Source: Mesodorylaimus sp. YZB2_4
Lineage: Eukaryota > Nematoda > Enoplea > Dorylaimida > Dorylaimidae
Assembly: GCA_030248295.1 (NCBI GenBank)
Contig: JASANH010000397.1
Location: forward strand, 19,994-83,993
DNA: 64,000 bases
Reading direction: 5' to 3'
This document shows, in pieces, positions 1 through 64,000 of the stretch. The notes below the pieces were generated by a model. The model did not search any database. It saw nothing but the letters and a program-made list of their open reading frames with translations, and was not told where the DNA came from. The translations under genes and the position numbers were made by a program. How positions within the stretch are numbered: the stretch's first letter is position 1; each line of letters opens with the position of its first letter.

Positions 1-15
1 CCATTTGAATTTTAG

Positions 16-2110
16 GAATTTAAATTTGCTGTCGTTTGGGGATGAGGCCGAAGAAGAGGAGGAAATAAGCAAGGTGGGTATGCTTTGATTCCCGTAAAGT
101 GCATTTTATGTGGGTGCGATTATGTCCAAAACGGCTAGGTGGAGTGCAAGAGATTAAAGTGTATCATGACCTGAAGGAAGACATCATCCTGCATTGACCC
201 ATGGGCGAAAAGGGCACTGGTGCGATGGAAGTGTATCAATCTGAAACATGTACCAGCCGCTTAAGCACGTGTGTGTTTTTGCTTTAGCAATTCAGCGTCA
301 AAGGAAAAAGTGCTCATGATGTTCTCAAGGACGAAAAGCTAAGCGCTGAACCAGCCGTGAGGAAAGAAGAAATGTACAAAGGGCAAGAGGTGAGCTGTTT
401 TTTTGAGCTGACGAGTCGGTCGGTCGTGAGTGTCGGTGACTAACGATAAATGCGATAGTTCTGGTTTTAGGATAACGATAAAAGTCAGGAAGATTTGGAC
501 GAAAAGGAGCGGGTGAAACGTCGTGTAGCGGAGAAACTAAAAAAATTCGCTAGTGCGTCTGGGCACAAAGGAAAAATGGAGGAACAGAAGAAACAAGAAG
601 ATGAGGAGGAGGACTTGGATAATTTGCTCTTCTCGGAGCAAAGAAAAGAAGAGAAAGCGAAAGTGTAAGTGGTCGAACTGTTGAATACATTGAGAACACT
701 CAAATAGTTGTGTCTACTTCCTACCTACGTACAGGGTAATCGAAATTTATGGTGAAGAAACAGTATGCACTTTGTAAGAGAGAGGACCTGAAAGACGAAG
801 CCTTGATATAGATTTGGATGTGAAAACAGCGCTTGCGTTTCATGTTTACTCTCCTGTCTGTACCGCACGTGATTGTTTTGAAGGGACGCTATGAAAAATG
901 AGTACAAGCAATTACAAAAGGAATTGGCGAAGATGTCGAAACGAGGGCAAAAGCAAGACGATGATGGACAGGGCGAAGAAGAGGCGGAAGAGGAAGAAGC
1001 GAAAAATGAGTTACTGGCAGCCATCAAGGCTGAGCGGCAGAAATATTCGAGTGGATTGAAGGGAGTTCCAGCTCGGAAGACTGGAGATAGGGAGAAGGAG
1101 GTGCGTTTAACTTTATTGATTAATCGTGATCAGCTATTTATAAAACACCGTCCTTCATGCTGGGTAGTCTGGGGTCTGATCGAATAAATAGTTAAATCCT
1201 GCACAGGTCAGATTGATTGTGATCGTGCCAGGAACAGGAATACTGTGGGAATCTTCTAAGGTTTCTGTTGGTCCAAACGTCTGATAACCTACACTAATCG
1301 ATTTTGTGTCGCACTGTGCTCTATGCCAATGAAATCCCTTTCAGACGTTGGCCTTGCTGGAGCGGTTCAAAACAAAAATGGAAAGCGCCAGGCAGCGGCA
1401 TCCATCGGGAGAAGGTCCAGCTGGTGGCAGCAAGTCGACCAATTATTTGGATGATGAAGAGGACCCGTTGCCGACTGATGACTGGTAAGGTCTGTGAATG
1501 GGGGAGCCAATTCCGAATGAGCCGATGGGATATACTGTACGTAGTCTAGTAGTGCAAGACTATTAGTCTGCGTTCAGTGGACAGGTTAGGATGTTTTACG
1601 ATAGCTACCTACCATGCTTGGATGAAGTCCCGACCCTGGTGGAGTAATTTGCACATTCTCTACCATTTGTAAGTTCAAATTTTTTACAAAGTTGCGTTAT
1701 TCTGTGTCCGATCGTCTGTCTGACGCTCGAGTTTCTTGCGAGGGGTAGGAGGTGAAGCAGGCTCAGGTCTCTTTTAGCTGACGAATTCAGGGTGGTTTCT
1801 TCTACACCCTCATGCCCAGACATGCTACACAGTGTTTTTCCGAAAGCCAAAAAAATATTTTTTAAATCGTTTCAGGCTCGCTCATAGATTTGTTGTTGAA
1901 GAGGAGGAAGAACTGCTGCCCGAAGCTAAAGATGCTAACGTGAAGACTGTAGATAGCTATGATATTCACGATCCTCGAAATCCAATGAACAAACGACGAC
2001 GAGAGAAAAATGGCAAGCTATCCAGGTCCAGCGATCAGGGATCTCGTGGAAGGAGGGATCGCGAGCGAGACGATGAAGGAGGCTCGAAACGGTCCCGACA
2101 TGATCGATGA
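16..2110 (+). CDS. CWC27: CWC27 spliceosome-associated cyclophilin, C-terminal part
   Basis: CWC27 is a cyclophilin-type protein of the activated spliceosome (Bact complex). Only the C-terminal tail is in the window; the peptidyl-prolyl isomerase domain lies upstream. Six exons join in phase: 16-73, 288-389, 471-664, 884-1100, 1345-1484 and 1876-2110, stop TGA at 2108. Landmarks shared with animal CWC27, in order: NLLSFGDEAEEEEE, KGKSAHDVLKDEKLSAEP, an acidic and lysine-rich stretch ending AEKLKKF, a coiled-coil-like region (KQLQKELAKMSK type), TLALLERFKTKM, then YDIHDPRNPMNKRRREK near the C terminus, followed by an Arg/Ser/Asp tail. The order and the DPRNPxNKRRRE signature are diagnostic. 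The tail extends about 25 residues beyond the signature. No operon partner is evident; the next gene starts 1.2 kb downstream on the same strand. Confidence 0.93.
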
Positions 2111-3299
2111 TTTTGTATCGTTGAAGGTTTCCTATTTTTCAGACCGGGGCTATTTTAGATGCGTGGATGAAAAATACCTTAAAAATGTAACGTTTCAAAT
2201 TTCCCGCGCTTTTTTTCACATAGCGTTATGCCAAATTCAAATCTGAACGCGGTTTCCCCGAAATGAAAGCACTTCAAATGAACATGACAGCGGGGGTTTT
2301 CTGGTCCTAGACCTCTTGCATGGAAAAAACATTGCAAAGTTCCGTAACAAATTTATTGCTGATTTTCAAGAAACAAGAGGAAGTTCAAACGCAAATGGCA
2401 AACATTTCTTTTGAACAAGATATTTGTCGAGCAAAGTGAGAAAATAAGCGCTGAATTGTGAGCAATGTTGATCGTTCCACCAGTTTCGGGGGAGAAAACA
2501 TAAAGTTGACCCAAACTTCTTTGACTTATAGGAACGTAAAATGGGCAAACATTTTGTTGATAATTTACTGACAGACAGAAATTGACAAGAATTTGATGGA
2601 TCCCAAGCATTTGTCTGTACCTGCTTCGTTTTGGTCGAGCAATGCGTCGAGACTGGTGCCTGATGGTGGAAACTGTTCGATTTGAGCAAGCAAGAAGAGA
2701 AATGACGAGTTTGCTACTTGTCAATTATGAACATAGCACATCTTGCAGTTGAAGGAAACGGGCGCTTGCGTAAGTTTAACCCTCAAGGCGGCTGCTGTCT
2801 AGAGGTTCGCTCTTCGCAAGGTCATTTGGCACAAAGCGATGCTTTTTTTCTTTGTGGTGCAAATCTGCGAAACTTTATGGTGTTTTAAAACCATAGACCG
2901 GAACTACATAGAAGACTAGTTCGTATTCGAGTGCATCGAGCAAATCCATCGATCAATCCTTTTAGTTCGACTTTTATTCATGACAGAATTTTTTGCCGAG
3001 GAAACCAACGAGTGTCAGAAACAAGAAAACTTCAAAGATTCAATGTTCTTCGGGGACCCACACGAAAGTGGCACGTTCGTTTTCTAATAAGACAATCAGC
3101 GAGACGTTTGCGTAAAAGCGTTAGAAAAAAGATAAAAGAAGACATTTTTGAACTTTTTTCTCGACGAAATTTGAGAAGCGAGTTACAGGAAAAACTTCAC
3201 GATTTGGGGATTATTTTTCTGGACTCAAGTTTTTGCTGTCGACTGATATTATTGTCGATCAATTTGAATAATATCGACTGGATTCGATCATCGATCGCA
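2111..3299. other. intergenic region CWC27 to MPPED gene
   Basis: No gene was recognised. It should hold the CWC27 3' UTR and the promoter and 5' UTR of the next gene. The frame of the first MPPED exon is open upstream of its ATG back to about 2931 but contains no earlier ATG, so that part is probably 5' UTR or intron. Confidence 0.5.
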
Positions 3300-6200
3300 A
3301 TGCTCAGTCCGCATCTGCTCAAGTCGACGGGCCTCTCTCGCAAGCCGACCTTAAGTCCAGAGCGAAAGAGTAAAAAAGAAGAGAGGTCCAAATTTCGACA
3401 AAATCGTAGCGGATCATTGATGGTGTACGTCGAAGGGGATGAATTTGATGGCGCTGTCAATTTGTTAGCTGCCCCCGGCAATGCCACGGCTCGGAAAGGG
3501 ATTTCTGTTGACGATGACCAAATTGAGATCAACCAACATTTCGTACCAGTTCCGCGTCAAAATCGAAGTCCGTCGCCCTACGCTTTCGCCAGTAGTCCAG
3601 GTCGAAATTCGATTGCTGTGGGATCGTTCAAAGAATTCGATGACTCCAAAGATGCGAAACTAACGAGAAGAAAAACATTGACTGCCACTTCGTTGATGAG
3701 GAAACTGAAAATACAAAAGAAGCCGAGCCCGCCGTCGGATAAGGATGCGTGTAAAGTTGAGGTAAGGCTGTTCGCGGATTTTGTCCTCGATTTTCTTAAT
3801 TCTAAAATGTACTCTTATGGTCACCAAAATTATGGCGTCTAGTGGCTTTGAGCTGTGATATGTGTACTGAATGGTAGGCATAGGCAGCACTGGAACACAG
3901 GACCCCTATCCACTATGGAACTCCAGGACGAAGGTAGATTCTCATTGCGTGACCATCGTTTCACGTTTGATACGCATCAAGTGCGGGAGAGGTTCAGATG
4001 CTTCAAGCGGAAACATCCAAATTTATGCAAACTTCCCGTTATTCGTAGTTTAGACGAAATATGTGTTTTACTGTACGTTTTATCGCTCCTCTGAATCTGC
4101 AGCAGAAGCTTGACTCAATGAGAACTATGTGCTGTACAGCAGCTTGTCGGCATATGGCAACAGTAGCTGGTGGGGCTGGGCAACAGTAGCTGGTAGCTGG
4201 AGCTGGTCGGTAACAAAAGATGGTGAGCCTTTGTCTACTGTTTTGCAAGGTAGGGACTCGTCATGGGCTCAATTCCCCATGCAACCCTCTGCCGGTGGGC
4301 TTTGGCGAGTCAGAGAGACTGATCGATACTGTCTCCCGGACGGGAGACTTCAACCGCTCGGGTTGATGTTTTAGCGGTAGGTACAGTATAGTCGTAAGAC
4401 TTGCCTACTACTGTAACCAGGCCTGGCAGGCGTAGGAGGGAGGCGGCCAACCGAAGTCGGCGGGACAAAAACTCCGACTGGAGCAGGATAGTCTTGCGAC
4501 TATACGTACGGCTGAAACATCAACCCGAGGGGTTGACGTTTCCCAGCCAGGGGAGAGTATCCCACTCGCCATGGCCTAGCAGGCGGGGGGGGTTACATTC
4601 CTCCCATCGACAGAAGAAGCGACGACCCCGTCGCTCTTCCCGGAAGGAAGACCTCCCCCTCCCAATAAGATAGAGGGCCGACCTCACACTGCCTCCGCAG
4701 TGCAGACGGTACTGGGACCAGCTGGCTAGGCTGGCCGTGCTAGTGTTGGTCTAAACGCCCTAGACCGTGACGAACATGGGCGCACCCAGTGGTTCGACGG
4801 GGACTTACACCACTCTGGATGGCCCCAAGGTCCGTGACGCCAATGTAACCAGGCCTGGCAGGCGTAGGAGGGAGGCGGCCAACCGAAGTCGGCGGGACAA
4901 AAACTCCGACTGGAGCAGGATAGTCTTGCGACTATACCTACGGCTAACACACCAACCCGAGGAGTTGACGTCTCCCAGCCAGGGGAGAGTATCGATTACT
5001 CTCTCCCACCCGCCATGGCCTACCAGGCGGGGGGTTACACTACAGCCAGAGCTCTTATCCCGTCGGCCACGTTCTCTCCTACGCCTGCCGTCAATGGTTG
5101 CACCAGTGATAGAGGTCGGTTTGCTAACCATAAACTCTTGCTGTACAGGGTGACTCAGCCGGTACCGTTCTGATCCCGTCGAGGTGCTCCAAATGGGAGA
5201 CGGAAGCCAAACTAGTGAACAGTCGTGGCTGTCGGACACCAACAGTGTTCAAAGCCCATCCTCCATCGTCCGAGGAAATCAGTGCCTGGTCCCGGATGCC
5301 CTCGCGTGGAGGTGCTCTAAGTGGAGGCGCACAGAGCGCGCTGCTGTGTGTGCTGCGCCTTGCTTAGAAGCTTGGACTGCTGGCTGGCTATACTGTAGGC
5401 AAAACGACATTGAGCCAAAAGAATCACTTACTGTATAAGTAAAAAAATCATTTTTTAAAACATCTCTGACTGTAGTTATTGGTTGACTTGTGTGTAATAC
5501 ATGAGCGCTTTTACAGATTTTGCAGTTTTAGTCGACGCAGCATGGTCATACCTAGCAGGGAAAAGAAGGCACTGCAGTATAGCTATGGCTTATTATCCGG
5601 CATGATTGCATTTATTTTATTTTTGGCGCAAACGCTTCGACATCGTTTTATTTTTAGTAGACTCTGAACCCTTATAGTACCTGAAAATGCATTCTGCAGT
5701 GATTTTTGTAATGCAGTGACTGTAGGTAGGAAATATGCAGGTTGAGGGATAGATCCTTGACAATATTGCAGCAGGGCATTCATCCGTGCCTACAGTGCTG
5801 CAGCATGTGATACATGCGGAAGTTCTGCTGCGCCAATTTTTCTCTTAGTCATACTTTACTGTGCGCGCTTTGCATGGAAGCTGGCCTTGCTGCGCACTTA
5901 TCATATTACTGTTGATGTCTTGGGAATAACCTACTGTAATTGTGACTGAGTATCTCTTGCTAGTGGTGTACATAAATAGTCCCTGTTTAGGGAGAATAAG
6001 TATAACAATATTTTTAAAAATTTGTGTTCTAGGCAAGAATTTTCTCGGCCTACCTGCTAAATCCGCTTTGCCTATAGCTTCCCTCTGTGACTCTACACAA
6101 GAGCATCTTTGACTAGACATCCTCCTCGAAAATGGGTGAGCGTTTGAACCTTGCCAGTGTTCTACAGCCTACAATAGACCGTCTCCTCGTAGCTTTCGTC

Positions 6201-9200
6201 TCTCCATGAGAGCAGCTAGAAGGTAGCGGGTGAGGCTGGCGTTCAAGGTCAGCAAAGATTCATGCTTTTGAAACCGTCCTAAGCCGTAAGGTTGAATTCA
6301 CCCTGGAGAACCAAACCGGTGCACCCGTGGCTAGTGGGTCAATGTGAGGTTTTTGGCCACAAATTTTTAAACGCGAATTGTCTGTTGCTTGCCCATGTGA
6401 TATGGCTTAGATGCCTTCTGTGTACTGTAACCAACCTTATCCAAGCAGACCAGAGAGCTTAATCTTCTTGACTTTGGCATTGGTTGCGACATTTTAAGCT
6501 ATTTCAGTCCTTTGAATGAAGTCAAAAGGCCCTGATTTGATTTGTAGATCCGTTTTTAAATTTTAGGCGTGCCTTTCACTCTTCTATTCACACAGGATAA
6601 AGTACTTTGAGATAATTTATGCGCCCATCAGGACTCTAGTTCAATGGCACAGTTTTAGCGTTTTCGCACCTCATTCTTTCTAAAAGCCCTCAAAGTATCT
6701 ATTTTTCTCATTCGAGTGCACATTTTCCTGGCACAGGCAATTCCGTTCTAACCGGGGTTCAATCGGTGATGGGCTGGTGTGAAATTTTTTTCATCCATTC
6801 TTCACTGGATTCTTCCAGGTGAAAAATGATAATTTTTGGCCGATACTTACAAACGCCAATCGTGCTGGGTGTGATGGATGAGTGAAAAGATAAGAAAGGT
6901 TATGTACGATGGGCACATAGGTAACAACTGTCGCTTGCTTGGCCCTGATCAAAGACCTTGATTAATCGTCGTCTGATTTATCGCAACCGCGTCAGGTCTG
7001 TTTTTCAAAGCCCGTGCATCTGCGTGAGTGGATTCTCTGACGCGATAGTTGGTGGAAAACGACGTCTTCAGCAGCTTTCTAAGATTAGTGCCTGCAGGGT
7101 AGATAAGGGCATTTGCAGATTTTATGGGTTCGTGGTTGACAAAAAATACCCTAAAAACAGATTGGCCAAGAATGTTTATGACTAACGCAGGCCTGAAAGG
7201 TCAGCACTGCAATCCTGCTACCCACATTCTGTATGTAATAATATCCAAGGACCAAGTTTTAGACGCGAAGGTGGCTCTACAGCAGATGCATTATGTAGAG
7301 ATTGCATAGACGTCAGACAGTGGTAAAATATGGTTTCAGTCCGAGTAGACAGTCCATATCTGATGTTATTGTAGAGAAGTATATGTAGTGTAGGCGTGAT
7401 CTTAGGCGTTTTACACTACCCGTAGCTGGCAGGTCAAGGTTCAGACGTATGACTAAACATTAGGTGGCAAGAAGAGCTGAAGGCGGGAGTGTGTTTCGCT
7501 GCTTGCGAATCGCGCCACTGGTCATCTGGATAGCGGACGCAATGAATAGCTGATGAGCTTTTTAGAATGGAGCACTGCATCTGACCAAAGTTCACTCCTG
7601 CCTGCGCTTTAGGTCCATCACTACAGCAATGATCCGACAATTGCTTGGGAAATGCTAAAAGTGAAGCAACCAGTCAAAGCAGTGAAACCGATGGCCTTAG
7701 ATACGCCGATAAAAGACGAGTGCGTACGTTTTGTGTGTCTGGCTGACACACACGCTGCTGTGTTGGACAACGTTTTTATACCCGATGGTGATGTGCTGCT
7801 GGTGGCTGGCAATTTCACACACAGCGGTCATCCGTCAGAAGTGAAGGCTTTTAACCAATTTCTTGGTAATGCCCTCTTTTAACTATTCACCCGTGTCTGC
7901 CGATGCAGTGCCGACATGTGATTTTAAAAATAAAACCAATTCTTTATGTAAGACAAGAAAAATATTGCTAATTTGTGATATTTAGGGACTCTACCGCACA
8001 AGTTCAAGGTCGTCGTGGCTGGAAATCATGAACTAACATTCGACAGCACTTGGCAACCAACCACTTCCGTGTGTAAGTTAGGGCATTCATTGTCAAATAA
8101 GATAACTCGGGGCCTTCAGAAAAAGGGATCTTTTCAGTTGGGGGTTTGGAAAAGTTATTTAAAGGACCGATTGGTGATCGCGCATCGTTTATTCGTGGCG
8201 TGCTGCAAACTGCATTGACCCAAGAAAATGTCAGTGATGCTCGAGAACTACTCACAAATTGCATTTATTTGGAAGATGAATGCATAAGTATTCATGGGAT
8301 AAAAATTTATGGATCACCATGGTAAGCAGCTGATGTTTGATCTCTTCGCTTGTAAAGAATTGTGCTGCTGAGACCTTACATTTGAGCAGGTAACAAAAGC
8401 TACAAGGTACAGGTCATAAGTAAAAGTGAGGAAAGGTACAGAAAAAGGTAGAAAAGTGATGAAAAGCATTAAGTTTGATGGAGTAAATAAAAAAGCCGTC
8501 CTCAGCTGAATCTTCATGCCTGATTTCTAAATTGAACGACTGCCTTGAAACGGTCCAGTTGCAACTTTTCAGGATACCCCTGTATGACAATCTCGCTTTC
8601 AACCTCCCTCGTGGACAAAAACTGTTGGACAAATGGAACCTCATTCCAGCCGGCGTAGACGTCCTGGTGACACATACACCTCCACTTGGTAAGTTTCTGG
8701 TGTCTAATTGCAACTGTTATTATAGGGCTCTTGGTTGGTTGTTGTTCATGTACTTGCTTAGCGTAATAACGCAAAAAGCAGGGGCAGTCAGCGGAAAAAA
8801 TACAGTGAATCCTTGCTGTTTCCCTTGTGATTTCAAAGTGGGTTTGAGTGAGGATTTCTGGTGCGCATTCTGTCGCCACACCATCTGTTCATGAGAAGCT
8901 TTTGAGAAATAAGTTATAAACGGGTGCATGTTTCAGCGAGTTTAGTGTACCAGTTATGCAACGCTGCTCTTATACAAATCTTAGGATACGGTGATCTTCG
9001 CCATGATGGCCATCGATCTGGTTGCGTCGAATTACTGAATTCTATCAGGCGTCGCATTCATCCAAAATACCACGTTTATGGACATATTCATGAAAGTTAT
9101 GGTTGTGCGACAGATGGATACACGAAATTTATCAATTGCTGCATCACGGACGATTCGAAGCGCGCAGCTAATCCGCCAGTCATTTTTGATATCTCTTTGC

Positions 9201-9223
9201 CGCATGGGCAAGTCAAAGATTGA
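3300..9223 (+). CDS. MPPED-type metallophosphoesterase with long N-terminal extension
   Basis: Calcineurin-like phosphoesterase of the MPPED1/2 family (metal-dependent phosphodiesterase fold). Exons: 3300-3761, 7613-7865, 7986-8072, 8138-8321, 8573-8688, 8985-9223; all phases agree and give 446 residues, against about 290-330 for vertebrate MPPED proteins. The core is unmistakable: VRFVCLADTH, LPHKFKVVVAGNHELTFD, LLTNCIYLED, FNLPRGQKLLDKWNLIP, THTPPLG, GHIHESYG, DGYTKFINCC, NPPVIFD. Exon 1 supplies about 154 residues rich in Ser, Arg and Lys that are foreign to the family. Its join to exon 2 is inferred because both ends are phase 0 and the junction reads CKVEVHHYSNDPTIAW, like KVTITVDEYSSNPTQAF of MPPED2. 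Oddity: metal motif II reads AGNFT where the family has GDFT. The start at 3300 is the first ATG in an otherwise open frame. Core certain; N-terminal exon about 0.65. Confidence 0.88.
4290..5060. repeat. cluster of family-B repeats (three copies) in MPPED intron 1
   Basis: Three copies of a GC-rich element of about 150-190 bp. One lies in plus orientation at about 4290-4408. Two lie in minus orientation at 4413-4595 and 4845-5040 and are nearly identical over their first 150 bp. The shared core includes a CTCGGGTTGATGTTT-type segment and GCCTGGCAGGCGTAGGAGG. The first and second copies form an inverted pair. Further copies sit at about 44425-44630 (DEG/ENaC intron 1) and 59250-59420 (guanylate cyclase intron 8). 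A CCATGGCGAGTGGG/GGGAGA-type head and the copy dispersion suggest a SINE-like element, but I see no clear tRNA B box. Confidence 0.75.
5095..5440 (+). repeat. family-C SINE copy in MPPED intron 1
   Basis: Shares ordered blocks with 14196-14520: GAGGTCGGTTTGC...AACTATAAAC near the 5' end, a GAGGTGCTCC block, a GCTGCTGTGT block, then GACTGCTGGC(T/C)GGCTA...GGCAAAACG at the 3' end. A minus-strand fragment is at 9585-9740. The better preserved copy has a tRNA-like B box, so this is called SINE-like. Confidence 0.7.
5441..7612 (+). other. remainder of MPPED intron 1
   Basis: Nothing coding was recognised. The sequence is AT-rich with short degenerate stretches that look like old repeats (for example around 6290-6370, which has a short GTGGCTAGTGGG resembling a tRNA A box) but no complete element. 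Confidence 0.4.
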
Positions 9224-9584
9224 ATTTTAAAATGCACTAAACATGTATAGCGTAACCTCGCTTGAATGTTTCTTACGTATACTTAGAAGTGTGCGTGAAA
9301 TTTACGAATTACATGTGTAATCTTGGGTAAAGGTGTTTGTTGTCTGCTCTTAAAAACAGGAAACAGAAAACATGCAACTTGACATTTTTGCACCATAAAC
9401 AGGACTAAGGATCAATTGTCTTTCTACGGTATTTGTTTCAACGTATGTAAAGAACTGAGAACCAGTGACAATTATGTAAGACCCTAGTGTAGTATGTAGG
9501 TGCAAACACCGCGTGGGGCCCCTGCGGGCTAGATTTTTTTGTTTTAAATTTTTGTGGGTTGGGCCCCCGTGCCGCCCCAGCTCC

Positions 9585-9740
9585 CCCACGGGGCTTCGAA
9601 CCCGTTTTGCCTATAGCCGGCCAGCAGTCATACTATGATAAGTGGGGCTGTGAGGTGACCACTTTTCAAGGCGGCTTCTCTCTGTGTGTCTCCACTAGCA
9701 GCACCTCCACACGAGGGCATGGTGGCGCTCCAGATGCTCT
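9585..9740 (-). repeat. family-C SINE fragment
   Basis: The reverse complement carries the GACTGCTGGCCGGCTATAGGCAAAACGG block and the GCCCTC...GTGGAGGTGCT block found in the plus-strand copies at 5095-5440 and 14196-14520. The element is truncated. Confidence 0.65.
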
Positions 9741-10077
9741 GGAATGTGTTTGGCCTGTATAGAAGGTAGGATATATGATGTGGTCGCCTTGACTGGCCGC
9801 CATCAGTTGACTTCGCTGGCCGCTCGATACATTCCTCCGCTGCAACCCGTCAGGTTGATGTCTCAGGCTCCTCTGACCAGGTGGCCTGCCTAAAGGATTT
9901 TGAGACCATCGGCCCCCGCGATGAATGGCTATTCCGCTTATTAGACTAGTCTAGAAAGCTGAATAGATTATCGTTTACTCACGATTAGACCACCGCACAC
10001 GAGTAGGCATTGCAGAAGACCAAGACTGACGATGAGCAGGATACCAGCTGCAAGCTGCTGTAGTTCCTCGAAATTCT

Positions 10078-10545
10078 CCCCGGGGGAGAAATTTTTCCAA
10101 ATGGGTCCCAGACGGGGGAGAATAACCAGAGGGGGAGGATTTCCAGAGGGGGGAGAATAAAACTCAAACATTTTGCAGATGTTAGAAAGAAACTATTCTT
10201 CACATAGATATCAGTTATAGACCGATGGACAGTCTGAAGCTTATGAACAAGTACTGCTAACTTTGTTTTATTTAATACTTCTCTTCCCATCGGACGGTCG
10301 GCTACTCATAGCCGAATTCAATCAATATGCACGATATTTTCGTCTTCAACCTCGTCTCCATCATCTGACTCTTCAAGGAAAACATTTTCTATCACGCTGA
10401 CACTCATATCCTTCACATTTCCCTCACCTGATGATTTTGTGCGGTAATTTAAATTCGTGTCCGGGGGAGGATTTCCAGAGGGGGGACAATAAAGTTCAAT
10501 CGGGGTCTAGACGGGGAAGAATAACCAGAGGGGGATGATTTCGAG
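10078..10545. repeat. duplicated G-rich segment
   Basis: A block of about 85 bp at 10078-10162 recurs at 10462-10545, sharing GGGGGAGGATTTCCAGAGGG, AATAACCAGAGGGGGA and AGACGGGG(G/A)AGAATAA. The blocks are partly permuted between copies. No ORF or TIR was recognised. Open frames here on the minus strand are Pro-rich artefacts of the G runs. Confidence 0.6.
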
Positions 10546-11447
10546 GAGATAAGATAAAGATAAAGATGCAACATTGACACCCTCAGCATGACCTGATTCC
10601 ATGATGTTAGAAAGGAGTAAGAGAGTAAGGACAATACACTTATAGTCACACCGCATAATGTCACAGTCAGGTTATTAGCACAGGTTTTCAAAGTCCCAAT
10701 TTTTCCCCCCTATACTTTGTGTGCATTTTGAGTTCGCCTATTGTCACGTTGAATTTGGCTTAGTCCGCTTATTGTCACATAAATTTCTTGGCCAAGAAAT
10801 TTAAGTATGAGAAAAGAGTCACATTTCCACTCTTGTCAGTCTGAAACCAATGCAAAATCGTCAAAAACTAGGATTTCTCTCAAGAAAACGGTTGCATGAA
10901 GGCGCATGCACCATGATTCGAAATGGCGTTTAGATGCATAAAAGTAAAGTTTTGGCCATTTAGAGTGTATTTCGGTTTTAGTCACAGTCCGGATATTGTC
11001 ACATTTTCTTCCCGTCCTGAGCTGGTGATACTAAGCGGACTGGACTGTAGTTATGCTCACAGTCTAATCAACATAGCATACTAATTAGATATTAACCATA
11101 CTGTACATACATCCCCATTATATTGACGCCTTGTCCAATCCTCGTCCAAAAACAGGCTAGGATCGCGAAAACAATTTTGGTGTGTTTTCATGAACTTATT
11201 GCTGAATATTTCATTACTTTTTCAAACCCACTCACTTGGCAGCAAGCTCTTGCTGCTGGTTCCAAGCAACCGATATTCGCTCGTGCCTAGAAAAGCTACA
11301 TAATTCAAAATATCCGTGCGCCGATCGATATTACTATATAAAGGTGCACAAAGATAATAATTTAAAATGCACAGAGATCAACGATGCGTAGAACATGCGC
11401 AAGAGACTAAGATTTCCATCAAAGTCAGCATCCACAGTATGCTTTAT
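10546..11447. other. intergenic region, probable decayed repeat
   Basis: No gene recognised. The short phrase ATTGTCAC recurs several times between 10740 and 11010, which suggests an old mobile element, but I could not identify it. Confidence 0.35.
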
Positions 11448-13018
11448 CTACGGGTTATAATTATAGTGAATGCACGACTGATCCGCAGGGGCTGCTACCG
11501 AGCTCGCGCAGTTCGGGCATTTATCATGTATTGACCAAGTAAAGAATTCACAGGAATGGCTAGCGCAGCTCATGATATCCTGCTTGAAGTTGAAGCTTCG
11601 ACACCAATTTCTCAGGGTGCAGGCATTGGCGCAATCCTCTGGCAGACTGGCTGAGATTACCTCCACGGGCTTCTCCGTCAAGCAAACGTTGGTTTTTGTG
11701 TAAGCTTGCTTGCAATCTAAAATTTAGGAATATATTGGTTTTTAGACATTCGTTCGAAGCAGATGTGTGACAGAAGAGTACATCACTTGGATTCCGCAAG
11801 GGTTATTTCTTACGTTTTCCATAGGTACCAGAGATAAAAGGCCCAAACCAGCCACAGGGGGATTAAAAGCTAGGTCTTTTGCAGCAAATGATGCCTGCTG
11901 CTTACTTGTGAAATGGCACAGTGAACTAGCGTTGTAATTGTTAGGACATGGAATATCGAAGAATACAGTATTCGAGGTGTAGAAGTTTAGTTGCATGCAA
12001 TATTCACCACCAACATCATAGTCGCCACACATGTGGTATCTTAGCCAAGTATTGCCCGCCTTTAGTTGAGTATTAGGAGCTAAATTAGCGTCGTACCAAA
12101 ATGTTGTGTCTGCTGTCACCGAACATGGTGAGCCCAGTATACCAGTTTGACGTCGAGCAGCTACATGCAAGCTGACTGGTGGCTATAAGCAGAGGCAGAC
12201 TGTATAGCAAAAAAGTTGAACGGTGTTAAGAAACCTTACCAATAACATCTGCCAGACCTTGTCATGCTCGCTGTTCGTATGAATTTGTGCCAGAGTTCCT
12301 CCTTGAGCTGCACATAAAGCCCAAGCATTGTCCCAACTAGATGTACCAGCTGCGACGAAAAAGCACCGCGCCCCGTCCACCACTCCGCCCACGCTCAAGC
12401 ACGATGCGTTGCTGCATTGGCTAGCTAAATCCAGAGAGAAAAAGAATTAATTAGCAGCGTACCACAACCAAGTGCTATGTGCTCCCTCACTTTTAGCCCC
12501 ATCCCTCAGAGCCCCTTAAAAATTCTGTAGTCCCTCTCCCAGGAGTTAAAGTCATGTGAAATATCGCATTCCTACAGATCTCTTCACAAGATACAGTGTG
12601 TCCCCTCGGTTGTATCCTCCGTTGTCAGATCCCTTGCAAATCTTATATGCACTCATTCTGTTTGTCTCCCAGGGGTTTAGTGAAATATCATACCTATGTC
12701 GCAAGACACATTTTGATTTTCTCTTAGTAATTTTGCTTACCATTCTTATCCCTATCATTAGCAAAGTTGCCATTTCGGGCTTACAGGCTGGTTTGAAGGC
12801 TCATACACTTTCGCGCAAAGGCATATGAGCCAAGCGTGTTTGTAACCCTAGGACCCCTTTGAAATCTTATATTGTAGCCAAGGTGACATCGATGACGATA
12901 AGAATTACGCTTTCTAACAAAACTACCGAAGTGAAGAATTCATGTACTTACCTTGAGTCACAGCAGTTCCGAAATTACTCAAAGCTAGAACGATGGAAAG
13001 GATTTTTCTTGCCAGCAT
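11448..13018 (-). CDS. secreted C-type lectin with C-terminal PAN/apple domain
   Basis: Four exons on the minus strand: 12952-13018, 12240-12424, 11906-12182, 11448-11716. Phases agree and give 265 residues. Exon 1 encodes a signal peptide (MLARKILSIVLALSNFGTAV). Exons 2-3 encode a C-type lectin-like fold: GARCFFVAAGTSSWDNAWAL, then CAAQGGTLAQIHTNSEHDKV, then a long central part with FWYDANLAPN, GGEYCMQLNFY and DIPCPNNY. Exon 4 starts at the last lectin cysteine (NCKQAYTK) and continues into a PAN/apple-like cysteine module: LPEDCANACTLRNWCRSFNF, CASHSCEFF. No canonical EPN or QPD sugar-binding triplet is visible, so carbohydrate binding is uncertain. Nematode proteins of this kind are usually extracellular and often linked to immunity or surface interactions; that role is inference. 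The short last intron (11717-11905) is needed to reach the final lectin cysteine. Confidence 0.85.
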
Positions 13019-13439
13019 GAGAAACGAGCTACCTTCAGCCAGTAGGAATATTTGAAACAAGAGATGGGCCGTGGCCTTGTATGTGGAAGAAATGTTTCAG
13101 TGACGGTGTTTACACAATGGTTGATTAGGAAGTAACCAGGACTCGAAGGTTGGGACATCGCTTTGGGCCCTAGCTTCTTTGTCTATCTAGATTAGCGCCA
13201 AGACATTCACAAAAGTTACGTTCATGATTTATTTAGCGTGCTCATAAAGCAGCGATGTAGCAACTGTTGCTACACTTACGAGGAAAAATGCGTAAATACC
13301 ATTAGCGCGACTCCTTCCACGCTCCAAGTGTGCTCAGCGTTATACATCACCAGTCGTTACCTCTTGTGACGAAAAACCCCTCTCAAATTTGCTGAGATAT
13401 GGAGCACTCACAGTCAGTTGTGTTCCTCTAACGTAGTTG

Positions 13440-13555
13440 CTGCAATAGGGACACACGACAACTAGACGACAGACAGCTAGGCGATGGACAACTAGGCGAC
13501 GTCAAGTAGGCGCTAGGTCAACTGGACGATGGTCAACTAGACGACATACCCGACA
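13440..13555. repeat. imperfect short tandem repeat, CAACTAG-rich
   Basis: About six imperfect units of 13-17 bp built on (C/G)AACTAG(A/G)CGA(C/T). It lies 110 bp past the 3' end of the MULE remnant and could be part of that element's terminal region. Confidence 0.6.
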
Positions 13556-13664
13556 TTTCTTAACGAAACCTCGAAAGCAATACATAGCGCTGTACACTTG
13601 TCGCGGACTACATACTTTATGTATGCCATTAGCAAAAACTGGACCTTCATTATATCGAATACTA

Positions 13665-14116
13665 ACCTATGTTGTAGTTGTGAGAGATACCTCGAAGGTA
13701 TTCAATGACATTACCCCGATCGCACTGATTCACCTTGGTCAGGATTCGGCGATCGGCTTCCTCGTAACAAGCGCGCTTGCGCGGTGGACCATGGCCAGCA
13801 ACGAAACGCTCGTATTCAACATCGTAAGCTTTCTGCACCTTGCAAAGTCCATCAATAAACTGCCGAGAATGGTCGGATGAGCAACACCAGAAGCAAATCC
13901 CAGCTGCAGTTTCTTGTGACTGGCCTCAGCGTTGTTGTTTGTGCGATCTTGACCATCTATGGCGCGCTTGTGTACTGACCAAAGATCGATTGGGTAAACG
14001 GTGGAGCCCTCATTCTATTGTTCCGTAATCGCCCAATGTATGCGTTCGTGAGCCATTCCAGGACTGGCTCGAGCTCATCTGGCGGATGATTTCCCAGCGC
14101 AGCCACAGCATACCAC
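13665..14116 (-). pseudogene. MULE-type transposase remnant (C-terminal part)
   Basis: The minus strand encodes, over three frames, the C-terminal half of a Mutator-like transposase: LEPVLEWLTNAYIGRLRNNR, then a frame change near 14000, IDLWSVHKRAIDGQDRTNNN followed by AEASHKKLQLGF and HPTI, then a second frame change near 13875, FIDGLCKVQK and a basic, acidic tail (EYERFVAGHGPPRKR). The RTNN-xxE-xxH...HPTIW-FIDGL order is typical of MULE-domain proteins in invertebrates. There are no internal stops in the aligned pieces except at the frame changes. The DDE catalytic core is missing, so it is inactive. Confidence 0.8.
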
Positions 14117-14195
14117 ATTTTTTAAAAATATTTAGTTTCCGTAAAGTTTATTGGGATATATCACAGGTAGAAGAGACAGGCGACAAATGACCGGA

Positions 14196-14520
14196 GCAGC
14201 CGGGGTGGTGCAGGGCTGTTCGGCATTCGTCCCTCGGTATTGCTTGGGAGCGAGTGGCTGGACTCGTCCCGTGTTCGATCCCCGATGATGGAGGTCGGTT
14301 TGCGAACTATAAACCTCGCTGACTATGCACGCCAGGCCGTGGTTGACTCACCCGGTACCCAGAGGTGCTCCGAGTGGGGACATTCAGTGCTCCGAGTGGG
14401 GACATTCAGAGGGACGCTGCTGTGTTTTCTGCTCCCCGCAAAAGCCATTCTTAGAAGGTTTGACTGCTGGCCGGCTAGAGGCAAAACGGACTTCAGTTCA
14501 GCCTGCAAAAATTAAAAAAA
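14196..14520 (+). repeat. family-C SINE, tRNA-like head
   Basis: Starts with a tRNA-like segment: GGTGGTGCAGGGCTG followed about 50 bp later by GTGTTCGATCCCC, a good RNA polymerase III B box. The body matches 5095-5440 and the 9585-9740 fragment, ending in a short A-rich tail (AAAATTAAAAAAA). A 17-bp segment around 14382-14408 (GCTCCGAGTGGGGACAT) is duplicated in tandem. Confidence 0.75.
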
Positions 14521-15279
14521 CTTATGACCGGAAGTCATCATCAGTTTTTTGTTCAAGGTCCAATTAGAGAACCAGATTCATCCGCTAATCCGCATGAGCT
14601 AATATGGATGAGAAAAATTATCTTTTTGATTTGAAATAGGTTTTAATGTACAGTATGTAGAAATTGAGACGTCTTTTGGAAAGGTTTTACTGTACTGTAC
14701 GTGAGTAAGTTCCACCCACGTGTGGCCTGGTGTTTGGGTGGAAAATCAACTTTCAGCACACAGCAACTTGATACCATGCATCAATATGACAAGACAACTG
14801 GGCACTCTTTTACTTTTGTTAGCCGTGGCATTGAAAAAATGAGATTCAGATTCAGGCTACCGAACTGGTGTGTGCGACTGCAACGAAATTGGTGCCCCGC
14901 CTCGTTGCGACTGCAACAAAAGCAGCTGGAGTAAACGACAACTGGTACAACCATTTTCTTTCTGCAAGCCGTTTAAACATTATAGTTTTCATTGTGTTCA
15001 GAGTAAAGTGGCTTCTGAATGAAAAATGATGTTAAGCTGATGAAAATACTCTGAAAATAGGTTTGTAAAGTTTGACATGTTTCCCATGAAGTGCAAATAT
15101 GAATCGGTGGTCGAGCGGGCTTGATTGTCCCGGGGCCTCCCAACGTGAGTCTAGTGACGCGAACTAGAACCATGTTCACATGTTGCGAGAGAGCGATATG
15201 ATACATTAAATAATTCCATATTTACTCAACTCTTGCCTGAATACATAAATCGCTTTTAAAGCAGACTCTGCTATGGTCT

Positions 15280-16108
15280 TCATATGTCACATATGCCGCA
15301 CGTTTTAGGGCAAATTTTATACAGAGCGTCGCACATAGTCTCGGCGTCGACGTTTTTGCATACGTCGCCCTCCTTGCTGTCGAAACATTTCTTATCATCG
15401 CAGTTGTTGCAACTTTTCTTGCACTTAAAGAGGAACTCGCCTGGGTAGACCTCGCAAGCGCGCGGGGTAGCTTGAGAGCATATTGAAACAGTTGGGTCAT
15501 CTTCGCACGCTGTGGCCGCCGGCGGAGGGGTCGTTGGAGTAGTGGCTGTAGTAGAAGGTTTGGGTGTAGTAGGTGTGGGAGCGGGAGTGGTTGTAGGCTT
15601 GGTTGTGCTCGTCGTTATTGGACGAGTGGTCGTCATTGCCGGAGCAGTTGTCGTTTGATGCTGGAAAGTGGTCGGAGAAGATGGAGGCGTGGTCGCGGGG
15701 GTTCGAGAAGTCGTCGTAGTACGAGAGGTCGCAATAGGCGCTGCAGCTCTTGTCGTAGTGATGATACCAGCGCAAAGATTGCATGATTTCTTGCACGCAC
15801 TCTGGAAGAACTTCTGGCTGCATTTGCTTTGATCCTGCGCCGCTTGTACGCAATATTTCTGGAAATCTGGTCGATCTTCGCACCCCGTTGCTAAAAATAA
15901 GGACTCGAAGACTCAAAAAGTATAAGATGCGCTTGTCTGACCTCTCACAAATCGATTAGTGTCATTGGCACTGGCGCTGATTGCACTCGTCAAAATTACT
16001 GAAATTATAGGAAAGGCCGCTGAGCAACATCTAGCTATTGTCAATGACACCAATCATCTTACATGCAAGTAAACCAAACAGGCAATATTGAGCAGAAATG
16101 ACGGCCAT
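15280..16108 (-). CDS. secreted protein with three ShKT domains and a Thr/Pro-rich linker
   Basis: Minus-strand exons 16063-16108, 15942-15998 and 15280-15890 join in phase to 237 residues. Exons 1-2 encode a signal peptide (hydrophobic run CLFGLLALILTSAISASA). The body holds ShKT domain 1 (CEDRPDFQKYC to CKKSCNLC), a linker of about 85 residues of Thr, Pro and Ala, ShKT domain 2 (CEDDPTVSIC to CKKSCNNC) and ShKT domain 3 (CFDSKEGDVC to CPKTCGIC), ending four residues later. Each domain has six cysteines in the usual spacing. The family is large in nematodes, where such proteins are secreted cuticle, surface or excretory proteins; some ShK-fold peptides block potassium channels, but nothing here shows that activity. 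The Thr/Pro linker is expected to be O-glycosylated (mucin-like). Confidence 0.88.
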
Positions 16109-17177
16109 GGTCTCTCTAGGTAAGGAGGACGGAATGAAGGCAAATCAAGGGCTAGGCCCGTCATGAAATACATGTGTACGCATTGCAGCTGCTCGTATAT
16201 CTCATTGTCAGTCGACGCGTGTATGTGGGCCGTGCTAAAGTGTCGATTGATGCTTTGATTGTTTGTTCATATGATCTGATTTTTATGCTACATAAATGGG
16301 AGTGACATTTCCGCAGTTACTTCTCCATACCCAGCAAAAAAACCACGTCTGGTAAATTTCATTTTTATGGCGCACATTTCGCACATTTTGGTCTTTGCAA
16401 TTCGCTGAGCTGAAAGCGAATCGGGGCAGGAAAAGCCTCAACCCAGCCATTTTCTTAGTCCGCTGTGTTATACTGACGTAGCCTTTCCTCATATGAAGTT
16501 ATCTATGGGCTAGTGTATGACATTGTGACCGTTGCCTGGTCTTGCTGTGGTCCCACCCCAAAGAAACTTCTGGAACTACGTAGAAGTTGCTTATTTTGCA
16601 GCCTTTGCATGCATTCGGCTCGAGTCCACTTGATACAACAGAGAAGGTAGCAGAATAAATTTTACGCGGCAAGTGATAATTGCAGCCCAGACTCATTCAA
16701 AGTTTCATGAATTATTTTTTCGGGACTAGGGTGCCAAACTGGCCCGTGGCTACGTGCCTGCAAATGGCTAGCACGTGCTGGTTCAGAATCCCGGAGGCTC
16801 GGGTCTGAATTCCGCTAGAGGCTCAAATATTTCCTTATACTTCTCCGGATCGCAGTATCGTGCCATACCAAAAACTGAAACAGAATCAGTATACTGTATT
16901 GTGCTCTACTGCATTCAAACACAGCAATAAAAACATCGCTGCTGAATATCATGTCAAAATTTCCCTGCAGGGCGGTAGTTGCCAGCCCAAGATATATTTA
17001 CTTCACCCGCACATACCTGAATGCTGTCAAATTCCGCTTGCTTAGTCTCGCAATTCCAGCTTTCCAAACATTAGAAGGACTCGCATCGTGCGAATTATAC
17101 TGTAAGTAGTTTTAGAACCGCAAAAAAAGGAACGAAGTTTAAAAATAAAAATCATTACATATATACTGTACGTAGGA
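16109..17177. other. intergenic region between ShKT and carboxypeptidase genes
   Basis: No gene recognised. At 16735-16815 there is a tRNA-like phrase (CCCGTGGCTACGTGC and GGTTCAGAATCCC), perhaps an old SINE head; too degraded to call. Confidence 0.35.
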
Positions 17178-20100
17178 TCACACGGTTATGCAAAGTTTTA
17201 AAGTCGTATGGGCCAATAATATGAACAATGAAATTATCTCCCAATCTCGTGAACAAGCAGCAGACACTGGTTCTAGGCCCACTTTTTCATCACCAGTGGT
17301 CTCCTTTTGTTTCTTTGAAATTTCTGTTTGCTTCAATGTTTGTTCTTTTATCAAAGTGATATTCAGCGCAACGTAAGGCGGGTACCTGTTGAATGGTGGA
17401 ATTGTAAATGGGACAGTCGCTGACACGAAACCTGCAGATTCTATCTGAAATCACAAATCCATGCTATTTTCGACAGGCACAAATAAGTTGTGTAGAGGAC
17501 AGGACAGACACAAATTGGATGGGCAGGTTTTTCCTATTCTGCATGATGTTGTCAGTTTCTCGTCCCCTCGTACCACGGGTTTAGCAGTGAACCATATCCC
17601 CAATTACCACGTGTCATCCAGGATGCATGCAAAGGTTGGTAGGACCAGTTAGGCGGGTCTTAATTGATACAATTCCCAGACTCGAGAGCCTCCTCATAAG
17701 GCCTCATTTTATTACCGACCCCTGAAGGGGCTGTCGCGTACTGTATAGCCTGGCGTACATCGAGCTCTCTCACGTCAGTTGGGAATGGAATATATTTTAA
17801 GCTCTGTCAAGCACCATGCTGTGCACAAAGACCTTTCATCTCCTGTTTAACGGGACCAGCTGGTCATCTCATCGTTTTCATTGTTACCTCAAGTATGTAT
17901 TCACCAGGAAGCAGATGTCTCCAAAACTCGCCCCGCGCTGTCGTATTGAAACGAATATCGCGACCTTTTACCATCAGTTCCGCGTCACTGATTCCAACAC
18001 CTTCACCATCTGTGATCAAGCCGCGCACGCCTAAAACATTAGATGCCAGATAGGAGCCGGCGCAAGGCGCTAGACTGGCAAAGACCTACTGTGCGACTGA
18101 ACCAAAAATTCTGCTACTCTGACAAGAGGACCTAGTTATTCCATAGAGAAAACATACTCCGAATCATCTCTGCTAATAATCTCTTAAAATATTGCGATTT
18201 GAAAGAGTGAAATGAAAATTTTCTGCACACCCCTTTCGGACACGCACACACACACGCGTGGAGTTCGATCAGCATTGATACTGCATTTATTGCTGGCCAT
18301 GCAAACTCTATGTATTGGGAAGACTGGAGGCCAGAATCCAAAGCCTACAGGATCCGAATTCCACGTTTTAAATACCTTTATCGGCTTGATCCAAAAACAT
18401 AATTAATGCATCTCTGTTTTCTAACCAATGCTGCTCAAGTGTTGACGCCGGAGGATACTTGCAACAGGAAATTTCCAGTGTCAGTGCCATCGTCCCATGA
18501 AAGGCGTATTGATAATCTTGCAGAGAACCTAAAATGGCCTGCTACTGAGAAGAAACACTTGTTTGCCCTTAAGGCATCACCGTCAACAGGATACCACATA
18601 GCACCATTTGTAATGCCACCCGGAAACGCCTCATCGTTCTCGCATTGAAGACCCTTGTGCATAGTTGGGTGAGTTCTTGAGTACAAAGTAGCCAGGTGAT
18701 CGAAAACATCATCGTCTGGGCTTTCTGTGTAAATCGGTTTCTCCTCTATAAATAAATCAAGCATTATTTAGCTGAAATTTATTGCAGCAATCAGATATCT
18801 GCTTGACCGTCATATAGATAGCATTTATTGCCTTATAAATTTTTTACGATGCATTTTTTGTTTGGCGCCATTGTTTTAAGAAACAAGCATAACAAGGAAT
18901 TCTTCCTGATGTGAAAATCATCACTTGCGCTTGAAGCTACGAAAACCAAACAGGTGGAAAACTTTTTGTGGTAATTTTACAATTGTTCTCACAATGGAAG
19001 CGCTATGGTGTGTTCTTTTGTCCTGTTGTTCTGCCTGTCTTAAGCTGTGACCATTCCATGCACTAATAAGTCTGGGTCCATCGTAAAGACGGGAGTGCAA
19101 TAGGTGCCATCACCACAGGGCCTTTACATCAGCGTCCTGGCACAAGAAGTGACTGTTGCAGAAGTGAAGCTCTTGCAGTACGAAAAGCCCAGGGCAGCCA
19201 ACCAACTCTTCAAGGATGAAAGATCCCCCTGACGGTGAAACAGCATCTGCGGAGGGACTCCTTCTGATTGTGAGTCTTCAGATGTCATAACACGAAGTCT
19301 TACCTAAATTGCTATCCCACGGATAATTAGCTACCAAGGCACCACCGTGCAGATTAGCAGCCAAAACCAAAGGTACCCTTTCCAGCCATCCCATCAAAGC
19401 CACAGTTTCTGGTTGAAATGCAGACTTGTTAGAGTGCTTGGCTGAATTGTGCAGCCGATTGAGAAAATCCCTGTTGAGGTCGACATTGTTTGCATTCCAT
19501 CTGATCCGAAAAAAAACGCTTGTATTCTCAAAAAACCAGGGCTTTTGTGTTCGTTTGGAATCTTCTCATTTCTGCCTCATGTAATATCCAAGGCCTTATG
19601 TACATGGAGTGAACAAGGGCGGCTACTAGCACGCACCTTCCAATATGGTCTGCCTGATCGCAGTCGCCTTCACCACGCGCAGCTGCTAATCCATCCGGAT
19701 TGATCGATGGCAAAAGATGAATGCGGCAAACGCTCATTAATCGGGTAATATTGGCATCTACTTCATGCGTGGTCAACAGATAATCGGCCAAGTATAGCAG
19801 TAATTCTTTACCCACCACCTAGGTATAAGAAATAGCGTCCAATGCACATGTCCAGATCTGACACAGCCACAGCCATATTTTAAAATTTATTCTTATAGCA
19901 AACTAACACTATCCATTTTAAGCCATGTTTTGCGTTGGGGGAGTGCGAAAAAATTATGGAAGGTTTGAAAAATGGTAATTACAAAAGCTGCAGTTCCCAA
20001 TCGCGAATCATTTATAAACTGGCAGATTTGCAGAAATCTGATCGCTGACACGCACACTCACCAGTAGTAACAGTGTGACTCATCCGTACCTCATTCCCGT

Positions 20101-20475
20101 GCATATTAGCAATCAAGGCTACCTCTGGCCGCAGTAATACGTGCTTATGAGGGTCTTGGCCAGCTATGGATAGTGCCCAAATATGGCGCCCTAAAATAAA
20201 AAATCAATGAACGAAACCTGAAGTTTATAGCTTGCCTTACCTTGCACACTTCTCCCAATCGATTGCAAATGCGCATATTTGGGATATTCGGAGGCAATAT
20301 GCTTTAAAAATTCGGTCATCTCATCGTAACTGTGATAAGCTACGGAGTGCCCGTTCAGTCCAAAGGGCAATTTGCGATAAGGCACTGCATTGTTCAAGCA
20401 TATTAGTGGCACAATAAAGGCAAATTTACAAAGCAGTTTGCACAAAAGTTGTTGATTGGCCGAGTTTGCAGTCAT
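17178..20475 (-). CDS. M14 zinc carboxypeptidase, N/E/M type, probably membrane-anchored
   Basis: Removes C-terminal basic residues (expected for the M14B subfamily) from peptides, in the secretory pathway or at the surface. Eight minus-strand exons join in phase: 20241-20475, 20090-20190, 19637-19818, 19304-19500, 18581-18745, 18376-18528, 17888-18030, 17178-17444, giving 480 residues. An N-terminal hydrophobic signal is followed by HSYDEMTEFLKHIA, the zinc motif NMHGNE (His about 109, Glu about 112), INPDG, WNANNVDLNRDF, third zinc ligand in NLHGG (His about 224), TNGAMWYPVDG, SLQDYQY (Tyr about 301) and catalytic Glu in LTLEISCCKYPP (about 312). Exon 7 is the transthyretin-like domain (GVRGLITDGEGVGISDAEL). 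The protein ends in a hydrophobic stretch after WEII with no cytoplasmic tail, which fits a GPI anchor as in carboxypeptidase M. All catalytic residues are present. Confidence 0.94.
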
Positions 20476-21992
20476 GAAGCTGCTGGCAGGACAGACCTAT
20501 TTAGGTTCAGCTGTCTACACCGTCCTGCGCGAGGGGTGTTGCAAAACTGAAATTTACATGTTTCTGACGGCCACCACCGTGTTCGACATAAACCTTATCA
20601 AGTTTCTAAAGAGCATTTAAATGACGGTTAAAAGACCTGCGTGACGCAAATGAGTGGGTGAACGTTGGGTGGTCTAGTCAAGGTACACAGTCGAGTCAGT
20701 GGGCTGGCCGAATGTTGGTGACTCGCTGGGCCGTAATGGAACAAGAATGGGGAGCCGTGGCGGGGAGAAAATGAGAAAAAGCGCGGAAAGGGCTGAGCCA
20801 GGCTAAAATCCAATAAATAATATCCACCCTAAGTGAATTCTAGCATGCGAACAGCTCAGAGGCATTTGCGCCTTATGCCATGCAGATTTATTCCAAAACG
20901 TTTACTTCCGTTGATGCAGAGCTTGAATAAATAAATAGCGAATGTAGACGAGGCAACCCCATACTCGTTGGGGAGGCTAGGAAGTAGAGGCGGGGTGTGT
21001 GACAAATGATACTTAAAGAAATGGGACCAGTTCTGATCGATATGACTTTTTGGGCACCGAGTGTGGACTGACAAAATGCTTAGCTGACATGCACACGCAT
21101 GTGTTTTGATCGGATTGCAACGTTGCAATGAGAGGGTTCTTTTTTCAGCATATGGAATGCAGTTTTGTGTAACGACCGTTCACATCATGCACTATAAGCT
21201 TGCATAATGCACTACATCTCGTGGCAAACGTGGCAAGAGGGCAAACAGTGGGGGGGGGGGGGGGGGGGGTTTTACATACGGGTAACAGAAAATGCCTAAC
21301 ATCGCACATTCCCTGCGGGTAAAAATCAGTTTCAGATGAGCGCCAACCAAAAGCTGGGACCAGTGGTGGTAAGCCGCTTCATGTCTTCATTGATAACCTG
21401 CAGCGACGATGAGGCTCAAGCAGCCTTGTAGTTGCCGACTCTGAAAAAGGCGTAAAAGGAAGACGCTATGAGGATGAGTGTGTACAAGCTTATTTGGGGT
21501 GTCTTGTGAATTAGACATGTGTGCACAATGGCTTGTGTGCCCAGGATTGTGCTAAGATATTGCGCCATAGAAGGGGGAATTAGTGAAGACATCTCAATTT
21601 TAAACCCGCCTATTGTGCACATAGCGATGGTTTTATCTGCACCAGCACAGGTGAGTTAGCATGGGTCTACGAGTAGGGTGAGGTATTCGCCTAAAAAACC
21701 CAGCCGAATGAAAACTGACAATTTCGTAGCGAAATTTTGCTTGCTTTTTCCAAGCCCACCAATGTCATTCCCACCTCGTTATCCAATGCCCATTAGGAAA
21801 ACCATCACCGAGCGAAAAATCATCATCCGCTTCTTCGTGCGCTCAAATCCTCGCCCCAAAAATAAACAATCGCCATATTTTCAAGCGGGCGAGTTCCGGC
21901 TAGTGCCAGATTTTTCAGCAATACAAATTCAAGAGAGTGTTATGAGTCAAAAGTCACACAGCGTAGGTCCTTTTGCATGTACTGATAAGTGG
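20476..21992. other. intergenic region with poly-G tract
   Basis: Divergent intergenic space between the minus-strand carboxypeptidase and the plus-strand lustrin-repeat gene. No ORF is convincing. It contains an uninterrupted run of 20 G at 21250-21269. Confidence 0.5.
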
Positions 21993-21999
21993 TATAAAA
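21983..21999 (+). promoter_or_regulatory. TATA box and GATA site upstream of the lustrin-repeat gene
   Basis: TATAAAA at 21993-21999 lies 60 bp upstream of the ATG at 22059, a distance that would place transcription start at about 22023-22030 and give a short leader. TGATAAG at 21983-21989 directly precedes it. In nematodes TGATAA is the binding site of intestinal GATA factors; gut expression is therefore a reasonable guess, not shown. Confidence 0.5.
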
Positions 22000-22058
22000 T
22001 TGGTCAAATGGAGAACTTCTAACTGCCCCAATGAGAGTACTCGCTACAGTGAAAAGTA

Positions 22059-25000
22059 ATGGGGCATTTGATTGGTCTGGTTGTTGTGAGCTTTCTTTGC
22101 TCGATATTGTGCCGAGTCGTTCAGAGTGCAGCATCCTGCCCATCTGGAGCCATCCCATTCAAAAATGCAACTACTGGCGATTTCATCTTTTGTGACGACA
22201 TTGAGACCTTTTGTCCGAAAAAAGGATACCAGTGTGTTTTGGACAAAGGAGTCAATGAAACTGATGTGATTGGAGTTTGCTGCCCGAAAGTTTTGGCTTT
22301 ACAATCGCGTGCAGAAGGCTGTCCTTTGGGAGCCAGGCCACTGAGGAATGCTTACGGGCAGCTGCTAGTTTGCTCGCCTGGGACTGCAGCCACTTGTCCG
22401 TCATTGGAGCGAGTGATGTGCTACAGCGGAATGATGGGATCCATTTGTTGCATTGCGGACAATGGTAAGTGCAAAAGCATTTTTATTCTACGTGAGCTAC
22501 TACCTCGCCATACTTAGTGTCGCGGGGCTGGAAGCAAAAATGGGCTACTGTACATATATAAAATGTACGTAATCTGATTCCGATCAGCTCGATTGGTCGC
22601 TCAACTGCTGGCTGTCTTCTAATTTTAGCTTACTGCCCGGCTGGATACGACCCATATTATTACCCAGGCACAATGTCGCCCCTAATCTGTGGCCCCACCA
22701 CGACTGGTATCTGCCCTTTCGGCTATCAGTGTCTAAGGTCGTCAAGCCCAGGAGGCCCCTACGCATGCTGCCAGCCACGGCAGTACCCGATCACGGCACA
22801 GTGCCCCACGGGTTTCCAGCCATATGTTACTGGCGGTGGTTCTCCCTTATCGTGCATTGTTGGCAGCCCTGCGAGCTGCCCCTCGCCAGCCGTCTGCGCA
22901 CCAACGTCGAACCCTTTCCAAAGCTACTGTTGCACACCGTTCACATCACCTCAACAGCTCCAGTGTCCAAATGGATATACGTTGCCAACGAGCGGAGTGG
23001 CAGCCCCGTGTGTTTTGATCATTGGAGGCGTGAACACTTGCCCTCTTGGGTCCAGTTGCAAACCCAGTGTGGGCACTCCCGGTGGTGTATGTTGCAGGTC
23101 ATTAGCGCAGTGTCCCGCTGGTTACCAACAAGCATTGAATCCAGTGACTCAGGAACTACTAGAGTGCACCGGCTCTGTATCAGCTCCTCAAACATGTCCC
23201 TTGGGATCTACTTGTCTGCTCTCGTCCACGACTATCAGTAGTCTTTGCTGCACTCCAACCAAATCGCCAGGTCGCTGTCCAACTGGCTACGATCCTATGC
23301 AACCATTGGTATCTCCATGTCAAACAGACGTCAGTTGTCCAATCGGCGCCCAGTGCATTCAGCAAGTGTGCTGTAGGCCATCGACCACCCCTACACAATG
23401 CCCTGCAGGATACACTCCTGATCAAATCATTGGAATTTTGTGCCAGATAGACAATCAGTGCCGCGCGGGCGCTCAGTGCATTCAGCAGGTTTGCTGCAGG
23501 CCAGTCTCAACTCAATGTCCTACTGGCTATGACCTTGATCAACCTGTTACCCCGTGCCAAACAGATCCGCAATGCCTAGTTGGTGCCCAGTGCCTTCAAC
23601 AGCTGTGCTGCAGGCCACTAATTCTCGCCCAGTGCCCAACTGGCTATACCGCTTTAGTAAATCCGAACAATGTCCCTGTGACATGTTCGGCAACGGATCG
23701 ATGGTGTCCTGTTGCTGAAGCTATGTGCCTGCAGTCTTCGACAACTATTGGTTTTATTTGCTGCAATCCAGTTGCTCAGGTGAGAGAGATCATTTTAGTC
23801 TTCCTTGACTGATAGGCGAATGAATGAGCACTAGGCGATGAGGTGGCCTGACTTATAGTTCTGGCATCGATAGAGATCCAGAATTACCACTCAAGAGACA
23901 CAGTCAAACGGCGCCTAGCGGAATCGGACCCCAGGTTCAGTTTTTATATACTTGTCTCAGGTTCTTTTAATGACTTATCTTTGATGATAAAAGAGTGCCA
24001 TCACCACGCTGCTCGTCTGGTAACTGATCCTGTTAACAGAGATATCAGCTGGCATCACTCGTCGGCACTGCTTCAGCCATGGATCAGGTCGAGAGCATTG
24101 ATTGGCTGCTGTGAGTTATCTGGGTGCACAACCTCCTCACTCACTCCAGTAATGCGCCCAGACATACGAATGTTGCCATACCTCACCAGCATAGCATAGG
24201 CGCAAGTCTGATATATTCCAGCAGCTGCGGATGTGAATTCTAAGAATAGCTATACTGCTTGATATTGATCAGTCAAAAATCAATGCTATCGTTACGATCG
24301 GCACTAAGAGTGTCTGTATTTTAGCAATGGCCACAATGTCCATCAGGGATGACCATTACTTTATTTGGTGGTCAACCCATCCCTTGTGATACGAGTTCCT
24401 GCCCTCCTGGCACATCTTGTCAGACATCGCTCGTCCCTTCCACACTGCGACGGATATGCTGCCAGCCAGATACCCCTTCCACCCAGCCCCAATGCCCTCG
24501 TGGGTTAACTCTGGTCGTAGACGCAGACAGGAGTCCATCGTATTGCAACCCCGGGGTCTGCGTCATACCAGCGACTTGCGAACGTGCGACCAATGTGGAA
24601 CGAGATGTGTGCTGCAGAGACGACACACCAGTCGGCGATAAGCGATGTCCCGATGGGTATCGGGCGCAAAGCACGGGTGGACAAGCTGTGCCTTGTGATC
24701 CAAATGCTATTGCACCCTGTCTGAATGGATTTTGCTTGCCTTCAATTACAGGTAGGCCTTTAATGCTGACTGTTTTCATTGTCTCACAAATTTCTCTTTA
24801 GGATCAGGAGAAAGCTCTACTGAAACCATCTGCTGCAATCCTATAGGCATCCAATGTCCGCCCGAATACAACCTTCCAGACGGCACTGGCGCTGCGGCAC
24901 TCACTTGCGACCCGTCGTCCATGAACCCATGCGGTACGGTTGGCGTGCCGGGTATCGAATGCAAAGGGGCCATCGGGACAGGGGTGTCAACCCAAAGGCC

Positions 25001-25220
25001 GTTCATCTGCTGCCAGAAATCGCCCCTGTGTCCTGGTGGTCGTACTCCTTATTATGATCAAACATATCACGCCAAAAAGTGCGTCATCAATCGACCCACT
25101 GATTGTGAAGCTGAGTATTTCTGCGAAGTATCGGCTACGGTGGAAGGCGAAAGTGTGTGCTGTCCAAGGACAACCAGAGCACCTGGTGGGGATGGAGGCA
25201 ATGGGGGCCGCAGGTTGTAG
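22059..25220 (+). CDS. secreted lustrin-type cysteine-repeat protein (15 modules)
   Basis: Four exons join in phase, 22059-22464, 22629-23779, 24325-24751 and 24802-25220, giving 800 residues. The start ATG is followed by a signal peptide (GLVVVSFLCSILCRVVQSA). The rest is 15 tandem modules of the form CPxGxxP...C...CPxGxxC...CC, each ending in a CC pair; this is the lustrin-cysteine/WR1-type repeat common in nematode secreted proteins. There is no membrane segment and the C terminus is Gly/Arg-rich (DGGNGGRR). Modules 7-9 (about 23270-23620) are shorter and nearly identical to each other (GAQCIQQVCCRP), showing recent internal duplication. Exon borders fall inside modules. Function is unknown; such proteins are thought to be extracellular matrix or surface components. 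Confidence 0.9.
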
Positions 25221-25649
25221 GAAGTGTGACCCATCTTATTCCCTGCAATGCATCAAAAGAATGTTACGTCTGAAAAAACTATATCCTGCAAAAAACTGTA
25301 TTAAAAATTTGACGCTGAGAAACTGGAAATATTTTGCAGTGACCTATGCATCTTGATGACATCTACACTATACAGATAGCGAACCAAATTTTCCTCGCAT
25401 CGAATTCAGAAGAAACAGAATAGCGTGATGTTTATGAGAGATGTAATAACGATAGGCCGGGATCCCCACGTTTTGGCATCGAGATTCTGCATAAATAATG
25501 AAGCAAACGCACGCTAAGCTGAAAGGTATTGTCTGGTTGTCATAGTGTGTAGCTTCGTTGTGCAATTCTATGCGTGGGAGAAAAGCTGCTGCAGTGACTT
25601 ATCTACGTTTGAGCGAATTTAGGCCTGCATCGAGACTGCGTGTTTATTG

Positions 25650-25830
25650 ATCAGTTTCAGTTTATGTTCATGTTCATGTCTGACCACATCACCAAACGCT
25701 TATGCGCACTCGAGGGTGAAGGGACACATTTTGCACGAAATGATTTACCGGCCCGCGAGTCGAACACTCGCCCGTAACTGCGCACCTGGCGTGAGAGGCA
25801 GACACCTAACCCGCAAAGCCACGAGGCCAG
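25650..25830 (-). repeat. family-A tRNA-derived SINE copy
   Basis: Read on the minus strand it begins GGCCTCGTGGCTTTGCGGGTTAGGTG (A box, split here only for length: GTGGCTTTGCGGGTTAGG) followed by GTGTTCGACTCGCGGG (B box), then a body with TTCACCCTCGAGTGCGCAT. Same family at 31191-31363 (-), 43343-43450 (-, partial) and 53545-53695 (+). Confidence 0.8.
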
Positions 25831-25855
25831 CGGGTTAGGCGCCTGCCTCTCCGAG
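25829..25855 (+). repeat. second, opposed SINE A-box fragment (foldback)
   Basis: AGCGGGTTAGGCGCCTGCC in plus orientation abuts the minus-strand SINE head, so the two tRNA-like heads face each other. GAGAGGCAG..CACCTAACCCGC and GCGGGTTAGGCGCCTGCCTC can pair over about 20 bp. Confidence 0.7.
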
Positions 25856-26339
25856 TTTATATAATGATTGATAGTCGGAAAGAGAAGTTTAAAAAAAAAC
25901 TAAATGACCGAGAAAGTGCGCTTCAGTGAAGAGTAGACCCATATGCAAAAAAGAGAAAAATGCAAAAATCCTGATTCCGATTCCGAAGAAGTGATCCCGA
26001 CCTATCGTTAACATGTTAGTCGAACTGGTTGGGGCATTATAGGGCGCGCGTTTCTGTCTCGTCCTCGTTCCGATTATGCCGGGTGCGGCGTTATAAAGCC
26101 ACGATGCACACTCTGCCATGAGAAAAAGTGAGTTCTCGGCCTAAAACTTTCGTTTGAATGTAGGTATTCGTGGTATCATTCGGAAGACGAAAGACAAATT
26201 CCCGCGAAGGTGAAGGCACTCGATACCTACATATGGACACGTGTAGATATGATATTCAAAAGGAGTCAGCCATTTTGCGGCACGTGAATCCGTAATGTGA
26301 CGATCATACTGCTGCTGACGTGAGTGAACTAGTAGTAAC

Positions 26340-27660
26340 TTGGCATTCGTCTAACGTTGATACAGTTTTGGAAAAAAAAATTCACTTTCAGTTTCAATTA
26401 AGTCAACTGAATCTCTGAATAGATTCAGTTTCAGTTAGTTAACTGCATCTCAAAAGATTCAGTTAACTGAATTCAACTGAATGATACAGTTTTCCTCAAA
26501 AAGCATTCGCATCTACATGTGAACACTTGACGGGAATAATCTCCACTTTTCTTCATTCAAATAACTACTCTTCCGCATTTAAGAGTTTAAACAGCTCACA
26601 AGGCGCAGTAAAGACCAAAGTCAACAGCAGAGGGTCCTTTACGAGCACAGCGATGCACGACCATGTCTCAACAGTCCACCCACCAACAAATCCGCAGACA
26701 GACCAAGCACCTGAACCCTGTAACCTTCTAATTCGAATGCCATTGCTCATGATTGTAATTTCTTTTGGTCCAAGAGAAAGCTCGTTTTGGCAGCTACTCA
26801 GCAGAGGTCAGCGGCCGAAGATGTGCAAATTTTTGGAAATATTCTCGCTTCGTCGGGTCTTTTTTGCAAAACAATTCAGAACCAGAAGCCTGGAAGACGG
26901 AACCGAAGCCCATAACCTGAACAGCGGGTTCAGAAGTGTCTCTCAACTTTCGTCGTGTTTCTCAACTTTCTGTCGCCTTGCAACACACGAATTTAAAAAA
27001 CCCGCAAGATTTTAGGAGCTGACCGCTGCTGACCAGCTGGCCATTAGGGCCAAATATTTTTAGTAGAGCTTTCTTCCGCACCAGCAACTTGGGATTATCG
27101 AATAAGCATGTCGAGCTCAACTCAGTGGTTGGCCAAGCTTTCTAAGATCAAGAAGATGTGACTTTAAAATGTTTGTAATAAAATGATTGAAATTGAAGAA
27201 ACCCTTTTTCTTATACTGTAGGGGCTTTTATTTTATTTTAATTATACCGACTGCTTTTCAACTTGGACCTCGCCTAGCTCATAACTCTTTCACTCGGCGC
27301 TAGCCTGCAGGAAATGATGAAGCACTACAATATTCGTGAAGATTTTGCAACTTCTCTCTACATTTGGACCAAAATTCGAATGGATCGATTTTTTTACGAT
27401 AACTAGCGTTTTAAGGATAACAGAATACACCTCCAGCTCGCGATTAAGATGATTCGAACCAGCAATTCGTCTAGGTGCGTTTCGTTTCTCTTTAAGATCT
27501 GCACGAACATAAGCAAACAGATAACTAATTTTCAAAAGGGTAGGAGCTCGAAAACTGAATTTAACTGATTCTAAAAAGATTCAGTTACAGTTGAATTCAG
27601 TTTCGGCGGGAAGATTCAATTTCAGTTTCAGTTACAGTTAACTGTAATGACACTACATTC
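26340..27660. mobile_element. non-autonomous element, copy 1 (ACTGA-rich ends)
   Basis: Both ends are built of repeated TTCAGTTAACTGAAT/TCAGTTTCAGTT segments (26365-26490 and 27545-27650). The interior is shared in order with copy 2 at 30280-31925: AATCTCCACTTTT.CTTCATTCA, GTCAGC.G, a segment around AATATT.TTAGTAGA, AATAAAATGATTGAAATTG, CTTTCACTCGGCGCTA, TTTGGACCAAAA and a TTCGAA(C/T)CAGCAATT segment. No transposase ORF is present; open frames inside are not conserved between copies. Confidence 0.7.
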
Positions 27661-28543
27661 GTCATTTCGCCGCAGTCGTTGCTCTCTTCGCAGGCCACGC
27701 ATTTTGGTTTTTAGTGATTGAAAGTCGTGCAAGCTCGAGGTGACTGCTCGTTATGACGACGGGATACAAATTTTAATGTTGTGGGAATTCGCACTGTAAA
27801 AATATCCGCAGCGGCACCATTCAGTAGGATGAGTAGAATATGACTAAGAAATGCCATTTCAAAAAGAGATTTGCCATTGAAGGCTTGCCTCTGTCATCAT
27901 CAAATATCACAAATATCACAAATTCAAATATCAAATCATATATCAAATATCACAAATTGGACTGTCACTTTCCGTCGCGGTTGATCTACGCTCAAAATCA
28001 GGAGAAATCTGAAAGGCAGCATGATTCTACTGTATTTTTTAAGTTAACTGTCTAGTTTACCTGGGAACAGACTTGTGATACTTGGCCGCCGAGTCCGCCT
28101 ACAATATCAACCGGAAATACTTGCAGAGTCATGTGACATCGATGCAATATACTCCTTGTCTCAATGTTGTGTGGGTGATTATCCGCGATGGCAAGCCTAT
28201 CGCGTGGGGAACTTCTCACCTCACCCTCACATGTACTGTATGTTCGTGCTATTTACGATCACGAGTACAACACACCCCCTCTCAAAACAGAGAATGCCAT
28301 CTGTTCCATATAAAGTATAGCGCATGTGTTTACTTGAATGACTACGACATACGCTCACGTTTCCGCCCCCTGTCCCTTTCGCTTGCCGCGCAAGGTCAAC
28401 TTTTTCCGTGTACCAATTCCAGCTGAACGCGGGTGGTGGTGCCTGCCGGCAATTGAATTGGATCAAACTCTATAAGGCAGATATGGTTGTTCACTTCTCA
28501 AGTTTTCACCGTCCGGCGGCGCCTGGTGAACCGAAGTTCCAAC
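27661..28543. other. region upstream of the UGT gene
   Basis: No gene. It should hold the UGT promoter. At 27895-27955 there is a short AT-rich repeat of AAATATCA units. Confidence 0.45.
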
Positions 28544-31500
28544 ATGCGGGTTCTAATCCTACTCAGCTCAATGATCAACTGTGCCTTAGGTGCCCACATA
28601 GGCCTGTTCGCCAGCACGACTGGATGCTACAGTCACGATATGCTCATGCGAAATTTAGCCGATCGATTAGTGACGGAAGGCGGACATCGAGTGACCATCA
28701 TCCAGATTCGAGTGTACGATTTCAATTTGACGTATCCTCCACCAAAATCTAATTGGACTCGTATAACTTTGAATAGTTCCAGCCCCGATTCAGCATCGCT
28801 GCAACTACGCTCGCAGAGACTAATGTGGCTGACCACTCTGCCATTCGACGCTGAAAAAGTTGATTTCGAAAGTATTCGAATTTTTAACAAAATTCACGCT
28901 TATCAAATGCGCGCGTGTTTTGGAGCTTTACGCGATAAGAGATTTATAAATCAATTGAAATCATTGAATTTAGATTTATTAGTCGTGGATCACTTGCTGA
29001 ACGAATGCGCTCTGAGTTTAGCCTACGCTTTTATGCCAAAGGTCAAGTTGGTCTACTTGTCCAACTATCCTATTGTTAGCGTGTACGTGGAAAATATGGG
29101 TGTGTCCTCGAACCCGTCCTTTGTGCCCGCCGTAATTGGATCGGAACGCGGACCAATGAACCCCGTGCGACGGACGATCAACACCGTCTTGCACGCGCTA
29201 ATGTTTGGTATGCGCCAGAAGTTTTACTTGAGTGCAATTCGCACGTTTCAGTTGGCTTCGGGGATCAGACTTCCCAGTTTGCCCGAACTTGAGAGTAGGA
29301 CATTAATTTTTGCCACACCATTTGAAATGTTGTTGGACTCGCCACGACCATTAGTCAATGGGCTACGATATTTTGGATGCGAGCATTGCACCAGTTCTGG
29401 GCCACGGGGAAATATTACCCGGGTAAGGTCATTCAGTGCATGTCATACGTAGTGGATGGGGGGGGGGGGGGGGGGTTGGTGCGGCAAAATTACCCCCCGC
29501 CCCGGACGATTGTTCACCCCCAATTTGTTCGATGACTCTGAAGATACGGGAGAACGACTACATACTGTGCATAAAAGGAACATTCAAAAACATCAGTCAA
29601 TTTCTGCCCAGATTCCTCGTCCTGTAGGAAGCTGGCTGTGGCTTCCCCAGAGCTATTGCGAAATACGAAGCAACCCACGCTAGAGAGCAGTCTTTTACTA
29701 GCCACCTAGCGGGATCACGCACGAAACAACCACACACTAGCACATACACAGCAATAACTGACCGAGTCACTCATGAGACGGCACGACGCCGAGCTGACAG
29801 GAAACAGGAAACAGGCTAGACAGGCAGACTAGGGTGCGGCCACGGGGCGGCAAGCAAGATACTTGGCCATGTCACTGGCATACATCCAATAAAGATGGGG
29901 GGTGTCTTCCTAACATAGAAAAGAGCACTCAAAGGCATAAGCTATGGCACTCATTGACATGGAATGATGCATTTCACAACAGTACACCCATCACAGTCCC
30001 ACTCAAGTCCGTATGGTAGCACATGGATCGCATCTGGAAGCCTGATTATCACACATGGGTTTCACACGGCCTGGTTCTCCAAGAGGGGCCTCTGTTGTGG
30101 GACCACGTGGACTATGCTTGGGTTTGGAATGGGCTTCACGAGGAACTAAAGTGAGAAAGCCAGTTTTGAGGAATCTGGGTGTTCATCACGATTTCTTTCC
30201 AACGGAGGTCGCTTATCCATGTGCTCTTTTCAACTCAACCGAACGGTGCAGCACAGAGGTCATAGCGTCGATACATTTACGGAAAAAAGATTCAGTTTCA
30301 GTTTTTTAAATCTCAAAAGTTAACTGAATTTAACTGAATGATTCGGTTTTTCCTTAAAAAAATTTTCGTCTCTAAGATGTGAACGCTTAGCGAGCAAATC
30401 TCCACTTTTTCTTCATTCAGATACCATTTTTGCATTTAGGGCTTCAACAGCTCACAAGATCCTTGCCAAACCGTCAAGTCTAACTTGACATAGTCAATGA
30501 CTGTATGCAATTTGTTTAGGTGAAAACGAAAGCTCTAGGCAAAATGAGATCCGTCTGGCCAACTGGTCAGCAGTGGTAAGCACCCCGAGTCCTGCGAATA
30601 TTTGAAATTTTCCTGTTTTGTCGAGTCTTTTGCGGAAAAAACCAAACTCGAGTGTTAAAACACGGACCCCAAAGCTCCGCAAACCGAGTTTAGGAAAACC
30701 CTGCAAGTTTTTCCAAGACTCTGTCTTGTCGTACAGTGTCTTGACCACTGGTGACCAGCTGGCCAGGCAGGTCCAATATTTTGAATAGACCTTCCTTTCA
30801 CGCCTAGGAAAAAATTAAAGTCATCGATTATGTCATTTTCAACTTGACGGTTGGCAAGGCACCCTCAGGTCAAGGAGATGCAACTGTAACATGTTTCACA
30901 ATAAAATGATTGAAATTGCAGGAACCCTTTCGTATATTTGAATTACGCTAACTCCTTCTCAACAAACATGGAGCTCGTTCTTAAAACGCTTTCACTCGGC
31001 GCTAACGTAGCAGGAGCTTATCAACCATTGCAACACTGTAAAGATGTGTCTTAATTATCAATGTTTGGACCAAAAGATTGTGCGCCGATTTAGCGAGTGT
31101 CTCGCATCCGCGAGGGCTAACCAAAAGATTGCGAACCCACACAGGGCCGCCCAGAGGAAGCTTAAGCCTAAGCCTAAGTCTGCCCTAAGCCTTGTCATGT
31201 CATACTTTATCCATAGCCAAGCACCATAAGGCGCACTCGAGGGCTAAGGAACACATAATTGACAATCACTTTGTACCGAGGCGGGAGTCGAACCCTCCCC
31301 TGTAAGTGCGCACCCAGCGTGAGAGGCAGACGCCTTAACCCGCTAGGCCACGACCCCGGTAACCCAAGCCCAAGCTCATGTACAGTAATCATATATACGC
31401 GCACAGCTAGTGATCTCGCACATATTTCTTTAGCCGTGTGTGAAAAGCACTTACTGAATCAGGACACTCGCGGAAACGGGAATACACCGACCAGCCAGAA

Positions 31501-33333
31501 TTCAAGCGGGCCCGTTTCATTTACAGCCGCTTAGGACTTTTTTAAAGATGATAATATGCTTCCAACTCGGGATCAACAGGATTCGAATCAGCAATTGTCT
31601 TAGCTGCCCTTTGTTTCTCCTTGAGCTTTGCACCAAGATCCGAAAACAGATCACTAATGCTAAAATACGCAGTAATTTGAAAACAGATTTATTTACAGAT
31701 AAGTTCAGTTTTGACGAACAGATTCAGCTTCAATTAACTGTATATTATACATATAAACGGTCGGAGATTCCCTGCGCTTACGCTAATATTAAGACTCTGA
31801 CGCCTCGTTTCCATCAGCGATTGTTCCGATATCGAGCGACTATCGATATCAGTTACAGTTAACTGAATTAAAAGATTTAGTTAGACTGATAGATTCAGTT
31901 TCAGTTTTAGTTAACAGCATCAACGCTTAGGCCAAGGCAACTCAGAAGCGCAACATTTTCGTGGCACAGTGAGATATTGTACATACGCCATAAAACTGCT
32001 AGAAAGCAAACATTGTGTACAGTACGAGTATGCTCACTGAATACTGTATATTATGTCAAGGACTGAACGAATGTCGATATTGAGTTTTCATTTTTTCAAC
32101 TAATATCTAACGCGTACATCTCCTCAACCATCTCAGTGCATCTGCACAAAAATTGATAACTGCACCAGGAGTCGAAATGGGAGTTCAAATTTTCTCCTTT
32201 CAAGACCGTTCAAGATCGTTAAAGACGAGACCACCTTTGGTTCACGCACGAAGGCGCATCAAGTACATGTGTACAGTATGAACAGTTGCTCTGTCCTATC
32301 GTCCCTACGAGTCCGCGCGAACAAGGCACAATCCCCACAAAATTCCGTGCTATAAAATTGTTGTATACCGAAAGTTTTGTAGACCTTGACCTCTTTGTAG
32401 ATGCTGTCACTGCCGGCGTCACCCCACGGATATATTATCGTTTCTTTTGGAACAGTGACAAAAGGCGATCAGATTCCTTTGGAACAGCTGATTCGTCTGT
32501 TTCGTGCTTTTTCTAAATTCCCTCAGTACACGATCATTTGGCAACTGGATGCCAGCAAAGAGTACTACGAACACGCTGTCCTTGAGTCCATGAACTTGAC
32601 TGCTCTGCCGAGTCACATCCACATATTCCCATGGGTGCCCTTGAAAAGTATTTTGAGCGACCCCGGCGTAGTTCTCGCAGTCAGCCACGGTGGGGTGACC
32701 ACGTGCATCGAAGCTGTGAACAGCGGAGTGCCTGTTTTGGGCGTGGCTATACAAGGCGACCAAATGTATAATTTACAACGGCTTGTTGAAAAAGGAGTTG
32801 GAGAATTTTTGCAAGCTTCGAAATTACGCGAGACGAAATTGGTTGAGAAAATGACAGAAATAATTCGAGGAAATGCAAAGTAAGGAAGAGGAAACTTTAG
32901 AGGAGGTACGGGTAAATAGCAAAATACTGACCGAATCTAATGGAGTGCAGCACGTCCACTGTGTTTTTCTATGAAACTTTATTTTGTTTTTACTTTTGTT
33001 TTCTCCAAGTGATTGAGCCACCATAAAACTGTTACCTAAATATTTTTTAAGCTGAATTTCTTTGCCAATTTCAGATATAAGACAGCAGCTTTAAAATTGC
33101 GATCAATGTTGCAAGACTACAAGTCGCTGGAGAAAACGCCTCCATCCCACTTTTGGCTCAATTGGGCGGTTACGCATTTTAATCAAAAAGACACTGAGAG
33201 GAGTCAGTGGGTGGATCGATTAATATTCTCCAAACACTCGTCTAATTGGCTAATCTATTATAGCTTTGATGTGATTCTCCCTTTTGGCTCAATCTTAATT
33301 TTAACAAGTGGATTATTGCTCAAAATATGTTGA
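28544..33333 (+). CDS. UDP-glycosyltransferase (UGT), membrane-bound
   Basis: Transfers a sugar from a UDP-sugar to small lipophilic acceptors in the ER lumen; detoxification is the usual role. Exons 28544-29422, 32401-32879 and 33075-33333 join in phase to 538 residues, the normal family length. The start is the ATG before a signal peptide (MRVLILLSSMINCALGA); an upstream open frame has no better start. The N-terminal acceptor half has the catalytic-His region YSHDMLMRNLADRL and GGHRVTII. Exon 2 has HGYIIVSFGT and the UGT signature: HIHIFPWVPLKSIL, SHGGVTTCIEAVNSGVPVLG, GDQMYN. Exon 3 ends in one transmembrane segment (WLIYYSFDVILPFGSILILT) and a very short tail ending KIC with no dilysine. 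Intron 1 is 3 kb and carries a poly-G run, copy 2 of the ACTGA-ended element and a nested SINE. The gene looks intact. Confidence 0.94.
29458..29475 (+). repeat. poly-G run of 18 nt in UGT intron 1
   Basis: Eighteen consecutive G begin 35 nt after the exon 1 donor site. Confidence 0.95.
31161..31192 (-). repeat. short run of TTAGGC-like units
   Basis: On the minus strand GGCTTAGGGC is followed by ACTTAGGCTTAGGCTTAAG, so two exact and two imperfect TTAGGC units. TTAGGC is the nematode telomere repeat; four units can also be chance. Confidence 0.4.
31191..31363 (-). repeat. family-A tRNA-derived SINE copy nested in the UGT intron element
   Basis: Minus strand: GTCGTGGCCTAGCGGGTTAA (A box), GGGAGGGTTCGACTCCC (B box), then a body ending in GGCTATGGATAAAGTATGAC. 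The 3' body matches the plus-strand copy at 53545-53695. Confidence 0.85.
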
Positions 33334-34410
33334 TATGTGTAAATTATACGAGGTCTGTCTCTCCTACTCCACCAAATGTTACCGTTTTATGTAGGCGTTG
33401 CTTTAAAATTTTCTAGAATTTGAATGATTGGTGCTGAGTCGTCATCTGATGAATACAGTAGTGTGTGGATTTCTGGCGAGAGATATACTGTGAAAGGGAG
33501 CAATCATCTTGACGAGTGATCTGGCAAACGTGTATCTGAAGGCAACGTGACATTCACCCACGTCAATAATTACAATAACATTCTCGCTATAGAGCTCTGT
33601 ATGCCGCCCACTGCACGTGCTCGATTTTACTTCGCGACACTAAACAGGATGTAAAGCACAGTTTATGTTTACCAAAAGTTTGAGTGGATTTTGGGGGTGG
33701 AATCCTGCAGCACAAGGGATATAAGGCTTAAAGAATAGCACAAATCCACTGAAGCAGAAGACAGCCTAAATGAAAATGAGTTAAAATAATGAGGCTCGAA
33801 TTTTATTTTCAGCGTTGCTGAATCGCATTCCGAATCAGTTACAGCGGCAGTCAGTCAGGACGCAGAAAATACAGACGGTACGCCGAAGATTGACTTACAG
33901 TGCATGTGAACAGATGTATGTTCCTCCTGTACCAGCAGCTTCCTAATGTTGATTCAACGGAGGCAGAGATTATCAATCATTGACTCTGCATAATAATTCT
34001 GCCCTGTGGGAGTGCATAGGTGGACCTTGTCGCAGCCGAGAGAATCCCAAGTTAAGCTTGCCCCTAAAGTTAATCCCTAGACTTATCGGGTTCGCAGATC
34101 GCAGGAGTCCTTTATCTGATTAGGCTCTTCTAGCACCAGGTCTGCTGTACTGTATTGGTAATATCAGTTGGAAGAGCAGCTTCAAAGTCGCGTTTTTAAT
34201 TTTTGGATGGGCGTGAAGAGCGTCAAGCATCTTGGTTTAAGAGAAGACGGAAAAACTTTTAGCAAACGATAACCTCCCGAAACGAAACGATTCCTGCATG
34301 ACTTTTTTTACTGGAAGGAACTTGATTAGTTAACGCTAGTCTATTCGACGGGATTTCGTTGCGTTCTATTCTTTCGCTCACTCCGCAGCAGACCGAAAAG
34401 AGGCGCAATT
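33334..34410. other. intergenic region UGT to GPCR
   Basis: No gene or clear repeat recognised. Confidence 0.4.
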
Positions 34411-35388
34411 ATGATGGTGTTTAAAATTAATAGCACTTTCAGCAACGCCACATTCGAAGAACTCACTGCGGTGTCCATAATTATTTTCAGAGAGAGATTT
34501 TGGGCCAACGGGCTGGTCATGGCTTTTGGCTTGTTCGCCTTGATTTCAAACATGCTTGTAGTGACAATTATTTTTAAAACGAAGGTTCTACAAACCAAAT
34601 GTTTTTATTTGATAGCATCCAGCAGTGCAGTGGACTGCTTTTTAGGCGCGGCCTACGCTGCAACCGCATTTAAGCGCATTTACCGATACACGAAGGGGAT
34701 CGGAGAGGTGATGACGCAGTGGAGGTGCCTCTGCGAGGTGCAGGCTAACGCTTTTTTTCAACTCATGTCCTTGTCCATGGCTGCCATTCTGGTGGTTGAC
34801 AGGCTGGTGGCCACTATTCGACCGATTGGGTACAAGAAAATGACCCACAAGCAGTTGACCTTACCGCTTATCTCGCTGTCCATAGCGTACTCAACAGTGT
34901 TGTTCGCAGCGAACGTGTACGACGCCTACAGCGGACCCAGCACGCCCAATTTGTTCAGTTGTGGAATCGACGACAGTCTGTCCGAGGTCATGCTCACCGT
35001 GCTTGTGGGCATTCAGCTCGCCACGTCGATTGGCACTGTGGTACTGAATGTGGCGCTGGTGATCGTCATAAAACTCAAACGAAAGAAACATGGTCCTAGT
35101 AGCATCAACACGAGCCACAAGGAGCACAAGGTGATCGCCATAATTACAGCCACAGTTTTTTTTCATATTTTCGTCTATTCAGCTGGCCGCCTGTTCGTCG
35201 TGCTGGCTCCGCGATTCCTGGACGATATCACGCAAGTGTTGATCGATCGCCATGTCAGAGATATCTCTGTTTATAGTGCTGCCATGAACTGTTTTTTTCT
35301 TTGCGGTTCCAGCAGTGATTTTCGTTTGGCGGTTAAGAAATTCTTTGGCTTCGGCGGAACGGTAGTTCAGCCATCCGGTCATAACTGA
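34411..35388 (+). CDS. srsx-like seven-transmembrane chemoreceptor, single exon
   Basis: An uninterrupted frame of 325 residues with seven hydrophobic segments. TM1 about 32-52 (LVMAFGLFALISNMLVVTII), TM2 after KTKVLQTKCFYLIASSSAVD, TM3 starting at the conserved Cys in RCLCEVQANAFFQ and ending LVVDRLVATIRP (a VDR in place of DRY), TM4 (TLPLISLSIAYSTVLFAANV), TM5 (MLTVLVGIQLATSIGTVVLN), TM6 (VIAIITATVFFHIFVYSAGR) and TM7 (DISVYSAAMNCFFLCGSSSD) followed by FRLAVKKFFGF. The loop and TM3 pattern fits the nematode srsx class of rhodopsin-like receptors. TM7 lacks the NPxxY motif. Asn-linked sites (NSTFSNAT) lie in the extracellular N terminus. The ligand is unknown; a chemosensory or peptide receptor is the usual assumption. 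Lack of introns is unusual beside these intron-rich genes. Confidence 0.85.
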   Translation: MMVFKINSTFSNATFEELTAVSIIIFRERFWANGLVMAFGLFALISNMLVVTIIFKTKVLQTKCFYLIASSSAVDCFLGAAYAATAFKRIYRYTKGIGEVMTQWRCLCEVQANAFFQLMSLSMAAILVVDRLVATIRPIGYKKMTHKQLTLPLISLSIAYSTVLFAANVYDAYSGPSTPNLFSCGIDDSLSEVMLTVLVGIQLATSIGTVVLNVALVIVIKLKRKKHGPSSINTSHKEHKVIAIITATVFFHIFVYSAGRLFVVLAPRFLDDITQVLIDRHVRDISVYSAAMNCFFLCGSSSDFRLAVKKFFGFGGTVVQPSGHN

Positions 35389-37138
35389 TATGGTTTTTGG
35401 CCTTGATTCATGTCTCATCAAGCATTCTTCAATTCTATTATATAAGTTCCTCATAAGTGTCAGCGGTGATAACACAGCCGTATTGGTGAGTGAATGTTAC
35501 TCTTGATAGACATTAGTTCCTACAGTATATTAGATGATGTGCCATGGTGTTTGCAGAGATAAATCCATAAAACACAGGATAGCATGGACAGTAGCTACAG
35601 TGCGTTTCTGTTAGCTCTCTGTTGGACCACCATGCCCCCGAGTTGTAAGGGGAAACATAAGATCTAGTTTGATATTCATTTCGTGTGCGTTCCTGTTACT
35701 TTTGCCCTGTCAGGCTCATGTCAATATCGGGTACAGGTAATGCTGACTGGTTGTCTCGTCTTCTTTTGCTTTGTGATTTGCCCTGATAACCTTCTGTTGG
35801 TATCCTAGTCAGTCTTCTATTATGCCTGCTGGTGTACGGTGCGGTCGGTAGTAAACAACGTTGCCAGACTGGTGAGACAAGGTCTTACAGAGTCCCATCT
35901 ATAAGGCCCAATCCAGTCCAGTCTACGTAACACATGTCCTAACACGCGATTGCGCAGCACCACCGACTGTGCATTCATCTTCCTGATATATACTGTATTC
36001 CCTTTGAAAACTCCAATCATCATCCCCAGTGAATATTGAAATAATAGTTCGGTAGGATAGGCTTGTAGAACCAGCTTTGCACGAGTCAGAAATGAATCTC
36101 ATGATAGATACCTGCTGTATAGCACAGACAGGGACACGCATCTGATCAAGACCGGTCCGCCCGCTGGCAGGCATGTTATCTCACGTCGTCAGCATTGAAC
36201 GATCGAATTCAAAATTATATTGAATTAGTTCTGAATCCAGTAGAGATCCAGTAGAGGATTAGATCCCGCAGAGACCCACATGGACGGATCTTGGGTTGGA
36301 TCCATGTGGGTCCATGCTGGAATAACAGGGATCCAGGGGATATTAGTGGATCCACCGCGGACCTTTATGGAGCTGGGAGTCCAGGCACTGGAGCAAAACT
36401 AGAGCTGAAACCTTACCGGTGCGATAACATGATCGAAATTGCTGTAACTTTGAATGCATTGTGTGCAATACAAATATACCTATAGGTTGCAGTTTGCTGA
36501 AACTCTTAGAGATATCCCTCTTTAGAAATCTTCAGAAACCCCCAGAGATGTCCCTCCGGGGGCTTTCTAAAGAGATACCCCAACTACGAGAGCGCCAGCG
36601 CCAGATCTACTGTATGGCGCTAAGCCGGAGTCAGGCTATCACAAAGGTCATTTCGGAGATGAGTGATTTCTGCCCGGTTCCACTGGTCCTATTCTATCCC
36701 CATCTCCCGATACTCAAGGCTTGCGAAAATCCACTTCTATCAGATAAAAATCAGTTGACGATATCAAGAATGTGCATGCATTTTTATGCCAGTAAAACAT
36801 GGAACATGAACGAACACTGATCGATGAAGTACAGCTGACATTTAACATGATAAAAAGGACTAAAAGGACTGACTGACAAGAAACCATATGAATACAACAC
36901 AAGCGAATAGTTTGGTGGGCTCGCTGATGACGTGGTTTTCATCAATTGGGTGATTAATTGCAATGTTAACATTTTGGGCGTTGCCAAAACGAGCGCCAAT
37001 AAATAATTAGTCATCAGCTCAACAGCCGTTCACCTTTCCCTATTTGGCTATGTAGGCCAGCTAAAAACGTTATCTCTTCAATGTAGTGTCGACTCGCATC
37101 GACACAGTTTGCGTTGCGCCATCTTCGTGCTGCTCAAA
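35389..37138. other. intergenic region with hairpin
   Basis: No gene recognised. A GGATCCA-rich stretch at 36240-36400 has several near-repeats of GGATCCA(T/C)G. An inverted repeat is listed separately. Confidence 0.45.
36508..36586. repeat. inverted repeat (hairpin) of about 80 bp
   Basis: TATCCCTCTTTAGAAA at the left pairs with TTTCTAAAGAGATA at the right, and the inner ACCCCC pairs with GGGGG, leaving a short loop with GAGATGTCCCTCC. No coding frame crosses it. Confidence 0.65.
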
Positions 37139-38211
37139 ATGGGTTTTCGAGAGTACGAAAGCTCCTTTCTTGCTGGATTACGGCTATGTGAGTTGGTACG
37201 ACAGTTAAAAATGCTTTTGTGTTAAGTTCTTTGATGCCTAAAGCGTTTCAGCCTCTTTCACTTTTGGCCCTCTCCACGGAATTAGCCTATAAAGTGACAT
37301 TCGGTTACGACGCTCACTGCAAAACGACAACGTCATTTACAAAAAAATACGCGTACGATTTGCAATTCCCATTTCAGTGAGTGTTCGGGACTTGTATCGT
37401 TTTTGTAAAATGCTCATGTTTAGAACTTTCAGTGAGAATGTTGTTTCTCTACCAAGTGACTTGTGCTCTAACGATCCGGCGACAGCCAAAGTCCTTTTCG
37501 AATTCAGTAAGGACCACAGTCCAGAAGCCATCGCATTCTTGGTCGTGTCAGCGTTGGCAACTTTACACTGTTTGGTCAGTATCGTCATGTTCGTCATTTA
37601 TTGGCTCAATCTGCTTTCCTCGCGAAATCGTCGAAAAGTGTTGTCTTTGGTAAGCACTTTTTAACATAAGTGGACGTAATTTCAAACGAAGCACACGGTA
37701 TAGATAGTATCGCTTGGTGCTAAAAGTATCCTCTCCCGATTAGTAACCAGGGATGGTTTTCCAGGATTTCGTCATCTCCATTATCCTGACTCTGGCATGG
37801 CTGGCAGCCTCGATTGCATGGATGATCGGAAGTGTGAAGTTTGTAGGCGAAATCGATGCGCAGTCGACTCAACGGAAGGCGAGAACTCTAGAGCCATGCG
37901 CCGAATCATGTTCGAGCTATCCTTCAGGAAAGACGCCAGATCGAAGTTGCTGCACATTCAGTGTTGCGAACTCGTTGTCTATAATCTATGCATCACCAGT
38001 AAGTGTCTTCTTGGCAGTCAAGACCGAGACCTCAAAAACACGGCACTTCTATTTCCAGATCGCTGGTTTGATCACGTTCATAGTTTGCTTGATCGAACTG
38101 CCTTTTTTGTTCAAAAAGACCGTATTCTATCGGAGCGATGAGCGCAGTGACAGCAGGACGAGACATATTCGTTTCGGCGACACCTCAGTATGGACGACAT
38201 CTAAAAAATAA
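37139..38211 (+). CDS. synaptophysin-family four-TM vesicle protein
   Basis: Five exons in phase, 37139-37195, 37252-37376, 37433-37649, 37765-37998 and 38059-38211, give 261 residues. It matches the synaptophysin/MARVEL plan: short N terminus, TM1 (LPLSLLALSTELAYK), first luminal loop KVTFGYDAHCKTTTSF and DLQFPFH with SDLCSNDP, TM2 (EAIAFLVVSALATLHCLVSI), TM3 (DFVISIILTLAWLAASIAWM), second loop with five cysteines (EPCAESCSS, SCCTFS), TM4 (IAGLITFIVCLIELPFLFKK) and a polar tail. The FPF and W-SS-AW-like features fit synaptophysin. Members are integral proteins of small secretory vesicles. TM1 is the weakest part; other splice choices exist at 37187/37285 that would remove it. Intron 4 (37999-38058) is 60 nt, in frame and stop-free. 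Confidence 0.8.
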
Positions 38212-39666
38212 TGCTGATGGTGGTGATCATCTTCTCGATGAAAACATCTGGGATAAAGAGCATGTCGATATGCAAGATATATTTTATGTACAATTTATGT
38301 AGATTGTATACTCTAAATTAGATAGCGGTTATAGCGGTATTGTCGAGCAGCCAATTTAAGTTTTTTGATGAATTTCACGCTTATGATATTGGTCGCTCCA
38401 CAATGAACGATACCTTTAAAGTCATACAGAAAACACATGACGAGATAATAAGCTCGTCATGCGGTTACAAAAATTCATCTAATTTTAAGATCGTGTGTTT
38501 TGATCAGTTATTCGTGTCAGTTTGTTGGATATTGCTAGGTTTGGCTTTCTTTTTACAGACAGTGGCTGTTTTTACCACACACTCTTGATGGTGCCTAGAT
38601 TTTTAAGTTTCGAAGGTGCTTTTCTAATATCTTGCCAATTTTGTGCAACAAAACAGCATTGATTAAAAATTAATTCTTTCTGGTCTTCCAGCTCTCTGAA
38701 ATGGATCCTAAACCACTTTTGAGACGCCAAGCTGAACCCATTATTTTTTAAAATCTGTTTTTTCCACACAAAACATTTGGACCAGGCATTCAATCTTCGC
38801 AAATGGAAAAGAATGGATTAGCAATGCTGACGCTGCTCGTTCACTGCGACAGAGCGCCGAAATGACGTGCCGGTCTCTGGCATCAAAACCACAATACGCA
38901 TAATGTTATTTGCAAAGGATTACATGCCATTTTTCTTCTCGATATCAGAATGTTTGACGAACCACCGACTTCCATCTGATTTTGTGGTGATCTGAGTGAT
39001 TAAAAAAAACCCAGGAACCATTTCTATGTGACGACTTTCATGTTTCTCAGGACAGTCGCCAAAGGTCGATGTATGTAATGAAACTCCTTCCAGGCATCTT
39101 TGGAGAAGGTCGCATTTCGTTGGGCAGATGCGCTCGACGGTGCTGGAAAGGCATAGATGACAAACGATAGCGAAATCCTTGCTCAAATGCATTTTAAAAA
39201 TTTACTCCTCCCTTGCAGACTGCATACTGTCCTCTTATAAGACGTAGAACAACTCGCGCGAAACAACTTAAGTGCTACGACAAGCATTAAAAATCGTCAG
39301 ATCATCAGCCATCAATTACGCAGCATCTGGTTTAAAAGTGATCGATAATATTATGACAACAATTTCTCGTTGATGGAGGTCCAAACAGCACATTCTGCGG
39401 ATAAACTTTGAAGCAATGACAAATGATTTATGACGCAATTAGGCTAATATAGGTAACAGTGAGCCTAGTCTAATTTACGGGCCCTTGTTTTTATCAGGCC
39501 TGCTCGTAACCTGGCTACCAGTTTGTTTCTAAGCAATCCTTTTTCTCTCCAATAAAGACTCAATCAGCGGCAAAGGAGAACACAATAACCCGCCGATCCT
39601 TGCTCATCGTCAGTCGCAAAGCAGCAAACGCTCGGAATCGTTGGTCTCTTTGATTTTCTGAGAGAA
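38212..39666. other. intergenic region with one short unassigned frame
   Basis: An open frame from an ATG at about 38403 to 38588 would encode about 60 residues ending in one hydrophobic segment (LFVSVCWILLGLAFFLQTVA). There is no visible upstream exon or similarity. It may be a small membrane protein, a terminal exon, or chance. Nothing else was recognised. Confidence 0.25.
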
Positions 39667-41019
39667 ATGTTGGCTGTCGAAATGGAAGAGGCGATCAAAA
39701 CTGCCTTCGAAATCTGCCCCTTGTACTACGTTGATTCTGCCATAATCAGTTTCTTGAATCATACTCGTTTTATGAATCCAGAATCCAACGTGGCTGAAGT
39801 CGTCTGCCTTCAAGCTGATCTGCTCTCGGGCCTCGATCGCCACCACAATCTTGTATCCCCCAATATTTCTCTCGTTGGCTCCATTTTAAGCTTCACGAGT
39901 TCATTTCTGGCCCTCATTGTCTTTTGGACGAAAAAAATTCATTGCAATACACGATTTTACCTTTTTGTCATCAATGTCCTTTTACTGTTGAACGCTTTTG
40001 CTATGCTTGGGCGGTACTGCATGGTCACCTTTGGAAGGCACGACGAGCCGACGTGAGTAGAAACGGCATATTCGACTTACATGTTTCAAAAATTAGACCT
40101 GGCGATACCATTTGCAGCAGAACTTCTCATGCTGTGCATGGCAATCGAGAGAGCTGTCATGTTCAACTTCCCAAATGCTTACAAAAGGTTTTTACAAGCC
40201 CATCTTCGCGTGTGCAGTAACCTTCGCCTCGATTGCAACTGCATTCTGTCTGAACCCGCCCTTAGCACTCCTAGAGTCTCTGGAACTTAACAACGTCACA
40301 ATGAAATATGAACGATCACTCACACCTTTTGGTCAATCCGTGGGCACTGTTGGAATTCAGAAATTTATTGGTGTTTTATGCTAATGCGAAGTTTTTTGAG
40401 CCTTTCAACAGCCGCTATGACTGGCCTGGGGCTCTTCCGAGTGCACAGGGCACTCAAGGCGCCGGCATCGGCATCGGTTGGAAATAATTCGAACGCTAAA
40501 ACTTCAAAGTGCTACTGCTTGTTCTTGCTGGCAGAGTCGTTCCTTTTGTGTCTGAGCAATATTCTCCAGGGCACCATGACGAGTATGCCGCCTGTGATTT
40601 CATTGGACAGACTCACATTGCTGTCTTTCGAAGACGCCATGTATGACTTGCAAGTTATGCGTGCCCTGGTCACATACGTGGCACCAGGACAAAGAATTTC
40701 AGAAGTTTTAGCCCACAGCACGCATTTCTTGTGGTACATGCTTTTTTCGCAGTCATTCAGGCGAGGGGCACGAGACAGAATCAATCAGTTGTTTCGAGTG
40801 ACCCAAGAAACAGATACGATCAATCAGCAAAATGTGGGCCAGCCAAGCACCCTTGGAGAAGAAGAACTAGAACATCTGAGACAAATGGTGACCACTCAGT
40901 TGATGGGAGCACGATTTCGAACTGGATGGGATGACCGAAGGTCTCTCATGAGGTTCCGTAGATTTGAGGAGACATCGTTCAGCATCAGAGCACCAACCGG
41001 GACGCGGCTGAAACAGTAG
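39667..41019 (+). pseudogene. seven-TM receptor-like gene with reading-frame breaks
   Basis: Translated pieces give an ordered seven-TM layout, but over three frames. 39667-40052 encodes an N terminus with a glycosylation site (NHTRF) and TM1-TM2 (SLVGSILSFTSSFLALIVFW; FYLFVINVLLLLNAFAMLG). 40090-40190 encodes TM3 (LDLAIPFAAELLMLCMAIER). TM4 (KPIFACAVTFASIATAFCL) is in a second frame from about 40190 to 40375. TM5 to the C terminus (MRSFLSLSTAAMTGLGLF to FSIRAPTGTRLKQ) is in a third frame from about 40378. The shifts lie at AAAAGGTTTTT (about 40180-40192) and near 40370-40385, where no intron fits; a GTGAGT donor at 40053 also has no acceptor of matching phase. Either assembly indels in homopolymers or a recent pseudogene. 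It resembles nematode sra/srx-like chemoreceptors in style only. Confidence 0.55.
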
Positions 41020-44000
41020 AGAAACCTGACTGATTGTGAGTGCCATTTCTCAGTGCAAATGGCATAATGGGCGGTCATGTGCGTCCATGAAGAAGAATCA
41101 CCAGATGTGATGTTCGAGGTTTGCTTCGTTTGGCGTTCAGTCTGTGGTGGCTAACTGTTTGAGTAGGGTTAAGTAAGTTTGAATTTAATTTTGATTCGGG
41201 CAAACAATGAGGAAAAAACCAGTTACACGTGCAGGGGACATGCAGCAAGCAGGCAGGAAAACAAACGAGACTGACGCGATCCAAGAGTTCGCGTCTCTTC
41301 CCAGCACTTTCACTGACACCTGTACACATAGTAGAATGATAAGATACCCCAAAAACTTCATGGTTTTCTCCACAAAACACAAGCAGTACAGCAAATCTGA
41401 CTAGATGCAATAAGTAATTAGTGGGGCTCCTCTTACTGTAGGTTCATATCAGCAAGATATTATTGTCCAATAAGGACTTATTTGTTTCAACATAGCGCAG
41501 AGAGGCTACATAACATAATATCTCGAGAGGATCACAAAAGATTGCGTCACTAAAAGCTCACAAATAATCTAGTGCAATGAGAGAAACTTTTTGCTCACGG
41601 GGATGCTGCTTTTTTGGGACTAAGGACTGCAGGAAATTTTTCGCGCGCTTTAACAAAGACAAAAGTACTGTCCGTGTAACAAGGAATCACCCTACCATCA
41701 AACCTGAATGCTGTGTTCTAGATAACATCCATTTTTTGTGCTTGCTGAACAAATTAAAAGTCAGGGTAAAAAGCCCATGGAATAAATTATTATTAAAGTG
41801 TCGTTTTTAAAATGGGCGAATCAGTCTCAATGTTATAATCGCATGCAATCAAAGAATGCACTCAGAGTCATTATGCTTTTGGGGACAGGTAGCTCGGTGA
41901 TTGATTATTGAGATATAAATTTTTTAAGCCTTATTGTTGCATTATGATTTAATGGAAAATGGACTAGTAACACAAAACCAAATATAGGCTGGATAAAAAC
42001 ACGAGGCTGTATATCATCTCGACAAGACCAAAGCGTGTGTTGCATGCCCATAAGGCATAAGCTATAATCCCTCTACGGGAAGTGGGGGCATTCGCAATCA
42101 CAGCCGACGTGTTATATCTCAGGCCATTGTAGCTCCCGCCTTACATCATAACTATGAACAGTAGTCACTCGGTCGTCTTTTGTACTTGACACATGACCTG
42201 ATGATTGCAGAAGTTTCCCATGGAACCTCAGATGGTGTCATCCTGCCTGAAAGGGGCCAGCGCCCACGATGCAATATTGGTCTGACGATTGCCCTGGGTC
42301 TGCGGACTTACCTCGCGACGGGCACTGAATGCGTCCAATGCCATAATTTGGATAAAAAGACTCACGAAAAACAGAGCCGTGTATATCCGATTCATTGCCT
42401 CAACGATGTGCCGAATAAAATCTACTGTAGTCTTTTGAAAGAGTAGGAAGAAAAGCCTTGGTTCTGAGCAATTTTATACGATTTTTGTTTGTGGAACCCT
42501 TGGTTTTGGAGCTGTTTCCATCTTGGATGCTCACAGTATTAATGCTTACAGTATTATAGGTAAGATTTCATGTCGATAGAAAAGCATTATAAGTGCATTT
42601 TAAACTTCCTAAATTTCTACAATTGGAGTAGCAGCATTTGGATAAAATATTAGTTGTAGGATTCTTTCAACATAATGTTTTAAGATTTTGATAATAGATG
42701 TCCAATTTGCTTAGACTGCTGCTTTTCAGATGATTTGTTTTCCGTAAAAACTTCTCAAGTATTTGTGCATTGAATGTATTTTTTTTCCTTAGTTCTTTCT
42801 GACAGATGGGAGCGTAACAGCAAATGTCACACCAAGCGGGCTAAATACTCCCACAATTGTACCATCGTCTTTTGGTATGTAGCATTTTTGTCGTGAAAGG
42901 TTTCTCATGACCTAAATGCACGAATTCAAGCTCCGCAAGCACAAAAACCGTGGTTTTGCAGAGCACGACACGCAATACAGTATCAGAAAATTGTTTTCCA
43001 CCATTCCGTAACTGCGTACAAAGCACCAAAAAGTTTTGGATATTTTGGACGTAAAAGTGTCCCTGGAGAGGTCTTGTATTGCAAGGCGACTAATGGCAAT
43101 CTTTTTTATAAGCTCTGTCTTCTTTAGCTTTTACTTGGACTATCAGCAAAATGACCTTTTTGTAAAAATATTGGAACACATGCAGACTGTGAAAGAGATA
43201 CAGACAATGAGCAAATAGGACGCGAGTACTCGATCAGTCATGGGTCCTTGCAATTGTCTGAGACGCTTCTGATCTGTGCGGCAAGGAGGGCATTGATTAG
43301 AAACGTGTTTCCTGAAGCGAACACCACTGTTGACATTGGATCCTACATTTTCATGTTTCACATCACCAAACGCGTATGAGTCAAGGGACGCATCATGCGT
43401 GGAATTTATGTACCTGGCCTCGAGTAGAACAGTCGCCCGTGACAGCGCCCATGGCCACCAGTCGGGTACTGCGTTTTGCATCAGTTTCGATGAAAATGGG
43501 ATCATCCGCACATTGAGGTCCTCAAACCCTGACACCCTTTTAGCGCCTCTGGTCGTTCCCAGAATGCAGGGTAGGGACAAGGTACCAGGACCATATTACA
43601 GGCGTGAGGGCAGCCGTGTTTGCACCGCAGTTGTGATAGAAAAGTTCTGCCTGTTGGAGAGGGGCCAAGCATGGGGTTCACACAGACCTAGAGTTTCCAA
43701 AGATATGCTGACGATGAGTTGCTGCATCTGCTGTGGCTTGAGTAAGAAACCACGTAGCGACCAAATGGAGAAGAACTAGATGGCCCCAGATATCAACACA
43801 AAACCTAGTCTTCCTCGGCCTCTGCCAAAGGGAGGTCTGCTGAAGAGCGTCACTTCAGTCCGTAGACGATGTATTAGGCTGCATCAGCTCTTCTTCGGAA
43901 GCGGTTTCATTGGGTTGGGGTGGATTGACCAGGTTGAATATCGTTGGCCCTCATGCTGCGTAGCATGGTTTCACAGCCGCTTTTCCTTGATCTCTTGAAT

Positions 44001-44227
44001 TTTTAGGGAGGGCGCGGGATATAAGCTACAGTAATTATAGAGTGGGTCTTCAGGGGTCTTGTCGCAGCTTAGTAACGTGAGGAGTTTGTTCTAAAACTTT
44101 GCTTATCCAAACATCCCGGGAAGCGGGGTGCTGTCAACATCCATTAGTTCCTCGCTTTGTCCAGCAGCAAACCGATTCAGTCACATGATAGTAAAAGTCT
44201 TCAGATAGTTTTGTGAAGTCCGCGGAA
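41020..44227. other. intergenic region
   Basis: About 3.2 kb without a recognised gene. Short open frames at 41577-41810 and 42180-42446 show no family resemblance and no splice context. A SINE fragment lies at 43343-43450. Confidence 0.45.
43343..43450 (-). repeat. family-A SINE, partial copy
   Basis: Shares TTTCACATCACCAAACGC(G/T)TATG and the GCGTGGAATTTATGTACCTGGC-type body with the copy at 25650-25830, then a decayed B box (GAGTAGAACAGTCGCCCGT). Confidence 0.65.
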
Positions 44228-47200
44228 ATGTTTAAACTAGTTAAGACCGATGCGCATGGTCCACATCAAACCACTACTGTACAGAAACTGTTTGAAGAGG
44301 AGAAGCTTTCAAGAGGAATAAAAAAGCGAAATAAGTGAGTAATTCAATATTTCTCGCAAAACTGACACACAAAACAGGTTCCTTTTCAAACTTTAGTAGC
44401 AACACATCACGAAGTAACCTCACCACCTGGCGGGCCATGGCGAGTGGGAGAGAATTGATCTCCCCTGGTTGGAAGACGTCAACCTCTCGGGTTGATGTTT
44501 CAACCGTGGGGATAACTAGTCGCGAGACTTACCATGCTTCACTATCCATTCGGAGTTTTTGTCCCTCTGGCTTCCGTTGGTCGCATTCTCTCCTACGCCT
44601 GCCGGGCTTCGCTCGATCCCAGGCACAAGATACACATTTTCTGTTTTCTTTGGGTTAGCTGGAACATATAGAGCACCTTCTGGCTGTGCCTGATTACCCC
44701 TCATTTTAGGACGTTTCTAACGCGGCTGAATTTAGACGGCCTCAATGAATTTGATCTAGCTAAAAAGAAATTTGAAAAAGGAGTGTGGGTTGTCGTTTTC
44801 GTTGTTTCATACGCAGCTGCTTCGTATTTGTTATTTGTAACAGTCAGTCGATTTAACATTGGAAAAACGGTGGTCACGAAAGAAGCGCTGCCGTCAGAAG
44901 ATAATAGTTATTATTTTCCGCCAATTGCTGTATGTCTAACCCACGTTTGGAACACGACCTACATCGCCCAAACATTGATTCTTTCTCAAGATAACCTATT
45001 AAAAGCGCAAACGCTGGGTCTGTCGAGAGATAGTGTACTTATCACATTTGCAAATTATATGAATTTGATACACCCAGCTTTCGACATCAACATAGATCCA
45101 ACAGCTTTTCAGCTTGTGCATGAAATATACGAATCAAATTTCGGTAGTGATATTGGAGTCCAATTCGCTGATTTTGTATCCGATGCCGTGATTCGACACA
45201 ATTCAATTTTTACAAAATGCATTTTTGAAAATGAAAATTATCCATGCAGCCCGATTCGATTGACGCTGAATTCGGCATCGTGTTACATGCTCCCGGTGAG
45301 ATAAGGCGCAGCGAGCAATCTAATGCCTTGTACTGTGGGTGCTGTATTGCGTCACCGACAAGCTCTTTTCCCAGAATGGTCCAGTTTTATCCCACTGAAC
45401 AGCATAGGGGTGTTCCAGATACTATACATATAGCGTGTATGTAAATACAGAGTGTGGGCATACTGTAGAGATAGGTAGGTATGATACTGTACATGCATAC
45501 AGCTTTTAGGTGCACTGTACTGTGTATATACTTTTCCGGAACATGCGCACACGCAGCGAATAATTGTAACAGAATGAACAAATCTGCTACAGAAAAAATC
45601 GAGGATGCTGTACAATGGCACCATTATCCCACCATTTTTGCCCTCCATTCTGCTAGCATCTTGTGCATCCAATGCTAATACTCATTTCCGCCTACTACAG
45701 GCAGGACACAGGCGAAGCAAGGAGCGTCCGCTGCAACACCGATCGTTCACCACAGAACAGCGAGGCAACACGTTCATGGAAGTCGAGATCAGTGTACCAA
45801 AAGAGCACGTGGTAACAGCAACAACTGACAAGGAATTGGATGATCTTGGTGTCCAACTATTTCTCACCCACTTCCCTACACCGCTGACTGTCCCAGCCTC
45901 CATACCAGCAAATGCTCACGCCCACGTCACCTTCTATCGAAAAACGGTCAATCTAATATCCGACTGCAATAGAGAACCAAAAACAATTCCAGCCGTCAAC
46001 TCAGCCAATAAGCCAAATTTTGATAAGGCCTATGAATTATGTCTCGGCAACAGTTTCATCAAGGAGACCAGTAAAGTGTGCCATTGTCAACTACTGGTCA
46101 GCGCCGAGAATCCGAGAAACAGCAAAGTCTGCTCGCCAAACTTGATGGAAGAGTGCGTGAAACCGAAGATTCGAGAAACTTTATTTAATTCATACGAGGT
46201 TCGTAGTTCATCTCTAAGTGTTCGAGGCAGATGAAACTGAGGAATTTTATATGCTGAGAAGGTTCCACTTCCCCATAATACTCTTCGGAAACTTCTTCTT
46301 TATTTAATTAAACAGTAGCAGAAAAAAAGTAAACGCAGAGATTTGATTCAACACCAGATTTCAACCTATTCTAAAAACTTTGCGTTCTGTTTTATAAAAA
46401 GCCATATACACCATTTCCCAATCAAAAGTGAAGCAAAAGCTGTTTGGTTCAAACTCACTGTTTGGTCTTGTTTTTTCGAATAAGGTTTTTGAAAATACTT
46501 AAATTTTCCAGGCCACCATCGAATTGTAAGTGCATCCTTCAGATCTTGTCAAAACTAAAAGAATCAAAGTTCTACGAGGAAAGACTTTATATGAATCCCA
46601 TAAAAGACTACGTTTTTCAGGGCGGCAATGTTATCAAGAGGGATTGTCTGAGATTATGCAAGGACGAACGGACTGAAATTATGTCAGTCACATTTCATGA
46701 TTTGGAAAACTACGGCCACGAGAACACCATTAAGACGGTGTTGACAATGCGTCCAATTTTTGATCAAGAGTTGCGCCAGGAGGAACACGACTTGTGCATA
46801 ATTTATGCCGTTTTCAGCGAGGTGGGTGGCCAAATTGGCGTGTACACCGGCCTTTCCTTGGCAGCGATCGTTCGAGTGCTGGCGCTGCTATTTGGATTCA
46901 GGTCAGTTACGTTATTACTGATTTCATACAGCTAGTTTTTATGGTCACTTAGTCTGTAACTTCTGTTCCATAAAGACCGTTTCAGAATTTTGTCACTGGG
47001 AGGTGTTTGAATGGTGTTAAATTGCACCAGTTGCCTGAAAAGTGAGATTTCAAAAGTTAATCTGAAACTATATTCTACCATAGGCTACCGAAATATAGAA
47101 AGTGTTCTATGGATTTTAGTCTGACTAAACTGTACGACACAGTCATGAAGATACTCTTACCAAGGCTTCTGTCGCGATTTGTCGCCCAACAAGTTCCACT

Positions 47201-47426
47201 CGGTGCGGTCTGGAGCAAACCATCGCGGGGACATGCTGATCTTAGGATCAGTCTACAGCGGGCACAATCAGAGGACAGCAATACTGCTGTCATCCCTCTG
47301 CACACAGTGATCGCTGTCGGTCGCTGCATCAGCGTCATGCCAATGAGTGATATTACAGAGGAAAGGAATACAGACCTTTGGCCTGTATTGATGTGGGTAT
47401 GTATTGTACATGTACACATGCGCTAG
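44228..47426 (+). CDS. DEG/ENaC-family cation channel subunit
   Basis: A sodium or cation channel subunit of the degenerin/ENaC family: two TM segments with a large extracellular domain. Exons 44228-44334, 44710-45295, 45701-46198, 46531-46901 and 47084-47426 join in phase to 634 residues. The cytoplasmic N terminus (LNLDGLNEFDLAKKKFEKG) leads to TM1 (VWVVVFVVSYAAASYLLFVT) and the post-TM1 motif FPPIAVCLT (family FPAVTICN). The extracellular domain has NENYPCSPI, CYMLP, GNTFMEVEI, CHCQLLV and RDCLRLCKDE. The pore region is FSEVGGQIGVYTGLSLAAIV with the Gly-x-Ser selectivity triplet (GLS). The C-terminal tail is about 112 residues. The cysteine-rich part is shorter than in C. elegans degenerins. 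The exon 3-4 junction (donor GTTCGT, acceptor GTAAG) is the least certain. Intron 1 holds a family-B repeat. Confidence 0.87.
44425..44630 (+). repeat. family-B repeat copy in DEG/ENaC intron 1
   Basis: GCCATGGCGAGTGGGAGAG, CTCGGGTTGATGTTTCAACC and CTCTCCTACGCCTGCC(G/A)GG match the reverse complement of the copies at 4413-4595 and 4845-5040. Confidence 0.8.
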
Positions 47427-50400
47427 CTTGTTTCAGTAAAGCAGCACCCTTCTTTCAGGTTTCATCCTAATTGTGCGAAGAATACACAAAACTGTACACC
47501 AATCCAATTTTTCAAGTTCCAGCAATGCAGCAATCACCATGGACGTACAGATCGAAGCTGGATAGTCGAAGAAAGTGTAATAGCGAATTATGTTCATCAA
47601 CACGAATGTTGACAGGCAGGCCTTTGAGTGATCTGACTTGATGTGTGGTCACCGGGGTAATGACGCCTTCGATGCTGTCTTATTAGCTATTCTTCAAAGA
47701 GCGGAGTGAGGACCAGACAAGCGTGCTCCCATCGTACTTGTATCACACCACACAGCATTAACACACGCATTCACGATGTTTGCCTACGACTGACCTTCAA
47801 CCCTTTGCTGTGGAAATAGTCGATTAAGTCAGTTACTTTTATTAATCTGATCGGGCGCGGCTTTTGACTTTGGCATGCGTGATACTTTTTGACTTCGAAC
47901 CTCGAATCTAGCGTTTTTATTATTTATAACCACTTGCAGATGGGGGTTTTCTTGCGAATATTTTTGTGACAGTCGTTCATGCTTTCTGTAAAATATATCA
48001 TAAATTCTCGAAAATAGGCCAGTTATCTACGCGTAACATCTTACCATGGTGAAAATAAAACGAGAGCATGCAGTTCTGAGAGACTCGACCCGGGGCTGGC
48101 CAGTCGACTTTTTTGAACCCCTTTTTTATGTGTTCTATCGAAAGTGCGTACAAAACTGATTGGCTTGGCGGAAGTAAAATTCTTCTAAAATGCCTTGAAT
48201 GCTAATGCCTAATTGAAAATAAAGCATTTTAAAGGTCAAACGGGTCACTTTTTGTCAAAAAATCATAACTTGCTTAGTTTTGGGCCTATAACAAATTTTA
48301 CAATACAGAAATGACCATTAAATTTTGAGGAATCTAAAACGTTTTTCCAAATTAGCCTAGCTACAATCGTTCATGAGATATTCGAAAAATCCGTCTGTGA
48401 TCAGCCTTGATCAGGCACATAATCGATTATGGGTGAATTATAAAAGCCAGATCTTCCTGGGTTTTTCACTGAAATAGTAGCCTATGGTCATCATAAAACA
48501 ACCCCAATTTTTGCACTACGGACCACAGTTATTGTGCACATGGCCGATGACTGCGCCCTATTTCGGGAATTTCAGCTAATCATGGGTCAATATCGGCCAA
48601 CTGCAAGATAAAATCTAACAGCTGAGAAAAATTGGATTTGTCGACCATAACCACCCGTGGCACAGTCTTCAAAAAACTTGAGGCCCCCGCTGAAGGGACG
48701 ATCGGGACTGTGTGCCAAACGCGTCCATTTTTTACGATCAGTTGGTTGACGATTTAGCGTGATTTTATTCCACAATATCGCATCGACTAACAAAATCTAC
48801 GCATACATACTGTGATCACCACAAAGATCTCTCAAATGTACATTGCATGCTCAGGATCTTCCATCATAATTTCGTCATGTCAGACCCCGTCACTCCGCTG
48901 GATTTTCAGTCAATGTGCTGTACATGCATAAGTAAACACAAGTTTCAAACGCGTGCACAAAGTGATCCAGTCTTACGTGCAAAGTTCCCCTTTCGCAACT
49001 ACTGGGACGCCTTACACGCGGCATGCTGCCCCACATCTATTCCTGATCCAATCGTCATTTCAGCGCCTCCACTTTCTGAACGCTGGGGCAGAAGCACTTC
49101 TCACGACCAGTTCAATGCAAAACGGCCAACTACTGCACAAGTTGTGAAAAGAAGATCTCTAAAAGCTATAGGTCGACCTTTTGCTTTACACTGCTCACCT
49201 AAGATGGCATAACGAATTTTTAGAAACGTTCACTTTACGATGCACATACAAATCGCAAGATTCCTCAGCGCGTTGCCCAAAATAGGAGCGAGATAGGACA
49301 TAAATCGTAGCGGCATGGTACAACCGATTATGAACTGACCCCCTGGTACGTGTTACAAACTACACACGAAAAGTAAAGCCCCTTTTCTGTTTGCTGTCGT
49401 ATATACATATGCACATAGATTTGCAATTGGCAGCATTGCAGAAAGCACCTTATTTGCTAATTTTAAAAAATCCGCCTCTGATCCATTTTGCCCTGGACGT
49501 CCTCTACGAATGCACCGACAAGCTTGACATTCCACATTTACGTGTGTTCTGTAAGAACCGGTAAGATTGGAGGGAGGTGCAGATTTGGTTCACGGTTTTA
49601 ACATCATTCACGCAGGACGCGAGCAGTAAACGATCTTCTTGCTTGCAGAAATGCTCATCGCTGTTTTTTTTTTACTCTTCGACAAGTTTATTCATGCACG
49701 CGCAGGAATTATTGGCGAAAAACCACGACCAGACAATTTTTACGCGCCGAGTTAATTTCCCGGTTTGTACTGTACACAAATTTTTAAGCCACTAATCCCG
49801 CGTTTGGCAATTCCACTCCATGCGCTGTCGCACTGAGTGTGGGTCTGAAATCTACGTATTTCTGATCCCATCGTCGCCTATGTGGCGCCTTACTGTAATT
49901 TATGGCCGCACGAGGGAGCATTCGAACTGCACTCGGCTGGTGCAGGTCCCCGCAGGAGACCGTTTCCGAGCTTGGAACCTGTTGTCGTTGGAAAGCTGTC
50001 TTCTATAAACAATAGCCGCACAATGCAAACAATAGCTGGCCAGGTGGCGACGGTGATAGAGCAAGCAGGAAGATGAATGTGTGTCGTATGATTGCATTAG
50101 ATTACGCAGCGCTTTCCTCTCTTCTGGCTGGCGTGGGAATGGGCAGGCTATGGCGGCCATTTAGCATAATCTCTTTTGCTGCTGCTGGCTGCCTGAGGAG
50201 GCTAGCCTTGAGGCAGCCGGTTTAGCACCGGCTGGCGCGAATGGTGTCTCCGTCCGCCCATCTACTCGCGTAGTGCTTGTATAGGCTACGAGCAATATAT
50301 GCCCGTTCGCCGCGCAGTTTTTACTCCAGCCGTCTTTTGGCCGATCGACGACTATGCTGGGCTGATGGCCAAGTTTTGCGGCTGGCAACGCAACCAACCG

Positions 50401-51493
50401 GGTTCGGTTCATTCGCCAGGGTTAGTATTTTACTCACAAGCTGGCTGGGCGAGCCGGCAGCAATGAGTGTCGTCAGTGTGTTTCTTGTGCAAATTTGTAT
50501 TTGTGTGAAGTTGTGCTTTTGGACTTTGCATAAGAGGCAATGGCAGAAAGATCGAAGAACAATGAGCGACATTGCTGAAAACAAGAGTCTCAATGTTTCA
50601 AAGGGTTTTCCCATCGGGGACTCGCTCATCCGCCTCCCCTCCTCCTTCTCGCCAACCAGCCGCCTGCCATTCTTGGCTTTCGTTCGACTAATGACGCGAG
50701 TAAGACGAGCATTCCTTCCAATAACGCGCGCGTTCTCTCGCCAGGCCCCGCGTACCTACGAGCACGCATTGACACTGTACCTGGCCATGTACGGCTCGTG
50801 TACTAATAGCGCGCAAGGGAATGGTCCGCTCGCTAATAGTGGCCCTCGTGTTCACTGATAAGCAGGGGCCGCCGCGATCGATGGATGCGAGCGACGGTGC
50901 GGGCCAGAATAACACCTTCCTAAATGATAATCACGGTCTGCTTGCGATTGAAAACATTTTCCACCCACTCTCCATCCTTAGCTAATCTTTGTGTTATAAT
51001 TATATAGGGAGACTTAAATGGCATGGTTTGAGAAATTCTTTGCGGCGACTGCATTTTTCCAACCTACTCAGAATAGACACATTTTATTTCCAGATTTGGG
51101 TAATTTGCAACAGACCAAGGCAGCATACGAAAATATTATTTGATGTTTGATATGTGAACCTGCGAGAAGTGTGCATTACAATATTTCAGACTGTTCTTTC
51201 GAATGGGAGACAATTAATCAATCAATTATTCAAAAATTGAGAATAAACATTCTTTCTCTCAACTTCTAGTTTTGCACACGTGATATTACAGGGCACATTT
51301 TCCACACCCAACTATTCTTCACCGCACGACCTCGCTAGCCCCCGAAGGATCGAATTAATAACAAATTTCCAAATCAGTCGGGTCAGAAAACCATGACAAT
51401 AACTTTTAGCCTTTCGGAAATTTTTATTTTTATTTGATCAAAACATTATTTCAGCTTAATTTTGAGAAAAAACCAGAGAATTTCAACGTGAAG
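47427..51493. other. intergenic region upstream of the guanylate cyclase
   Basis: About 4 kb with no recognised gene. 49880-50900 is GC-richer than its surroundings and keeps a frame open for 193 codons (50277-50858) without family features; it may be an upstream exon or promoter region. A TTTCAG acceptor at about 51453 precedes the guanylate cyclase ATG by 40 nt, consistent with a 5' UTR intron or trans-splice site. Confidence 0.4.
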
Positions 51494-54400
51494 ATGATTT
51501 TATCCTTCAAAATTTCAATTTTATCAATTTTAAATGCCTTTATGTTGGTTTTGGTTTTTACGAGTGTGTCGAATGTTAGAATCGAGCATCAGGACATTGA
51601 AAATGGATTCGACGAAAGTCAAGCAACAAAAGAAGAGAAGAAAATGTTTGAAAGAATTTTTAATGCAGAAAACGAGCAAACTATGAACACGCAGAATTTT
51701 GAAGAAGTTTATCGAGATTCGAAAAAAGAAATCGAAGTGAAACGACTTTCATTGATGAAATTATTAGAAAATATTCGAATACGAAGACGGGCTATTGTTC
51801 AAGCAAAGGAAGCTGACGGGAGTGAGCCTATTTTCGAACAAGATTCACCATACGAGTCTTCTGAAGACTTCAAAACTACTAAACCCTTGTTTTCCATGTC
51901 CAACGATGCCGACATTGTAGGTTCGGCGACGAAACAGGTCGAAAACGATAACGATATCGATGAAAACCGAGAATCATCGATATCAGGAGATGATTCAGGG
52001 CAAAACTCTAGCAGTGGAACTGCATCGAATTCTGAGAAAGACACTTCGAACTCCACAGCTACGTCGAATACAGCGGCGCCCACTGCGGCCCCTGTGACCC
52101 CTTTGGCGACCCCGCCGACCCCCGCGCCTCGAAAACAGTTACTTATCGGATACTTAGCCGGACTACCGTTCAGCGGATTGGGTGATAATATTTTATCAGC
52201 TGTGCCAACCAAGTCCATGTTTGGCTCGGACTCGTTTTACATGGATGGACCAAACGCAGCTTTGCCCGATATCCCTTATTACAGCGGGGGAAACTCGAAT
52301 AGGAGATCAGGTGGTGGGGGTCGTCTTAAACGATTAGCCGAGCCGTATCCCGATCCTAAACCCGATCCATTCGCCGAACCCGATCCGTACGCAGACCCGG
52401 ACGGGTACCCGGATGCGATGCCTTTGGAACGGTTGCAGGTGGTTGGCACAAATAAGACAATATTATTGAAAGATTTGGCAATTGTTTTCCGAGAACATCA
52501 GGACATTATTAGCACTTCTAAAAACTTACAAGGTACGAGCTTGATAAAAGTTAGCGCCTTCGCGTAGGGGTGTCACTTGAAAGCAGCTACAGTATCCCAA
52601 AATAAAGTCGTGCGTCAGGACCAAAGGACCTTGTGTACAAGAGGCCGTGATTAAGGCTGACTTAGGCTTTTCGAATTACGCTACAAAATTCGATAAATAA
52701 AACAATTTTGTGGAAGCTTTCTTTTAAAATTAGTTTGTTGATAATGTCACCGTTTTTAATCGTTTTATTTTCCTTTGCTTGCGTTGTCCCCAAATTTTTT
52801 CGCCGCCTAAATATTCCTGCTCTCACTTTTTTGTTATTCCTGCATTAGTCCGATTCAGGTCTTCTTTTCCCCAGACACACATAGTCTCTGGCGAGACGTA
52901 CTCTCATCGGATGAATATCCATTCTGGCGCATTGCCCACGGACTAATTGCGTAAAGGAAATTTATATGAGCCATATGTGACTGGCCGGCGGGTAAAAGTG
53001 GCCGAGTGAGCATGAAAAATTGAAATATATCGAGCGTTTGCACTCAAATAAAAGCAAATGTGTTGGTGGCAATGTTGGTTGAATTGTAGCACCAGCTACC
53101 GTTTTTTTACTCTCTTCCCTTTTCCTGCAAGCACTTGACATCAATGCAGGGCAGAAAAATATATTTTCTGTCTTCATAAAATCAATATTGGCACGCTGGA
53201 GGCAATTAGTTGGGGCGCGGTGAGAGCGGACAGGGTCTGCGCATACTGGCTAAAACCAAAGGTCTTACTGAGGATGGACGCTAATCATTGCCACCAAGAA
53301 TCACCGATGAACAATTTTCTTTCCGAGTAATTTTTAAGGGGTTTTGTGGTCAGAGTAGAATATAACTTGCTTGCGAAAAAAAGCACGTTACCTCAAAAAT
53401 TTTCCAATACAGGAAAGGCGCAGATGCATGAATATTTTGCCATTCAGTCGAGCACTGTAAAATGTGATAGCTCATTTTTCTTCGACAATAATATGGCATC
53501 ACCAAGAGTTTCTCCGAGCAACCTTCGTGTTGCAACCTTTGTGCCCGGGTCGTGGCCTAGTGGGTAAAGGTGTCTGGCGCAGTCATAGGGGAGGGTTCGA
53601 CTTCCGCATGGGTGACAAGTTATTGTCAGTTCATGTGTTCCCTAGCCCTCTGGTGCGCTAAATGATGCGTGGCTATGGACAAAGTATGACATAACATAAA
53701 TGTATCAAAATCTGCAGTCTGCACCCTTTGCTAACATACACGAATTGCTGCGCATTTTCTTTGATCGCAAGGAGTTTTTCGCACCGTCGGCTGGTCTAAT
53801 GAATACAATGATTTTTTCCTTTGTAGGCCACCTGATTTCGGGTGCAATGCGTTACGCGTTGGAAATTGTAAATAATGATCCACGAATATTGCCTGATTAC
53901 GAACTGGTCTTCAAATTCTACAACATGAAGGGCCTTACGAAAGACAGTAAGTTCTATTTTTATAAGGTGGTTTGTTGAACCCCGAGGTGTCTTAGTATGG
54001 TACGTTTCTGCAGCTAAATGTGCGCTTGAATTTGCGATTCCGATTTCCTTTTTTGTTCCATCAGAAGACACTCGTTTTGCAAATCTGCCAAATGCTTTGC
54101 AGAAATGTCCAATTCACGTCAGTTTTCTGCCTTCTCTTGTCAGGTGTCAAAGCCGTAATGGAATTGTGGAGACAAGGAGCCGTGGCATTCATTGGACCGG
54201 AAGATAGTTGCCAGACGGAAGCCATGATCGCCGCTTCTGTGAATCTGCCTATGATCTCATACGTAAGTTGTTTTCAAAGTATTTTCCATTCGTTCACGTG
54301 GTCTCAGCTGTTTCCCAGGCAGAGTAATGCCATGCGGAAAGAAAAGTTTTCCGCGTGAATCAGCTTCGGATTGATAAGAAAATTCTGGGAAAAGTTAGTC

Positions 54401-57400
54401 TAAGTCCAGATTGTCATCAAAGTTTAAAATGCAAACTACGCTAATCAAAAATAAGCGATCAATATGCGCAATCTTGATAAGAAGCGGTTTTGCAATCAGC
54501 TTTCCACTTTGCTGATGTGAGTCTGAAAGGTTTGCCAGCCTTTTTTTAACTCGGCTGTATAAAAAAATTTAAATATACCAGCAGTTTCGCGGGGATATAG
54601 GACTGTTGATTTTTACAAAACGAAGCGTCAAAACTGAGAACAAACAAGTTTGATGAAGTGGAAACTGGTTTCACTTTTTTGTTTTCTCTCGAATTCCACT
54701 TCCATTCGTTTTCTTTTTATTTGCACCGCCGCAATGCCTGAGTTAGCGTTAGTTGGACGGAAAGTAAGCAGACAACGACGTGCGCCTTTCGATGATTGTT
54801 CGTCGTTAACTTTACGGCCTCTGATGTTATTCAAGTTCTTAGGATTTGCGAGTTTTGTGTTAGCCGAAGGGAAGGAATTTTCTGCTCCCTACTGGCTTAC
54901 AGTATTACTACTGTACGAGTACAATAGGCGTTAGTCTTTCGTCCTCTAGAGGGGTCTATTCAAGAGCACGAGGCGGTGGTTTATGACGATTTGGGACTGA
55001 CCTGATTCTGAGGCGATCAACTCGCCCAAACGCGCCAGTAATAAAGTCATCTTATTAAAATCGCATAAACCACTTATCGCCTCCAGTGCAAACACTTGTA
55101 GGTTTTGTGTTTCATTTAACCTTAAGTTCGGCGTGCGAGAAGACTGGGGAAAGTTTAAGGCGCATTGCCTCTGCCGCGAGACAAGACGTATGATAAGGAA
55201 TGAGTGCGACGTGAACGCGGTAGGCGGCGAGCGGAAATTTCGTCGGGCCGATTAAAAAGGAAGAAGCATGTCGTGCGTGAATCGTCTCGGGCCGCAGTCG
55301 CACTAGGTCCGAGAATGGTTCTAGAACCGTTCTGGATAAATTGTCCCTCGGTCGCACTACTGGTAGAGAATCGGTCTCATTCTAGTGTGACTGCGGGCTC
55401 ACCCGTCGAGCGTCTTCCTCTGTTGCTTAATTGGAGATTGGAGCAGGTCGTATAAGTGTGCCAATTGCGTTTGATTGCGCACATATTGTTTACACATGAC
55501 CCTCTCTTTGGCATTTTCAACCTCACTCAAGGGAGACTGAGTCGAAGAGAAAATATATTTGCCGCAATTTTTCCCAGTTCTTCTATCTTCTCTTGGCTTC
55601 TTCATCTCGCGATGAGAAGGCCATCGATCATTTCCTTCGAAGAGAGGGATTGTGTATGTTCTTTAAAGAAACCGTTTCCTGTCGCCGGAATCTGATATTT
55701 AATGTTTTTTGACCCTACTCGAGTCGCCACAGCGGGCGAATGGGATTTCTCCACTTTGATGTCATGTCCAGCGATCTCGGGTTTTATTGAAAAAAACACT
55801 CACCGGCAGGCTTAGAAGAAGGAAATATGAACTGGCATTTGCGAATATCAGTATAATAGGATGCTGATCACATTTGTCTCGGCGCGGGAAAAATGCCAAA
55901 GGCGTCCAATTTCCTGCTAAAAATGAAAAATAAACTGATATGACAGTGGTACATACTGTGTATACCACTAGCACTAAAGATCGAAGAAGCATGAAAGTAA
56001 TGAACATTTTTGTGCTGTTTTGACAAAAATCACTTGCCTCCTTGCTGGAGAGAACTCTGACGTACTTCAAGAATGAACATGCGGAAATTAAATCCTGTTA
56101 TGATGTGAATAAGCAACAGGGCACAACATAAGTTGTTAGTAATAGCAGTCTGAAAAAGAATCATGCTTTCACTCGTGGTCATTAAAGCACACCAAACATG
56201 ACATCTTGATTTTGTAAGCTACTTGGTGGTCCAGCTTCCGCTGAAGGTCTTTGTACTGACGCTAAAGGCCGGGGTCCAAAGCCATGTCCTTGACAATCAC
56301 AATATCAGCGAGCTAGGCTAGCATTGCGCTCTCCTGTTTGTAATTCATATCTCGACTACTTTTGGTCAATGATCGTGTTTGGTCATCAAAAACTCACTCG
56401 ACCTTTGCGTTGACGTTGATGCGCAACTCATAGTTCGGAGGAGGCACTGCGTACTGTACATACATCGGTGTTCCAACTCGTGAGCGCTCACGCCTGGGTC
56501 AGAAATTCAGATAAAGTGACCCGTGTTTATTGCGGAATTTGGACAAACCGACTTGTTAGGACGACTACAGTAATCCATAAACATCTTGCTGTTACAGGTT
56601 CTAGGACCAGGTCAATTACTGCTTAAGACGAAAAGCTAGTGAACGGAAATCCTATGCTTAGTAACAACTCGGACCATGCGTCATCAGCTTTCGCCCTACT
56701 TTAGCGAAGTTGTCGTAAATTAGCTTTTCCTGATTTGTGCAACGAGACCCTTGTCAACGGGACAGGCCAGTGGGGCGAAAACGAGTCAGCGCCTGCTTAA
56801 GTCCATCGTGAACACTGTTCGAGTGTCCCTTTGTCGCTGTGACATTTCATGCGGCCGTGGAAGATGGGGACCCGCAACTCACCTTGCGCTAATGACGCAT
56901 TTGATTAGCTTTTTCTTTGTCGCTGGCGAACTTCCTCTGCATTGTTGTCGGCCAACTCTTCGGCTTGTCATCATCTGGACAGGATCGCCATTAATGAGGT
57001 CGAGCTAAGTGCTAAGCTAAGCCATGCATAATCTTACTTTGCACGAAGGACTCTCTGGCGGTATCAGTCTCTTATTGTTAAGCTTATTAGCTCGCCAGAG
57101 ATGACAGCATCTTCGTGGAGCCGCCATGATTTTCACATCTTCTTGGCACTGATCCCACTTCCGACAATATTTTCCTGTACTTTTACATTTGTCCATGGAA
57201 ATGTCGACTTGCTAAACTGAATTATTGGCATGTCAAAGACGCTGAAACAAAACTAGGAGAGAATAAGAGGAAAAGCTAACGTGAGAAAAAGCTCGAATCA
57301 AGCATCTACTTTTTTTAGAAATGTGCCGACTATTCGGTGTCAGACAAAGCCAAATACAGTACATTTGCCCGAACAGTGCCAGCCGAAGGGGAAGTGTCCA

Positions 57401-60400
57401 AAGCAACAGTTGCCTTACTGAAACATTTCAAATGGTACAAGTTCACGATTATACACCAAGCCGACGAAGTCCACAGTAAATTAGTGGAGGATATTGTGGT
57501 AAGTTTAAACCATTTACTACGATTTGAAATAAGTTAGGACTAGCGTGAAATATAGCAGTTTCTAGCTGATACAATTTAAATAATGCATGTCAGTTTGAAG
57601 TCCCTCCAAAATTTTGATTCTCAGGCGCAGAGTATTTTAAAATTTGAGGGCTCTGCTGCTCATAAAAACCTGACTACAGAATTTACAGGTTTTACAGATT
57701 TACGTTTTTTTTACTTACCAAAACATCGTTTATTGCAGCACTGGGTCGAAAAATTTCCTTATATGGGCATCCAAAATACCACCTCTTATCGCGCTTCCTT
57801 TAACATCGGTGCAAAAACTTCAATCGAACAAGCCAGCCAAATTGTCAAAGAAACGTATAAAAATACCAGAAGTACGGTCTATAGAATTTTTCCTCTGTTT
57901 TGAAAATTCTGACTGATATCTCTTTCAGTCTACGTGGTACTCGGCGATCAAGGTTTCGTTCAGCTCATGCTAAATGACATGAACAACTTACGACTTTTTG
58001 AAAAGGGTGAATACGCTGTGGTCTACGTCGATCATACTTTCGGATATGTCAACTCGGACGATGCGGCTGTGAATCGCTATTATCGGCGTAAGTCCTCGCA
58101 TAATTGTCACTTTTAGTAATTTCCAAAGTAGTATTTGATGGTTTCGTGCAAATTTGATGCGCAGGCCTGGTTTTCTCGTCAAGCGAACAAAATGTTGCAA
58201 GCGGAAGGTCCTGCAGCCAACGAAATATTTGCCGAGACTAATCATAGCTAGCAAATGTCTAGCGGCGTGCTGTAATTTCCAGTAGTCCTGATACCCCCCC
58301 CCCCCCCCCCCCCAGACTATGCCTTGCCCTTATTCGGTATTATCGGAAACAAAACATAATTTGACGAACAGACACTCCTGCCGTCCTTGCTCCACTTAAA
58401 ACGCAATATCCAAGTCGAAACCAGTCAGATACCAAAGGGAGGCAGGCAACAAAAAGCAGTTCTTTCAGTTCAAAAGCAACATAATCCTCAGAAACATTTC
58501 TTCTCTGCTATTTGCTCTGCATAAAGTAAAGCCCTGTTACGAAAAAAGTTTGACTGCATTATGCTTTGATAATGCTAAGATTTTACCTTTTTCAAACGAA
58601 CAAACTAAACTGATATTATTTTCGTTATAGCAACGATTAATGTAGTCGACAAAGATAGCGCCAATCGCGATCTTCGCCTTTTAACTGATATCAGCCGTTC
58701 TTTATTCGTGGTCATTCCCACGCCAGTTTCGTATAATAATAGCAAATATCAACATTTTTGGGAAAAAGTGGTTCAGTATAACACAGAGGAGCCGTTCAAA
58801 ACTTATCGAACTGTCGGATATTCTACATTGAATACAAAAAAACCCATAGTAAGTGAACTGATGTATGATTTTGCTGAAGGAGGGAACACGAATTTGGGCA
58901 TGTCAAGACCCTGTAGCTAATTGAAATAGACGAAGAGCAAGTACCCATTTACACTTGCCCCTCTCTAAGGGAGCAGGAACAGATGACTAGTTTTCACCCT
59001 CTCATTCTCGTGGATGGTTTGAAAAAGGAATATAATTTTGCAATCATGAACATAAGTTACGTCTCCCTCGTCAACCAAAAATAAATATTTTCAGGATAAT
59101 CGCTATGCCAGCTATTTATACGACGCAGTTTATTTATATGCAACTGCCCTGCATGAAGCAATTCAAGCTAAAGAAAATTATACAAATGGCACAGCCATAA
59201 TTAAAAGGATATTGGGTAGAAAATACAAAAGTGAGTGGATAAATGTGTAATCAGCATTCCTGGCGGTCGGGAGATCAATCCCCCTTCCTGGATGGGAGAC
59301 GTCAGCCAGTCCGGTTGATGTTTCAGCGGCAGAGAGGCAACCATCCGACTGGAGGAAGCAAGCCTTGCGTTCGCTGTGGCCTGGGCTTCCTGCTTCTGGA
59401 CGCCCTACCAGACTTTGGCCTGGGCTGTCTCCACTCGAGGCTCCAACGAAACCCGGCCATACGTCGGGGTTAGGTTCAGGATAAAACCTGTACCGCAGGG
59501 TGAAGGTGCAGCGAGCGTTTGATGCACGTTGTAGCGCGACGGTGGGAACACTTACAGATAAGGTCCCGCCACTGGAATGCTGGTTCACCCCATTGGAGAA
59601 TGGTGGGGACGCCATTCTCCAAGATGCTTCCATCTAATGTTTGGCATCGTACATACTTTTTATTAACGTCAGGCATGCAAGGCTTTGAGGTCAAATTGGA
59701 CGAACAAGGCGATGCGAAAGGCAATTTCACTTTACTAACTCGTCAGCGTGTGAATTCGAGTGCATTTAATTTGACTTATTCAATGGTGCCTACTGCAGTC
59801 TTCGTCGATTCTGTTGACGGTGATGAATTGCCTGTGAGTCAATCCGTTTAAATGCTGCAGTCAATTTTTTTCTGGCACCAAATTTTGAATAGCGGCTGAA
59901 AATTATGAATAAAATTTTTGCTATTTCGCAAATGTTTTTTCAGGCTTTGCGCTTACATGACAATTTTGCCATCGATTGGATTGGAGGAAAACCACCAGCT
60001 TACGAACCTGATTGCGGATTTCATAACGAGAGATGTCAAAAAGAAAAAAGTAAGTAATGAAAGTGGAAAAGCTGGAAAGTCAGGGAATCCCAGAAGTGCT
60101 TGGAAAACCTAGGGGAATCAGGGAAAACGGGAATGTTGGAGCTAAACTTAGGGCAAACTGAGCGGTTGCATTTCGAGGCTCCGAATTTCGGGTCACCCGC
60201 CTTTTCTATGTGCCTTTCTGTGTGTTTCTGATCATGCTCGAAGTCAGTGAATCAGTTAAAGTTGATTCAGTATTGCTTGGACAGTGTGAAAATTATCGGG
60301 CGAAAAAATCAAATTTTTGTCTGGGAAACCTAGAAAAATCAGGGAAAATCGTTTTCCGCTCCTTGTATGCACCCTAAATAATTACGGTCACTATATTAGA

Positions 60401-63400
60401 ATTTTCCATAGGAAAAATTCCGTTGTGGAAATTTCTTACATCACTTACAGTATGTGCAGTGTGAGAAAGTCCAAAGTTCATGTTTATTTTTGGATTTTAG
60501 GTAGAACGACAGAAATCGTAGGTGGTGTATTTGCCGTATTTGCTATTGTTAGTGGATTAATCGGTTATTTCGTGTACAGGTGAGAAAAATTTTTGGCTCT
60601 CTCAAATCAACTCAAGAAATTTTGCAAATTTTGCTTTCGAAATCTGAATTTTGCAATAACCTTTTTTGCAACTGAATTGCAGACAACCCAAATTTAAAAA
60701 ATTGCTATATTTTATTTTCCAACCTGAATATGCACAAACTTTTGTTGAATGTAATTCAATTTTAGAAATCGCAAAATCGAAAGAGAACTTGCTGGCTTGA
60801 TTTGGCGTATTGAGTTCAAGGATATCATTAAAATAACTCGAGATGGGTATAATCAAACACTTAATGCAAGTCGAGTATGTTTTTTATAGCCTTTACTAAT
60901 CTTTTCGGGAATGTTGACTGGTTTTTTACAATTGCTCAGGTGACCATTGGCAGTCAAGATTCGAACGATTATGGCGGGGGCTTGTTCTCGACGATCGATT
61001 ACCATTGCTTGGCCAAGTATAAAGGCTCACTGGTGGCCATAAAAGAAATACAGTATGACCGACGCTTGAAAGAAATTACCAGGGCTACAAAAAAAGAAAT
61101 GAAAAAAGTGAGTGAATAACAATTTTTGAAGTGCAGGTGGGGAGAGGCTGTGTAATTGTGTGCAGATCAGTCTTTCTCTGAGTATTGCGAGAAGGGTCAG
61201 TTCGACCTGGAACACTCCCTGGGGTTCAGCGCCCACTCGCCATTCCCAGAGAAAGGCAGTTGCTAGCTGGCGAAAGCAAAACGGGTTTGGGTGGGTGGAG
61301 TCCAAAAACTGTGCAAGAAATAGCTGCTGTATCCCTAAAGTAATGGTGGTAAATATATTGCAGAACGGCTTTTCTCTTCCCATCAAAAATATTTTTACGG
61401 ATACATGGGCTGACTGACTTTACCGCACCAAAAAGACTTGACAACCCATCCCAACTGGCACAGAGCACAAGTGAAAACGTCAAAACTAGCAACTTCGAAA
61501 ATGCAAGTCTATGAACTCGTCAAAAGTGTAATTTAAAATGAATACTTCGTTTCAAGAATTAAATCGAGAGAATAAGTAATTAGTTGCTCACAGTCAGCGT
61601 TGACAGCGTTGACTCATCTGCTTCTAAAGGATATGATAGGTTATGCAGTGAACTGAAATTAAAGTTGACAGGACAATATGCCGCGAGCCGCGAAATATTT
61701 TGTTTATAACTCATATTTTCACAGTATTGGCCAACTGCATTGTAGATTAACCAACTGACTTGTACAGCTGCACCATGTCAGTCGGTTACTGTACGATGCA
61801 CTGTATGCACTTTAAGCAAAGTGATTGAGCTGGTCAGAGTATAAAATTCATGACATTGCTTATTTCAGATGCGAAGTCTGCACCACGACAATGTGAACAA
61901 CTTTATGGGAATTATATTGCAACAAGATCGTATTTACGTTGTGCGCGAATATTGTGCAAAGGGTAGTCTCTTTGATGTTTTGCTCAATGAAAATATTAAA
62001 TTGGACGAATTATTTTGCGCATCATTTGTGGATGACTTAATCAAAGTATGGCCCAGTTTGGCTTTTGGTTTCAAGATACATCAAGTACTGGTTTACTTTT
62101 AGGCGATGACTTACCTGCACGAATCCGAGTTACGGGTACATGGGAATTTAAAATCGACCAATTGCGTGATTACAAGTCGGTGGTCTTTACAAGTTTCCGA
62201 CTACGGACTGCACGAACTCAGGGACGGACAAATATTTGAACATGACAATCAGCGGTATAAAGGTTCGTATATCAGTTTTTCTTTTGTAAGCAATCAGTTT
62301 CAGTTCAGTTATTGTGTCAGTTTATTTAGGAAATTAAATGTTAGCGCACTTTAGCAATTTTAGCGGAAACTGGCTAATAAATAATTGACTTCTTTTAGCA
62401 CTTTTGTGGACGGCCCCTGAAATTCTGTTAAGCGGTGGCATTGAGAAACCACAAAAAGGCACGCAAAAAGGCGATGTATTTTCATTTGGTATTGTCCTAC
62501 ACGAAATTTTCACTCGAACTGGCCCGTATGGGATTGAATCCACTTCTGGTGCTCTGACTGCAAAAGGTAATTGCGACCTTTGTTGACTACCAGCAGATTA
62601 AATTACGCTCAGCTCCCTCTGACCAGGCTGCAGATGAGGAAATTCCACTACCTGGATCAGTTATCTAGAATGAGCAAATTGTGATAAGACAGTCGGGTAT
62701 TGTTACTTATCTGCTGAGATCAGACGCTCAAATCACTTTATATTTGCCTGATAAAATCATTCATGTGCTCAGATCAAGCTGATTGTGATCCCTGCTGGTT
62801 GTGATCTGCTCAGAGCAGACAGATCTGATCACTTATCCACTCAGATCATACAGATCTGGTCACTGATCTGCTCAGATCAGATTAGCCTGATCGATCTTGA
62901 TCTCACAGATCATATCAATCGGATCGATATTGATCCGACAGATCAGATCGTATCGATTAGACAGACCGCATCGATCAGATCTATCTTTATCAGACTGATC
63001 AGATCAATCAGATCGTCTTGATCAGACAGATCAGATCAATTGGATCGATCTTGATCAGACAGACCAGATCAGTCAGATGGACCTTGATCAGACAGATCAG
63101 ATCAGTGATCCACTTGGTTGAGGATCTACCCAGATTCCAAAAATCTGATCACTCAATTGTATCATATGAGTGTCGTTTCTATTCAGATATCGTGATGCTG
63201 ATAATCAAAACGAGACAAAATCGTGATAAGCCGGATATCGTTGAGCGAGACGATGAAGAATTAGAAATGCTCGGATTGGTCAATATGAACAAACCATATT
63301 TGCCTAGTCTTGAAGAATTTCAGTGTCAGAATTACATCAAGGACACCATGAATGCGTGTTGGGACGAGAGACCAGAGGCCAGACCAGATTTTCGAACGTT

Positions 63401-63860
63401 GCGTCACAAATTGAAGCCATTGTTCAAAGGCATACTGTAAGTAGTATTGGTTTTTTGCATTTTTTTCTTAAATTTTATCGATCGATCGAATTTTTCGAAA
63501 TTTGTTTGATCGAAATTTGCTTGATTTCAGACGACGGAATATCATGGATCACATGATGCTGATGATGGAGAAGCATCAGAATCATTTAGAACAGTTGGTG
63601 GACGAAAGGACGATGGCATTAAACGAAGAGAAAAAACGAGTGGAAACATTGTTACATCGAATGCTGCCTCAGTAAGAATTTCAATTGCAGGATTCCCGAT
63701 ACGGCTAGGAGAAAAGACAATTTTGCACTTTTTCAGTACCGTGGCTGAACAACTGATGCGCGGTGATGACGTGGCTCCAGAAAGTTACGATGCAGTCACT
63801 ATCTACTTTTCTGATATCGTCGGATTTACTTCACTTTCCGCCGAAAGTACTCCATTGCAG
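51494..63860 (+). CDS. receptor guanylate cyclase, 5' and middle exons (3' end beyond window)
   Basis: Single-pass receptor that makes cGMP. Nineteen exons join in phase for 1249 residues: 51494-52532, 53827-53946, 54144-54262, 57319-57498, 57739-57871, 57929-58087, 58631-58848, 59095-59230, 59673-59833, 59944-60049, 60501-60579, 60766-60874, 60940-61107, 61869-62045, 62103-62262, 62399-62566, 63187-63436, 63531-63671, 63737-63860. Signal peptide at 1-28. ANF-receptor domain about 214-770: [10 protein letters not shown], then [70 protein letters not shown] about 797-815 ([20 protein letters not shown]). Kinase-homology domain about 850-1150 with VAIKEI, HGN in place of HRD, DYG in place of DFG and LLWTAPEIL: a pseudokinase as usual. 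Coiled coil with [13 protein letters not shown]. Cyclase domain starts [19 protein letters not shown] and is cut at the window end. Exon 1 is joined by phase and by the split of the ANF fold (about 0.65); exons 2-19 are firm. Confidence 0.93.
52533..53826 (+). other. guanylate cyclase intron 1
   Basis: Holds the family-A SINE at 53545-53695 and no other recognised feature. Confidence 0.5.
53545..53695 (+). repeat. family-A tRNA-derived SINE copy
   Basis: Plus strand: GTCGTGGCCTAGTGGGTAAA (A box), GGGAGGGTTCGACTTCC (B box), body with GTTCATGTGTTCCCTAGCCC and GGCTATGGACAAAGTATGAC, A-rich end. Closest to the copy at 31191-31363. Confidence 0.85.
54263..57318 (+). other. guanylate cyclase intron 3 (3 kb)
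   Basis: No coding sequence was recognised. A small inverted-repeat element is listed at 55291-55397. Frames open at 54650-54934 and 55204-55455 show no domain. Confidence 0.5.
55291..55397. mobile_element. MITE-like element with 15-bp terminal inverted repeats
   Basis: Ends CCGCAGTCGCACTAG and CTAGTGTGACTGCGG are inverted copies with one mismatch, 107 bp apart. The centre has the palindrome GGTTCTAGAACC and a second CGGTCGCACTA. No target-site duplication is clear. Confidence 0.55.
58294..58313 (+). repeat. poly-C run of 20 nt in guanylate cyclase intron 6
   Basis: Twenty consecutive C (poly-G on the other strand). Confidence 0.95.
59250..59420 (+). repeat. family-B repeat, partial copy in guanylate cyclase intron 8
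   Basis: CTGGCGGTCGGGAGATCAAT, GGATGGGAGACGTCA and CCGGTTGATGTTTCAGCGG match other family-B copies; the 3' half is diverged. Confidence 0.65.
61108..61868 (+). other. guanylate cyclase intron 13
   Basis: No feature recognised in this 761-nt intron. Confidence 0.5.
62700..63115 (+). repeat. GATC-rich satellite in guanylate cyclase intron 16
   Basis: A run of about 400 bp built from GATCAGA/CAGATC/GATCGATC/TGATC phrases, with imperfect periods of 10-13 and about 40-50 bp (for example CTTGATCAGACAGA(T/C)CAGATCA repeated four times). Because GATC is its own complement the whole block is rich in short palindromes. It keeps frames open on the plus strand but has no coding character. Confidence 0.85.
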
Positions 63861-64000
63861 GTAAGTGCTCTATGGATGCGGCAGTCTCTGTTGTTTCTTT
63901 TTGGGGGGAATATTATCTTGAATAATACAGTATAAAGCATGGTAGTGTCAGCAGCCGTGAACCAGATGTCCTCTTCAGGACTCCTACTGCGGACTGGGAC

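Follow-up and report, generated by a model that had tools for sequence, protein, structure and literature searches.

Does the ligand-binding fold of a nematode receptor guanylate cyclase carry a large extra segment between its first strand and its first helix, and, if so, what might that segment do? The original prediction described an insertion of about 120 residues at this place, encoded in the same exon as the strand. The locus lies in a 64,000-nt window, the whole stretch of DNA that was analysed, from Mesodorylaimus sp. YZB2_4 (assembly GCA_030248295.1, contig JASANH010000397.1, positions 19,994-83,993). The genome searched is 145 Mb long and is split over 1067 contigs.

A receptor guanylate cyclase gene at a contig end

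The gene model, rebuilt by eye and by script, comprises 19 exons at 51494-63860 on the forward strand, with GT-AG borders in 18 of 18 introns. The spliced protein was searched against Pfam from residue 213 onward. This revealed an ANF-receptor domain (PF01094, E 2.1e-39, profile positions 3-348 of 353), a kinase-homology domain (PF07714, E 3.6e-38) and an HNOBA linker (E 4.2e-5). A single hydrophobic stretch of 21 residues, recognised by eye, precedes the kinase-homology domain as the membrane span. The cyclase domain is present on the contig by its start alone, window base 64000 being the contig end; it scored 20.8 bits in the spliced protein (cut-off 21.9) and 28 bits in the genome scan. By its domain order, the gene is a receptor guanylate cyclase. 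The features discussed below are as follows.

51494-52532, forward strand: exon 1, with a signal- or anchor-like segment, a long pre-fold region, strand beta1, the insert and the approach to helix alphaA; open frame, donor after 52532
51776-51787, forward strand: RIRR, residues 95-98, a possible convertase site in the pre-beta1 region; RIRR also occurs at paralogue residues 66-69
52139-52165, forward strand: strand beta1, LLIGYLAGL, residues 216-224; LLVGYLAGT in the paralogue, with identity at 10 of the 13 positions 212-224
52166-52513, forward strand: the insert proper, 116 residues (225-340), between beta1 and alphaA
52166-52207, forward strand: front end of the insert, 14 residues, conserved; PFANLGDDLFATVP in the paralogue (z 7.0, 0/2000 shuffles)
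52208-52420, forward strand: variable middle of the insert, with the Gly-rich basic site and the Pro-Asp repeats, weakly alignable to the paralogue
52322-52333, forward strand: RLKR, residues 277-280, a convertase-type R-X-[K/R]-R motif in the middle of the insert; the paralogue insert has RIRR at residues 203-206
52421-52513, forward strand: back end of the insert, conserved (z 6.7, 0/2000 shuffles), with the sequon NKT (residues 320-322) and the onset of a predicted helix (325-345)
53827-53946, forward strand: exon 2, the start of helix alphaA; AG acceptor, phase identical in the paralogue
54144-63860, forward strand: exons 3-19 with their introns, encoding the remaining ligand-binding domain, membrane span, kinase-homology domain and start of the cyclase domain (Pfam PF01094, PF07714, PF07701 and the start of PF00211)

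The ends of two other contigs, C998 (locus L078) and C173 (L079), open with the cyclase exon expected after the last exon of the window, and continue into a tail region with a C-terminal open frame of 538 codons. Across 3256 aligned positions the two ends share 99.6% identity. Comparison of the last 601 window bases with the two by blastn gave no match. From their position and likeness they are probably the rest of the window gene, and probably represent a redundant assembly of its 3' half.

Elsewhere in the window, GATC-rich tandem repeats with a period of about 31-33 occupy 62802-63104, within an intron of the kinase-homology region. Three open frames at 22053-24798, probably a single gene, carry Lustrin-cysteine repeats, and a single 352-codon frame at 34330-35385 matches Srsx-type chemoreceptor GPCRs; this gene content is as one would expect of a nematode.

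The insert and its counterpart in a paralogue

Exon 1 runs open for 346 codons and one nucleotide, starting with the ATG at 51494 and ending at the donor behind 52532, and joins exon 2 in phase 1 with the frame kept. The insertion that had been predicted between strand and helix is present and measures 116 residues, with TSKNLQ, the six residues that close the exon, counted to the conserved stretch leading into alphaA. When the insert bases (52166-52516) were shuffled by a first-order Markov procedure, the frame stayed open in only 34 of 5000 trials. The coding score of the insert frame was +0.10 bits per codon, whereas 189 overlapping window-frames from introns 2-18 of the same gene peaked at -0.03, on a scale trained on this gene's own exons 2-19 and introns 2-18. 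None of the 189 was free of stops.

A search of the genome with the ectodomain returned 22 matches: ten on the gene's own contig, nine on contig C178 (each 44-79% identical) and three weak ones elsewhere (E 7e-4 to 6e-3). The matches on C178 mark a paralogue (L063 and L071, C178:12501-27500), whose contig matches the cyclase profile at positions 2-143 of 183 and carries the later cyclase motifs followed by a long open frame. Its first exon (C178 13627-14383) is a stop-free run of 252 codons ending at the same boundary position and in the same phase as in the window gene. This shared boundary agrees with the joining of exon 1 to 53827.

The paralogue carries an insert of 85 residues after LLVGYLAGT. 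Aligned globally, the whole inserts reach a z of 9.4, a score attained by 0/2000 shuffles; the score of the middle alone was reached by 16/2000 local and 2/2000 global shuffles. The back ends each hold a sequon (NKT in the window copy, NTS in the paralogue), two alignment columns apart. Where the two proteins agree, their codons often do not: they differ at 5 of 7 identical residues in the front end, at 9 of 12 in the middle and at 7 of 17 over residues 310-346. The likeness thus reflects conservation of the protein and not recent copying of DNA. From this comparison we conclude that the two inserts are homologous.

Conservation is uneven along the inserts. The original prediction drew attention to Pro-Asp repeats, which do run from residue 286 (52349; PDPKPDP) and yet form the least conserved part, the paralogue counterpart being merely PNPNPE. 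The hydrophobic start that had been ascribed to the insert was not borne out, the front end from residue 225 onward being not notably hydrophobic. Upstream of beta1, at 51494-52138, lies a long region of about 190 residues past the signal-like start, mostly acidic, rich in Ser, Thr and Pro and free of cysteine, which could be a prodomain. The pre-beta1 regions of the two copies show no significant likeness (scores reached by 1317/2000 local and 421/2000 global shuffles).

The length of the loop was compared across the genome, where a family search gave 92 ANF-receptor matches at 30 loci; upstream frames were read for 27 of these (all save L017, L029 and L036). The ligand-binding fold is alike throughout, and how far the beta1 Gly lies from the end of alphaA (marked by Asn, or by the Thr or Ile replacing it) sets the two genes apart. 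This distance is 143 residues in the window gene and 112 in the paralogue, in contrast to 28-32 in six other receptor cyclases, which have a short loop, and 37-49 in ten further ANF-receptor genes that by eye are mGluR-like or similar. The six controls, like the ten further genes, hold beta1 and alphaA in one frame; the six were called cyclases from cyclase matches downstream on the same contig and strand. Among the resolved receptor cyclases, with the remaining ones, in which the first and the matched exon are separated, set aside, the paralogue is the only other carrier of an insert.

Neither exon 1 of the window gene nor that of the paralogue had a Pfam match up to E 1. Residues 213-346 drew a single chance-level match in the PDB (E 1.7, searched up to E 10), and a piece of another cyclase of this genome likewise drew one (E 1.3). 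A 74-residue piece was scanned once against prokaryote genomes and once against viral contigs, and no orthologue emerged, as expected. A transposon or recent duplication was rejected, since exon 1 DNA matches the genome once, at itself, and synonymous differences from the paralogue are numerous.

Might the insert instead be missing from the mature mRNA, either through an intron inside exon 1 or because the exon was misdrawn? Acceptor-like sites do occur within it, with scores of 6.5 at 52200, 5.4 at 52439 and 4.0 at 52285 (positions of the first exon base), against 4.8-13.9 for the real acceptors. However, the best donor inside exon 1 scores 5.5 (at 51563), compared with 6.8-12.0 for the real donors of the gene, from which the matrix itself was built; the internal donor that the original prediction named as the refuting outcome is thus not to be found at the strength of real ones. 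Furthermore, the eight top internal donors all lie upstream of beta1, so that no intron could run from one of them into the insert without deleting the strand as well. On donor scores and site positions, an internal intron excising the insert was rejected. With the ends of the insert kept as protein in the paralogue, its absence from the mRNA is most improbable.

Given an open, in-phase frame, ends conserved in the paralogue and no exon 1 donor matching the real ones, we regard the insert as very probably genuine; it is very probably translated, and very probably predates the duplication.

Convertase-type motifs and the possible roles of the insert

The Gly-rich basic site (residues 270-280, 52301-52333), which had been likened to a convertase cleavage site, ends in RLKR, and the paralogue insert has a motif of this type too, RIRR. 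Both stand in a probably exposed ectodomain loop, a few residues before a Pro-rich run: the acidic PDPKPDP in the window copy and PNPNPEP in the paralogue. In shuffles preserving composition, an R-X-[K/R]-R motif arose in 1.9% of window inserts and in 10.8% of paralogue inserts. The product of these chances is 0.002, uncorrected for the four regions inspected. MAFFT aligned the two motifs, and a BLOSUM global alignment placed them about five columns apart; their exact register is insecure.

A further RIRR, which the original prediction leaves unmentioned as it does the paralogue itself, stands upstream of beta1 in both proteins, with corresponding shuffle chances of 0.040 and 0.244. Because the pre-beta1 regions are not significantly conserved overall, this shared motif is only suggestive. 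In the window protein it falls inside a predicted helix (residues 63-107, pLDDT above 90 over 71-100), and this confident prediction does not favour cutting there.

The structural evidence comes from an AlphaFold model of exon 1 alone, predicted from a single sequence with a mean pLDDT of 51.9. Residues 183-283, which include the RLKR site, fall below 50 and the Pro-Asp stretch lies at about 46-56, and thus the middle of the insert is predicted to be disordered. Residues 325-345 are modelled as a helix at low confidence. Beta1 was not drawn as a strand; in a model of exon 1 alone, lacking the partner strands, this is unsurprising. The earlier description of an extra surface module fits loosely: it suits the conserved ends and the last, predicted helical part, but not the middle, which seems disordered and differs between the copies in both length and sequence. 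The alternative description, a cleavable segment, is a fair reading, given a segment that is very probably genuine coding sequence and a convertase motif that is found again in the paralogue.

The best explanation, to which we would give an even chance, is that the insert forms a flexible loop at the entrance to the ligand cleft and is cut there by a convertase, giving a receptor of two chains. Genuine, translated inserts of 116 and 85 residues would occupy the beta1-alphaA loop of the Venus-flytrap domain in the two paralogues. A furin-type convertase would cut after RLKR or RIRR in the secretory pathway, so that the mature receptor would consist of two chains. The N-terminal chain would carry beta1, held non-covalently in the lobe-1 sheet, while the C-terminal chain would begin with a Pro-rich arm that is flexible and, in the window copy, also acidic. 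In the Venus-flytrap fold the loops of the ligand cleft lie on the side where the loop exits beta1, and cutting would for this reason be expected to make the cleft or a dimer contact accessible, or to adjust that access.

Cleavage itself we hold tentatively, at a little short of an even chance. It is favoured by the presence of R-X-[K/R]-R in both inserts, by the predicted disorder over residues 183-283 and by seven matches to the convertase P domain in the genome, all above the cut-off. Against it, the middle of the insert is weakly aligned, the motifs fall out of register in the second aligner, and in the basic-rich paralogue insert such a motif is fairly likely by chance. Leucine directly after the cut, as in RLKR followed by LAE, is not a residue that furin favours. 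A two-chain product is further opposed by the make-up of the exons, as neither exon 1 offers a cysteine to join the chains.

Were the loop to remain uncut, the insert could be a real but disordered spacer whose conserved ends pack on lobe 1 as a small add-on, with a middle drifting under weak constraint through repeat expansion. The differing lengths of the whole inserts and the variable composition of the middle agree with this, as do the confinement of Pro-Asp repeats to the window copy and the predicted disorder of that copy; the occurrence of R-X-[K/R]-R in both copies despite poorly conserved surroundings does not, and we consider such a spacer possible if somewhat doubtful. Alternatively, the basic cluster and the acidic or proline run might together form a binding site, either for heparan sulfate or an acidic ligand on the basic part, or for each other as a self-binding lid. 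The basic cluster stands directly ahead of the Pro/acidic run in the window copy and ahead of a Pro/Asn/Glu run in the paralogue (KRRIRREPNPNPEP), but the acidic part of the latter is small, with one Glu on either side of PNPNP, which leaves a binding role unlikely. A bolder version of the convertase-cut loop, modelled on the way adhesion GPCRs use a tethered strand, would place the cut inside the fold such that the N-terminal chain lends the core strand beta1 non-covalently; the shift or release of beta1, or of the new N-terminal arm lying in the cleft, would then switch the cyclase. We deem this switch improbable.

Comparison with known receptors

We take the closest named relatives of the window gene to be insect Gyc32E and Gyc76C and receptors of the nematode GCY-12 kind; its motif run FIGPEDSC...FARTVP resembles Gyc32E/76C. 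The order of domains is alike (ANF receptor, membrane span, kinase homology, HNOBA linker, cyclase), whereas the 116-residue beta1-alphaA insert with its convertase motif and the long pre-beta1 region would set the window gene apart.

Single-span receptors processed by convertases include the insulin receptor, Met and Notch. These have in common with the window protein an R-X-[K/R]-R motif in a likely ectodomain surface loop and, here, a possible two-chain product. In contrast, the window motif lies inside a Venus-flytrap fold, past the first strand, in an exon without cysteine. Longer beta1-alphaA loops are familiar from class C receptors (loop 1 of CaSR, and mGluR), where they measure a few tens of residues and contain cysteines; the window insert shares the lengthened loop, but spans 116 residues and is cysteine-free.

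In published work, C. elegans GCY-12 groups with an insect clade at a posterior probability of 0.99 (PMC1435932), and Gyc76C and Gyc32E are described as belonging to two protostome-only clades (PMC12611267). The latter paper also places ITP/CHH-like peptide genes in nematodes, among others. The longer isoform GCY-12.a is described as having extra C-terminal sequence (PMC12324235). Open frames in the paralogue, and in what is likely the 3' half of the window gene, suggest long C-terminal tails there too. Among the matches listed in the open-access literature, seen as titles and the beginnings of abstracts, none reported convertase cutting of any receptor guanylate cyclase, and none of the listed matches described an inserted segment in GCY-12 within its ligand-binding domain. 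The excerpts of PMC5225109, PMC2991246 and PMC12104661 make no mention of an ectodomain insert or of cleavage.

The proposed loop bears on how such receptors might be controlled. To our knowledge, many nematode receptor cyclases have neither an identified ligand nor a known mode of activation. If the preferred reading is true, a conserved and possibly convertase-cut loop at the ligand cleft in two paralogues would constitute a new control point for receptor cyclases.
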